Shown: piece after piece, positions 1 through 40,336 of the stretch | Layout: every line of letters begins with the position of its first letter | Numbering within the stretch: position 1 is the first letter of the stretch | Source: an uncultured Clostridia bacterium | GTDB taxonomy: Bacteria > Bacillota > Clostridia > Lachnospirales > CAG-274 | Reading direction: 5' to 3' | NCBI GenBank assembly: GCA_944384215.1 | Contig: CALWSN010000036.1 | Coordinates: forward strand, 1-40,336 | Length of the DNA stretch: 40,336 nucleotides | Notes under the pieces: generated by a model | Databases searched by the model: none | What the model was told of the DNA's origin: nothing | Seen by the model: the letters and a program-made list of their open reading frames with translations, nothing else | Position numbers and translations under genes: made by a program

Positions 1-236
1 GAATCTAATATTTCTACATCTATATTAGGGTTTGTTAAATCTGCTGTTAAAACATAAACATCTTTCCAACCAGATTTATAAAGACGTTCACTTTTTTCAT
101 AAGTAAGACCGTCTGTTATAGTTTGTATTTCTCTATCTACATATAAAAGATTAGAATCTGCAAAAACATTTTTAGGTATAAATGCAGATAAGCTTAAAGC
201 AAAAGCAAGTGTATATGCTAAAAATTTCTTTTTCAT
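1..236 (-). CDS. Phosphodiester glycosidase family protein, N-terminal part (cut by window edge)
   Basis: Only the first 78 codons are inside the window; the gene runs off the left edge. The ATG at 236 follows an AGGAGG ribosome binding site. The protein opens with a lysine-rich n-region, a hydrophobic stretch and a likely signal peptidase site ending in VFA, so it is probably exported. After this comes a segment (ITDGLTYEKSERLYKSGWKD) typical of the region ahead of the NAGPA/DUF2233 phosphodiester glycosidase domain in Firmicutes; that domain itself is not visible here. It starts 21 bp after the LCP gene on the same strand, so the two are probably co-transcribed, which fits work on cell-wall glycopolymers. 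The family call rests on the N-terminal motif only. Confidence 0.7.
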   Translation of the reverse strand, partial: MKKKFLAYTLAFALSLSAFIPKNVFADSNLLYVDREIQTITDGLTYEKSERLYKSGWKDVYVLTADLTNPNIDVEILD

Positions 237-257
237 AGTTACCTCCTAAATGTTATT

Positions 258-1343
258 TTAAGATGTTGGCTCATTAGATGAGCTAGCTTCACTTTGTTCA
301 GAAGTTATTTGTATATCATTTTCTTTATCAGGGTCAGTATTTCCATAGAAAAATTCATCTACAATTTCTTTTTTTACATTATTATCTAAAACATAGTAAG
401 ATAAACCGTCTATCGTTTGGGGTGTTCCAGGTAAAGTAGCAGTTTTCATTTTATTAGTATCAATGCTTGGTATAGAATTTAAATATTTAGGCAAATCTGA
501 CACACTAAAATCTGTTTCTACATATTTTATAAGATTTAATGTTATTTCACCTAAGTTACCCATTAAAGTATCTATATCTAAAAATTGAGTGATAAATTCT
601 TTAATAAACTGTTGTTGCACTTCAACTCTTTGTAAATCTTGTCTAGCATAGCCTTTTCTAAAACGAACTAAACCTTCTGCATCTTTACCATTTAAAAGTT
701 GTCTGCCTTCTTTAAGATTTATATATAAATCTTGAGTAGGGTCGCTATATCTAAGTCCACCTTTAGGTACATCAAAATATATACCACCAACAGCATCTAC
801 AATAGAAACAAAGGCATCTAAATCTACCTTTACATAGTAATCTATTTTTATGCCTAGCATATCTTCAATAGTGGTTTTTACATAATCTATACCACTTTTT
901 TTGGTATAAGCATATATAGAGTTTGCTTTCATATGGCTAGGTGCACCTCTATTTATAGACCTAAGAGCAGTTAAGTCTTCACCAGTATATGAAACGTATG
1001 TATCTCTAGGTATTGATAATAAGTTTATCTCACCAGTGGTACTAATGTAACTAGCAACCATTAAAACATCAGTTAAACTTTCTGCCTCATCTACACCTGT
1101 TATTAAAATATTAGTTCTAATAGGAGGTGTAAAAATGCCATTAGAAGTTTGTTCTGTTTGTTGTTTTAATTCTTTTTCTGTAATAAGGGTAGAGTCTCGT
1201 TGTTTTGCTGGGTCATAAGCAGGTTCTGCTTTTAAAAATTTATATCCAAAAAATATAAATAATAAACCTATTAAAAACACACCAAAAACACTAAAAAATG
1301 TTGATAAAAATTTCTTTTTATACTTAGTATCCAAATTTTTCAT
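258..1343 (-). CDS. LytR-CpsA-Psr (LCP) family cell-wall glycopolymer ligase
   Basis: LCP enzymes move undecaprenyl-linked anionic glycopolymers onto peptidoglycan at the outer membrane face. The 361-residue protein has a short cytoplasmic tail, one membrane segment at about residues 8-32 and an outside LCP domain beginning near NILITGVDEAESLTDVLMVA, followed by the signature LLSIPRDTYV with its lipid-phosphate-binding arginine and a later LVRFRKGYARQDLQR block. An in-frame ATG at 1385 would add 14 residues, but the ATG at 1343 has an AGGAG site six bases ahead and the usual K-rich start, so I chose it. A TTGAAA/TATACT promoter lies upstream, and a WalR-type box sits further upstream at 1440-1456. 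The phosphodiester glycosidase gene follows on the same strand. Which polymer is transferred cannot be told. Confidence 0.9.
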   Translation of the reverse strand: MKNLDTKYKKKFLSTFFSVFGVFLIGLLFIFFGYKFLKAEPAYDPAKQRDSTLITEKELKQQTEQTSNGIFTPPIRTNILITGVDEAESLTDVLMVASYISTTGEINLLSIPRDTYVSYTGEDLTALRSINRGAPSHMKANSIYAYTKKSGIDYVKTTIEDMLGIKIDYYVKVDLDAFVSIVDAVGGIYFDVPKGGLRYSDPTQDLYINLKEGRQLLNGKDAEGLVRFRKGYARQDLQRVEVQQQFIKEFITQFLDIDTLMGNLGEITLNLIKYVETDFSVSDLPKYLNSIPSIDTNKMKTATLPGTPQTIDGLSYYVLDNNVKKEIVDEFFYGNTDPDKENDIQITSEQSEASSSNEPTS

Positions 1344-1375
1344 AATATAAACTCCTAAAATATTAATCAAATTAA

Positions 1376-1404
1376 AGTATATCAAAATATACCCTTTTTT
1401 TCAA
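1376..1404 (-). promoter_or_regulatory. Sigma-A-type promoter of the LCP gene
   Basis: Read on the minus strand, TTGAAA (1404-1399) and TATACT (1381-1376) are separated by exactly 17 bp, about 33 bp before the LCP start codon. Confidence 0.65.
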
Positions 1405-1439
1405 GTTTAAAGCTGTTTTTTTTACAATTTATTAAAATT

Positions 1440-1456
1440 TGTAATCTATTTGTAAT
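1440..1456 (+). promoter_or_regulatory. WalR-type direct repeat upstream of the LCP gene
   Basis: TGTAAT, five bases, TGTAAT is an exact match to the published WalR (YycF) box, TGTWAH-N5-TGTWAH. It lies about 36 bp upstream of the LCP promoter -35 box, but the direct repeat is on the strand opposite to the gene. AT-rich DNA raises the chance of a random match. walR itself is in this window at 18618. Confidence 0.45.
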
Positions 1457-1460
1457 TTAT

Positions 1461-1500
1461 TGATAAAAAATAAAACCCTAAAGAAAATTTATCTTTAGGG
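1461..1500 (-). terminator. Rho-independent terminator after rpmE
   Basis: CCCTAAAG (1476-1483) pairs with CTTTAGGG (1493-1500) around a 9-base loop. On the minus strand the stem is followed by a T-rich tract (1475-1466). It ends the LysM-rho-rpmE unit. Confidence 0.8.
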
Positions 1501-1530
1501 TAGGTTTTTAATATTAATATTAAAAAAATA

Positions 1531-1740
1531 TTATTGATTAGTTCTGCCGTATTTTTTGTTGAATTTATCAACACGTCCACCAGCATCAAGTAAAAGTTTT
1601 TGGCTACCAGTGTAATATGGGTGGCATTTAGAACAAACCTCAACACGAATTTCTTCATTTGTAGAACCAGTTACAAACTCGTTACCACAGTTACATTTTA
1701 CTTTAGCTTGAAAGTATTCTGGATGAATTCCTTCTCTCAT
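1531..1740 (-). CDS. rpmE: 50S ribosomal protein L31 (zinc-binding type)
   Basis: A 69-residue L31 of the large ribosomal subunit. It starts MREGIHPEY and has the four zinc-ligand cysteines C16, C18, C36 and C39 in VKCNCG and [11 protein letters not shown], ending with the usual [12 protein letters not shown]. An upstream ATG at 1797 would add 19 residues unlike any L31; the ATG at 1740 has an AGAGGTG site in front. It follows rho on the same strand, a frequent pairing in Gram-positive bacteria, and is closed by a strong terminator. The intact cysteines mark it as the C+ form used when zinc is plentiful. Confidence 0.95.
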
Positions 1741-1869
1741 TGTAAAACACCTCTTTCTAAAAAATTGAGATACATTTTGGCATCTCTCTATTAACATAAC
1801 AAGTTGATTATAGCATATAAAAAAGTATATTGCAACAAGTTTTTATAATATTTTTTATAAGTTGAAAAT

Positions 1870-3219
1870 TTAGTTTATTTCTATTTTTTGTAAAACTTTA
1901 AAGAACTCTTTATTATTTTTTGTAGATTTTAAGATAGATAAAATCTTTTCTGTTATATCTATATTTTGAGCCTGGTTATTACCAAATAGTTTTCTTATAT
2001 AATAAGAAGCATCTAAATAATCTTTATCTAGCAAAAGCTCTTCTTTTCTTGTGCTAGATTTAGATATATCTACTGCAGGAAAAATTCTTCTTTCTGCCAC
2101 TTTTCTATCAAGAACAAGCTCCATATTACCAGTGCCCTTAAACTCTTCAAAAATAACATCATCCATTTTACTGCCAGTATCAACTAAAGCAGTAGCAAGA
2201 ATAGTAAGGCTGCCACCTTCTTCTATGTTTCTGGCAGCACCAAAAAATTTTTTTGGCATATATAATGTAGCAGGGTCTAAACCACCAGATAGTGTTCTAC
2301 CACTAGATGGTGTTAATATATTATAAGCTCTTGATAATCTTGTTATACTATCTAATAATATTACCAAATCCTTGCCTTGCTCAGCAAGCCTTTTAGCACG
2401 CTCTAATACCATTTCTGCAACTCTTCTATGATGGTCTGGTTGTTCATCAAAAGTAGAATAAATTACTTCTATATTATCACCCACAATAGAACGTTGCATG
2501 TCTGTAACTTCTTCTGGACGCTCATCTATTAATAGTACAAGAAGATGTACTTCTGGATGATTTTTTATTATAGAATTTGCAATAGATTTTAGTAGGGTAG
2601 TTTTGCCAGTTTTTGGAGGGGCAACTATCATACCTCTTTGCCCTTTACCTATTGGGCATATAACATCTATAATTCTACCAGAAAGACTATTTTGTCCCAT
2701 TTCTAAATTTAGCTTTTCTTGAGGATAGATAGGAGTGAGTTTTTCAAAGCTTGGTCTAGATATAATAGACATAGGAGAGTCACCATTAACTGTTTTTACA
2801 AATAAAAGAGCAGAAAATTTTTCGTTTTCTTTAGGTATTCTTAGGGTACCTTTTATATAATCACCTGTTTTTAAATTAAATCTTCTAATATGTGCAGGTG
2901 AAACATATACGTCATTAGAGCCAGAAAGGTAATTATTACTTCTTAAAAAACCATACCCATCAGATAATACCTCTAATATACCTTCTGCTTCTATACCACT
3001 ATCAAGCTCTTTTAAATAAGAAGCTTTATCAAAACTATGACCACAAGGTTTGTCCAATTCTTCTTTATCATTAGTTGGTAAATCTTGGTTATTATCTTCA
3101 GATTTTAATGTGTTTAATATTTCTATAAGCTCATCTTTTTTGTAAGTTGTAATAGATTTTATATTATTTTCTTTAGCTATATCTCTAAGCTCTGCTAAAG
3201 TGAGATTGTTATAATCCAT
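1870..3219 (-). CDS. rho: Transcription termination factor Rho
   Basis: Hexameric RNA-dependent ATPase that ends transcription and silences antisense transcripts. The 449-residue protein shows a Rho_N helical domain (residues 1-35, [16 protein letters not shown]), an acidic linker, a cold-shock-like RNA-binding domain ([16 protein letters not shown]), the Walker A loop ([13 protein letters not shown]), Walker B ([16 protein letters not shown]) and the Q/R-loop region ([17 protein letters not shown]). The ATG has an AGGAGG site and lies only 8 bp after the LysM gene, so the two are translated from one message. Length and motifs are normal for Firmicutes. Nothing looks broken. Confidence 0.97.
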
Positions 3220-3227
3220 ATTTCCTC

Positions 3228-4112
3228 CTAATTAATTTTTGGGATAATAAGTTTTTGACCAGGTTTTAAAACGCTATTTTCTGTAAGACCATTAGCCTCT
3301 AATATTTTTTGATAATGGCTACCATCACCATATACATTTTTACTAATGTTCCAAATAACGTCACCTTCTTTAACAATATATTCAGATGAGTTTGAACTAT
3401 TACTATTATTGTTATTAGAAGTGTTAGAAGGTTTAGTTGATTGTTCAGTTTTATTACTAGTTGTATTGTTTGATTGCTGTGGATTTAACTGAGATTTTAA
3501 ATCTTCATTTTCTTTTTTTAATGTATCTATTTCATTTTTTAAAGATTCTTCTAATAACTTAGTTTCGGTGTCAGCTTTGCTATCTAATAATTCTTGTATT
3601 TGTGCTTTTGCTTCTGTAAGCTCTTTTTTAGTAGAAGTTAGAGTTACAGCTAAAAAAGCAGTAGATATAGTTAAAACTATAATGATAGAAAATGAAATAA
3701 CTCTACCAATTATAGAAGGGGAATTATCATCATATTCGTCATATTCATCATCAAAAAATTCTTTGCCATATTTTTCTATATTTCTTCTATAATTGTTTTC
3801 ATTAGTATTTTGTTTTGTTTTTCTTCTGTTTTGCTCTTTTACACTTGAAGATTGTTTTGTTTTTCTAGGTGTATATTCTTCATATTCTTCAAAATATTCT
3901 TCATCATAAAAATCTTCATTATCATATTCATCAAAATCATCTTCAAACTGTTCATTATCGTATTCTTCATATTCTATATTAAAATCAGAACTATCGTTAG
4001 TTTTTTCAGTATGGTTAGGGTTATCATCTAAAATATTTTTTACTAATCTTTTAGTAATATCTTCACTAAAAAGTTGTTGTGAGTTTTTATTATCGTTATC
4101 CTTACTGGACAT
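3228..4112 (-). CDS. Membrane-anchored LysM domain protein with acidic N-terminus
   Basis: A 294-residue protein of unknown exact role. Residues 1-130 are cytoplasmic and very acidic, with tyrosine/glutamate/aspartate-rich repeats ([16 protein letters not shown]) and a basic KTKQ patch. A single membrane segment (about residues 135-160, ending [12 protein letters not shown]) is followed by a coiled coil (about 162-210), an Asn/Ser-rich linker and one C-terminal LysM domain (residues 245-294, [20 protein letters not shown]). LysM binds N-acetylglucosamine chains, so the protein should link the membrane to peptidoglycan with a long charged tail inside the cell. It has a consensus AGGAGG site and heads the unit with rho and rpmE. 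No catalytic domain is visible. Confidence 0.85.
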
Positions 4113-4171
4113 ATTAATCCTCCTAAAAAGTTATTTTTACAAATAGTTATAAAAAACTACTCTATCTTACA

Positions 4172-4200
4172 ATTTTATAACCTTAATCATAAAAAGTCAA
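4172..4200 (-). promoter_or_regulatory. Promoter of the LysM-rho-rpmE unit
   Basis: On the minus strand TTGACT (4200-4195) and TAAAAT (4177-4172) are 17 bp apart, about 60 bp before the LysM gene start. Confidence 0.6.
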
Positions 4201-4427
4201 CTTTAAATTAATTTAATTTGAAAAATAAATTATTAAATTAGTATTATATAATTATAAAACTTATATACTAATTTTAATATTATAATTTTTATACAAAAAA
4301 TAAATAAAAGTATCTTTATATAGTGGTTAAAAACAATTTATTTATAAATAAATTATAAACTAAAATTTAAAGAGTATAATATATTTGATAGTTTTATATA
4401 AAAATATATATTGATATAATATTAATA

Positions 4428-4456
4428 TTGAAAAAAAAGTAAATTTGTTATATTAT
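4428..4456 (+). promoter_or_regulatory. Promoter of the hprK gene cluster
   Basis: TTGAAA (4428-4433) and TATTAT (4451-4456) are 17 bp apart, about 33 bp upstream of the first gene of the cluster. Confidence 0.55.
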
Positions 4457-4488
4457 TATTAATATAAACTATTTTTGAGGTGATGTTT

Positions 4489-4788
4489 ATGGAGAATTTT
4501 GTAACAGATTATGTATATTTTGATGAAAAAACAAAAGAATTTAAAAATGTGCACATAAAGATTAATGTTGTAAAAGATGAATTTTTAATAAATATAACAT
4601 CTGAAGATATATTAGAAGATGTGGCTATTTTAGAAATATTAAAACAACTTAATAATAATTTTACAAAAAAACTTAGAATATCTCTTGTAGAAGAGTGTGA
4701 AATATTTGTTAATGATAAAAATGGAACTAGAAAAATAGAGCTTGAATATGGAGAGTTTTTTATCAAAAAAACTATTAAACAAAGTTAA
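4489..4788 (+). CDS. Hypothetical protein upstream of hprK
   Basis: I do not recognise this 99-residue protein. It has no signal peptide, membrane segment or cysteine motif. It is charged, with alternating beta-like hydrophobic patterns (HIKINVVKDEFLINI, KLRISLVEECEIFV), suggesting a small soluble alpha/beta or all-beta fold. The ATG at 4489 sits well behind TGAGGTG; a GTG at 4480 and an ATG at 4483 overlap that site and are poorer starts. It ends 17 bp before hprK on the same strand and is the first gene after the promoter, so it should be made together with HPr kinase. Codon and base use look like its neighbours. Confidence 0.75.
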   Translation: MENFVTDYVYFDEKTKEFKNVHIKINVVKDEFLINITSEDILEDVAILEILKQLNNNFTKKLRISLVEECEIFVNDKNGTRKIELEYGEFFIKKTIKQS

Positions 4789-4805
4789 TTTTAAGGAGAA
4801 ATAAT

Positions 4806-5726
4806 ATGTATTCTGTAAAAATAGAAGAGCTAGTTAAAGAATATGAATTAAAAAATCTAACTCCTAGTGTAGATTTTTCAGATAAAGTTTTATGCCACCC
4901 AGAAGTAAATAGACCAGCATTACAATTAGTTGGTTTTTTTGAATATTTTTCATCAGAAAGAATACAGATAATAGGGCTTGTAGAATATTCTTATATATCT
5001 ACTTTATCTAAAGAAGATAAAAAAGAAATTTTTGAAAAAATATGTAATTATAAAGTGCCTTGTATAGTATTTTGTAGAAGCTTAGAGCCACCACAAGAAT
5101 TAATAGATGCCGCAATAAAATATAATATACCTATATTTCAAACTAAAGATTCTACATCAGAATTTGAAAGTGAGGTTATAAGATGGCTTAGAGTACAGCT
5201 TGCACCTAGAGTTACTATGCACGGTGTTTTAGTTGATATATATGGAGAAGGTGTTCTTATAATTGGTGAAAGTGGAGTTGGTAAAAGCGAAACGGCATTA
5301 GAGCTAATAAAAAGAGGACATAGGCTTGTTGCTGATGATGCAGTAGAGATTAAAAAAGTTTCTCACAATACTCTTGTAGGTAGTTGCCCTGAGGTTATAA
5401 GATATTTTATAGAGCTTAGAGGTATTGGTATAATAAATGTAAAACAAATGTTTGGTGTGCAATCTGTAAAAGATACACAAGCTATTGACCTTATAATAAA
5501 GCTAGAATCTTGGGAAAAAGGTAAACAATATGACAGGCTTGGTCTTAATGAAGAATATATGGATATATTAGGTAATGAAATTGTATGCCAAACATTACCT
5601 GTTAGACCAGGGCGTAACCTTGCTATGATATGCGAATCGGCAGCCGTTAATAGAAGACAAAAGAAAATGGGGTATAACGCAGCACAAGCATTAAACGATA
5701 GAATAATGAAAAATATGGAAAATTAA
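4806..5726 (+). CDS. hprK: HPr kinase/phosphorylase
   Basis: Bifunctional enzyme that phosphorylates and dephosphorylates the regulatory serine of HPr and Crh, the switch for carbon catabolite control in Firmicutes. The 306-residue protein has the N-terminal domain (1-130), the Walker A loop GESGVGKSE (about 154-162), the LVADDAVEIKK strand behind it, and the HprK signature ELRGIGIINVKQMFG needed for phosphorylase activity. The C-terminal PVRPGRN block is also present. It starts behind AAGGAG. Downstream in the same cluster is an HPr-like protein that keeps only the serine site, a likely substrate. Confidence 0.96.
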   Translation: MYSVKIEELVKEYELKNLTPSVDFSDKVLCHPEVNRPALQLVGFFEYFSSERIQIIGLVEYSYISTLSKEDKKEIFEKICNYKVPCIVFCRSLEPPQELIDAAIKYNIPIFQTKDSTSEFESEVIRWLRVQLAPRVTMHGVLVDIYGEGVLIIGESGVGKSETALELIKRGHRLVADDAVEIKKVSHNTLVGSCPEVIRYFIELRGIGIINVKQMFGVQSVKDTQAIDLIIKLESWEKGKQYDRLGLNEEYMDILGNEIVCQTLPVRPGRNLAMICESAAVNRRQKKMGYNAAQALNDRIMKNMEN

Positions 5727-5753
5727 TTATATACTCTTTAAGGAGGATAAAAT

Positions 5754-6698
5754 ATGTATTATATAGGTATTGATTTAGGTGGAACAACAATAAAAGGCGG
5801 CATTGTTACAGAAGATGGAAAAATAATAAAAAGTAAATCATTACCAACTTTACCAGAAAGAGAAGGTAATGAAATAGTAAAATCTATGGCTATGCTAGCA
5901 TTAGACCTTATTAATGAAGAAAATATAAACATAGAAGAAATACATTCAGTAGGTATTGGTGCACCAGGGCTTATTGATAGTAATAATAAAATAATAGTAA
6001 CATCTAGTAATATTAATTTTGATAATACTAATGTAGAAAAAGAAATGCAAAAATATATAAATTTACCTATATATCTAGAAAATGATGCTAATTGTGCCAC
6101 AATAGCAGAGTTTGTATGTGGTAGTATGAAAGGATATGACAATGCAGTAATGCTTACTATTGGCACTGGCATTGGTGGTGGTATTATATTAGATGGTAAA
6201 ATGGCTAAAGGTAGCTATCTTGGTGAAGGAGAACTGGGACATACTATTGTAGATTATACAGGCGGTGAATATTGTGGTTGTGGGCAAAAAGGTTGCCTAG
6301 AAACATTTTGTTCAGCAAACTCTATGATAAAATATGCAAAAAAACTTTTAAAAGATGAAAAAAACAGTAAAATTTTAGAGCTTGCAGATAGTTTTGATAA
6401 TATTAATGCAAAAAATATTTTTGATGCTTATGATTTAGGTGATGAAATAGGTGTTAAAGTTATAGAAAGATTTAATACATATTTAGCTATTGGCATAGTA
6501 AATATTATTAATATTTTTAGACCAGGTGTAATATCTATTGGTGGTGGAGCATCAGCAAGAGGTGATAAACTTGTAAAACCTATTGAAGATATTGCTCAAA
6601 AAATGATTTATGGTAATGGGTTTAAAACCAAAATAGTACCAGCTATTTTAGGTAATGATGCAGGTATTATAGGTGCTGCTATGATTAGTAAGGTATAA
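5754..6698 (+). CDS. ROK family sugar kinase, probably glucokinase
   Basis: A 314-residue cytoplasmic ROK protein that should phosphorylate glucose or a related hexose with ATP. The phosphate loop GIDLGGTTIKGG is at residues 4-15, the sugar-binding END motif (LENDANCATIAEF) lies near residue 108, and the ATP-binding stretch TIGTGIGGGIILDGK follows. The zinc motif CGCGQKGCLET (about 174-184) after the GH of GELGHT is complete, and there is no N-terminal winged helix, so this is a kinase, not a ROK repressor. It lies 27 bp after hprK behind AAGGAGG. The position next to HPr kinase supports glucokinase, but ROK kinases for N-acetylglucosamine or mannose cannot be excluded. Confidence 0.88.
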   Translation: MYYIGIDLGGTTIKGGIVTEDGKIIKSKSLPTLPEREGNEIVKSMAMLALDLINEENINIEEIHSVGIGAPGLIDSNNKIIVTSSNINFDNTNVEKEMQKYINLPIYLENDANCATIAEFVCGSMKGYDNAVMLTIGTGIGGGIILDGKMAKGSYLGEGELGHTIVDYTGGEYCGCGQKGCLETFCSANSMIKYAKKLLKDEKNSKILELADSFDNINAKNIFDAYDLGDEIGVKVIERFNTYLAIGIVNIINIFRPGVISIGGGASARGDKLVKPIEDIAQKMIYGNGFKTKIVPAILGNDAGIIGAAMISKV

Positions 6699-6759
6699 TA
6701 AATAAATTTTGGAATATTATATATTAAAATTATATTGTTAGACTTGGAGGAGCTTTATA

Positions 6760-7653
6760 TTGAATATATTTGAAAAAGTTTTAAATAAAGAACAAATTTT
6801 TATAAATGAGCCTATGAAAAAACACACAACTTTTAAGATAGGTGGTAATGCAGATTTTTTACTATTGCCAACTACAATAGAGCAAATATTAGGCTGTATA
6901 AAAATTTGCAAAGAAAATAATATAGACTATTATATTATTGGTAATGGAAGCAACCTTTTAGTTTCTGACAAAGGCTTTAGAGGGGTTATAATAAAGCTAT
7001 TTAAAAATTTTAATAGTATTGAGCTAGATAAAAATATAATAAAGGTACAAGCAGGGGCAACTTTAAGTGCAATAGCAAAAAAAGCCTATGATAATTCTTT
7101 AGAGGGCTTTGAGTTTGCATCTGGCATACCAGGTACTATTGGTGGTGGTATTTGTATGAATGCAGGTGCTTATGGTGGTGAGCTTAAAGATGTTGTAAAG
7201 GAAGTTATCGTTTTAAAAGATGATGAAATAGTTGTTTTAAGCAATAAAGATTGTGAATTTGAATATAGAAATAGCAAAATATTAAAAGAAAAGCTTATAG
7301 TTTTAGAAGCTATTATAGAGCTTAAAAGTGGTAAAAAAGAAGACATACTTTTAAAAATGAAACAAAATAATAAATCTAGAAATGAAAAACAACCAGTAGA
7401 ATATCCTAGTGCAGGCAGTACCTTTAAAAGACCGCCTAACAATTTTGCAGGCAAATTGATTATGGAAGCAGGCCTTGCAGGCAAATCTATTGGAGGTGCT
7501 TCTATATCTAAAAAGCACTGTGGGTTTATAATAAATAATGGTGATGCTACTTGTGAAGATGTTTTAAAACTAGCAGATTTTGCTTGTAGCCAAGTTAAAG
7601 AAAAATTTAATATAAATCTTGAAAAAGAAATACGTGTTATAGGTGAAAGCTAG
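6760..7653 (+). CDS. murB: UDP-N-acetylenolpyruvoylglucosamine reductase
   Basis: FAD enzyme that uses NADPH to reduce enolpyruvyl-UDP-GlcNAc to UDP-N-acetylmuramate, the second committed step of peptidoglycan precursor synthesis in the cytoplasm. The 297-residue protein shows the PCMH-type FAD domain (YYIIGNGSNLLVSDKGFRG and SGIPGTIGGGICMNAGAYGG), the catalytic YRNS, and the C-terminal active-site serine in PSAGSTFKRP. It begins with TTG behind a strong GGAGG nine bases away; no better ATG is available. The length fits the type II MurB of Gram-positives. It ends where the ribosome binding site of rapZ begins, so the two are tightly coupled. Confidence 0.96.
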   Translation: MNIFEKVLNKEQIFINEPMKKHTTFKIGGNADFLLLPTTIEQILGCIKICKENNIDYYIIGNGSNLLVSDKGFRGVIIKLFKNFNSIELDKNIIKVQAGATLSAIAKKAYDNSLEGFEFASGIPGTIGGGICMNAGAYGGELKDVVKEVIVLKDDEIVVLSNKDCEFEYRNSKILKEKLIVLEAIIELKSGKKEDILLKMKQNNKSRNEKQPVEYPSAGSTFKRPPNNFAGKLIMEAGLAGKSIGGASISKKHCGFIINNGDATCEDVLKLADFACSQVKEKFNINLEKEIRVIGES

Positions 7654-7662
7654 GTGATAAAT

Positions 7663-8529
7663 ATGAAATATGTTATATTAACAGGTATGTCTGGAGCAGG
7701 TAAAAGTAGTGTTTTAAAATTTTTTGAAGATATAGGTTATTTTTGTGTAGATAATTTGCCACCATCTTTAATACCAAAATTTATAGAATTATGCGATAAA
7801 CCTGGCACAGAAATAGATAAAGTAGCTATTGGTATAGATATAAGAGGGGGCAAGTTATTTGATGACTTTTTTACCTATTTATCAGAAATGAAAAATGAAA
7901 ACCATTCTTTTGAAATATTATTTTTAGATTGTTCTGATGAGGTATTGCTAAAAAGATATAAAGAAACAAGAAGAAGACACCCTCTTGCAAAAGGTGAAAG
8001 GTTAATAACAGGTATAGTTAGAGAAAGAGAACTTTTAAGTGATATAAGAAGAAAATCTGACTATATTATAGACACAAGTAATATTTTAGCAAGACAGCTA
8101 AAACAAAAAATAAATGACATATTTATAGAAAATAAAGAATTTGATAGCCTTATGATAAATATTTTATCTTTTGGTTTTAAATATGGTATACCTAGTGATG
8201 CTGACTTAGTATTTGATGTAAGGTTTTTACCTAATCCATTTTATATAGATGAGCTTAAGCCTTTAACAGGTAATGATGTATCTGTTCACGACTATGTTAT
8301 GAAATATGAAGAAAGTAATATATTTTTACAAAAATTATTAGATATGTTAAACTTTTTAATACCTAACTATATAAAAGAAGGTAAAAATCAGCTAGTTATA
8401 GCTATTGGCTGTACAGGTGGTAAGCACCGTTCTGTTACATTAGCTAATGAACTTTATAATGAGCTTAATAAATTACAATATAGCACTATTATTACTCACA
8501 GGGATATTGACAAAGATAGCAAGAAGTAG
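7663..8529 (+). CDS. rapZ: RNase adapter/nucleotide-binding protein RapZ
   Basis: A 288-residue P-loop protein (YvcJ in Bacillus). In E. coli RapZ senses glucosamine-6-phosphate and guides RNase E to a small RNA; in Firmicutes it is a GTP/ATP-binding protein affecting competence and wall metabolism. The Walker A loop GMSGAGKSS is at residues 8-16, CVDNLPPSLIP follows, and the C-terminal GCTGGKHRSV motif is intact. I took the ATG at 7663, because the GTG at 7654 is part of the AGGTG site that overlaps the murB stop codon. In most Firmicutes yvcK/glmR follows rapZ; here whiA follows directly. Confidence 0.95.
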   Translation: MKYVILTGMSGAGKSSVLKFFEDIGYFCVDNLPPSLIPKFIELCDKPGTEIDKVAIGIDIRGGKLFDDFFTYLSEMKNENHSFEILFLDCSDEVLLKRYKETRRRHPLAKGERLITGIVRERELLSDIRRKSDYIIDTSNILARQLKQKINDIFIENKEFDSLMINILSFGFKYGIPSDADLVFDVRFLPNPFYIDELKPLTGNDVSVHDYVMKYEESNIFLQKLLDMLNFLIPNYIKEGKNQLVIAIGCTGGKHRSVTLANELYNELNKLQYSTIITHRDIDKDSKK

Positions 8530-8552
8530 TATAGTACAATAAGGTGATAAAA

Positions 8553-9458
8553 ATGTCTTTTTCCTTAGATGTAAAAAAAGAAGTTTATACAATAATTAAT
8601 AATAGGCACTGTGCAATAGCAGAGCTATCAGCTATTATTGATTATTGTGCAGATATAGGTTATAATCCATTATTTATTAGCATATCATCTGAAAATAAAT
8701 TTATGTTAGATAAGTTTAAAAATCTTTTAAAATTTATTTTTAATATTGATATTAATATTGATACAGATAATGGTAAATCTTATAAAATTTTTATATGTGA
8801 CGAAGAATTAATAAACAAAATATTTAATATAATTAATAAAAACATATATGAAGAAGAGCTTTATAGCTCTTTAATAGTAAATAGTATATGTTGTAAAAGA
8901 GCATATATAAGAGGTGCTTTTTTAGGCGTTGGTTATATTTGTTCACCAGAAAAAAATTATCATTTAGAATTTATGTGTAATACATATAGCCAAGCACAAA
9001 ATCTTAAAAAACTAATTAATTTTTTTGATATAGATGCTAAAGCCATAGAAAAAAAAGAACATTTCATTGTTTATATAAAAGAAGCCGAGCAAATAGTTGA
9101 GCTATTAAACATTATAGAAGCTCATAAAGCATTATTAGAGCTTGAAAATATAAGAATATTTAAAGATGTTAGAAATAATATTAATAGAATAGTAAACTGT
9201 GAAACGGCTAATCTTAATAAAATTGTGTCAGCAAGTGTTAAGCAAAAAGAAAATATAGAATTTATTAAAAAAACAGTAGGGTTAGATTATTTACCAAAGC
9301 CTCTTAAAGAAATAGCTATCTTAAGACTTAATAATCCTGACATAAGCCTTCAAGAGCTTAGCCAAATGACCGACCCTATTATAACTAAGTCTGGTGTTAA
9401 TCATAGGCTTAAAAAAATAAATAGTATTGCAGAAAACCTAAGGGGGAAAATAAGATGA
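8553..9458 (+). CDS. whiA: Sporulation/cell division regulator WhiA
   Basis: A 301-residue WhiA: an N-terminal domain related to LAGLIDADG homing endonucleases but without catalysis, and a C-terminal helix-turn-helix. The start SFSLDVKKEVYTI is typical, RAYIRGAFLGVGYICSPEKNYHLEF is the homing-endonuclease-like block, and the last 90 residues hold the DNA-binding part (LKEIAILRLNNPDISLQELSQ). I chose the ATG at 8553; the GTG at 8544 lies inside its AGGTGAT site. Its stop codon overlaps the start of the HPr-like gene in ATGA, so the two are translationally coupled, as whiA and crh are neighbours in Bacillus. Confidence 0.95.
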   Translation: MSFSLDVKKEVYTIINNRHCAIAELSAIIDYCADIGYNPLFISISSENKFMLDKFKNLLKFIFNIDINIDTDNGKSYKIFICDEELINKIFNIINKNIYEEELYSSLIVNSICCKRAYIRGAFLGVGYICSPEKNYHLEFMCNTYSQAQNLKKLINFFDIDAKAIEKKEHFIVYIKEAEQIVELLNIIEAHKALLELENIRIFKDVRNNINRIVNCETANLNKIVSASVKQKENIEFIKKTVGLDYLPKPLKEIAILRLNNPDISLQELSQMTDPIITKSGVNHRLKKINSIAENLRGKIR

Positions 9459-9700
9459 AAGAACAAAATTTAAAAATAACAGCATCTATAGAGGCAAGAG
9501 AGGTTGCCTTAATTGTACAAACGGCTAGTAAATTTGCAAGCAGTATTAAAATTATGCTTGATGATAAAAAAGTAAATGCAAAAAGCATAATGGGTCTTAT
9601 TGCCCTTGGTGGTTTAGACGGAAAAGATGTTACTATTTCGGCAGAAGGACATGATGAAGAAGAGGCTATTAAAGAACTAGCAGATTTTTTAACTCAGTAA
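9455..9700 (+). CDS. HPr-like (Crh-type) protein lacking the catalytic histidine
   Basis: An 81-residue protein with the HPr fold. The regulatory site VNAKSIMGL with the serine equivalent to Ser46 (here Ser44) is intact, as is the C-terminal ISAEGHDEEEAIKELADFL. The active-site loop, normally GLHARPA, reads SIEAREVA: the phosphorylatable His15 is a glutamate (Glu13) and the proline is also gone. It therefore cannot carry phosphate for sugar uptake, but can still be a substrate of HPr kinase. Bacillus Crh has the same design with glutamine at this place and the same position after whiA. I infer a purely regulatory co-effector for a CcpA-like repressor. A true HPr must lie elsewhere in the genome. 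Confidence 0.88.
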   Translation: MKEQNLKITASIEAREVALIVQTASKFASSIKIMLDDKKVNAKSIMGLIALGGLDGKDVTISAEGHDEEEAIKELADFLTQ

Positions 9701-9706
9701 TTTATA

Positions 9707-9733
9707 AATAAGCTACCTTTATGGTAGCTTATT
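9707..9733 (+). terminator. Terminator after the hprK-whiA cluster
   Basis: AATAAGCTACC (9707-9717) pairs perfectly with GGTAGCTTATT (9723-9733) around a 5-base loop. The T-tract after it is short and mixed, so termination may be incomplete. Confidence 0.7.
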
Positions 9734-9768
9734 TAAGTTAAGTAAATTAAAACAACTAAGGAGATATT

Positions 9769-10278
9769 ATGGAAATTAGAAAATCTACATATGAAGATAT
9801 AGAAAATATAATGAAAATAATAAACCAAGCAAAGCAATATTTTATTGATGAAAAAATTTTTCAGTGGAGTGTGGAATATCCTAATAATAATACTATAAAA
9901 AATGATATAGATAATGATGTAAGTTTTGTTATTGTAGATAATAATAAAATTTTAGCTACATTTGCTCTTATTATAGGTGAAGACAAATGTTATAAAAACA
10001 TATATGAGGGTAAATGGTTAACAGACAATATATATGCTACTATACATAGAGTAGCCATAGATAATAGCTACAAAAGAAAGGGTATAGGCAATAAGCTTAT
10101 AGAATATAGCGAAAATTATTGTATAAATAATAATATTAAAAGCCTTAGAATAGATACTCATAAGTTAAACATACCTATGACTAAGCTTATAGAAAAAAAT
10201 AATTTTATTTATTGTGGTGTAATAAAAACAGAATATAACTCTAATAGAATTGCTTATGAAAAAGTTTTAAAACAATAA
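9769..10278 (+). CDS. GNAT family N-acetyltransferase
   Basis: A 169-residue cytoplasmic GNAT protein that should move an acetyl group from acetyl-CoA to an amine; the substrate is not known. The start MEIRKSTYEDIENIMKI and the WSVEYPNNNTIKND segment are typical of the common Firmicutes GNAT subgroup that carries a QW-x-x-YP motif. The acetyl-CoA binding motif A is IHRVAIDNSYKRKGIGNKLI, and RIDTHKLNIPMTKLIEKNNF matches motif B. The start ATG follows AAGGAGA. It stands alone between a terminator and the promoter of the purine permease. Confidence 0.85.
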   Translation: MEIRKSTYEDIENIMKIINQAKQYFIDEKIFQWSVEYPNNNTIKNDIDNDVSFVIVDNNKILATFALIIGEDKCYKNIYEGKWLTDNIYATIHRVAIDNSYKRKGIGNKLIEYSENYCINNNIKSLRIDTHKLNIPMTKLIEKNNFIYCGVIKTEYNSNRIAYEKVLKQ

Positions 10279-10282
10279 AGTT

Positions 10283-10300
10283 TATACAAAATTTTGTATA
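10283..10300. promoter_or_regulatory. Perfect 18-bp palindrome just before the permease promoter
   Basis: TATACAAAATTTTGTATA is perfectly symmetrical and ends 4 bp before the -35 box of the permease promoter. It has no GC core, so it is a poor terminator and a better candidate operator. I do not recognise the binding protein. Confidence 0.45.
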
Positions 10301-10304
10301 CAAC

Positions 10305-10332
10305 TTGACAATATTATAAAATTTGGTATATT
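10305..10332 (+). promoter_or_regulatory. Promoter of the NCS2 permease gene
   Basis: Consensus TTGACA (10305-10310) and TATATT (10327-10332), 16 bp apart. No purine riboswitch aptamer fits in the short leader that follows. Confidence 0.7.
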
Positions 10333-10384
10333 TATAAATGATGTATTTACCACATACAAATAATTAAATAGGAGAGTAGAAAAA

Positions 10385-11719
10385 ATGAACTTATTTAAGC
10401 TCAAAGAAAACGGAACAAATGTTTCAACAGAGGTTTTTGCTGGTATTACAACATTTATGACAATGGCTTATATTTTAGTTGTAAACCCAAATATCTTAAG
10501 CTCAACAGGTATGGACAAAGGGGCAATATTTACGGCAACAGCAATAGCAGCATTTTTAGGGTGTTTAATGATGGCTCTTTTAGCCAACTATCCTTTTGGT
10601 TTAGCACCAGGTATGGGGCTTAACGCTTATTTTGCTTATACAGTTGCTAATGAATATGGTTGGCAATTGGCACTTTTTGCAGTTTTTATTGAAGGTATAG
10701 TGTTTTTAATATTTTCATTTTTTAATATTAGAGAGGCAATATTTAACTCTGTACCGAAAAATTTAAAAAATGCTGTTAGTGTAGGGCTTGGTGTTTTTAT
10801 AACATTTATAGGGCTACAAAATGCAGGAATTGTTGTAAAAGACCCATCAACAGCTGTTGCTCTTGGTAATATTAAATCTGCTGCACCAGCTTTAGCTATG
10901 ATAGGTGTTATTATTACAGCAGTTTTAACTATTAAAAAAGTTAAAGGAGCACTATTTTGGGGTATATTAATAACTTGGGTGCTTGGTATAGTTTGCCAAA
11001 TATCAGGTATATATCAAGTTAATATTGAGCAAGGTCAATTTAGCCTTATACCAGAAGGTTTTATATCTATGCCACCATCTATAAAAGATATTAATCTTTT
11101 TACAGCTTTTAAAAGTATAGATTTTGGTGTAGTAAAAATTACAGATATAATTGTTATTGTTTTTGCATTTTTATTTGTAGATATGTTTGACACAATAGGT
11201 ACACTTATAGGTGTTTCTGAAAAAGCTAATTTTTTAGATAAAGATGGAAAATTACCTAAATTAAAACAAGCTCTTTTAGCAGATGCCGTTGCTACAACAG
11301 CAGGTGCTATGCTTGGTACATCTACTACTACTACATTTGTAGAAAGTGCATCTGGTGTTGCAGAAGGTGGGAGAACTGGTTTAACTTCAACAGTTACAGG
11401 TTTATTATTTTTAGTAGCATTAGTATTTTCACCTATATTTATTGCTATACCAGGATTTGCAACTGCTCCTACCCTTATTATTGTAGGTTTATTTATGATA
11501 GAAAATGTTGTTAATATAGATTTTAGTGATTATACAGAAGGTTTGCCAGCTTTTATAACTATAATAATGATGCCTTTTGCTTATAGCATAGCAGATGGTT
11601 TAATATTTGGGTTTTTAAGCTATGTATTTATAAAACTTTTAACTGGTAAAGCTAAAGATGTTAGCAAAGTAATGTACATATTATCTATATTATTCATTAT
11701 AAAATTAATATTAGAATAA
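10385..11719 (+). CDS. NCS2/AzgA-type purine permease
   Basis: A 444-residue integral membrane protein with many hydrophobic segments. It is of the AzgA/PbuG branch of the NCS2 family, proton symporters for adenine, guanine or hypoxanthine. The start FKLKENGTNVSTEVFAGITT, the PFGLAPGMGLNAYFAYTV half-helix, FVDMFDTIGTLIGVSEKANF and LGTSTTTTFVESASGVAEGG are hallmark segments of this branch and contain the substrate-binding residues. The start ATG lies behind AGGAGAG. It has its own promoter and a terminator after it, so it is a single-gene unit. Which purine it carries cannot be read from the sequence. Confidence 0.93.
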   Translation: MNLFKLKENGTNVSTEVFAGITTFMTMAYILVVNPNILSSTGMDKGAIFTATAIAAFLGCLMMALLANYPFGLAPGMGLNAYFAYTVANEYGWQLALFAVFIEGIVFLIFSFFNIREAIFNSVPKNLKNAVSVGLGVFITFIGLQNAGIVVKDPSTAVALGNIKSAAPALAMIGVIITAVLTIKKVKGALFWGILITWVLGIVCQISGIYQVNIEQGQFSLIPEGFISMPPSIKDINLFTAFKSIDFGVVKITDIIVIVFAFLFVDMFDTIGTLIGVSEKANFLDKDGKLPKLKQALLADAVATTAGAMLGTSTTTTFVESASGVAEGGRTGLTSTVTGLLFLVALVFSPIFIAIPGFATAPTLIIVGLFMIENVVNIDFSDYTEGLPAFITIIMMPFAYSIADGLIFGFLSYVFIKLLTGKAKDVSKVMYILSILFIIKLILE

Positions 11720-11738
11720 GTATAATAAAATTAGCTAA

Positions 11739-11761
11739 GGGTGTAGACAAAGTCTACACCC
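11739..11761. terminator. Hairpin terminator between permease and amidase genes
   Basis: GGGTGTAGAC (11739-11748) pairs with GTCTACACCC (11752-11761) around AAA. The genes on both sides converge on it. The inner 21 bases recur as their reverse complement at 37657-37677. Confidence 0.75.
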
Positions 11762-11799
11762 TCAAACTATGTTTTAATATAGTGTTAAATTAATTTTAT

Positions 11800-12330
11800 T
11801 TATGTTGTAAACTGAGCAACTCCGTTAGCTATACCAATAGCACAGTTTTGCCTAAAGGTATTTGTAGCTAGTAAGCTAGCCTCAAAAGGATTTGAGATAA
11901 AAGCTGTTTCTACAAGTATAGCAGGCATTCTTGTAAGGCGAAGCACGGCAAAATTTGCAGAAAATACGCCTAAATCTTTTAGCTCTATTTGTCTAACAAG
12001 ATTATTATTTACCACTTTTGCAAAATTTTCTGCTATTGTACCAGGTCTATAAAAATAAGTAGACGTACCATTAGCCTCTGGGTTTACATTAGAATTGCAA
12101 TGTATACTTACAAAGTAATCTGCACCCCATTCGTTGGCCATTCTTGCTCTTTCAGATAATGTTACTGTTGTATCTGTTGTTCTAGAATAATTTATCTCAT
12201 ATCCCCAATTTGATAATATACGCCCTAGTTTTAAACCAATATCTAAATTTACATTTGCCTCGTATAGACCATTAGGCCCTATTGCACCAGGGTTTTTGCC
12301 ACCGTGTCCTGGGTCTATAAAAATTTTCAT
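11800..12330 (-). CDS. N-acetylmuramoyl-L-alanine amidase (Amidase_3), no signal peptide
   Basis: A 176-residue zinc amidase that cuts the bond between N-acetylmuramic acid and L-alanine in peptidoglycan. It is a bare catalytic domain. The zinc ligands are H9 (DPGHGG), E24 (LYEANVN) and H77 (VSIHCNS), and the catalytic glutamate is E141 (VETAFISN). There is no signal peptide, membrane segment or binding domain, so it either acts in the mother cell or at lysis, or leaves by a non-classical route, as in some phage endolysins and spore enzymes. No phage genes are nearby. The ATG follows GGAGGT. It is the only minus-strand gene between 4112 and 29574. Confidence 0.93.
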   Translation of the reverse strand: MKIFIDPGHGGKNPGAIGPNGLYEANVNLDIGLKLGRILSNWGYEINYSRTTDTTVTLSERARMANEWGADYFVSIHCNSNVNPEANGTSTYFYRPGTIAENFAKVVNNNLVRQIELKDLGVFSANFAVLRLTRMPAILVETAFISNPFEASLLATNTFRQNCAIGIANGVAQFTT

Positions 12331-12458
12331 AATATACCTCCAAATAAGTTATATTAATAAATTTATTACATATAGCTTATTTTATATTACAAATATATTG
12401 CTTTATTATATAAATAGTAATATACTTAAAGAAATATAAATAAAAGGGAGAGTGTGTT

Positions 12459-13901
12459 ATGAAAAAGCCTAATATATTATTAATAATGATAGACCAATTA
12501 AGATTTGATACACTAGGTTTTATGGGGCATAAAATAGTAAAAACACCACACATAGATACCTTAGCAGGAGAGGGGATTATATTTAATAAAGCTTATTCAT
12601 CTTGCCCAAGTTGCATACCAGCAAGAGCAGCTTTGTTTACAGGTCTTTCACAAAAAAATCACAAAGGAATAGGATATTTAGACGGTGTTAAATGGGACTA
12701 CCAAACTACACTTCCAGAAGAACTTGCAAAACAAGGATATTATACACAATGTGTAGGTAAAATGCACGTTGCACCACTTAGAAATAATTTAGGGTTTCAT
12801 AATGTAGAGCTTCATGATGGGTATTTACATTATTATAGAAGAGAAGACACTCCTTCTTATGAAAATCAAAAAATAGCAGATGACTATTATTATTATTTAA
12901 AAAATGAGCTAGGTATAGAGGCAGACACAACAGATACTGGACTTGATTGTAACTCTTGGGTGGCTAGACCTTGGATATATGATGAAAAATATCACCCTAC
13001 AAACTGGGTATCTACAAGAAGTATAGATTTTTTAAGAAGAAGAGATAGAGATAAGCCATTCTTTTTAATGGCTTCTTATGTTAGACCACACCCACCATTT
13101 GATGCACCAGCTTATTATTTTGATTTGTATAAAAATGAAAATATACCAAATAGCCCAGTTGGTGATTGGGTAGATGAAAATATTATGAAAAATAGCCCGA
13201 AAGATTTTATGTCTAGTATAGCACCTAATGATGATGAGCTTATAAGACAAGCTAAAATAGGCTATTATGCTTGTATAACACATTTAGACCATCAAATAGG
13301 AAGACTTATACAAGAGCTTAAAGAACGTCAATTATATGATGATACACTTATTATTTTTACATCAGACCACGGCGAGCTTTTAATGGACCATAATCTTTTT
13401 AGAAAAGCTTTACCTTACGAAGGTTCATCACATATACCTTTTATTATATCTGGTGGATATAATGCTTTAAAATGTGTTAAAAATAGTGTTTGTAATAGTA
13501 TAATAGAGCTTAGAGATATTTTACCAACTCTAATAGACTATATAGGTGGGGATATACCTAAAAATATAGATGGCAAAAGCTTGTTACCTTTAATACAGGA
13601 TACCACTAAAAATATTAGAGAATATTTACACGGTGAACATTCTTATGGAGATAAATCTAATCACTTTATTGTTACAAAAAAAGATAAATATATATGGTAT
13701 TATAAAACAGGGGAAGAACAGTATTTTAATATTGAAAATGACCCTATGGAAGAAAAAAATCTTATAAATAACAAAGATTATAAAGAAAGAATAATAAAGC
13801 TTAAAACCTATCTTATAGACGAACTAAAAGATAGAGAAGAAAAATTTACAGATGGTAAAAAATTACATACAATTAAGCAAGAAAAATATATTTTAAGCTA
13901 A
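12459..13901 (+). CDS. Type I sulfatase family hydrolase (Cys-type)
   Basis: A 480-residue alkaline-phosphatase-superfamily enzyme. The start PNILLIMIDQLRFDTLG gives the metal ligand D12 with Q13. The sulfatase signature is C-I-P-A-R at residues 52-56, where C52 must be oxidised to formylglycine; in an anaerobe this needs a radical SAM maturase (anSME), which is not in this window. The later FTSDHGELLMDHNLFRK block holds further metal and active-site residues, and LHGEHSYG is near the C-terminal part. No signal peptide is present, so it should be cytoplasmic and act on imported sulfate or phosphonate esters. Choline-sulfatase-like and phosphonate monoester hydrolase-like roles are both possible. 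It appears to be a single gene. Confidence 0.88.
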   Translation: MKKPNILLIMIDQLRFDTLGFMGHKIVKTPHIDTLAGEGIIFNKAYSSCPSCIPARAALFTGLSQKNHKGIGYLDGVKWDYQTTLPEELAKQGYYTQCVGKMHVAPLRNNLGFHNVELHDGYLHYYRREDTPSYENQKIADDYYYYLKNELGIEADTTDTGLDCNSWVARPWIYDEKYHPTNWVSTRSIDFLRRRDRDKPFFLMASYVRPHPPFDAPAYYFDLYKNENIPNSPVGDWVDENIMKNSPKDFMSSIAPNDDELIRQAKIGYYACITHLDHQIGRLIQELKERQLYDDTLIIFTSDHGELLMDHNLFRKALPYEGSSHIPFIISGGYNALKCVKNSVCNSIIELRDILPTLIDYIGGDIPKNIDGKSLLPLIQDTTKNIREYLHGEHSYGDKSNHFIVTKKDKYIWYYKTGEEQYFNIENDPMEEKNLINNKDYKERIIKLKTYLIDELKDREEKFTDGKKLHTIKQEKYILS

Positions 13902-13968
13902 AAATTTATACTTTTTTATAAATTTATCGTATAATTTACAAAAGTTTAAAATAGAAAGGTAGATAAAA

Positions 13969-15678
13969 ATGAATTATAAAAGAAAAAATACATTATTTAA
14001 AAATGTATTTAAAATATTTTGTTTATTTATTTTGGTTATAATTTTAGCTGTTTTAGCTAAAATTTATTTACCAAGTTTTGAAAAATTAGATTATAGAGAT
14101 AGTGTAAAATTAGCTAAAGATGAAATAGGTATAAATATGCAACTAGATTATATACCTATGAAAAATATACCTTTATATGAAAATGGTGAAATATACTTAC
14201 CTGTAGATTTTGTTAAAGAATATATAGACAACTATATTTATTGGGACAAAGAAGAAAATAAATTAACTATAACAAATGAACACAATGTTATAAGAATGAA
14301 AACAGATGAACTAGAATATTTTATAAACAATGAACCTTTAGAGCTAGATTTACCTATATATAATATAGAAAATGTAGCATATATGTCAAAATCTTTTTTA
14401 GAAGACTTTTATCAGTTACAATTTGAATATATAGAATCTACAAAAATGCTTAATATAATAAAAGATGATTATAAAATGGCTAGCCTATCTAAAAATACTA
14501 AACTTAGAAAAGGAGCAAATAAAAAATCTCCTTATGTTGAAAAGCTTAAAAAGGGAGATACTGTTTATTTTTATGAAAATGAAGAAAATGGATATACAAG
14601 AGTAATATCCCAAAGTGGTTTTAGTGGATTTATACCTTCAAACACCATTGTTAATATACAAGATTTAATGGTAGAAAATAATTATGAAAATGATTATGTA
14701 GCACAAGCTCCTTGGAATGTTGAAAATGGTAAAATAAATCTTGTTTTTGACCAAATGCAAAATGTAATAGCTAATAGTTCTGAAAGCAGAAGAACTTATC
14801 ATGATGGTGTAGATGTTTTAGTGCCTACTTGGTTTTCTTTTAAAGACGAAAGTGGTAAAATATTAAATATAGCAGACAAAGGTTATGTAGATTGGGCACA
14901 TAGTAATAGTTATAAAGTTTGGGGGCTTTTAACAGATAATTTTGATAAAAATATATCTCATAGTGTTTTATCATCTACCAAAACAAGAGAATATGTTATA
15001 AAACAATTATTAGCTTATGTTTCTATGTATGACTTAGATGGTATAAATATAGACTTTGAAAGTGTGCCAAAAGAAGATGGTGAAAACTTTATACAGTTTT
15101 TAAGAGAGCTAGCACCAGCTTTAAGACAAGAAGGAGCTGTTTTATCTGTTGATTTATTTGTGCCTAAGCCTTGGACAGCTCATTATAATAGAAATGAAGT
15201 AGGTAAAATAGCAGATTATGTTATAGTAATGGGTTATGATGAACACTATGCAGGGTCTGAAAATGCAGGTTCTGTTGCTTCTATGTCTTGGTCAGAAATT
15301 GCTATAAAAGATACATTAGCAGAAGGAGTGCCTAAAGAAAAACTTATACTAGGTATACCTTTTTATTGTAGAGTGTGGACAGAAACTTTAGAAAATGGAC
15401 AAATAAGCCTTACATCTAAAGCCTACGGAATGAACGGTGCTTATAATTTTATAGAAGAAAAGGGTGGCACATTTACATTTGATGAAGAAACAGGGCAAAA
15501 TTATGGAGAAGCTAAAGAAGATAACAAAACATATAAAGTTTGGTTAGAAGATGAACAAAGTATATCTAAAAGGTTAGACCTTGTTTTAGAATATGACATA
15601 GCAGGTGCAGGAGCCTGGAAAAAAGGCCTAGAAAAAGAAGAAATATGGCCTATATTAAAAGAAAAACTGAAGGAATAA
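13969..15678 (+). CDS. Membrane-anchored GH18 hydrolase with SH3 and copper-amine-oxidase-like domains
   Basis: A 569-residue wall-associated protein resembling spore-germination and wall-lytic GH18 enzymes. One N-terminal membrane anchor (about residues 13-34) is followed by a copper amine oxidase N-terminal-like domain (about 55-165), an SH3 domain (about 170-225, LRKGANKKSPYVEKLKKGDT) and a GH18 barrel to the end. The catalytic motif D-L-D-G-I-N-I-D-F-E is complete, with proton donor E364. MGYDEHYAGSENAGSVASMSW is a typical GH18 active-site strand. I expect cleavage of N-acetylglucosamine-containing chains of peptidoglycan. The queG gene begins 3 bp after it. Confidence 0.9.
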   Translation: MNYKRKNTLFKNVFKIFCLFILVIILAVLAKIYLPSFEKLDYRDSVKLAKDEIGINMQLDYIPMKNIPLYENGEIYLPVDFVKEYIDNYIYWDKEENKLTITNEHNVIRMKTDELEYFINNEPLELDLPIYNIENVAYMSKSFLEDFYQLQFEYIESTKMLNIIKDDYKMASLSKNTKLRKGANKKSPYVEKLKKGDTVYFYENEENGYTRVISQSGFSGFIPSNTIVNIQDLMVENNYENDYVAQAPWNVENGKINLVFDQMQNVIANSSESRRTYHDGVDVLVPTWFSFKDESGKILNIADKGYVDWAHSNSYKVWGLLTDNFDKNISHSVLSSTKTREYVIKQLLAYVSMYDLDGINIDFESVPKEDGENFIQFLRELAPALRQEGAVLSVDLFVPKPWTAHYNRNEVGKIADYVIVMGYDEHYAGSENAGSVASMSWSEIAIKDTLAEGVPKEKLILGIPFYCRVWTETLENGQISLTSKAYGMNGAYNFIEEKGGTFTFDEETGQNYGEAKEDNKTYKVWLEDEQSISKRLDLVLEYDIAGAGAWKKGLEKEEIWPILKEKLKE

Positions 15679-15681
15679 CAT

Positions 15682-16662
15682 ATGACAATAGAAGAAAAAA
15701 TATACTCTTTTGAAGAAGAAAACACAGTAATAGGCATAGGAGATGCAAGTCCTTTTTATAATATAAAGCCTATATTAGAAAAAACAGAAGTACCTTTTGT
15801 AGAAAAAGATATAGAAAAAAGAATAAATCCTATGCTTATAAGAAATGATGCAAAAAGCATAATAGCATTAGGTCTTAGCTATAACAAAGTTTTTGTAGGT
15901 AATATAGACAATAAAATAAGAGGTAAAATATCTATTGGTGCTATGGGCACAGACTATCACATACTTATAAAAGACAAGCTAGAGCATATAAAAAATAGTC
16001 TTAATATAGAAGGAGATATATTTGTAGATACAGGGCCTTTGGTAGATAGAGAAGTTGCTAAAAGATGTGGGCTTGGACAAATAGGTAAAAGTGGTAATAT
16101 TATTAACAAAAAGCTTGGCTCTATATTTTTTATAGGCTATATTATAACAAATATAGAGCTTAAACCTACTAAAAACATATATACTAAAGATTTATGTAAA
16201 GATTGTGATAAATGTATAAAGGCTTGTCCTAGTGGCTCTATATTAGAAGATGGGTTTGACTATAAAATGTGTATATCTTATCTTACACAAAAAAAAGAGC
16301 TAGAAAGTGAACAAGAAAAAAGCCTTATTAACAGACAAATATATGGCTGTGATATTTGTCAAAAAGTTTGCCCTTATAACAAAGAGGTTTATAAAGAAAA
16401 TATATATGATGTAGATATTTTTTACCCTGATATAGAGTTTATTTTAAATATGACTAATAAAGACTTTGAAAATACCTATAAAAAAACAGCTTGTGGCTGG
16501 CGTGGTAAAAAAATTTTACAACGTAATGCTATTATAGCTTTAGCTAATTATAAATACAGCGAAGAAGCTATTGAATTATTAGAAAATTTGAAAAAGGACA
16601 CAAGAGAAGATATAAAAAATTATGCCCTATGGGCAATAGAAAAATTAAATAGTAAAAGGTGA
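15682..16662 (+). CDS. queG: Epoxyqueuosine reductase
   Basis: Last step of queuosine synthesis: reduces epoxyqueuosine in tRNA to queuosine with a cobalamin and two [4Fe-4S] clusters. The 326-residue protein has DTGPLVDREVAKRCGLGQIG, the conserved cobalamin/active-site region, and two ferredoxin-like cysteine sets, CKDCDKCIKACPSGSI and CDICQKVCPYNKE. The C-terminal HEAT-like repeats (ILQRNAIIALANYKYSEEAI) bind tRNA. The length is that of the short Firmicutes form. It starts 3 bp after the GH18 gene behind GAAGGA and is followed 4 bp later by recU, so the four genes from 13969 to 18456 seem to be one transcript. Confidence 0.95.
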   Translation: MTIEEKIYSFEEENTVIGIGDASPFYNIKPILEKTEVPFVEKDIEKRINPMLIRNDAKSIIALGLSYNKVFVGNIDNKIRGKISIGAMGTDYHILIKDKLEHIKNSLNIEGDIFVDTGPLVDREVAKRCGLGQIGKSGNIINKKLGSIFFIGYIITNIELKPTKNIYTKDLCKDCDKCIKACPSGSILEDGFDYKMCISYLTQKKELESEQEKSLINRQIYGCDICQKVCPYNKEVYKENIYDVDIFYPDIEFILNMTNKDFENTYKKTACGWRGKKILQRNAIIALANYKYSEEAIELLENLKKDTREDIKNYALWAIEKLNSKR

Positions 16663-16666
16663 AAAA

Positions 16667-17200
16667 ATGGCATATTTTAATAGTCGTGGGCTTAGAGGTA
16701 GCACCTTAGAAGAATTTATTAATCTTACTAATGATGTATATAGAGAGAAAAATTTGGCAATAATTCAAAAGATACCAACTCCTATAACTCCTGTAAAAAT
16801 AAATAACGAAAATAAAACTATAACACTTGCTTATTTTAACGAAAAAAGTACAGTAGATTATATGGGAGTAGTGCAAGGTATACCAGTATGTTTTGATGCT
16901 AAAGAAACAAGCCAAAAATTTTTACCCTTACAAAATATACATCAGCACCAAGTAGATTTTATGAAAGATTTTGAAAAACAAGAAGGTGTTGCCTTTATGC
17001 TAGTATATTTTAAAATGTATGATGAATATTATTATTTACCTTTTAAAGATATATTAAAATTTTGGGAAGATGCTAAAAATGGTGGTAGAAAATCTATACC
17101 ATATAAAGCATTTGATAAAAAATATATTATAAAACAAAATGGTAAATTTTATGTACATTATTTAGAAGCATTAAACACATACTTAAATGAAAATTGTTAA
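16667..17200 (+). CDS. recU: Holliday junction resolvase RecU
   Basis: Firmicutes resolvase that cuts four-way DNA junctions in recombination and repair, the counterpart of RuvC. The 177-residue protein shows NSRGLRGSTLEEFINLTND, IQKIPTPITPVKI, the catalytic block STVDYMGVVQGIPVCFDAKE with acidic metal ligands, then FLPLQNIHQHQVDFM. These are the RecU hallmarks of the PD-(D/E)XK nuclease fold. It starts 4 bp after queG behind AGGTG. Its stop codon precedes the GTG of the lipoprotein gene by 14 bp. In many Firmicutes recU pairs with a penicillin-binding protein; that neighbour is missing here. Confidence 0.93.
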   Translation: MAYFNSRGLRGSTLEEFINLTNDVYREKNLAIIQKIPTPITPVKINNENKTITLAYFNEKSTVDYMGVVQGIPVCFDAKETSQKFLPLQNIHQHQVDFMKDFEKQEGVAFMLVYFKMYDEYYYLPFKDILKFWEDAKNGGRKSIPYKAFDKKYIIKQNGKFYVHYLEALNTYLNENC

Positions 17201-17214
17201 AAGAAGGTGTGTTT

Positions 17215-18456
17215 GTGAAGAAAATATGTATCGTTATATTAAGCTTTATACTAATTATTAACTTAACAGGTTGTAGCCAAAATATAGAAGAAGAAAATGT
17301 GGTAGCCGTAAATGTTCAAAACAACTATAACAATATTGAACTTTATAACATTTACAAAAACAACAACTATACTTTAAAAAAATATGAACCAGAACAAAAT
17401 TGTTATTATGGTGTCTTTATAGAACAAACAGAGGGAAATTTTATAAAAGAGTTTGAAGAATATACAAGTACAAACCCTAGCATATATATGTATAGCCAAA
17501 GATTAGATGATAGTTATCCTTTATCTTGGGTTTTAAATTGTTATTCTAACTTTAAAACGCCTTTTATAACTATATTACCACCAGAAGATGAAAAAGATAT
17601 TTTTAATAAAAGATTTATAAAAAATGTAGCTAAAGATTTTGGTAGCTTACAAATACCTATGTTTGTTAGTGTATATCCAGTTAATAGTTACTTTATAGAT
17701 AAAAATGAAGAATATATAAAATTTATACAAGATGCTAAAACATATTTTGACCTTTATGCTCCTAATGTTTCTATTGTTTGGAGCATAGATAAAGATTTAT
17801 CTTATAAGGCAAAAGATTTTTACCCTGGAGATAACTATGTAGACTGGGTAGGCCTTGATATATATGAAGATATAGATGAAAATAATAAACTAGACATAAT
17901 GTTTAAAGAATTAGATTTTTTTTATAACACATATGCAACTAAAAAGCCTATTTTTTTAAATGTAGCTATATCACATTTTGGTAGTACATCGTATAATTAT
18001 AATATAGATGATAAAATAAAAGAGCTTAATAGATATTTTAATCATATACCAAATAAATATAAAAGAATAAAAATGATTAATTATATAAATTATGATACAT
18101 TTAAAACAGCTAGTGTTAATAAACAAAATTATTTAATAACAGATAATAAAAAAATATTAGAAGCTTATACAAAAGCATTAAATAATGACATTTTTTTAGA
18201 TTCTGTTATATTTGCAGATAATAAAAGAGAAGTAGAACAAGAATATAAGTTAAATTGTTTAGCTTATAAAATAAATGATAAATTTTATGTAGATGAAAAT
18301 TATTTTAATGTAAACAATATAGAGCTAAATGATATATATTTACAAGATAATATTGAGATAGACAATAAAAAGTATTATAATATTGAAAATGTTTTAAAAC
18401 ATAATAATATGAAGATAACTGTAAATGAAAAAGATAAAAAAGTATTGATAGATTAA
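17215..18456 (+). CDS. Lipoprotein with GH26-like barrel, probably inactive, plus stalk-like C-terminus
   Basis: A 413-residue exported lipoprotein. The lipobox LTGC ends a lysine-led hydrophobic signal. The central part reads like a GH26 (beta-mannanase-like) TIM barrel: FYPGDNYVDWVGLDIYEDID matches the conserved YPGxxYVDWVGLD motif, then KKPIFLN. The acid/base region, normally HEMNG, reads YPVNS, and the nucleophile strand, normally EFG, reads SHFG, so both catalytic glutamates look lost. Residues from about 335 on resemble a copper amine oxidase N-terminal-like domain (DNKKYYNIENVLKHNNMKIT). I chose the GTG at 17215, with AAGAAGGTG in front; a TTG at 17194 overlaps recU and spoils the signal. 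Role unknown, perhaps polysaccharide binding. Confidence 0.75.
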   Translation: MKKICIVILSFILIINLTGCSQNIEEENVVAVNVQNNYNNIELYNIYKNNNYTLKKYEPEQNCYYGVFIEQTEGNFIKEFEEYTSTNPSIYMYSQRLDDSYPLSWVLNCYSNFKTPFITILPPEDEKDIFNKRFIKNVAKDFGSLQIPMFVSVYPVNSYFIDKNEEYIKFIQDAKTYFDLYAPNVSIVWSIDKDLSYKAKDFYPGDNYVDWVGLDIYEDIDENNKLDIMFKELDFFYNTYATKKPIFLNVAISHFGSTSYNYNIDDKIKELNRYFNHIPNKYKRIKMINYINYDTFKTASVNKQNYLITDNKKILEAYTKALNNDIFLDSVIFADNKREVEQEYKLNCLAYKINDKFYVDENYFNVNNIELNDIYLQDNIEIDNKKYYNIENVLKHNNMKITVNEKDKKVLID

Positions 18457-18492
18457 GTAATTTTTTAATATCTTAACTGTAATAATAAATAC

Positions 18493-18519
18493 ACCCACTA
18501 TAAAATTTAGTGGGTTTTA
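18493..18519 (+). terminator. Rho-independent terminator before the wal operon
   Basis: ACCCACTA (18493-18500) pairs with TAGTGGGT (18508-18515), followed by a short T-run. Confidence 0.85.
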
Positions 18520-18558
18520 TCTATAAAAAAATAAAATAATGGAACAAAATGGATAAAT

Positions 18559-18587
18559 TTGACGTTTAAATAATAAAATATTAAAAT
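18559..18587 (+). promoter_or_regulatory. Promoter of walRK
   Basis: TTGACG (18559-18564) and TAAAAT (18582-18587) are exactly 17 bp apart, 30 bp before the walR start. Confidence 0.6.
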
Positions 18588-18617
18588 AATATAAAGAAAA
18601 TGTTAGGAGGGGTTATA

Positions 18618-19316
18618 TTGTCTAGTAAAATTTTAGTGGTTGATGATGAACAAAGTATAATGAATATTATTGCTTTTAACCTTAAAAAAGAGGGTTATAA
18701 TGTTGTATGTGCTGAAGATGGCGAAATGGCTATAAAAGTTTTTGAAGAAGAAAAACCAGATTTGATACTTTTAGACATAATGATGCCAAAGATAGACGGA
18801 TATGGAGTTTGTAGAAGAATAAGAGATAAAAGTGATGTGCCTATTATTATGCTTACTGCTCGTGCAGATGAGGTAGACAAAGTTTTAGGCCTTGAAATAG
18901 GTGCAGATGACTATGTAACAAAACCTTTTAGCAACCGTGAGCTTATGGCACGTGTAAAGGCTAATCTTAGAAGAAAAATTTCTATAAAACAAGAAGAACA
19001 ACCAGAAAGTAATGATAATATAAGCGTTTTTGGTGAGCTTACAATAGATTTTGATAGATATGAAGTTTTTAAAAGAAATGAGCCTATAAATCTTACTATA
19101 AGAGAATTTGAGCTTTTAAAATTTTTAGCTCTTAAAAAAAATCAAATTTTTACAAGAGAAGCTTTATTGTCCCAAGTTTGGGGTTATGAATATTTTGGTG
19201 ATGTTAGAGCAGTTGATGTTACTATAAGAAGGCTTAGAGAAAAGATAGAAGATGATGCTAGCAAACCGAAGTTTATAATAACTAAAAGAGGGATTGGCTA
19301 TTATTTTATGTCATAG
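18618..19316 (+). CDS. walR: Response regulator WalR (YycF), OmpR/PhoB type
   Basis: DNA-binding half of the essential WalRK system that controls wall hydrolases in Firmicutes. The 232-residue protein has a receiver domain ([10 protein letters not shown], phosphorylated Asp in [10 protein letters not shown], switch [31 protein letters not shown]) and a winged-helix domain with [14 protein letters not shown]. Start: an ATG at 18600 lies ahead of the AGGAGG site; the TTG at 18618, right after it, gives the normal N-terminus. The name rests on close similarity to WalR and on the walK-yycH-yycI genes downstream. It likely binds TGTWAH direct repeats, two sets of which are in this window. Confidence 0.92.
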
Positions 19317-19331
19317 ATAAGGACAAGAGAG

Positions 19332-21149
19332 ATGAAGAGTGTACGTTTTAAATTGATTTTTATATATTTTATATTAGTTTTTATTGTTATGATAATAAGC
19401 GGTACTTTTATTATATATACAATACAAAAACAAGAAATAGCTAAAATAGAAGAAGAGCTTAAAAGTTTTTCTAAAGCTATAAAAGAACAAATTATTGACC
19501 AATATGAAGATTATAACGATTTTCAAACAGGCTTTACAGACCTTTTTATGAAAAGAGTTTTTACACAAAATATACAAGGTGCTATAATAGATAAAGATGG
19601 AAAAACTATTGCAGGTACTAATTTTTCAGAAACACAAGGACCTTATCAATATAAAAACTCTGTTATAATATCTGCTTTATCTGGAAAAGAAAATTTTGAA
19701 AAATCTAAAAAAAGCTTAGATGAAAATTCTGTTGTTAAAGAGTGGTTAAGCTATGGCTATCCTGTTTTAGATGATAACAATAATGTAGAATATGTTATAT
19801 ATGTTCAAATGGACGCAACTAATATAAATGATACATTAAAACAAACTACTAATACAATAGGTGTAGCTGTTATTATAGCTTTAGTTTTGGCAATAACTCT
19901 TGGTAGTATGTTTTCTAATACTATAACTGCACCTATATCACTTCTTACTAGAAAAGCTAATCTTTTAGCAAAAGGCCATCTTGAACAACATATAATAGTT
20001 AAAGGTGAAGATGAAATAGGTCAGCTTACAAGAAGCTTTAACCATATGGCTAGAGAGCTTAGAAAAACTGTTTCTGAAATGGAAAATGAAAACAACAAAC
20101 TAGAGATAGTTTTGCATAATATGACAGATGGGGTTGTAGCTTTTGATGAAATAGGTAGCCTTATACACGCTAACAAGGAATTTTATGAGCTTATGGGCTT
20201 AGATGAAGAAGAGCAATATAAAATAAATTTAGATTATTTTTTATATAAAATAAATTTGCCTAAAAATCAAATAAGGCTTAACAAAAATACTGAAATATTA
20301 ATAGATGAAGGTGGCAAATATATACAGGTTGTTCTTATACCTTATACAGGTAAAAATAATTTTATAGAAGGTATAATGATAGTTTTAAAAGATATTACAA
20401 AACAGAAAAAACTAGATGATATGCGAAAAGAATTTGTTGCTAATGTTTCTCACGAAATAAGAACACCTATAACTACTATAAAAAGCTATACAGAAACTCT
20501 TTTAGAAGGGGCTATAGATGAAAAAGAGCTTGCAATGGACTTTTTAAACACTATAAATGAAGCTGCTGATAGAATGAAGTTTTTAACAGATGACCTTTTA
20601 GAGCTTTCTCGTTTAGATGGTGGTAAAATTAGCTTTAATTTTAAATTGACAAATTTATATGATATAGTTGTAGGTTGTGTTAAACAAAATATTATTATAG
20701 CTAATAAAAAAAATCAACAAATAATATTACAAGAGCCTACTAATAAAAATATGGTTGTAATGGTTGATACTGGTAGGATAAACCAAGTTTTAAATAATAT
20801 TATATCAAATGCTATAAAATATAGCTATGAAGATACAAATATAAACATATTTATAGAAGAAAACCAAGAAAGCTTTATTGTTAATATAAAAGATAATGGC
20901 ATAGGTATACCTAAAGAAGATATAGGTAGAATATTTGAAAGGTTTTATCGTGTTGACAAAGCTAGAAGTAGGGCTATGGGTGGCAATGGGCTTGGTTTAT
21001 CTATTGCTAAAGAAATAATGGTTGAACACGGTGGTGATATAAAGGCTTATAGCAAGGTTGGAGAAGGGACAACTATGCAAGTAATTTTTAAAAAGTATAA
21101 TAACATAGAAAATACTTTAAAATTTAATTATGAAAACCAAAACTTTTAG
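19332..21149 (+). CDS. walK: Sensor histidine kinase WalK (YycG)
   Basis: A 605-residue membrane kinase paired with WalR. First membrane segment at about residues 7-29, an outside sensor domain of about 145 residues, second segment near 178-198, a HAMP linker (ITAPISLLTRKANLLAKGHLE), a PAS domain (IVLHNMTDGVVAFDEIGSLI), the histidine box FVANVSHEIRTPITTIKSY with phospho-acceptor H374, then the ATP-binding N, G1 and G2 boxes (NNIISNAIKYS, DNGIGIP, GNGLGLSIAKEI). This is the full WalK layout. It begins 15 bp after walR. Its activity should be restrained by YycH and YycI, encoded two and three genes later. Confidence 0.94.
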   Translation: MKSVRFKLIFIYFILVFIVMIISGTFIIYTIQKQEIAKIEEELKSFSKAIKEQIIDQYEDYNDFQTGFTDLFMKRVFTQNIQGAIIDKDGKTIAGTNFSETQGPYQYKNSVIISALSGKENFEKSKKSLDENSVVKEWLSYGYPVLDDNNNVEYVIYVQMDATNINDTLKQTTNTIGVAVIIALVLAITLGSMFSNTITAPISLLTRKANLLAKGHLEQHIIVKGEDEIGQLTRSFNHMARELRKTVSEMENENNKLEIVLHNMTDGVVAFDEIGSLIHANKEFYELMGLDEEEQYKINLDYFLYKINLPKNQIRLNKNTEILIDEGGKYIQVVLIPYTGKNNFIEGIMIVLKDITKQKKLDDMRKEFVANVSHEIRTPITTIKSYTETLLEGAIDEKELAMDFLNTINEAADRMKFLTDDLLELSRLDGGKISFNFKLTNLYDIVVGCVKQNIIIANKKNQQIILQEPTNKNMVVMVDTGRINQVLNNIISNAIKYSYEDTNINIFIEENQESFIVNIKDNGIGIPKEDIGRIFERFYRVDKARSRAMGGNGLGLSIAKEIMVEHGGDIKAYSKVGEGTTMQVIFKKYNNIENTLKFNYENQNF

Positions 21150-21176
21150 CTTATAGTATTTTTTATAACAAAATTC

Positions 21177-21190
21177 TCCTTTTAAAAGGA
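21177..21190. repeat. 14-bp palindrome after walK
   Basis: TCCTTTTAAAAGGA is perfectly symmetrical. It has no clear T-tract, so it is at best a weak terminator or RNA-stability hairpin between walK and the next gene. Confidence 0.35.
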
Positions 21191-21215
21191 TAATATTACA
21201 TATTATAGCTTATAA

Positions 21216-21270
21216 TGTAAATTAAAAGTAAGGCTATTGTAACACAATTGTAATATTAATGATATATAAT
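21216..21270 (+). promoter_or_regulatory. Tandem WalR-type operator with class II promoter
   Basis: Four hexamers lie in exact 11-bp steps: TGTAAA (21216), AGTAAG (21227), TGTAAC (21238) and TGTAAT (21249). The last two make a perfect TGTWAH-N5-TGTWAH WalR box; the second hexamer is degenerate. A TATAAT -10 box (21265-21270) begins 10 bp after the last hexamer, and there is no good -35, the geometry seen at PhoB-type activated promoters. It lies 42 bp before the secreted-protein gene inside the wal cluster. Confidence 0.65.
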
Positions 21271-21311
21271 ATTACTATGTAGTATTATATAATTTGGAAA
21301 GGAGGACTGTT

Positions 21312-21770
21312 ATGAAAAAATTAATCTTAACATTAGCTACTATCTTTCTTTTAATACTTTCTAATAGCATTTTTGCTTATGCAGCCTCTGTTTCTAATAG
21401 TGAGGTTAATAGCGGTTTTTCTATAACAGGTGGTCTAGATTTTTCTAAAGAAGCTAAATCTACTTTTGATAAAACTAGAACTATTACTGGTAAAGCACCT
21501 GAAGGCTCTACTGTTACTATTACTGTTTATGAAAAATTACTTGAAAAAGAAGAAGAATTAAAAGAAGTTGATAAATATACAATAGTTGTTGGAGCATCTG
21601 GATATTTTAGCCAAACAGTAAACCTTGTTGTTGGTGAAAATGTTATCGATATAAGTGTTAAAGATAAAAATAACAAACATTCTAATGTTTCAACAGCTAT
21701 TACACGCAAAAAAAGTGAAATAAAAAATGAACTTGAGCAAGCTATTATCTTACCAAGAACTAGAAAATAG
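21312..21770 (+). CDS. Small secreted Ig-like/beta-sandwich protein in the wal cluster
   Basis: A 152-residue exported protein. The signal peptide is clear (MKKLILTLATIF to AYAAS). The mature part has the pattern of a single bacterial Ig-like domain: TRTITGKAPEGSTVTITVYE, then GYFSQTVNLVVGENVIDISV, and a basic C-terminal tail ending PRTRK. No catalytic or anchor motif is seen. The ATG at 21312 follows AAAGGAGG; an ATG at 21294 lies ahead of that site. It sits between walK and yycH, with its own WalR-type operator just upstream, so it is probably made on WalR activation and may bind the wall or feed back on the sensor. I do not know a standard member of wal operons like this. Confidence 0.8.
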   Translation: MKKLILTLATIFLLILSNSIFAYAASVSNSEVNSGFSITGGLDFSKEAKSTFDKTRTITGKAPEGSTVTITVYEKLLEKEEELKEVDKYTIVVGASGYFSQTVNLVVGENVIDISVKDKNNKHSNVSTAITRKKSEIKNELEQAIILPRTRK

Positions 21771-21793
21771 CTTAATAACTTAAAGGTGATAAT

Positions 21794-23152
21794 ATGTATT
21801 TAAGCAAATGGAAAAATTTTATTATAACTTTTTTGATATTTTTAGCTATTTATCAGACTACTGGGCTATGGTTTGAAAATTTTTCAACCCATAGCTTTTT
21901 TTACTTAATAAAAAATAAGTCTGAAAATGCTAATATACAAAAAGATACTATTTATTTAACTGAAAGTATTTTAATAAATACTGGTAATAATAAATATATT
22001 AGAAAATATAACAATATATCAAATACAGATTATAAAAAAGTTTTTGATGAGGCTATATATTTAGCTATTAAAAATGGAGATTTTTCTTATATAGAACATT
22101 TTGATATAAATGAAGTTTTAAATAGTAGGTCCATTATTTATACTTATGATTTTAATATGAAAGGTGAAGATATGACTAAAATATTTAATATTAAAGCTAA
22201 TCATCTTTCTAAAATTAAAGAGTTTGATACTATAATAATTGTTCCTACATTAGATGAAAAATATAATATAAAAACTATATTTTTATCTTCTAAAACTTTA
22301 AATGCTTATGAGCTTAAAATATCTAAAGACATTTTAAGCCAGAATATATTTAATATTATAAATGATTTTAATAGCTTAGAGCCTAAAGAATTTTATTATA
22401 TATCAAGTGAAGAAAGCGGTATAACATTATTTAATAGTAACCAATTTTTGCCTAAGGCTAAAGATGAAACATTTAATGTAAATAAAATAATTGCTACTAA
22501 CCCTTTAGAGCAAGATGGTGGTATTTTATTATCTGAAAGTGAAAAATATGTAGATGTATTTTTTGATAACCCTATAACAAAATCTAGCTCTTTTATAAAT
22601 GACACATACACATATAATGATGAAGATGTTATTGTAAAATATTATCCTAATGGTGTTTTAGAATATGTAAAATATAAAAGTAATATTGGTATTAATACTC
22701 AAGAAAGCCCTTATAGCATAGCTGTAAAATTTTTAGCTAAAGATACAAATATAAAAAATGAATATTATTTAAAAGATTATAAAATAGAAGATAACAAAAC
22801 TATATTTTATTTTGATTATAAGATAAATAATTTTCCTATTACCATATCTGAAGAAAAAAAACAACTTACAGAAATGGATAGTATGATAGAAGTTACCGTA
22901 GAAGACAATAGGGTTTCTAAATATAAAAGATTAGTATATGATTTTACTTTAGAAGATGAATATGTTATAGCCCAAAAATCTTTTATAGAAGCAATAGATA
23001 GTTTTTTAGTAAATTCACAAAAAACAGATGCTAATATAGATGAAATGAAACTAATTTACAATTTTGATAATGTGGGAGAGCCTATTAATATAAACTGGCT
23101 TATAAAAGTACAAGACAATAACTATCTTGAAAGTGTAACATATGGAGGATAG
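21794..23152 (+). CDS. yycH: WalK regulator YycH
   Basis: A 452-residue membrane-anchored protein. One N-terminal membrane segment (about residues 9-25), then an outside part with the two-domain YycH layout. Family features are weak at the sequence level in Clostridia, but the anchor, the length and the position right before yycI behind walRK fit. In Bacillus YycH and YycI form a complex with the WalK membrane helices and lower kinase activity. It starts behind AAAGGTGAT, 23 bp after the secreted-protein gene, and ends 2 bp before yycI. The YycH-type dipeptide-like region NYLESVTYGG closes it. Confidence 0.82.
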   Translation: MYLSKWKNFIITFLIFLAIYQTTGLWFENFSTHSFFYLIKNKSENANIQKDTIYLTESILINTGNNKYIRKYNNISNTDYKKVFDEAIYLAIKNGDFSYIEHFDINEVLNSRSIIYTYDFNMKGEDMTKIFNIKANHLSKIKEFDTIIIVPTLDEKYNIKTIFLSSKTLNAYELKISKDILSQNIFNIINDFNSLEPKEFYYISSEESGITLFNSNQFLPKAKDETFNVNKIIATNPLEQDGGILLSESEKYVDVFFDNPITKSSSFINDTYTYNDEDVIVKYYPNGVLEYVKYKSNIGINTQESPYSIAVKFLAKDTNIKNEYYLKDYKIEDNKTIFYFDYKINNFPITISEEKKQLTEMDSMIEVTVEDNRVSKYKRLVYDFTLEDEYVIAQKSFIEAIDSFLVNSQKTDANIDEMKLIYNFDNVGEPININWLIKVQDNNYLESVTYGG

Positions 23153-23154
23153 AT

Positions 23155-24033
23155 ATGGATACAAAACTAGCCAAAAATTACACAATTATATTTTTATTAG
23201 TATTAAATTTAGTTTTATTTTTACTTAGTTTTTTATTAGAAGAAAAATATAAAATAAGCAAAGAACAGCAAAATACTATAATATCTTATTTAGAAAAAGA
23301 AAACATAAAAGTATATGCAGATATTCCTAAAAAATATGAGCCTATGGCACAAATTAGTATGAAAAAAACAAAACACGACGATTTAACTTTACAAAAAATA
23401 TTTTTTGATGATAATGATGACTTAATTAGAACAGAAAAATTTGAAGACACTATATTTAAGCAGGGTGAAAAAATTTTAAAAGTAAATAATTTATTTATAT
23501 ATTTTCAAGATTTAGAAAAAAAAGAAAATTTTATTTATAATAAAGAAAATTGCTTAAATATAGCAGAAGAATATAAAAAATCTATTGAAGATATATATGG
23601 AAAAATGCATTTAGACAGAATTGTTGAAGAACAAGATTATTTTTTAATATCTTATATACAAAAAATAGATGGATACAAAATATTTAATAGTACTTTAAAT
23701 ATTAAAGTTTTTAAAGACGGAGAAATAGATATATATTTTAACAACTATCAAAAGCCAGATATTATAAGTGAAAAAATAAATATTTATTCTGTTGATGAAG
23801 CACTATATACATTTTGTAAAGAAATAAGAAGCCTTATACCAGATAGAGAAATATATATAAGAGATATAGATTTAGGCTATTATTTAAAAATGGATAGTGA
23901 AAATATAACTTTTTCTTTTTTACCTTATTACAGATTTTATATAAAAGGAAATGAAACACCTTTTTATGTTAATGCTTATACAAACAGTTTTGAATATGAA
24001 ACAGTAGTAATTAATACTCAAGAAATTTTTTGA
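23155..24033 (+). CDS. yycI: WalK regulator YycI
   Basis: A 292-residue protein with an N-terminal membrane helix (about residues 9-27) and an outside domain. The start DTKLAKNYTIIFLLVLNLVLFLL matches the common YycI beginning, where a short positive tail leads into the helix that touches WalK. The later TLNIKVFKDGEIDIYFNNYQ and SVDEALYTFCKEI segments resemble the YycI/YycH fold. The start is 2 bp after yycH behind GGAGG. The usual next gene, yycJ (a beta-lactamase-fold nuclease), is not found here. Confidence 0.82.
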   Translation: MDTKLAKNYTIIFLLVLNLVLFLLSFLLEEKYKISKEQQNTIISYLEKENIKVYADIPKKYEPMAQISMKKTKHDDLTLQKIFFDDNDDLIRTEKFEDTIFKQGEKILKVNNLFIYFQDLEKKENFIYNKENCLNIAEEYKKSIEDIYGKMHLDRIVEEQDYFLISYIQKIDGYKIFNSTLNIKVFKDGEIDIYFNNYQKPDIISEKINIYSVDEALYTFCKEIRSLIPDREIYIRDIDLGYYLKMDSENITFSFLPYYRFYIKGNETPFYVNAYTNSFEYETVVINTQEIF

Positions 24034-24099
24034 TAAAACTGTTAATATTTTACTTAATATGGACGATATATAATATATAAAATACAAGGAGGTAATTTT

Positions 24100-24696
24100 A
24101 TGATAAACAATATTTTTAATTCTTCAATTACTTATGTTCCTAAACATAAAAACGTAAAAGAAGATGCTAACAAGGACGTTAAACAATCATCAAAAAATGA
24201 GCAAACTAATAAAACTCAAAACAACACAGATAAATATGACAAGACACTTTCTAAACAAGAAAGAGAAATGAAAATATCTTATATGGTAAGCCAGGCTGAG
24301 CAACAAACAAAAAATTTTGAAAGATTAATATCTAGTATATTTTCAAAACAAGCTAATAAAGCTGGTCTTATTAATATGGCTTATGACGGAAATTTAAAAA
24401 ACTTTTATAAAAACTTAACAGTAGATGCTCAAACTATTGCTAAAGCTAAAAAAGATATATCAGAAGATGGTTATTATGGTGTAAAACAAACATCTGATAG
24501 AATATTAAGCTTTGCTAAGGCAATTGCTGGTGACGACCCTAAAAAGTTACAAGAAATGCGTGATGCAGTAGAAAAAGGGTTTAAGCAAGCCGAAAGAATG
24601 TGGGGAGATAAATTACCAGATATTTCTCAACAAACTTATGACAGAGTTATGGAAACTTTTGATAAATGGCAAGGTAAAGATGTGTCTGAAAAATAA
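24100..24696 (+). CDS. Conserved uncharacterised clostridial protein
   Basis: A 198-residue soluble protein without signal or membrane segments. Residues 20-50 are a Lys/Asn/Gln-rich low-complexity linker, and the rest is predicted helical and conserved-looking: a GYYGVKQTSDRILSFAKAIA segment followed by GDDPKKLQEMRDAVEKGFKQ and DISQQTYDRVMETFDKW. I recall this C-terminal pattern from many Firmicutes and Proteobacteria proteins without known function. The ATG follows AAGGAGG, and a strong terminator follows the gene. Its place after the wal cluster may not mean a shared role, since a 66-bp gap separates it from yycI. Confidence 0.8.
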   Translation: MINNIFNSSITYVPKHKNVKEDANKDVKQSSKNEQTNKTQNNTDKYDKTLSKQEREMKISYMVSQAEQQTKNFERLISSIFSKQANKAGLINMAYDGNLKNFYKNLTVDAQTIAKAKKDISEDGYYGVKQTSDRILSFAKAIAGDDPKKLQEMRDAVEKGFKQAERMWGDKLPDISQQTYDRVMETFDKWQGKDVSEK

Positions 24697-24727
24697 CCAA
24701 AACAATAATATTAGGTAAAATATATTT

Positions 24728-24761
24728 AAGGTGTTACTAAATATTTGGTAGCACCTTTTTT
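24728..24761 (+). terminator. Strong rho-independent terminator
   Basis: AAGGTGTTACTAAA and TTTGGTAGCACCTT pair along their length with two G-U pairs, followed by six T. Confidence 0.9.
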
Positions 24762-24815
24762 AGTATCAACTATTATTAACATATTTTTAAATGTTTTAAA
24801 ATATAATTTTTATAA

Positions 24816-24844
24816 TTTACTAAAATAGTATTTTATGATAAAAT
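24816..24844 (+). promoter_or_regulatory. Possible promoter of recD2
   Basis: TTTACT and TAAAAT are 17 bp apart, about 26 bp before the start codon. The -35 box is poor. Confidence 0.35.
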
Positions 24845-24869
24845 TAAAATAAAAAAATTGGTGATATAT

Positions 24870-27122
24870 ATGGCAGATATTATAAAAATTGAAGGTCCAG
24901 TTGAGAGTATTATATATAAAAATGAAGAAAACGGATATATTGTTTTTACTATATATTCTGAAGAATATGGAGAGATTTTTTCTGAGGCAGAAATAACTTG
25001 TGTTGGTTATGTACCAAATTTAAATGTTGGAGAAAATATAACATTAACAGGAACAGTTATAAATCATTCTGCATATGGTAAACAATTTAAAGTGGATATA
25101 TATGAAAAAACTATACCAAAAACAGAAAAAGGTATAGAAAAATATTTAGCATCTGGTGCTATAAAAGGTATAGGTAAAACAATAGCAGAAAGAATAGTTG
25201 CAAAATTTGGTGAAGATACCTTAGATGTTATAGAAAGAAACCCAGAAAAACTTTCTCAAATAAAAGGTATAAGTGTTAGAAAGGCTATGGAGATAGGTGA
25301 AATATTTGCTGAGCAAGAAGGTCTTAGAAAAGCGATTATTTATTTACAAGAGCACGGCATATCATCTATTTTTGCTATGAAAATATATAAACATTTTAAA
25401 GAAAACACTATAAGAATTATAGAAACTAATCCTTATAGATTAGCAGATGAAATGTTTGGGGTAGGGTTTAAAATAGTTGATGGTATAGCTGAAAAAATAG
25501 GTATAGATAAAGACTCTGAATATAGAATAAAAGCAGGTATAAAATATATTTTAAACCAAAATGCTAATAGCTCTGGCAATGTGTATTTGCCAGAAAAAAT
25601 TTTAATACAAGAAAGTAAAAATCTTTTAAATGTATCTGAAGATATGCTGCTACCTAATTTATCTAATTTGCAAATGGAAAGGCAAATATGTATAGAAAAA
25701 ACAGAAACAGAAAATATTGTGTTTTTAAATTCTTATTATTATGCAGAAAGTTATGTAGCAAAAAAAATTTTAGAGCTTGCAAAAAATAAAACACAATATA
25801 GCAAAAATTATGACCTTTGGATAGAAAATATAGAAAAAAATAATAATATAACTCTTGCTAATAATCAAAAGCAAGCTATAAAAGAGGCTATGGTAAATGG
25901 TGTTTTAGTTATAACAGGTGGACCAGGCACAGGTAAAACTACTACTATAAATTCTATTATAGAAATGTTTAAAAATGAGGGATATGAAATAGAACTATGT
26001 GCACCTACTGGACGAGCAGCTAAAAGAATGTCTGAAGCAACAGGACTAGATGCTCAAACTATACATAGACTTTTAGGTATAAACTTTTTAGAAGAAGATA
26101 AAAAAAGACAATCTTTTGAAAAAGACGAAGATATGCCCATAGAAGCAGATGTTGTTATAGTAGACGAATGCTCAATGATAGATATATTATTAATGAATGG
26201 ACTTTTAAAAGCTATTGCTAATGGTACAAGGCTTATATTGGTAGGAGATGTAGACCAGTTGCCATCTGTTGGGGCTGGAAATGTTTTAAAAGATATAATA
26301 AATAGTGATTGTGTAAAGGTTGTTAGATTAAATGAAATTTTTAGACAAGCTAGAGAAAGTGCTATTGTAATGAATGCTCATAGAATAAATAATGGACAAT
26401 ATCCTATATTAAATGAAGTAAATAAAGACTTTTTCTTTTTAAAGAGATATAATATGGACGAACTTAATAATACTATTGTAGAGCTTATAACTAAACGTTT
26501 GCCTAAATTTTTAAATATTACAGATTTAAAGACAATACAGGTTTTATCACCTATGAAAAAGTCACCAATAGGTGTTGAAAATCTTAATAATATTTTACAA
26601 AGTGCTATAAACCCTCCTAGTGATGATAAAAACGAAAAAGAATTTAGAAATCTTGTTTTTAGAGAAGGAGACAAGGTTATGCAAATAAAAAATAATTATA
26701 GTATGGTTTGGAAAGTAATAAAAGATAACGTTTATATAGACGAAGGTATGGGTATATTTAATGGTGATGAAGGTATTATATCTAGAATAGACAATAAAAA
26801 TGAATTTATAGAAGTTATATTTGATGATTGTAGATATATAAAATATGACTTTACTCAATTAGATGAATTAACTTTATCGTATGCCATAACTATTCATAAA
26901 TCTCAAGGTAGCGAATACAAAGCTATTATAATGCCTATACACAGTGGTACACCTATGTTACTTACAAGAAATTTATTATATACAGGTGTTACAAGAGCTA
27001 AAGATTTGGCTGTTATAGTTGGTATAGAAGATACTTTAAATAGAATGGTTGATAACAACAGAGAAATAAATAGATATACATATTTAAAAAATAGAATAAT
27101 AAATTTATCTAAATTTATGTAA
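24870..27122 (+). CDS. recD2: RecD2-type ATP-dependent DNA helicase
   Basis: A 750-residue SF1B helicase that unwinds DNA 5' to 3'; unlike RecD it works without RecBC. It starts with an OB-like domain (KIEGPVESIIYKNEENGYIV), then helix-hairpin-helix repeats (GAIKGIGKTIAERIVAKFGE, QIKGISVRKAMEIGEIF). The Walker A loop GGPGTGKTTT is near residue 350, the DECSMID box near 430, GDVDQLPSVGAGNVL follows, and LSYAITIHKSQGSEY (motif V) is near 665. The ATG at 24870 lies behind GGTGAT; a TTG 12 bases earlier is less likely. comFC begins 9 bp downstream, a pairing often seen in Clostridia. Confidence 0.94.
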   Translation: MADIIKIEGPVESIIYKNEENGYIVFTIYSEEYGEIFSEAEITCVGYVPNLNVGENITLTGTVINHSAYGKQFKVDIYEKTIPKTEKGIEKYLASGAIKGIGKTIAERIVAKFGEDTLDVIERNPEKLSQIKGISVRKAMEIGEIFAEQEGLRKAIIYLQEHGISSIFAMKIYKHFKENTIRIIETNPYRLADEMFGVGFKIVDGIAEKIGIDKDSEYRIKAGIKYILNQNANSSGNVYLPEKILIQESKNLLNVSEDMLLPNLSNLQMERQICIEKTETENIVFLNSYYYAESYVAKKILELAKNKTQYSKNYDLWIENIEKNNNITLANNQKQAIKEAMVNGVLVITGGPGTGKTTTINSIIEMFKNEGYEIELCAPTGRAAKRMSEATGLDAQTIHRLLGINFLEEDKKRQSFEKDEDMPIEADVVIVDECSMIDILLMNGLLKAIANGTRLILVGDVDQLPSVGAGNVLKDIINSDCVKVVRLNEIFRQARESAIVMNAHRINNGQYPILNEVNKDFFFLKRYNMDELNNTIVELITKRLPKFLNITDLKTIQVLSPMKKSPIGVENLNNILQSAINPPSDDKNEKEFRNLVFREGDKVMQIKNNYSMVWKVIKDNVYIDEGMGIFNGDEGIISRIDNKNEFIEVIFDDCRYIKYDFTQLDELTLSYAITIHKSQGSEYKAIIMPIHSGTPMLLTRNLLYTGVTRAKDLAVIVGIEDTLNRMVDNNREINRYTYLKNRIINLSKFM

Positions 27123-27131
27123 GGGTAGATT

Positions 27132-27794
27132 ATGTTTATAAAAATATTTAACAATATATTAGATTTTATATATCCAAATAAGTGTGTATTTTGTCAAGAA
27201 GTTATGCCTTTAGATGAAAAAGATGGCATATGCAAATATTGTTATATGGATATAGATTTTATTATTGATGATAAGGAGCCTACTTTGTCAGTTTTTTCTT
27301 ATGATGAAACAACTAGATTTTCTATACTTAGATTGAAATATTATAACAAAAGACAATATGCTAAAGTTTTTGCTAAAATGATGTATAACAAATTATTAAA
27401 AATAGATACTAAAAAGTATGACTATATAATTTGTGTGCCTATGTATATTAAAAAGAAGAAAAAGAGAGGCTATGACCAAGCAGAGTTAATAGCAGAAGAA
27501 TTATCTAAACTTTGTAACATACCAATAGAAAAAGGCAATCTTATAAGAACAAAAAATACTTTAGCTCAAAGCAAAGTTTCTTTTGAAGATAGAGCTAAAA
27601 ATGTAAAAGGAGTTTTTAAAGTTTTAAACCCTGATAAAATAAAAAATAAAAATATTTTGCTTATAGATGATATTTATACAACAGGTAATACTATAAACTA
27701 TTGTGGTAAAGCTCTTAAACAAGCAGGTGCTAACAATATATGTTATTTTACATTAGCAAAAGTAATATATAAACAAAATTTAGATATAGATTAG
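27132..27794 (+). CDS. comFC: ComF family phosphoribosyltransferase-like protein
   Basis: A 220-residue protein of the ComFC/GntX family, needed for DNA uptake in competent Bacillus and involved in handling incoming single strands. A zinc ribbon with C18, C21, C34 and C37 is at the N-terminus, and the PRPP-binding motif ILLIDDIYTTGNTI of type I phosphoribosyltransferases lies near residue 176. KKKKKRGYDQAELIAEELSK is the family's conserved middle block. It follows recD2 by 9 bp with a weak AAGGGT site. Whether this organism is transformable is unknown. Confidence 0.92.
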   Translation: MFIKIFNNILDFIYPNKCVFCQEVMPLDEKDGICKYCYMDIDFIIDDKEPTLSVFSYDETTRFSILRLKYYNKRQYAKVFAKMMYNKLLKIDTKKYDYIICVPMYIKKKKKRGYDQAELIAEELSKLCNIPIEKGNLIRTKNTLAQSKVSFEDRAKNVKGVFKVLNPDKIKNKNILLIDDIYTTGNTINYCGKALKQAGANNICYFTLAKVIYKQNLDID

Positions 27795-27817
27795 TATATA
27801 TAAGGAAAAAAATAAAA

Positions 27818-27955
27818 ATATCCACAATATTTAGTGTTATCCACAAATATATGTTGAAAACTGATTATTTATTAACAATTTTTCAAAATAGCTACTATAT
27901 TTTGGTATGTAGATTATTGTGGACAAGTTGAAAACTTTGTTGATAGTGGCTATTT
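27818..27955. promoter_or_regulatory. DnaA-box-like cluster with long inverted repeat
   Basis: A perfect DnaA box TTATCCACA is at 27837-27845. One-mismatch forms are at 27818-27826 (ATATCCACA) and, on the other strand, 27918-27926 (TTGTCCACA). GTTGAAAACT occurs twice (27853 and 27927). A 13-bp inverted repeat with one G-T mismatch (27886-27898 and 27943-27955) encloses the last box. dnaA is not nearby, so this is not shown to be the origin. Confidence 0.55.
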
Positions 27956-28025
27956 ACCTATATTTTTATAAAATATTTATGTAGATAAAAAAGTGTAAAA
28001 ACTATATATAGTGTTTGGAGGTTAA

Positions 28026-28949
28026 ATGGATAATAAAATAAGATATAATAATGCTAATAGATTTTTTAGAGAAAAATTTGGAGATAAAATAATAAAAGTT
28101 GCCCTAGATGGAGGGTTTACTTGCCCTAATAGAGATGGAACTTTATCTTATGGTGGGTGTATATTTTGCGGCGAAAAAGGCTCTGGAGATTTTGCAGGGG
28201 ATAGAGCCTTGAATATAGAAAAACAATTTGAAATATCAAAACAAAAAATGAACCAAAAGTGGAAAGAGGGTAAATATATAGCTTATTTTCAAGCTTTTAC
28301 TAACACATATGCTCCTTTAGAATATTTACAAGAAATATTTACTAAAGCATCTAACTTGCCAGATGTTGTAGGTATATTTATAGCTACTAGGCCAGACTGT
28401 ATAACAGAAGATATAGCTAAATTTTTAGCTAAGTTAAATGAAAAGGTATATATTTGCATAGAGCTTGGATTTCAAACATCTAAAGATGAAAGTATAAAGT
28501 TAATAAATAGGTGCTATGATAATATTGTTTTTGAAAATTGTGTAAAAATGTTAAATAACTATGGTATAGATATTATAGTTCATACTATTTTAGGATTACC
28601 TTATGAAGATAAGCAAGATATGTTAAATACTATAAAATATGTATCAAAATTTAATATAGCTGGTATTAAATTACAACTTCTACATATTATAGAAAATACT
28701 CCTTTACATAAGTTATATATTAATAAACCTTTTAAAATATTAACATTAGAAGAATATATAGATATAGTTATATCTTGTATAGAAATTTTACCACCTAATA
28801 TAGTTATACATAGAATAACTGGTGATGGTGATAAAAATACTTTAATAGAGCCTAAATGGAGCTTAAATAAAAAGGTTGTGCTTAATAGCATAAATAAACA
28901 ATTAAATGAAAAAGATACGTATCAAGGTAAATTATTTGACCAGAAGTAA
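28026..28949 (+). CDS. TIGR01212-family radical SAM protein (YtqA/YhcC-like)
   Basis: A 307-residue radical SAM enzyme of unknown reaction. The iron-sulfur cysteines are C33, C45 and C48 in TCPNRDGTLSYGGCIFCG, the wide spacing typical of TIGR01212 proteins such as E. coli YhcC. IAYFQAFTNTYAPLEYLQEI, VVGIFIATRPDCI and ELGFQTSKDESIKLINR are further family blocks in the barrel. The start ATG follows TTTGGAGG. The gene lies alone behind the DnaA-box-like cluster, without an evident link to its neighbours. Confidence 0.92.
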   Translation: MDNKIRYNNANRFFREKFGDKIIKVALDGGFTCPNRDGTLSYGGCIFCGEKGSGDFAGDRALNIEKQFEISKQKMNQKWKEGKYIAYFQAFTNTYAPLEYLQEIFTKASNLPDVVGIFIATRPDCITEDIAKFLAKLNEKVYICIELGFQTSKDESIKLINRCYDNIVFENCVKMLNNYGIDIIVHTILGLPYEDKQDMLNTIKYVSKFNIAGIKLQLLHIIENTPLHKLYINKPFKILTLEEYIDIVISCIEILPPNIVIHRITGDGDKNTLIEPKWSLNKKVVLNSINKQLNEKDTYQGKLFDQK

Positions 28950-28967
28950 AAATGTTATAAAATATTA

Positions 28968-28996
28968 TCGACATAACAAAAATTTTATTGTATAAT
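28968..28996 (+). promoter_or_regulatory. Promoter of the DUF4364 gene
   Basis: TCGACA (28968-28973) and TATAAT (28991-28996) are 17 bp apart, 34 bp before the start codon. Confidence 0.55.
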
Positions 28997-29030
28997 AATT
29001 ATAACTATAAAAAATTAAGAGGTGTTATAA

Positions 29031-29561
29031 ATGAAAAACTCTTCACAATTAGCAGAAAGTAAGCTTATAATAATGTATATGTTACATAAGATGAACTTGC
29101 CTATGTCTTTATCTTATATACAAGAGTTTGCTTTAGCTTCTGAATATATGGATTATTTTTCACTTTCTAACTATCTTAGCGAGCTTGCAGAAAGTGAGTA
29201 TATTATAAAAAATGTAGAACATAATAAAACAACTTATACAATATCTAAAAAAGGTTATAAAACATTAAATCTTTTTGAAAATCTTATCCCAAATTTTACC
29301 AAAGAAAAAATAAATGAATATGTAGCAATTAATAAAAATCAAATAAAAAAAGATTTAGATATAATAGCTAATTTTACTGAAAATGATAACGAATATACTG
29401 TAAAGTGTGCTGTATATGAAAATAAAACACCACTTATGGAGCTAAGCTTAAAGGTTGCATCTAAAAAATATGCCAATACTATATGTGATAATTGGAAAAA
29501 AGATGCTTCTAAATATTATTTATCTTTTATGAAAAATTTATTAAATAGTGATGAAAAATAA
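29031..29561 (+). CDS. DUF4364 family winged-helix protein
   Basis: A 176-residue protein of the DUF4364 family, common in Clostridia. The N-terminal half looks like a PadR/MarR-like winged helix (ESKLIIMYMLHKMNLPMSLS, then YLSELAESEYIIKNVEHNKT, TYTISKKGYKTL). The C-terminal half (VKCAVYENKTPLMELSLKVA, then a helical end) is specific to the family. I infer a DNA-binding regulator; no target is known. It starts behind AAGAGGTG. Its stop codon lies inside the palindromic terminator shared with the converging XRE gene. Confidence 0.85.
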   Translation: MKNSSQLAESKLIIMYMLHKMNLPMSLSYIQEFALASEYMDYFSLSNYLSELAESEYIIKNVEHNKTTYTISKKGYKTLNLFENLIPNFTKEKINEYVAINKNQIKKDLDIIANFTENDNEYTVKCAVYENKTPLMELSLKVASKKYANTICDNWKKDASKYYLSFMKNLLNSDEK

Positions 29562-29588
29562 GCCACATTAATATTAATGTGGCTTATT
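29557..29588. terminator. 32-bp perfect palindrome, two-way terminator
   Basis: AATAAGCCACATTAAT and its mirror form a 32-base perfect palindrome with T-rich flanks on both sides. It contains the stop codons of both converging genes, DUF4364 (29559-29561) and XRE (29574-29576). Confidence 0.85.
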
Positions 29589-29915
29589 TCTTTGTAGCTC
29601 TAGGTCTATTATACTATTTATTATAAGTTTGCTATGATTATCTAGTTTTTTATATTTTTTTATCATAGTAAGCTCTTCTTCTTTAATATTTAAATTTTGA
29701 TTAGAATATGATTTTATATTTGTAAGTCCAAGTATATAATCTATTGATACATCATAAAATTTTGATATTTTTATTAAAAAGTCTGAATTTGGCTCTCTTA
29801 TGCCAGCTTCATAGTTTGCGTAAGTTGTATATTTTATATTTAATTTTTCTGTAAGCTCTTTTTTGGATAAAGTTGCATCTTCTCTAAGTTTAATTAACAT
29901 TTCATTAATACACAT
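29574..29915 (-). CDS. XRE family transcriptional regulator (left arm of divergent pair)
   Basis: A 113-residue regulator with an N-terminal XRE/Cro-C1 helix-turn-helix (residues 5-62; KKELTEKLNIKYTTYANYEA is the DNA-reading part) and a short helical C-terminus, possibly for pairing. IREPNSDFLIKISKFYDVSIDYILGL is the usual end of the domain. The ATG is behind AAGGAGG. It is read away from the second XRE gene at 30137 across 221 bp with two opposed promoters and dyads, like repressor genes that control their own switch. A minus-strand TTGATT-17-TATAAT promoter serves it. No integrase or phage gene is nearby. Confidence 0.9.
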   Translation of the reverse strand: MCINEMLIKLREDATLSKKELTEKLNIKYTTYANYEAGIREPNSDFLIKISKFYDVSIDYILGLTNIKSYSNQNLNIKEEELTMIKKYKKLDNHSKLIINSIIDLELQRNKPH

Positions 29916-29993
29916 TTTACCTCCTTATATTTAATAATTTTTACATAAAAAATTATTAATAAAATAAAGATTGTTTAATATATAGTTTAATTT

Positions 29994-30022
29994 ATTATAT
30001 ATTGTTTTATACATAAAATCAA
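29994..30022 (-). promoter_or_regulatory. Left promoter of the divergent XRE switch
   Basis: On the minus strand TTGATT (30022-30017) and TATAAT (29999-29994) are 17 bp apart. An ACAC/GTG dyad (30029-30046) sits directly upstream of the -35. Confidence 0.65.
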
Positions 30023-30028
30023 TAAATA

Positions 30029-30117
30029 TTACACATTTTGTGATAAACACAATATAAAGATATTGACTTATTACACTAAATGAATTATAATATGGTAAAA
30101 AGTACACTATTTGTGTA
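30029..30117. promoter_or_regulatory. Three operator-like ACAC elements between divergent XRE genes
   Basis: Element 1 (30029-30046) has CACA-TTT-TGTG symmetry. Element 2 is a half site TTACACTAAATG (30071-30082) between the -35 and -10 of the right promoter. Element 3 is the dyad TACAC-N5-GTGTA (30103-30117) at the expected transcription start of that promoter. Their ACAC cores are 42 and 31 bp apart, close to whole helical turns. Confidence 0.5.
30063..30091 (+). promoter_or_regulatory. Right promoter of the divergent XRE switch
   Basis: TTGACT (30063-30068) and TATAAT (30086-30091), 17 bp apart; a near-consensus promoter for the 69-residue XRE gene. Confidence 0.75.
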
Positions 30118-30136
30118 AAAAAGACGGAGGTGGAAT

Positions 30137-30346
30137 ATGCTTAAAAATATATCTTTAGAAATAGAAAAAAGCAATATTAGTTTGCAACAACTTTGTAAGC
30201 TTCTATCTATATCTGAAAATATATTACATAGCTGGATAAGGGAAGAAACTTTTATCCCATCATCTAAGTTATTTTTAATGTGTAAGATTTTTGGTTGCTC
30301 TAGTGATTATTTATTAAACCAAAAAGAAGATAGAAATTTATTTTAA
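30137..30346 (+). CDS. Small XRE family regulator (right arm of divergent pair)
   Basis: A 69-residue protein that is only a helix-turn-helix domain, like a Cro or a small C1-type repressor. SLQQLCKLLSISENILHSWI is the HTH and FIPSSKLFLMCKIFGCSSDY the following helices, ending with the XRE-typical DYLLNQ. The ATG is behind ACGGAGGTGG. A near-consensus promoter with dyads overlapping it lies upstream. The DUF5067 gene begins 23 bp after its stop, without a promoter of its own that I can see, so the switch may control that gene and those behind it. Confidence 0.82.
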   Translation: MLKNISLEIEKSNISLQQLCKLLSISENILHSWIREETFIPSSKLFLMCKIFGCSSDYLLNQKEDRNLF

Positions 30347-30369
30347 AATGCTTTGAAAGGAGAGAAAAT

Positions 30370-31068
30370 ATGAAAAAGAAAAAACTTTTTTTAGGAGTAT
30401 TTACAACAGCTTTAATATTTACAAGCACTTTAGTTTTACAAGCTAAAACAGAAAGTATTAATATACCAGTAAAATATAACAATATAAAAATAAATGTTGA
30501 TGGTAAGCAAATATCTACATCAAATGAACCTTTTATATATAATGGGGTAACTTATTTACCTGTTAGAGATGTTGCAGCTGCAACAGGTAAAACTGTAAAC
30601 TGGGATGAAAACACAAAAACTGTAAGCCTTACATCTCAAGGTAATGCAGTTAATAATAATCAAAATACACAACCAAAAGATAATAAAGCATCTGTTAATT
30701 TTGGTGAATTTTCTGTTAATATTAGAGATGATTTTCATATAACAAAAGATTATCAAGGTAGAGATGCTATATGTGTAAAATATGATTTTACAAACTATGG
30801 AGATAAATCTACTAGCCTTAGCTTAGAAACATATAATAAGGTATTTCAAGATGGTATAGAGCTAGAAAGAACTTTTGTTAGCTCAGATGCTATTGATAGA
30901 CAATATTATGATAATAATAGTAAAAGTATACAAAAAGGTACAACTATTTTAGCGGGGGAATTTTATGTATTAAGAAATAAAACTTCAGATGTTTCAATAG
31001 AAGTAGATGATTTTAGCTTTTTTGGGGAAGATAAAATGGCTATAAAAACTTTAAAAATATCTAATTAA
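30370..31068 (+). CDS. Secreted protein with copper-amine-oxidase-like and DUF5067 domains
   Basis: A 232-residue exported protein. Signal peptide MKKKKLFLGVFTTALIFTST up to LQA, then one copper amine oxidase N-terminal-like domain (about residues 30-95; EPFIYNGVTYLPVRDVAAAT, VNWDENTKTV), an Asn/Gln linker, and a C-terminal DUF5067-like beta-sandwich (about 113-230; AICVKYDFTNYGDKSTSLS, YNKVFQDGIELERTFV). DUF5067 proteins are secreted immunoglobulin-like proteins of unknown role in Firmicutes. The start is behind AAAGGAGAG. It follows the small XRE gene closely and may be governed by that switch. Confidence 0.85.
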   Translation: MKKKKLFLGVFTTALIFTSTLVLQAKTESINIPVKYNNIKINVDGKQISTSNEPFIYNGVTYLPVRDVAAATGKTVNWDENTKTVSLTSQGNAVNNNQNTQPKDNKASVNFGEFSVNIRDDFHITKDYQGRDAICVKYDFTNYGDKSTSLSLETYNKVFQDGIELERTFVSSDAIDRQYYDNNSKSIQKGTTILAGEFYVLRNKTSDVSIEVDDFSFFGEDKMAIKTLKISN

Positions 31069-31106
31069 AATATAATATTATAATATTTGTAGTAAAGGAG
31101 ACTATT

Positions 31107-31718
31107 ATGAATAATAATAAAAATATGAAACAATGCAATGTTTGTAATAAAGAAATTGCAAAAAATGCTAAAATGTGTCCACAATGTGGAGCTAAAAATA
31201 AAAAACCTTTTTATAAAATGAAACGTACATATGTAATAATTATATTTGTATTTATGTTTTTTGGAATTTTTGGTAGCAGTGATAATAATGATAGTAATAC
31301 AGTATCTGCTAATAGTAATTTAGAAGTAGCCGTAGATGATACATTAGAAGAAATATCTGATACACAATCTGAAACCCAACAAGAGCAAATTAGCTATACG
31401 GCATATGATGTATCTCAATTGATAGATGATTTAAGAAATAATGCATTAAGTGCAACTGAAAAATATAAAAATCAATATGTTGAACTTACAGGAGACTTAA
31501 GTGTTATTGATGCTAGCGGTAAATATATAACTATAGAACCTAGTAATGATGATTTTTCATTTGAGAGTATTATGTGTGATATAAAAAATGATGAACAAAA
31601 ATCAATTATTTCTAGCTTATCAAAAGGAGATACTATTGTAGTAAAAGGTAAAATAACATCAATTGGAGAAGTTTTAGGGTATAGTCTTGATATAGATGAA
31701 ATAGCAAAAAAACAATAG
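31107..31718 (+). CDS. Zinc-ribbon membrane protein with OB-fold (tRNA_anti-like) domain
   Basis: A 203-residue protein. A zinc ribbon at residues 9-30 (CNVCNKEIAKNAKMCPQCGA), a membrane segment at about residues 42-57, an acidic Ser/Asn/Gln linker, then an OB-fold of the tRNA_anti-like type (VELTGDLSVID, IMCDIKNDEQKSIISSLSKG, GDTIVVKGKITSIG). If the ribbon is inside, the OB domain is outside. OB domains of this type occur in many exported bacterial proteins of unknown role. The start is behind AAAGGAG. It ends before a strong terminator. Confidence 0.82.
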   Translation: MNNNKNMKQCNVCNKEIAKNAKMCPQCGAKNKKPFYKMKRTYVIIIFVFMFFGIFGSSDNNDSNTVSANSNLEVAVDDTLEEISDTQSETQQEQISYTAYDVSQLIDDLRNNALSATEKYKNQYVELTGDLSVIDASGKYITIEPSNDDFSFESIMCDIKNDEQKSIISSLSKGDTIVVKGKITSIGEVLGYSLDIDEIAKKQ

Positions 31719-31735
31719 ATTTAAAAATCTTAAAT

Positions 31736-31767
31736 AAAAGCTTATATCAATTTGATATAAGCTTTTT
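31736..31767 (+). terminator. Rho-independent terminator
   Basis: AAAAGCTTATATCAA (31736-31750) and TTGATATAAGCTTTT (31752-31766) are perfectly complementary and end in a T-run. Confidence 0.85.
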
Positions 31768-31816
31768 GCAATTTATTACATTAAATAAGTTAAAATTTAC
31801 ATAATAAATTTTTTTG

Positions 31817-31845
31817 TTGAAATAAAAATAAAAAAATGATATAAT
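31817..31845 (+). promoter_or_regulatory. Promoter of the zinc-ribbon paralogue array
   Basis: TTGAAA (31817-31822) and TATAAT (31840-31845) are 17 bp apart, 33 bp before the GTG start. Confidence 0.7.
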
Positions 31846-31878
31846 CTATAATAAATGAAAAATTTAGGAGAGATTTTT

Positions 31879-32160
31879 GTGTTTTGTAAAAATTGTGGTA
31901 GTGAAATACCAAATAATAGTATAGCTTGTCAAAATTGTGGGGCACCAACATCTTTAGATAGTGGAAATATTGGATATTTTTGCTTGGGTTGCTGTGTACC
32001 TGTTGCAGGTATAGTTTTATACCTTGTATGGAAAGACCAAAAACCACAAAATGCTAAAAAATGTTTATGGGGATTTTTGTTATATATAATATTTATGGCT
32101 ATATATATTGCTATATATGTTGGTGTTTTTTTTATAGCAGGAATTACTGGAAGTTTATAA
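31879..32160 (+). CDS. Zinc-ribbon/two-TM membrane protein, paralogue 1
   Basis: A 93-residue protein: zinc ribbon FCKNCGSEIPNNSIACQNCG at the very N-terminus, then two membrane segments around a conserved loop LVWKDQKPQNAKKC. I chose the GTG at 31879, six bases behind AGGAGAG, because the protein then begins with FCKNCG just like its two neighbours; an ATG at 31855 lies ahead of that site. The ribbon should face the cytoplasm. Function unknown; such proteins are common in Clostridia and may sense metal or redox state or scaffold small complexes. First of three tandem copies. Confidence 0.82.
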   Translation: MFCKNCGSEIPNNSIACQNCGAPTSLDSGNIGYFCLGCCVPVAGIVLYLVWKDQKPQNAKKCLWGFLLYIIFMAIYIAIYVGVFFIAGITGSL

Positions 32161-32199
32161 AGAAAAATAAAATAAATTTAATTTTAGGGAGGACTAAAT

Positions 32200-32487
32200 A
32201 TGTTTTGTAACAATTGTGGAAAAGAGATACCAGATAATAGTGTAGCTTGTCAAAATTGTGGAGCACCTACTAATAATCAATTAGATTCAGGTAATCCAGG
32301 TTATTTCTTTTTAGGTTGTTGTATACCTATTGCAGGTATTATATTATACTTTGTATGGAAAGACCAAAAACCTAAAAATGCTAAAAAATGTATAATAGGT
32401 GCTTTAGCTAGTATTATTGCAAGTGTTATATTTTATATATTATACATTTTCATAATTGTTGGTGCAGTAGCAGCATCAGGATTTTAA
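32200..32487 (+). CDS. Zinc-ribbon/two-TM membrane protein, paralogue 2
   Basis: A 95-residue close relative of paralogue 1 (FCNNCGKEIPDNSVACQNCG; YFVWKDQKPKNAKKC), with the same layout of ribbon, short Asn/Ser linker, and two membrane segments. The ATG is behind AGGGAGG. Paralogues 1 and 2 resemble each other over the ribbon, first helix and loop, and differ mainly in the last helix. This points to a tandem duplication. Confidence 0.83.
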   Translation: MFCNNCGKEIPDNSVACQNCGAPTNNQLDSGNPGYFFLGCCIPIAGIILYFVWKDQKPKNAKKCIIGALASIIASVIFYILYIFIIVGAVAASGF

Positions 32488-32506
32488 TGGTATAATACTT
32501 TAATAT

Positions 32507-32535
32507 GCTGAAGACAATGTCTTCAGCTATTTTAA
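32507..32535 (+). terminator. Hairpin between paralogues 2 and 3
   Basis: GCTGAAGAC (32507-32515) pairs with GTCTTCAGC (32519-32527), followed by TATTTT. The apex AGAC-AAT-GTCT recalls other terminators in the window. It may reduce expression of paralogue 3. Confidence 0.7.
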
Positions 32536-32557
32536 AATGTAAAAGGAAAGATGTTAT

Positions 32558-32857
32558 ATGTTTTGCAAAAATTGTGGAAAAGAAGTAGTTAATAATTGTA
32601 TTATTTGTCCTAATTGCAAATTTGAAATAGGTAGTATTGACACAGGCAACGAAGCATTTATTTTTTTAGGATATCTTATACCAATAGCAGGGTTTATACT
32701 ATATTTTATATGGAAAGATGAAAAGCCTAAAACTGCTAAAATGTTACTTATAGGAGCTGGCGTATCAACAGCATTTTATGCATTTATATTTATAATGATT
32801 TTATTATTTTATGCTATTATTTATTTTATTATTTTAGTAATGTTATTATCATTTTAG
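32558..32857 (+). CDS. Zinc-ribbon/two-TM membrane protein, paralogue 3
   Basis: A 99-residue, more diverged relative of the two preceding proteins: FCKNCGKEVVNNCIICPNCK ribbon, then FLGYLIPIAGFILYFIWKDE, the loop KPKTAKMLL and a longer, very hydrophobic last helix. One extra cysteine is present in the ribbon loop. The ATG follows AAAGGAAAG. It lies behind a hairpin, so it may be expressed at another level. Confidence 0.82.
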   Translation: MFCKNCGKEVVNNCIICPNCKFEIGSIDTGNEAFIFLGYLIPIAGFILYFIWKDEKPKTAKMLLIGAGVSTAFYAFIFIMILLFYAIIYFIILVMLLSF

Positions 32858-32908
32858 AAATGGCTAGTGTATATATATTATCAGAATTGTTAAATTAAAG
32901 GTGTTACT

Positions 32909-33316
32909 ATGTATGAAAAAATATCAAAATTTTTAAAAATACTTTTTATGTGCCATTGTAGAGCAGATAGGTCATTTTTTTATAAGGGTAAGCAATTTCC
33001 TATTTGTGCTAGGTGTACAGGAGAGCTTATAGGTATGATAATTGCTATACCTATTGCATTTAAGATAAAAGATTTAAACTGGGTATATATTATTTTATTA
33101 AGTTTACCTCTTATATTAGATGGATTTATACAGCTTTTAACTAAATATGAAAGTAATAACTTTAAAAGGGTTGTAACAGGATTTTTATTTGGTATAGCAC
33201 TTATATTTATATTTTTAAAAATACATTATTCGGCACTTAGTATAGCATTAAAAATAATTAGTATTATTCAACCAGATAATCCAGCCTTAGATAAATATAG
33301 TCATTTTTTAAATTAA
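32909..33316 (+). CDS. DUF2085 family membrane protein
   Basis: A 135-residue integral membrane protein of the DUF2085 family, of unknown role. The family signature is complete: CHCRADRSFFYKGKQFPICA followed by RCTGELIGM, with cysteines C16, C18, C34 and C37 or close to those positions that could bind metal next to the first membrane helix. Three or four membrane segments follow. The ATG follows AAAGGTG. It comes directly after the zinc-ribbon paralogues and ends at a palindromic terminator, so it looks like the last gene of this membrane-protein group. Confidence 0.87.
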   Translation: MYEKISKFLKILFMCHCRADRSFFYKGKQFPICARCTGELIGMIIAIPIAFKIKDLNWVYIILLSLPLILDGFIQLLTKYESNNFKRVVTGFLFGIALIFIFLKIHYSALSIALKIISIIQPDNPALDKYSHFLN

Positions 33317-33317
33317 C

Positions 33318-33345
33318 AAAGGGAGCTTTAAAGCTCCCTTTTATA
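33318..33345. terminator. Palindromic terminator after DUF2085 gene
   Basis: AAAGGGAGCTTT and its mirror (33318-33341) form a perfect 24-base palindrome with a T-run on the plus strand. Confidence 0.88.
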
Positions 33346-33348
33346 TTA

Positions 33349-33378
33349 AACCTATATACTAAGTATATAGGTTATTTT
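33349..33378. terminator. Second palindrome, probable coaBC terminator
   Basis: AACCTATATACT (33349-33360) pairs with AGTATATAGGTT (33362-33373). It lies 22 bp past the coaBC stop codon on the minus strand, with T-rich sequence after it in that direction. Confidence 0.65.
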
Positions 33379-33394
33379 AAACTATATAAGCATA

Positions 33395-34591
33395 TTATAT
33401 AGCATTATTTAGTATTGTATCTACAATTTTATTAGCAAGCTCAAATTTTGTAAGCTTATCAAATGAAATATGGTTATTATTTGATATAAGGGTAGCTATG
33501 TTTGTATCTACATTAAAGCCAGCACCTTCTTGCTTTAAATTGTTAGCTACAATATAATCTAAATTTTTATTAGTAAGCTTTATTTTAGAATTTTCTAAAA
33601 GATTTTCTGTTTCCATAGAAAAACCACATAATATTTGGTTTTTAGGTTTGTTTTCTCCTAAATATTTTAAAATATCTTTAGTTTGTTTTAGCTCTATATT
33701 GTTATCTTTTACCATATGTTTTTTCACTTTTTCGGTATAGACATTTACTGGTGTAAAGTCTGATACGGCGGCAGTCATAAAAATCATATCAAAATTTTTA
33801 TGAATATCTTTAAAAGCATTAAACATATCTTCTGCTGATGTAGTGTTTATAACATTAGTAAACATAGGTGGGTTAACAGTTGTTTTGCCACATACTAATG
33901 TAACATTAGCACCTTTTAGCATACAAACTTTAGCAAGAGCAAAGCCCATTTTACCACTAGATGGGTTTGTAATATATCTAACAGGGTCTATATATTCACA
34001 AGTAGCACCAGCAGATATTAAAACATTTTTACCTAGCATAGTTTTTGGAAAGGCAAGTTCTTTTAATATATATTCAAATAAAACATCAGGCTCTGGCATT
34101 TTACCAACACCAGTATCATTGCAAGCTAAAAGCCCTACGGCAGGCTCTATAACTTGAAAATCATAATATTTTAATTTATTTATATTATCTTGAGTTATTT
34201 TATTTTCATACATATTAGTATTCATAGCAGGTGCTACTATTTTTTTGCATTTAGATGCCAAAACAGTAGTAGTAAGCATATCATCTGCTATACCATTAGC
34301 CATTTTTGCAATAATATTAGCAGTAGCAGGGGCTATCATTATAACATCAGCTTTTTTTGCTAAAGAAATATGCTCTACATCATAGTTGGCCTTTTTTTCA
34401 AAAGTATCTACAACACATTTATTACCGCTTAAAGTTTCAAAAGTTAAGGGTGATATAAACTCGGTAGCATTTTTTGTCATTATAACATTTACATCTGCAC
34501 CAGATTTTTTTAACATACTAACAAGATTTGCTACCTTATAACAAGCTATACCACCAGTAACACCTATTATAACGCATTTTCCTTTTAACAT
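33395..34591 (-). CDS. coaBC: Phosphopantothenoylcysteine decarboxylase/phosphopantothenate-cysteine ligase
   Basis: Bifunctional enzyme for two steps of coenzyme A synthesis: ligation of cysteine to 4'-phosphopantothenate with CTP, then decarboxylation to phosphopantetheine. The 398-residue protein has the flavin CoaC domain first (IIGVTGGIACYKVANLVSML, catalytic His in YDVEHISLAKKAD, PAMNTNMYEN), and the CoaB domain from about residue 188 (ISAGATCEYIDPVRYITNPS, SSGKMGFALAK). The ATG is behind AAGGAG. It is a single minus-strand gene among plus-strand genes. Full length with normal motifs. Confidence 0.96.
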   Translation of the reverse strand: MLKGKCVIIGVTGGIACYKVANLVSMLKKSGADVNVIMTKNATEFISPLTFETLSGNKCVVDTFEKKANYDVEHISLAKKADVIMIAPATANIIAKMANGIADDMLTTTVLASKCKKIVAPAMNTNMYENKITQDNINKLKYYDFQVIEPAVGLLACNDTGVGKMPEPDVLFEYILKELAFPKTMLGKNVLISAGATCEYIDPVRYITNPSSGKMGFALAKVCMLKGANVTLVCGKTTVNPPMFTNVINTTSAEDMFNAFKDIHKNFDMIFMTAAVSDFTPVNVYTEKVKKHMVKDNNIELKQTKDILKYLGENKPKNQILCGFSMETENLLENSKIKLTNKNLDYIVANNLKQEGAGFNVDTNIATLISNNNHISFDKLTKFELANKIVDTILNNAI

Positions 34592-34682
34592 AGTTTTTCT
34601 CCTTAGTTTTTTATATATTGTATCACAAAATATGAATTATTTATATATTTAATAAAAATTTTTAATTATTTTTGTAAAAATC

Positions 34683-34711
34683 TTGATTAATTAAGTTTTA
34701 TTTTGTATAAT
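34683..34711 (+). promoter_or_regulatory. Promoter of the polyamine cassette
   Basis: TTGATT (34683-34688) and TATAAT (34706-34711) are 17 bp apart, about 67 bp before the first gene. Confidence 0.65.
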
Positions 34712-34778
34712 TAATCTTACACAAACAATTATTAGTGTTATAGAGAAAAAATAATTATTTTTGGAGGATAAAAAAGAA

Positions 34779-35978
34779 ATGGGAAAAGCCTTAATTATTG
34801 GTGCTGGTGGAGTTGCTAGTGTTACAGTTCATAAATGCTGCCAAAACCCAGACGTTTTTGAAGAAATTTGTATTGCTAGCCGTACAAAGTCTAAATGCGA
34901 TGCTTTAAAAGAAAAGCTTGATGGAGGACGCACTAAAATATCAACGGCTCAGCTTGATGCAGACAATGTTGATGAAATTATTGCTTTAATTAATGAGTTT
35001 AAGCCAGATGTTGTTATAAACCTTGCATTACCTTATCAAGACTTAACTATAATGGACGCTTGTCTTGCTACAAAAGTACATTATGTTGATACTGCCAATT
35101 ATGAGCCACTTGATACTGCTAAGTTTGAATACAAATGGCAATGGGCTTATAGAGAAAAGTTTAAAGAAGCTGGTATAACTGCTCTTTTAGGTAGTGGTTT
35201 TGACCCAGGTGTTACAGGAGTATTTTCAGCTTATGCCTTAAAACACCATTTTGATGAAATACATTATATAGACATTTTAGATGCAAACGCAGGTGACCAT
35301 GGTCATCATTTTGCTACAAACTTTAACCCAGAAATAAATATTCGTGAGATTACATCTAAAGGTAGATACTTTGAAGATGGTAAGTTTGTAGAAACAGAGC
35401 CTATGGAGATTAAAAGAGTGTATAATTTCCCTGAAATAGGTGAAAAAGATATGTATCTTTTATACCACGAAGAGCTAGAATCTTTAGCTTTAAACATAAA
35501 AGGTATTAAAAGAATAAGATTTTTTATGACATTTTCTGAAAAATATTTAACTCATCTTAGAGTTTTAGAAAATGTAGGTATGACAAGTATTGAACCTATT
35601 AATTTTGAAGGTAAAGAAATTGTACCTATTCAGTTTTTAAAAGCTATCTTACCAGACCCAGCTAGCTTAGGACCTAGAACAAAAGGTAAAACAAATATAG
35701 GTTGTATCTTTAAAGGTATAAAAGACGGTAAAGAAAAAACTTATTATCTTTACAATGTTTGTGACCATGAAGAATGTTATAAAGAGGTTGGTTCACAAGC
35801 TATATCTTATACAACAGGTGTGCCAGCTATGATTGGTGCTATGATGATTATGACTAAAAAATGGGACAAAGCAGGGGTATATAACATAGAAGAGTTTGAC
35901 CCAGACCCATTTATGGAAGAGCTTAACAAATGGGGACTTCCTTGGAAAGAAAGCTTTAATCCAGATATGGTAGACTAA
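34779..35978 (+). CDS. Carboxyspermidine/carboxynorspermidine dehydrogenase (saccharopine dehydrogenase family)
   Basis: A 399-residue cytoplasmic enzyme. It joins putrescine (or diaminopropane) to aspartate semialdehyde using NADPH, giving carboxyspermidine (or carboxynorspermidine). The Rossmann motif GAGGVASVTVHKC is at the start, followed by INLALPYQDLTIMDACLATK, YVDTANYEP, GSGFDPGVTGVFSAYALKHH and DANAGDHGHHFATNFNPEIN, which mark this branch rather than lysine-forming saccharopine enzymes. I chose the ATG at 34779; a TTG at 34761 lies ahead of the GGAGG site. The matching decarboxylase gene two places downstream confirms the pathway. Which diamine is used cannot be told; putrescine is more likely in Clostridia. 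Confidence 0.92.
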   Translation: MGKALIIGAGGVASVTVHKCCQNPDVFEEICIASRTKSKCDALKEKLDGGRTKISTAQLDADNVDEIIALINEFKPDVVINLALPYQDLTIMDACLATKVHYVDTANYEPLDTAKFEYKWQWAYREKFKEAGITALLGSGFDPGVTGVFSAYALKHHFDEIHYIDILDANAGDHGHHFATNFNPEINIREITSKGRYFEDGKFVETEPMEIKRVYNFPEIGEKDMYLLYHEELESLALNIKGIKRIRFFMTFSEKYLTHLRVLENVGMTSIEPINFEGKEIVPIQFLKAILPDPASLGPRTKGKTNIGCIFKGIKDGKEKTYYLYNVCDHEECYKEVGSQAISYTTGVPAMIGAMMIMTKKWDKAGVYNIEEFDPDPFMEELNKWGLPWKESFNPDMVD

Positions 35979-36009
35979 TATTAACATTAATTAATATTAA
36001 TTAATATAA

Positions 36010-36032
36010 GGCTAAAGACTTTGTCTTTAGCC
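36010..36032 (+). terminator. Hairpin between dehydrogenase and acetyltransferase genes
   Basis: GGCTAAAGAC (36010-36019) pairs with GTCTTTAGCC (36023-36032) around TTT. The T-tract is poor, so it may act as a partial terminator or a message-end stabiliser inside the cassette. Confidence 0.6.
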
Positions 36033-36056
36033 TATAATAATATTGAAGGTGAAATA

Positions 36057-36506
36057 TTGAATATTGAGTTTGAAAAAGCTACTAAAAAAAATAGAAAGAT
36101 TTTATATAAATTAAAAGTTTATAAAAATCAAAAAAAGCATATAGAAACTGTATATAATTGTATAAAAGAAGCTAGAAAATATAAATGTTGGCGTCCTATC
36201 GGTATAAAGATAGATGATAAATATGTAGGCTTTGCTATGTATGGTTTATGGATAAATGAAGGTAAAAATGGTAGAGTTTGGCTTGATAGATTTTTAATAG
36301 ATAGAAAATACCAAAATAAAGGATATGCTAAATTAGTTATGCCTTTAATTATTGAAAAAATTAAAAATGAATACAATTACAATAAATTATATTTAAGTGT
36401 ATATGAAGACAACTATGTTGCTATTAATTTTTATAAAAAATTAGGGTTTAATTTTAATGGAGAAAAAGATATTAATGGAGAATTAGTTATGGTTAAAAGT
36501 TTATAA
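36057..36506 (+). CDS. BltD-like spermidine/spermine N-acetyltransferase
   Basis: A 149-residue GNAT enzyme with strong resemblance, from memory, to Bacillus subtilis BltD, which acetylates spermidine and spermine. Shared segments are WRPIGIKIDDKYVGFAMYGL, KNGRVWLDRFLIDRKYQNKG (acetyl-CoA loop), LYLSVYEDNYVAINFYKKLG and FNFNGEKDINGELVMVK. The start is the TTG at 36057 behind GAAGGTG, giving NIEFEKATKKNRKI, in register with BltD; an earlier in-frame TTG at 36021 lies inside the hairpin and is rejected. It sits between the two genes that make spermidine, 10 bp before the decarboxylase, so the cassette both makes and inactivates the polyamine. Confidence 0.85.
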   Translation: MNIEFEKATKKNRKILYKLKVYKNQKKHIETVYNCIKEARKYKCWRPIGIKIDDKYVGFAMYGLWINEGKNGRVWLDRFLIDRKYQNKGYAKLVMPLIIEKIKNEYNYNKLYLSVYEDNYVAINFYKKLGFNFNGEKDINGELVMVKSL

Positions 36507-36516
36507 GGAGGAAGAT

Positions 36517-37653
36517 ATGAACATAGATTTTAACAGTTTAGAAACACCTTGTTATATTGTAGATGAAAAATTATTAAGAAAAAATCTTGAAACATTAAAA
36601 TATGTACAAGATAAAACAGGAGCAAAAATTTTGCTTGCAACAAAGGCATTTTCTATGTTTTCTACATTTAACATTGTAGGAGAATATTTAAAAGGGGTAA
36701 CATCTAGCTCTTTATTTGAGGCAAGGCTTGGCTATGAAGAAATGGGCAAAGAAGTGCATATATATGCCCCAGCATATATGGAAAGAGATTTTGATGATAT
36801 ATTAAAATATAGCGACCATATAGTTTTTAACAATTTTAATCAATATAAAAAATACAAAGAAAAAATAGAAAACTGTGGCAAAAAAGTAGATGTAGGTATT
36901 AGAATTAACCCAGAATATTCTGAAATAGAAACAGATATGTATAACCCTTGTTTTGAAAATTCTAGAATGGGTACTACTTTAGAAAATTTTGAAAAAGAAT
37001 ATATTGAGGGCTTAGATGGTTTACATTTTCATACTATGTGTGAGCAAAACTCTGATACATTAAAACGTACGTTAGAAGTTGTTGATAAAAAATTTGGTAA
37101 ATATATTAAAAATATGAAATGGTTAAACTTTGGTGGTGGCCATCATATCACTAGAGAAGATTATGATATAGACACTCTTATAGAGTGTATTATGTTTATA
37201 AAAAATAAATATAATATAGATGTATATTTAGAGCCAGGAGAGGCTATTGCATTAAACACAGGTTTTTTAGTGGCAACTGTTTTAGATGTTATGAAAAATG
37301 GTATGGATATAGCTATTTTAGATACTTCTGCTACTTGTCATATGCCAGATGTTTTGGAGATGCCTTATAGACCAAGAATAATAGGTGCAGGTGAGCCTAA
37401 TCAATATGAATATACTTATCGTCTTGGTTGTCCTACTTGCTTATCTGGTGATGTTATAGGAGATTATTCTTTTAAAGAGCCTTTAAAAGAGGGGGATAGA
37501 TTAGTTTTTTGTGATATGGCTATCTATTCTATGGTAAAAAATAACACATTTAATGGTATAAATTTACCTTCTATATATTTTAATACACAAAAAGATGGTG
37601 CAAAACTAATAAGACGTTTTGGTTATGAAGATTTTAAAAATAGATTATCATAA
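36517..37653 (+). CDS. nspC: Carboxynorspermidine/carboxyspermidine decarboxylase
   Basis: A 378-residue PLP enzyme of the alanine-racemase-fold decarboxylases that removes CO2 from carboxyspermidine to give spermidine (or norspermidine). The PLP lysine is K43 in LLATKAFSMF; HFHTMCEQNSDTLKRTLE, LNFGGGHHITREDYD, YLEPGEAIALNTGF and the active-site CPTCLSGDVIGDY complete the family. The ATG follows AAGGAGG, 10 bp after the acetyltransferase gene. Together with the dehydrogenase it forms the aspartate-semialdehyde route to spermidine, used by many gut anaerobes instead of S-adenosylmethionine decarboxylase. Confidence 0.95.
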   Translation: MNIDFNSLETPCYIVDEKLLRKNLETLKYVQDKTGAKILLATKAFSMFSTFNIVGEYLKGVTSSSLFEARLGYEEMGKEVHIYAPAYMERDFDDILKYSDHIVFNNFNQYKKYKEKIENCGKKVDVGIRINPEYSEIETDMYNPCFENSRMGTTLENFEKEYIEGLDGLHFHTMCEQNSDTLKRTLEVVDKKFGKYIKNMKWLNFGGGHHITREDYDIDTLIECIMFIKNKYNIDVYLEPGEAIALNTGFLVATVLDVMKNGMDIAILDTSATCHMPDVLEMPYRPRIIGAGEPNQYEYTYRLGCPTCLSGDVIGDYSFKEPLKEGDRLVFCDMAIYSMVKNNTFNGINLPSIYFNTQKDGAKLIRRFGYEDFKNRLS

Positions 37654-37681
37654 AATGGTGTAGACTTTGTCTACACCATTT
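37653..37681. terminator. Terminator after nspC, reverse complement of the hairpin at 11739
   Basis: AAATGGTGTAGAC pairs with GTCTACACCATTT around TTT. Its inner 21 bases (37657-37677) are the exact reverse complement of 11740-11760. Genes on both sides converge here. Confidence 0.85.
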
Positions 37682-37718
37682 CGTTGTATATTTTATATAA
37701 AAAAAGGTATAGATTTTT

Positions 37719-38060
37719 CTATATCTTTTTATTATATTTTTTAGAAATTTTTATTATTTCATAAAATAAGTCTATAACTCTTTCTTTTTCTAAATCAGAA
37801 AGTTCATCTAATTGATTTAATATTTCTTGTAATTTTATTTCATTTTTAGAATTTACATTATTTCCTAAAATAATATCCGAAGAAACATTTAAAGTGTTAA
37901 TAATTTTAATAAAAGTTTGTAAAGTTGGTGTTTTTACACCTCTTTCTATATTACCTATATGAGTTGTACTTAAATCTAAAATTTCTGCAAATTCTTCTAA
38001 AGTTAAATTAGATTTTTTTCTATATTCTCGTATTTTTTTACCTATATAATTGTTATCCAC
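37719..38060 (-). CDS. XRE family transcriptional regulator next to SLOG gene
   Basis: A 113-residue regulator with an N-terminal Cro/C1 helix-turn-helix (residues 7-62: NLTLEEFAEILDLSTTHIGN is the HTH, then IERGVKTPTLQTFIKIINTL) and a helical acidic C-terminus (LDELSDLEKERVIDLFYEI). The start is GTG at 38060 with GGAAGG in front; there is no ATG in a suitable place. It is divergent from the SLOG-family gene with 171 bp between. Two direct repeats TAGTATA lie 11 bp apart (38088 and 38099) just upstream of its start region, a possible self-operator. It ends toward the nspC terminator. Confidence 0.88.
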   Translation of the reverse strand: MDNNYIGKKIREYRKKSNLTLEEFAEILDLSTTHIGNIERGVKTPTLQTFIKIINTLNVSSDIILGNNVNSKNEIKLQEILNQLDELSDLEKERVIDLFYEIIKISKKYNKKI

Positions 38061-38169
38061 TTTAAAATCCTTCCTTAATTACCAAAATAGTATAGTTTTA
38101 GTATATAATAATTAAATATAAATAAAATACTCTAAAAGAATTATAAACTTCTAATAGATAATATTTTTA

Positions 38170-38198
38170 TTGAAAAAATGAAAAATATATACTATAAT
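38170..38198 (+). promoter_or_regulatory. Promoter of the SLOG-family gene
   Basis: TTGAAA (38170-38175) and TATAAT (38193-38198), 17 bp apart, 33 bp before the start codon. Confidence 0.7.
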
Positions 38199-38231
38199 TT
38201 ATATATCATATAAGTTAAAGAGGGAATTATT

Positions 38232-38717
38232 ATGAAAGAAAAAACTTGTTTTTTTACAGGACATAGAAATATACATAAAAAAGATTATGATAATATTTAT
38301 TTTTTAACCAAAAATATTATAGAATTTTTAATAAAAGAAAAAGGTATTACTTATTTTAAAATAGGTGGAGCAAGAGAGTTTGACACAATAGCATCACTAT
38401 CTATAATAGAGCTTAAAAAAATATATCCTAATATTAAGATAATTTTAGTGTTGCCTTGTAAAAGCCAACCGTTAAAATGGTGTGAAAAAGATAAGCAACT
38501 ATATAGTATAGTATTACAAAATGCAGACGAAATTATTTACACATCTGAAAATTATATAAAAAATTGTATGCTTAAAAGAAATGATAAACTTATAGAAGAT
38601 AGCAGCTATTGTATATCATATCTAAAAGAAAATATTAAAAGGGGAGGGACTTTTTATACAGTAAGAAGAGCTATTAAAAATAATATACAAGTTTATAATA
38701 TTAATAACTATTTATAA
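38232..38717 (+). CDS. SLOG family protein (DUF1273/YspA-like)
   Basis: A 161-residue protein of the SLOG superfamily, Rossmann-like domains thought to bind nucleotide-type ligands. The start TCFFTGHRNIHKKD and FKIGGAREFDTIASLSIIEL are the family motifs (usually GGA-x-G-x-D; here a glutamate takes the place of the glycine). ILVLPCKSQPLKWCEKDKQL, CMLKRNDKLIEDSSYCISYL and GGTFYTVRRA follow the DUF1273 pattern. The ATG is behind AGAGGGA. It is a single gene, divergent from the XRE regulator. SLOG proteins occur in stress and defence settings, but this branch is also found alone, so I claim no defence role. Confidence 0.87.
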   Translation: MKEKTCFFTGHRNIHKKDYDNIYFLTKNIIEFLIKEKGITYFKIGGAREFDTIASLSIIELKKIYPNIKIILVLPCKSQPLKWCEKDKQLYSIVLQNADEIIYTSENYIKNCMLKRNDKLIEDSSYCISYLKENIKRGGTFYTVRRAIKNNIQVYNINNYL

Positions 38718-38753
38718 GATGTTTTTAAAACTGATAAAATTTAATAAAATATG

Positions 38754-38782
38754 TTGACAATGTTAAATAATTATGTTAATAT
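38754..38782 (+). promoter_or_regulatory. Promoter of the rpmG-secE-nusG operon
   Basis: Consensus TTGACA (38754-38759) and TAATAT (38777-38782), 17 bp apart. Confidence 0.75.
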
Positions 38783-38788
38783 AAATTT

Positions 38789-38812
38789 GACGTTGTTATG
38801 CGTCTTTTTTTT
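38789..38812 (+). terminator. Small hairpin with T8 run in the rpmG leader
   Basis: GACG (38789-38792) pairs with CGTC (38801-38804), followed directly by eight T. It lies just after the expected transcription start. The stem is short, so it is a possible weak attenuator or pause site. Confidence 0.4.
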
Positions 38813-38844
38813 GCATAAATAAAAATACAAGAGAGGTGGAAGTC

Positions 38845-38994
38845 TTGAGAACAAAAATTACTTTAGCATGTACTGATTGTAAACAAAGAAACTACAACAC
38901 AATGAAAGACAAAAAAGTACATCCAGACAGAATGGAAACTAAAAAATACTGTAAATTCTGTGGTAAACATACTTTACACAGAGAAACTAAATAA
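38845..38994 (+). CDS. rpmG: 50S ribosomal protein L33
   Basis: A 49-residue L33 of the large subunit. [20 protein letters not shown] and the end [15 protein letters not shown] are typical; the four zinc cysteines C9, C12, C36 and C39 are present, so it is the C+ form. It starts with TTG, behind GAGAGGTGG, with no other start nearby, and is easy to miss because of its size and start codon. It heads the rpmG-secE-nusG operon, the standard order in Firmicutes. The tRNA-Trp gene often found between rpmG and secE is absent. Confidence 0.95.
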
Positions 38995-39029
38995 TTCTCT
39001 CTAGTTTATCGAAAGGAGTTTGATAAAGT

Positions 39030-39296
39030 ATGCAAGAGAATAATGAACAAACAAAAAATGTGTCAAACGATTCTTCTAAAACTAAAAAGTCTAACAAAAA
39101 AGAAAAAAAGAAAAAAGGTAGCTTTTTTGCAGACCATAAGTCAGAATTTAAAAAAATAACTTGGCCTAATAGAAAAGTTTTGACTAAACAAACATTTACA
39201 GTTATTGTTATATCTTTAATTGTTGGTGTGATTATTTTTGCTTATGATTTAGGTATTGACTTTATCATTGAAAATTTAATCAAGTTTATGGCGTAA
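39030..39296 (+). CDS. secE: Preprotein translocase subunit SecE
   Basis: An 88-residue subunit of the SecYEG protein export channel. It has a hydrophilic, lysine-rich N-terminal tail (about 30 residues), the conserved amphipathic helix with FKKITWPNRKVLTKQTFTVI, and a single membrane segment (about residues 56-78). The single-helix form is normal for Gram-positives. The ATG lies 11 bases behind AAAGGAG. It is followed by nusG 19 bp later. Confidence 0.95.
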   Translation: MQENNEQTKNVSNDSSKTKKSNKKEKKKKGSFFADHKSEFKKITWPNRKVLTKQTFTVIVISLIVGVIIFAYDLGIDFIIENLIKFMA

Positions 39297-39315
39297 GTTA
39301 AAAGGATATGATTAT

Positions 39316-39945
39316 ATGGATAAAAATGACGATTTAAACCAAAACTTTGATGAGCTAAACCAAACTGGCTCTGATGAAAATATTAACCTTTTAGAAGAAG
39401 AATTTTCATCTAAAACTGCCCCTACTGAAAAGCCTAGATGGTATGTTATACACACATATTCTGGCTATGAAAACAATGTTAAAGCTAACATTGAAAAAAT
39501 TATAGAAAACAGAGATATGTATGATGTTATAACAGAAGTGGTTGTTCCTATGCAAAAAACTTATGAAACAACAAAATCTGGCAAAAAGAAAGAGATTTTG
39601 AGAAAAATCTTCCCTGGGTATGTTTTTCTTAAGATGATAATGAATGATGACACTTGGTATGTTGTTCGCAATACTCGTGGTGTAACTAGCTTTGTTGGGC
39701 CTGGCTCTAAGCCAGTACCTTTAACTGAAGACGAAGTTTTATCTATGGGTATAGAAAAATTTGTAGACACTTGTGAAATAGAATTAGGCGACTTAGTCCT
39801 TATAAAAGAAGGGCCGTTTGCTAAATCTAGCGGTGTTGTTAAAGAAGTTAATGCTAGCAAAAGAACTGTTATTGTTAATGTTAATTTCTTTGGGAGAGAA
39901 ACTCCTGTTGAACTAGATTTTCATCAAGTTCAACAAATGGGATAA
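39316..39945 (+). CDS. nusG: Transcription antitermination/pausing factor NusG
   Basis: Universal RNA polymerase elongation factor; it also contacts Rho, encoded at 1870-3219 in this window, and the ribosome. The 209-residue protein has an acidic extension of about 35 residues before the usual start (PRWYVIHTYSGYENNVKANI), the NGN domain (FPGYVFLKMIMNDDTWYVVR, NTRGVTSFVGPGSKPVPLT) and a C-terminal KOW domain (GDLVLIKEGPFAKSSGVVKE, NFFGRETPVELDF). The extension makes it longer than Bacillus NusG. The ATG follows AAAGGA. Confidence 0.96.
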   Translation: MDKNDDLNQNFDELNQTGSDENINLLEEEFSSKTAPTEKPRWYVIHTYSGYENNVKANIEKIIENRDMYDVITEVVVPMQKTYETTKSGKKKEILRKIFPGYVFLKMIMNDDTWYVVRNTRGVTSFVGPGSKPVPLTEDEVLSMGIEKFVDTCEIELGDLVLIKEGPFAKSSGVVKEVNASKRTVIVNVNFFGRETPVELDFHQVQQMG

Positions 39946-39967
39946 TGTCCCTGTTACAACTGTTACT

Positions 39968-40012
39968 GGTATAGATTTATACCGTGGGAGGGAAAATCCC
40001 GCTAATTACCAC
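39968..40012 (+). promoter_or_regulatory. rplK leader: L1-binding 23S rRNA mimic
   Basis: A first hairpin GGTATA/TATACC (39968-39983) is followed by GTGG (39984-39987) pairing with CCAC (40009-40012), an inner stem GGGA/TCCC (39990-39993, 39997-40000) and an unpaired GCTAATTA side. GTGGGAGG and AATTACCAC copy the L1-stalk base of 23S rRNA (GGUGGGAGG ... AAUACCACC), so ribosomal protein L1 should bind here and repress rplK-rplA. Confidence 0.75.
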
Positions 40013-40035
40013 ATTACTTAGGAGGTGCCTTAAAA

Positions 40036-40336
40036 ATGGCAAAAAAAATATCTGGTTATATTAAATTACAAATTCCTGCTGGTAAAGCTACTCCAGCACC
40101 ACCTGTTGGTCCTGCTCTTGGTCAACACGGTGTAAACATTATGGGCTTCTGTAAAGAATTTAACGAAAGAACATCTAAAGACGCTGGTCTTGTTATACCT
40201 GTTGTTATCACTGTATATCAAGATAAAAGTTTTACATTTGTTACAAAAACTCCACCAGCTGCTGTTCTTTTAAAGAAAGCTTGTAAATTAGAATCTGGTT
40301 CTGGTGTTCCTAACAAAACAAAAGTTGCAAAAATAT
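40036..40336 (+). CDS. rplK: 50S ribosomal protein L11, N-terminal part (cut by window edge)
   Basis: The first 100 codons of L11, which forms the GTPase-associated centre of the large subunit with 23S r[43 protein letters not shown] and the proline-rich [11 protein letters not shown] are diagnostic; the C-terminal rRNA-binding half is partly beyond the edge. The ATG follows AGGAGGTG. It follows nusG by 90 bp, in the standard order nusG-rplK-rplA, with a regulatory leader in between. Confidence 0.97.

Follow-up and report, generated by a model that had tools for sequence, protein, structure and literature searches.

A conserved four-repeat array before ig-yycH-yycI in Clostridia as a probable WalR-activated promoter without a -35 element

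An array of four WalR-type hexamers lying between walK and the gene that follows it raises three questions: which operon the array serves, which regulator binds it, and what such binding would do to the Wal system itself. Among the envelope control systems of Gram-positive bacteria, WalRK is the most widespread and often essential, and Clostridia include many gut bacteria. We analyzed the locus in a window of 40,336 nucleotides (contig C36 of a 1.9-Mb draft genome; 26.5% G+C) and compared it with its counterparts in related genomes. The reading that we consider probable, and in which we infer the binder, the activation, the loop and its sign, is that the array forms a WalR-activated, -35-less promoter of ig-yycH(walH)-yycI(walI) and closes a loop on WalK. 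What the comparison shows directly is the array itself, how exact its geometry is, how deeply it is conserved and that it goes with ig-yycH-yycI.

The gene order in the window is recU, a GH26-like gene, walR, walK, ig, a YycH-like gene, yycI and, after further genes, recD2; the genes and promoter elements of the wal cluster given below lie on the forward strand. An earlier, sequence-only reading had called this a wal cluster, and the protein families agree: the YycF response regulator walR (18600..19316) exceeded its NCBIfam cut-off (NF040534, 348.8 versus 340), and YycI (WalI; 23155..24033) exceeded that of Pfam (PF09648, 40.9 bits versus 29.7). The walR ATG at 18600 overlaps the gene's own ribosome-binding site (ATGTTAGGAGGGG), and the real start is probably the TTG at 18618. 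The WalK-type histidine kinase walK (19332..21149; HAMP, PAS, HisKA and HATPase) matched WalK as its best NCBIfam family with 467 bits, under the strict cut-off of 725.

The first gene behind the array, ig (21312..21770), encodes a small secreted protein with a signal peptide and one Ig-like beta-sandwich, the beta strands of its AF2 model spanning residues 37-132. Its orthologues were present in every same-family genome searched but one (G001), and 22 and 14 of 28 orthologues showed weak matches to Glucodextran_B and Big_6, respectively. A fold search with the model returned many generic beta-sandwiches and no informative relative, and the YycI and Ig profiles found no match among PDB sequences. 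The next gene (21794..23152) encodes a single-pass membrane protein of 452 aa with an N-terminal membrane segment, for which neither Pfam nor a PDB sequence profile gave a match. The AF2 model of this protein is poor (mean pLDDT 42); its residues 262-413 aligned to B. subtilis YycH (2fgt) with Z 7.3 over 108 residues, close to background, as was the alignment of the model to YycI (Z 6.3). We call the protein YycH (WalH)-like from its position, size and topology, together with the modest structural match, which the model gives for residues 262-413 only.

The array precedes ig, and the sequence-only reading had placed its hexamers correctly to the base: TGTAAA (21216..21221), AGTAAG (21227..21232), TGTAAC (21238..21243) and TGTAAT (21249..21254) follow each other in steps of 11 bp. 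Repeats 1, 3 and 4 are strict TGTWAH and repeat 2 is off consensus, while repeats 3 and 4 together make an exact TGTWAH-N5-TGTWAH WalR box. The TATAAT -10 box (21265..21270) begins, as had been claimed, 10 bp past the last hexamer, with 10 bases between 21254 and 21265. The absence of a -35 element also held up, and among 66 orthologous promoters the match to TTGACA at spacers of 16-18 was usually 0-2 of 6. From the sequence, transcription is predicted to start near A21277, which would put the repeats at about -61 (repeat 1 covering about -61 to -56), -50, -39 and -28 and the -10 box at -12 to -7; a ribosome-binding site, AGGAGGA, follows at 21300..21306. The walR promoter, TTGACG-N17-TAAAAT (18559..18587), differs from the array promoter in having a -35 and no WalR boxes, and WalR pairs were absent from 18 of 19 walR upstream regions. 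An exact scan of the window's own genome for TGTAAY-N5-TGTAAY-N9-11-TAYAMT matched the array site and nothing else, and the genome thus holds no second promoter with the same full design.

AT-rich DNA could produce such repeats without function, and a single pair is weak evidence, since TGTWAH-N5-TGTWAH with one mismatch occurs in the window at chance level (36 observed versus 33 expected). Exact pairs numbered two, at 21238 and 1440. Markov simulation of 300 windows (one strand each) gave four GTAA cores in 11-bp steps a single time and no four-core array with a -10 at 10 bp, compared with one in the real window. The statistics across genomes were built on profile searches and pattern searches.

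For the family of the window (f1), we identified the ig orthologues by protein search, in which the array was not used, and then read the upstream DNA. The array was kept at 28 of 30 same-family loci, the exceptions being a locus that starts near a contig end (L027) and a genome that has lost the array (G029). In all 28 promoters the -10 lies exactly 10 bp downstream of the array, and the sequence flanking the array carries near-zero information. Five loci from other families that were located via the protein alone (L114-L117 and L119) retain the array as well, and a sixth (L120) has the repeats with a less clear -10. Conservation before orthologues of the gene at 21312 was the test that the sequence-only reading had set for itself, and the phase proved to be kept far beyond close relatives.

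A sequence-only profile made from the 28 family promoters matched 158 of 295 genomes of the order at E <= 0.001. Of the matches fetched from other families, 38 of 40 lie directly before ig-yycH-yycI, mostly in the order walR-walK-[array]-ig-yycH-yycI. The -10 was at 10 bp in 38/38 promoters from nine other families, a count made partly circular by the 10-bp distance built into the profile; the gene context is free of this circularity. When array matches were compared with an independent yycH search, 108 of the 112 strong matches across the order were found on the same strand as yycH, 490-1250 bp ahead of the gene; three of the remaining four come from fragmented assemblies with the array and yycH on separate contigs, and one is a second match in its genome. 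In a sample of the class, 97 of 391 genomes matched the profile, and outside the order 25 of 27 fetched matches precede ig or yycH. Some genomes have ig-yycH-yycI without the array, namely G029 and others among the yycH genomes that lack a strong match. One genome from another family of the class (G606, L262) carries 11 copies of a four-repeat array, and the one copy examined is not before ig-yycH; these copies may represent a local expansion of the regulon or the site of another regulator.

Conservation differs among the repeats. Repeats 3 and 4 fit TGTWAH in 63 and 64 of the 66 promoters, respectively, and both do so, giving the exact TGTWAH-N5-TGTWAH, in 61. Repeat 2 reads [A/C/T]GTWA in 56/66 and fits TGTWAH in 3/66, and repeat 1 is the least conserved, with TGTWA, TTTAA or ATTAA in relatives. 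At three loci of genus g6 (L028, L031 and L032), a 5' leader of more than 100 nt with an apparent inverted repeat separates the array promoter from ig, and this long leader might carry further regulation. Taken as conserved phase, -10 distance and operon context, these observations rule out a chance origin: although one-mismatch pairs are at chance frequency in the window, the phase and the distance are exact across many families, with the same operon downstream, and we give practically no weight to a functionless product of AT-rich DNA.

The array could be a feature of the walRK intercistronic region or an element of the operon behind it. In several genera of the family, ig-yycH-yycI has become unlinked from walRK with the array still attached; in G012, for example, walR is on contig C4 and the ig-yycH-yycI operon on C16. 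Conversely, G001 (L112), from the same genus as the window, has lost both ig and the array, and its yycH starts 15 bp after walK, which makes this natural deletion a useful comparison. Because the array is kept when the operon leaves walRK and was lost together with ig in G001, we rejected the walRK intercistronic feature and conclude that the array is a promoter element of ig-yycH-yycI, with which it travels. The sequence-only reading had noticed neither this attachment nor the spread through Clostridia. The interval from walK to ig in the window showed no terminator, and some families have an array that overlaps the end of walK; for these reasons, read-through transcription from walRK probably occurs as well and may contribute to the expression of ig-yycH-yycI.

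The half-site and the spacing bear out the WalR-type half-sites in PhoB-like geometry that had been read from the letters, and WalR is the best candidate for the regulator that binds them. The DNA-binding domain of the window's WalR is nearest to VicR/YycF/WalR structures (aligned to 2d1v, 2hwv and 2zxj), and its recognition helix is nearly identical to that of known WalR/VicR and differs in the genome's other OmpR-type regulators. The WalR (YycF) boxes of B. subtilis and S. aureus, TGTWAH-N5-TGTWAH, resemble the array in their half-site, 11-bp step and tandem direct repeat, and they likewise combine a WalR-type regulator of near-identical recognition helix with envelope genes nearby; they differ in having two half-sites, whereas the array has four, a fixed 10 bp to the -10 and no -35, and sits on genes of WalK modulators.

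A genuine activator promoter whose main activator is another regulator of the OmpR/PhoB family, such as the Pho regulator or the C136 paralogue, is an unlikely alternative that has to be weighed against the same sequences. The genome has other regulators of OmpR type whose winged-helix domains are related (six matches in all, one of them partial), the architecture is that of a Pho promoter, and the half-sites of WalR and Pho are near reverse complements. Pho promoters as a family have 11-bp repeats about 10 bp before the -10, and those of E. coli PhoB and B. subtilis PhoP share with the array the direct repeats that replace the -35. They differ in the half-site, which in the array is TGTAAY and not TGTCA or TTHACA, and the array has no phosphate genes downstream. 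In six genomes we also inspected the promoters of pst: repeats of TTTACA type, and not of TGTAAY type, stand in 11-bp steps before pstS in four genomes of family f1 and one other, and in the sixth genome they are farther upstream. These repeats (L234-L239), of the form TTTACA-N5-TTTACA, look like Pho boxes and differ from the WalR-type array. The Pho boxes of the same genomes read TTTACA in the forward direction, whereas repeats 3-4 of the array end in C or T (sixth base in 130/132 cases). With this different half-site, and with ig-yycH-yycI rather than phosphate genes downstream, we rejected the identity of the array as a Pho box. The position of the array directly behind walRK in most families, its WalR consensus and the related sites at envelope genes speak against another main activator and for WalR.

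We surveyed such related sites across the genus and found 79 sites of TGTAAYN5TGTAAY compared with 29 of the reversed pattern. Recurrent sites lie before an operon of SLH and LysM-G5-M23 genes, large secreted proteins, an acyltransferase/GDSL pair and mreB, a list that is descriptive, since some sites of the same pattern fall inside unrelated genes. Hits in the second tier of the genus profile search (E 0.003-0.02), with shorter arrays, were taken as regulon hints only. The envelope genes resemble WalR regulons elsewhere, a circumstantial likeness that would fit WalR as the binder.

Several of these loci have features of their own. At L125 (5200-5290; also L055, L056, L058, L059 and L243), reversed WalR-type repeats follow a likely -10 and precede the start of an SLH-domain gene, which in L125 is followed by a LysM-G5-M23 peptidase gene; this layout would suit repression. 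A large secreted protein with copper amine oxidase N-terminal-type domains (MKRKIAxLLSAMMV...) has two WalR-type sites, about 107 and 280-360 bp upstream (L121, L122 and L245), an arrangement that recurs in five or more genomes of the genus. The region upstream of mreB (L124, G000:C26, 1800-2010) has three TGTAAY repeats in steps of 11 bp, and the mreB reading frame in this draft contig has an apparent shift near its start. A LytR-CpsA-Psr gene on the minus strand (start 1385) has the window's other exact site, 1440-1456, at 55-71 bp upstream, in reverse orientation to the gene.

PhoB-type activators use tandem 11-bp sites that replace the -35 and recruit RNA polymerase, and activation is therefore the natural reading of the array. 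In the mechanism that we propose, two WalR~P dimers would bind head to tail on the four half-sites spaced by 11 bp. The proximal and best conserved dimer would lie over the -35 position and, as PhoB does, recruit sigma-A RNA polymerase to the -10 located 10 bp downstream, while walRK would have a standard sigma-A promoter that lacks WalR boxes. The suggestion of the sequence-only reading that two WalR dimers on one face drive the promoter fits this arrangement of sites; the control, as that reading proposed, might also be dose-sensitive.

The geometry also allows the opposite sign. WalR sites that activate in S. aureus are located ahead of the -35, and those that lie between the -35 and -10, or downstream of them, repress (PMC10746227). 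The proximal pair of the array, repeats 3-4, overlaps and flanks the -35 position, unlike the activating S. aureus sites, and we counted this against activation. WalR might accordingly bind as a repressor, with yycHI expressed at low WalR output, a reading that we consider quite improbable. The 66 orthologous promoters have no -35 to block, and a -10-only promoter with an invariant 10 bp to the last repeat looks dependent on an activator. A geometry of repression is seen elsewhere in the genus, at the SLH operon, where reversed sites follow immediately on the -10. Under activation by WalR, the output of the regulator would set the amount of the WalK modulators and of the secreted Ig-like protein, forming a feedback loop.

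The sign of this loop would depend on the effect of WalHI on WalK, on which the reports differ. In B. subtilis, WalH and WalI inhibit WalK, to which they bind (PMC7299342). Reports on S. aureus describe them as activators (PMC5013275, PMC7355866) or as accessory (PMC4801191). Inhibition of WalK by WalHI, as in B. subtilis, would make the loop negative, and activation, as reported for S. aureus, would make it positive.

The locus shares the order walR, walK, walH, walI with the walRKHI(J) operon of Bacilli. The S. aureus operon differs in that walK and walH overlap and transcription has its only start upstream of walR; no WalR site was found in the walRKHI promoter region, and the operon is reported not to be autoregulated (PMC4801191). 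The wal operon of B. subtilis is described as not autoregulated (PMC7299342), and that of C. difficile, described as walA-walR-walK-truA2, is likewise reported not to be autoregulated (PMC9210968). The principle of feedback onto WalK is already known from the negative WalKR-SpdC loop of S. aureus, where WalKR activates a gene and the membrane protein that it encodes inhibits WalK (PMC5854430). SpdC is an unlinked Abi protein, whereas the predicted targets here are walH, walI and a gene for a secreted Ig-like protein. What is new is that walHI have a promoter of such design across Clostridia, together with an additional gene, for a secreted Ig-like protein, ahead of them; no earlier description was found in the open-access literature searched.

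A broader proposition, for and against which we see the case as evenly balanced, is an ancestral Wal feedback circuit common to the Clostridia, with WalR as the direct and strong driver of WalH, WalI and an undescribed extracytoplasmic partner, the Ig-like protein. If this is true, the set point of wall-hydrolase control in Clostridia would be adjusted through how much of the WalK-associated complex is present. For B. subtilis, Dobihal et al. (PMC7299342) considered it unlikely that the set point is altered via the level of the WalK-WalH-WalI complex, arguing from the lack of autoregulation. With walHI under a class-wide WalR-box promoter, the level of the complex would become a regulated variable in Clostridia. 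The array offers a precise and easily mutated element, and ig a candidate gene for a third modulator. As read from the promoter, the locus suggests that the cell-wall regulator controls the adjusters of its own kinase, a feedback that the wal operons of the model species are reported to lack.

Follow-up and report, generated by a model that had tools for sequence, protein, structure and literature searches.

A pair of divergent XRE regulators arranged as in a lambda-type switch, in a chromosomal stretch where no phage is evident, raises the question of whether the arrangement is a working two-state switch, a chance juxtaposition of genes or what a mobile element has left behind. The pair lies in the window analysed here, a stretch of 40,336 nucleotides that is one contig of a 1.9-Mb assembly in 157 contigs. 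An earlier note on this DNA had described two XRE regulators facing away from each other, and this was confirmed: xreL (29574..29915, minus strand) and xreR (30137..30346, plus strand) are divergent and separated by an intergenic gap of 221 bp, and a ribosome-binding site was recognized by eye before both genes. XreL is a 113-aa XRE repressor, ImmR/RstR-like and without a peptidase domain; it matched Pfam HTH_3 (E 1.6e-13), its best solved relative by PDB profile was the ImmR DNA-binding domain of ICEBs1 (7t8i, E 1.1e-11), and it matched the NCBIfam RstR model (NF041951) over nearly the full model length with 61.9 bits, a value below the curated cut-off of 80. XreR, encoded by the first gene of the operon, is a Cro-sized XRE protein of 69 aa. 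It scored 21.0 bits against HTH_3, under the cut-off of 23, with a weak HTH_26 match too, and it also matched PHROG 8 (transcriptional regulator; E 5e-8), P22 c2 (E 0.003), and an XRE HMM built for this analysis (E 6.6e-15). This HMM was derived from 55 sequences from the XRE-match control loci, xreL included, and the scores that it gives to XreL and to the control loci are not independent of its training set. The structure of XreR was modelled from the single sequence with a pTM of 0.47, and the best Foldseek match had an E of 0.38, so that this model gave no confirmation of the XRE fold. As is typical of lambda-type switches, a longer repressor gene and a short Cro-like one diverge at this locus (113 and 69 aa, both XRE by HMM). 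Another XRE regulator of the window (37719-38060), likewise 113 aa long, is unpaired and has a YpsA/SLOG gene in its vicinity. In PADLOC, all matches were of the HTH type except a single weak one to CARF, and Rfam gave no match at gathering scores in 28900-33500.

The promoter scan placed P_L, the promoter of xreL, at 29994..30022 on the minus strand (TTGATT-17-TATAAT, 10/12 consensus matches) and P_R, the promoter of the xreR operon, at 30063..30091 on the plus strand (TTGACT-17-TATAAT, 11/12), with 40 bases between their -35 boxes. The scan, which is permissive (52 sites in 4.5 kb vs. 39.1 expected), thus agreed with the 17-bp-spaced promoters and the -35 distance reported earlier. The three ACAC elements were likewise recovered at the places previously described. 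O1 (TACACATTTTGTGAT, 30030..30044), an imperfect 5-5-5 dyad, lies between both -35 boxes; O2 (TACACTAAAT, 30072..30086) is a half-site inside the spacer that separates -35 from -10 in P_R; and O3 (TACACTATTTGTGTA, 30103..30117), a perfect 5-5-5 dyad, lies a short way past the predicted start of P_R. Their centres (30037, 30079, and 30110) are 42 and 31 bp apart, with 73 bp from O1 to O3. In P_L, neither the -10 nor the -35 box was overlapped by any of these elements, O1 being located upstream of this promoter and O2 and O3 in or beside P_R, and shared operators overlapping both promoters, as in lambda-type switches, were not found at xreL/xreR. The spacer of P_L carries a dyad, TTTTATacATAAAA, that differs in sequence from the ACAC elements and that, on reading both sequences, recurs with a single change in G007, one of the genomes of the genus compared below.

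The ACAC elements are real but statistically only modestly above chance. Four copies of TACAC lie in the 221-bp gap, a number attained in 1 of 2000 shuffles; when the word was free to be any 5-mer having two or more G/C, however, 83/2000 shuffles did equally well, and with 6-mers 177/2000. For the paired-dyad statistic, 189 of 5000 shuffles attained the observed value, but so did 113 of 730 ordinary contig windows. As judged from the sequence, it is plausible that they are operators, and they are treated here as candidates. A genome-wide operator regulon was considered and rejected: TTACACNNNNNGTGNTAA had two exact matches in the genome, the second one behind an aspS-like gene in a gap rich in hairpins, and at two mismatches or fewer it matched 254 genome sites vs. 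186 for the reversed control pattern, with no clear regulon.

In tandem with xreR, with gaps of 23 and 38 bp, lie a gene for a secreted DUF5067 protein (30370..31068, plus strand), displaying a signal peptide (by eye), a copper-amine-oxidase N1 domain, and DUF5067, and the gene znOB (31107..31718, plus strand), whose product has a zinc ribbon, one membrane helix, and an OB-fold domain and belongs to a phage lysogeny-module family. It matched tRNA_anti-like (E 5e-12) and PHROG 8545 'superinfection exclusion Sie-like' (E 4.6e-14), being by sequence a member of the latter family, and its predicted structure is an OB fold with 3f1z as the best PDB match. The four viral znOB homologues scanned all matched PHROG 8545 as well. 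In IMG/VR, znOB alone as query found no relatives and alignment A1 as query found nine; 12 viral loci were considered in total, three from phage records and nine from IMG/VR. A fourth and weak phage match (H34, 15% of the query) was left out of them, and L134 (26% identity), L130 (no XRE gene close by and no recombinase match), and L131 (contig edge) were kept as misses. Identity of the viral relatives was about 39-44%, with L134 at 26%. An XRE gene occurred within 2 kb upstream of the znOB homologue in 9 of the 12 viral loci, a divergent XRE pair in five (L107, L108, L109, L129, and L133), and a Pfam-confirmed integrase or serine recombinase directly downstream of the homologue in seven (L107, L108, L126, L128, L129, L132, and L133). 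In addition, an ImmA-type M78 peptidase was present between repressor and znOB homologue in both viral loci tested, and the gene order in Dulem virus 35 was repressor, znOB-like/DUF4352 protein, and integrase. No viral relatives of XreR were obtained by back-translation, and tblastn of XreR in phages gave weak XRE matches only (best E 0.02 among the matches listed).

The switch had been described earlier as being without phage genes. This held insofar as no integrase, terminase, or capsid gene was found in the 10 flanking proteins scanned or was evident by eye in the ORF list, so that the locus does not present itself as an intact prophage; neither was an M78 (ImmA) peptidase found among the 10 central and 10 flanking proteins scanned, and no other phage genes beyond the znOB-type cargo were seen in the window. 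It did not hold for znOB itself, given the phage-associated family to which it belongs. A contig fragment of the same genome (L135, contig C114) is prophage-like, with terminase- and portal-like ORFs by eye and a small XRE gene.

Among bacteria, znOB was found in 20 of 392 genomes of the order, mostly without a close XRE gene in the loci read; its surroundings were read in 11 of the 18 genomes other than those of this window and G004. A small gene with an HTH by eye is divergent from znOB in L177 and L178, recombinase-like or mobilisation-like genes (by eye) lie beside it in L173, L175, and L180, and the remaining bacterial loci read, L183 aside, had no XRE neighbour close by. From these neighbourhoods, znOB has a genuine though not an exclusive link to mobile elements. 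In L183 (3819-5580), from a different family of the order, a DUF5067 relative (36% identity) adjoins a weak znOB relative (27%), and on this evidence the DUF5067 and znOB cargo types may belong together. In G004, a broken znOB relative stands by itself, flanked by a lepA-like and an sbcC-like gene (L121:5879-6455), and G005 has two tandem DUF5067 relatives (L172:364-2082; 54-55% identity) without a regulator beside them, the 9 kb that were read containing no XRE gene.

The history of the cassette was followed in eight genomes of the genus. The gene order in G005 and G006 was radical SAM, DUF4364, two zinc-ribbon genes, DUF2085, and coaBC, the cassette being absent with no XRE gene there, and the cassette site measured about 120 bp in these genomes vs. 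2.3 kb in the window. G007 presented only an xreL orthologue (60% identity) at the corresponding site, and the P_L core sequence was conserved upstream of it; the ACAC dyads were not found in its counterpart region, O1 position included, and P_R was gone too. Since G007 keeps XreL and the P_L core without ACAC dyads, this comparison suggests that O1 is dispensable for XreL's own promoter; the absence of the dyads does not tell XreL from XreR as the binder, because P_R was also lost there. In G003, a 50-nt shard of xreR appeared just after DUF4364 (40/50 identical; 0/1000 shuffles as good) on a contig that ends shortly after DUF4364, and G002 carried an N-truncated xreL relative (78-79% identity) at a different site. 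DUF4364 and coaBC were apart in G004 and G001, where a search at both places gave no xreL or xreR. A search of 60 other genomes detected no close relative of XreR, the best match having an E of 3.9e-5 and identity not exceeding 37% across a portion of the protein. The earlier note had named a pair never found together elsewhere as grounds for refutation, and for intact pairs this was the case: xreL/xreR occurred intact only in this genome among the genomes searched, although the sister species G003 retains the shard. On the evidence of this shard, xreR is older than this strain, and the cassette as a whole is likewise older but in the course of being lost in the genus.

The limits of the operon bear on what a switch at this place could control. 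A likely terminator of the xreR operon, consisting of an AT-rich hairpin and a T run, was read from the sequence after znOB (31738..31767, plus strand); it was unlisted by the scan, which demands more G-C pairs. The promoter scan then gave a promoter of the zinc-ribbon/DUF2085 genes (31817..31845, plus strand; TTGAAA-17-TATAAT, with TG before the -10), and such boxes were also present before the relatives of these genes in G005, G006, and G007 (four species in all). Because the zinc-ribbon/DUF2085 genes have this promoter of their own, conserved in four species, they are probably not in the switch, and the xreR operon most likely comprises xreR, the DUF5067 gene, and znOB only. The earlier note had seen the right arm lead into secreted and membrane proteins and had suggested that the switch may control surface features. 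A phase-switching regulator of surface proteins over this whole arm (30370-33316) would be in keeping with its several secreted or membrane products, but it is very improbable in view of the terminator-like hairpin after znOB, the separate and conserved promoter, and the occurrence of the zinc-ribbon/DUF2085 genes in G005 and G006 without XRE genes; on account of the separate promoter, the whole right arm was rejected as a regulon. The zinc-ribbon membrane protein is represented in the window by three tandem paralogues, followed by DUF2085 (31879-32857), and by one or two copies in sister species. XRE and zinc-ribbon genes are also paired in two further genera of the family, with an XRE gene of 70-73 aa divergent from a zinc-ribbon membrane protein (L123:4999-5923 and L124:4963-5859).

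The explanation that we favour, at slightly better than even chances, is that of a lysogeny-type cassette left stranded, with the xreR operon under repression by XreL. Its source would have been a temperate phage or an integrative element, and it would now lie between core genes without that element. The ImmR/RstR-like XreL, made from P_L, most likely would hold down P_R, from which xreR, the secreted DUF5067 protein, and the membrane-anchored znOB would be transcribed; the ACAC elements in or beside P_R are likely operators for this repression, and the Cro-like XreR probably adds feedback. That XreL would repress the divergent promoter, like ImmR and DicA, is the economical reading. The genes, the promoter-like boxes, the elements, the operon layout, the phage-linked family of the cargo, and the erosion in the genus were observed as such; the binder of each element, the direction of repression, and the action of the cargo at the cell surface are what we infer from the whole. 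In favour of this explanation are the ImmR and RstR matches of XreL, the surroundings of the viral znOB homologues, and the syntenic comparison, and a stranded cassette would explain a lambda-like layout without a phage. Against it speak the position of znOB, which follows the short XRE gene here whereas it follows the longer cI-like gene in phages; the absence of other phage genes from the window as far as seen; the bacterial znOB copies, mostly with no close XRE gene in the loci read, and the DUF5067 relatives lacking one; the modest operator statistics; and the XreR model, which did not bear out the fold.

Two other accounts share much of this evidence. In one of them, which we consider rather doubtful, the genes are chance neighbours: XreL would be a resident regulator, facing a zinc-ribbon gene in G007, and xreR-DUF5067-znOB a later insert with its own autoregulator. 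The lone XreL of G007, in the same location and with its P_L core kept but the ACAC dyads absent, points in this direction, as do the nearly identical XreL recognition regions of G000 and G007 and the fact that other members of the family (G069 and G020) have XRE genes facing away from zinc-ribbon proteins; on the other hand, the G003 shard puts xreR at this site in another species, and the loss of P_R in G007 would itself let operators decay, so the missing dyads are not decisive. The other account, a working lambda-like bistable switch in which XreL and XreR repress each other's promoters and give two heritable xreR-DUF5067-znOB states, is unlikely. It would be consistent with the divergent pair and its two good promoter matches, with elements about four and three helical turns apart, with O1 centred some 50 bp ahead of where P_L is predicted to start, a possible activator position, and with DicA/DicC as precedent. 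Bistability, however, would need XreR to shut P_L, and the boxes of P_L are free of ACAC elements, so no matching XreR site to stop xreL is visible, the only dyad there (TTTTATacATAAAA) having a different sequence. Moreover, xreR, xreL, or both were lost in sister species, and divergent XRE pairs are common, occurring in 10 of the 65 XRE-match control loci (L001-L068, own genome included, minus the three loci of this pair), some of which overlap one another and all of which were chosen for XRE matches. The cI/cro-type layout proposed earlier is thus supported, and its phage/ICE flavour is strengthened by the ImmR/RstR-like XreL and the znOB family, but without an ACAC element over P_L; two-state behaviour would be possible. 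A more elaborate version, in which a phage-freed switch would be kept as a two-state controller of the exclusion-like znOB and of DUF5067, cells would differ in phage entry, and the piecemeal loss in sisters would track phage pressure, seems decidedly improbable.

The locus belongs to a known kind, because DicA/DicC, ICEBs1 ImmR, and Ltp modules precede it and divergent XRE pairs are common; most likely it is not a novel type of cell-surface switch but what remains of a phage-type control cassette, with two cargo genes, and a limited literature search found no paper on it. ICEBs1 carries the ImmA anti-repressor; unlike this element, the locus showed no ImmA counterpart among the window proteins scanned, and XreL has a small XRE protein as its partner. 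Both have an ImmR-type DNA-binding domain, divergent promoters, and several sites in the gap, which are candidates in our case; the available part of PMC4207663 describes promoters about 130 bp apart and six bound regions in the ImmR region of ICEBs1. As regards the cargo, ltp of TP-J34 is presented in the available text as a superinfection-exclusion gene in a lysogeny module (PMC3952083; Ltp in lysogeny modules also in PMC6356513), and this membrane-anchored cargo beside repressor and integrase occupies the slot of the znOB relatives in phages. In contrast to the ltp module as described in those excerpts, znOB lies on the short-XRE side with no integrase, and the likeness drawn here is one of gene position.

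The closest precedent for xreL/xreR is DicA/DicC of the cryptic prophage Qin of E. coli, a remnant pair already known to be bistable and with host-directed cargo. According to the accessible portion of PMC10448788, it is a functional bistable switch, DicA has 135 aa and no autocleavage site, and the stretch from dicA to dicC holds three lambda-like operators. By comparison with that description, a short repressor and its Cro-like partner appear stranded from their element, together with cargo, in both cases, the present one being known from sequence; unlike there, no ACAC element is located over P_L, the cargo, which shares its transcript with xreR, consists of a secreted and a membrane OB-fold protein, and no prophage body is left. 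If XreL and XreR do not form a switch, the locus is still a clear example of a phage-type regulator and its cargo stranded and eroded in a chromosome; if they do, it would provide a further bistable remnant immunity circuit beside DicA/DicC, in uncultured Clostridia and with exclusion-like cargo.
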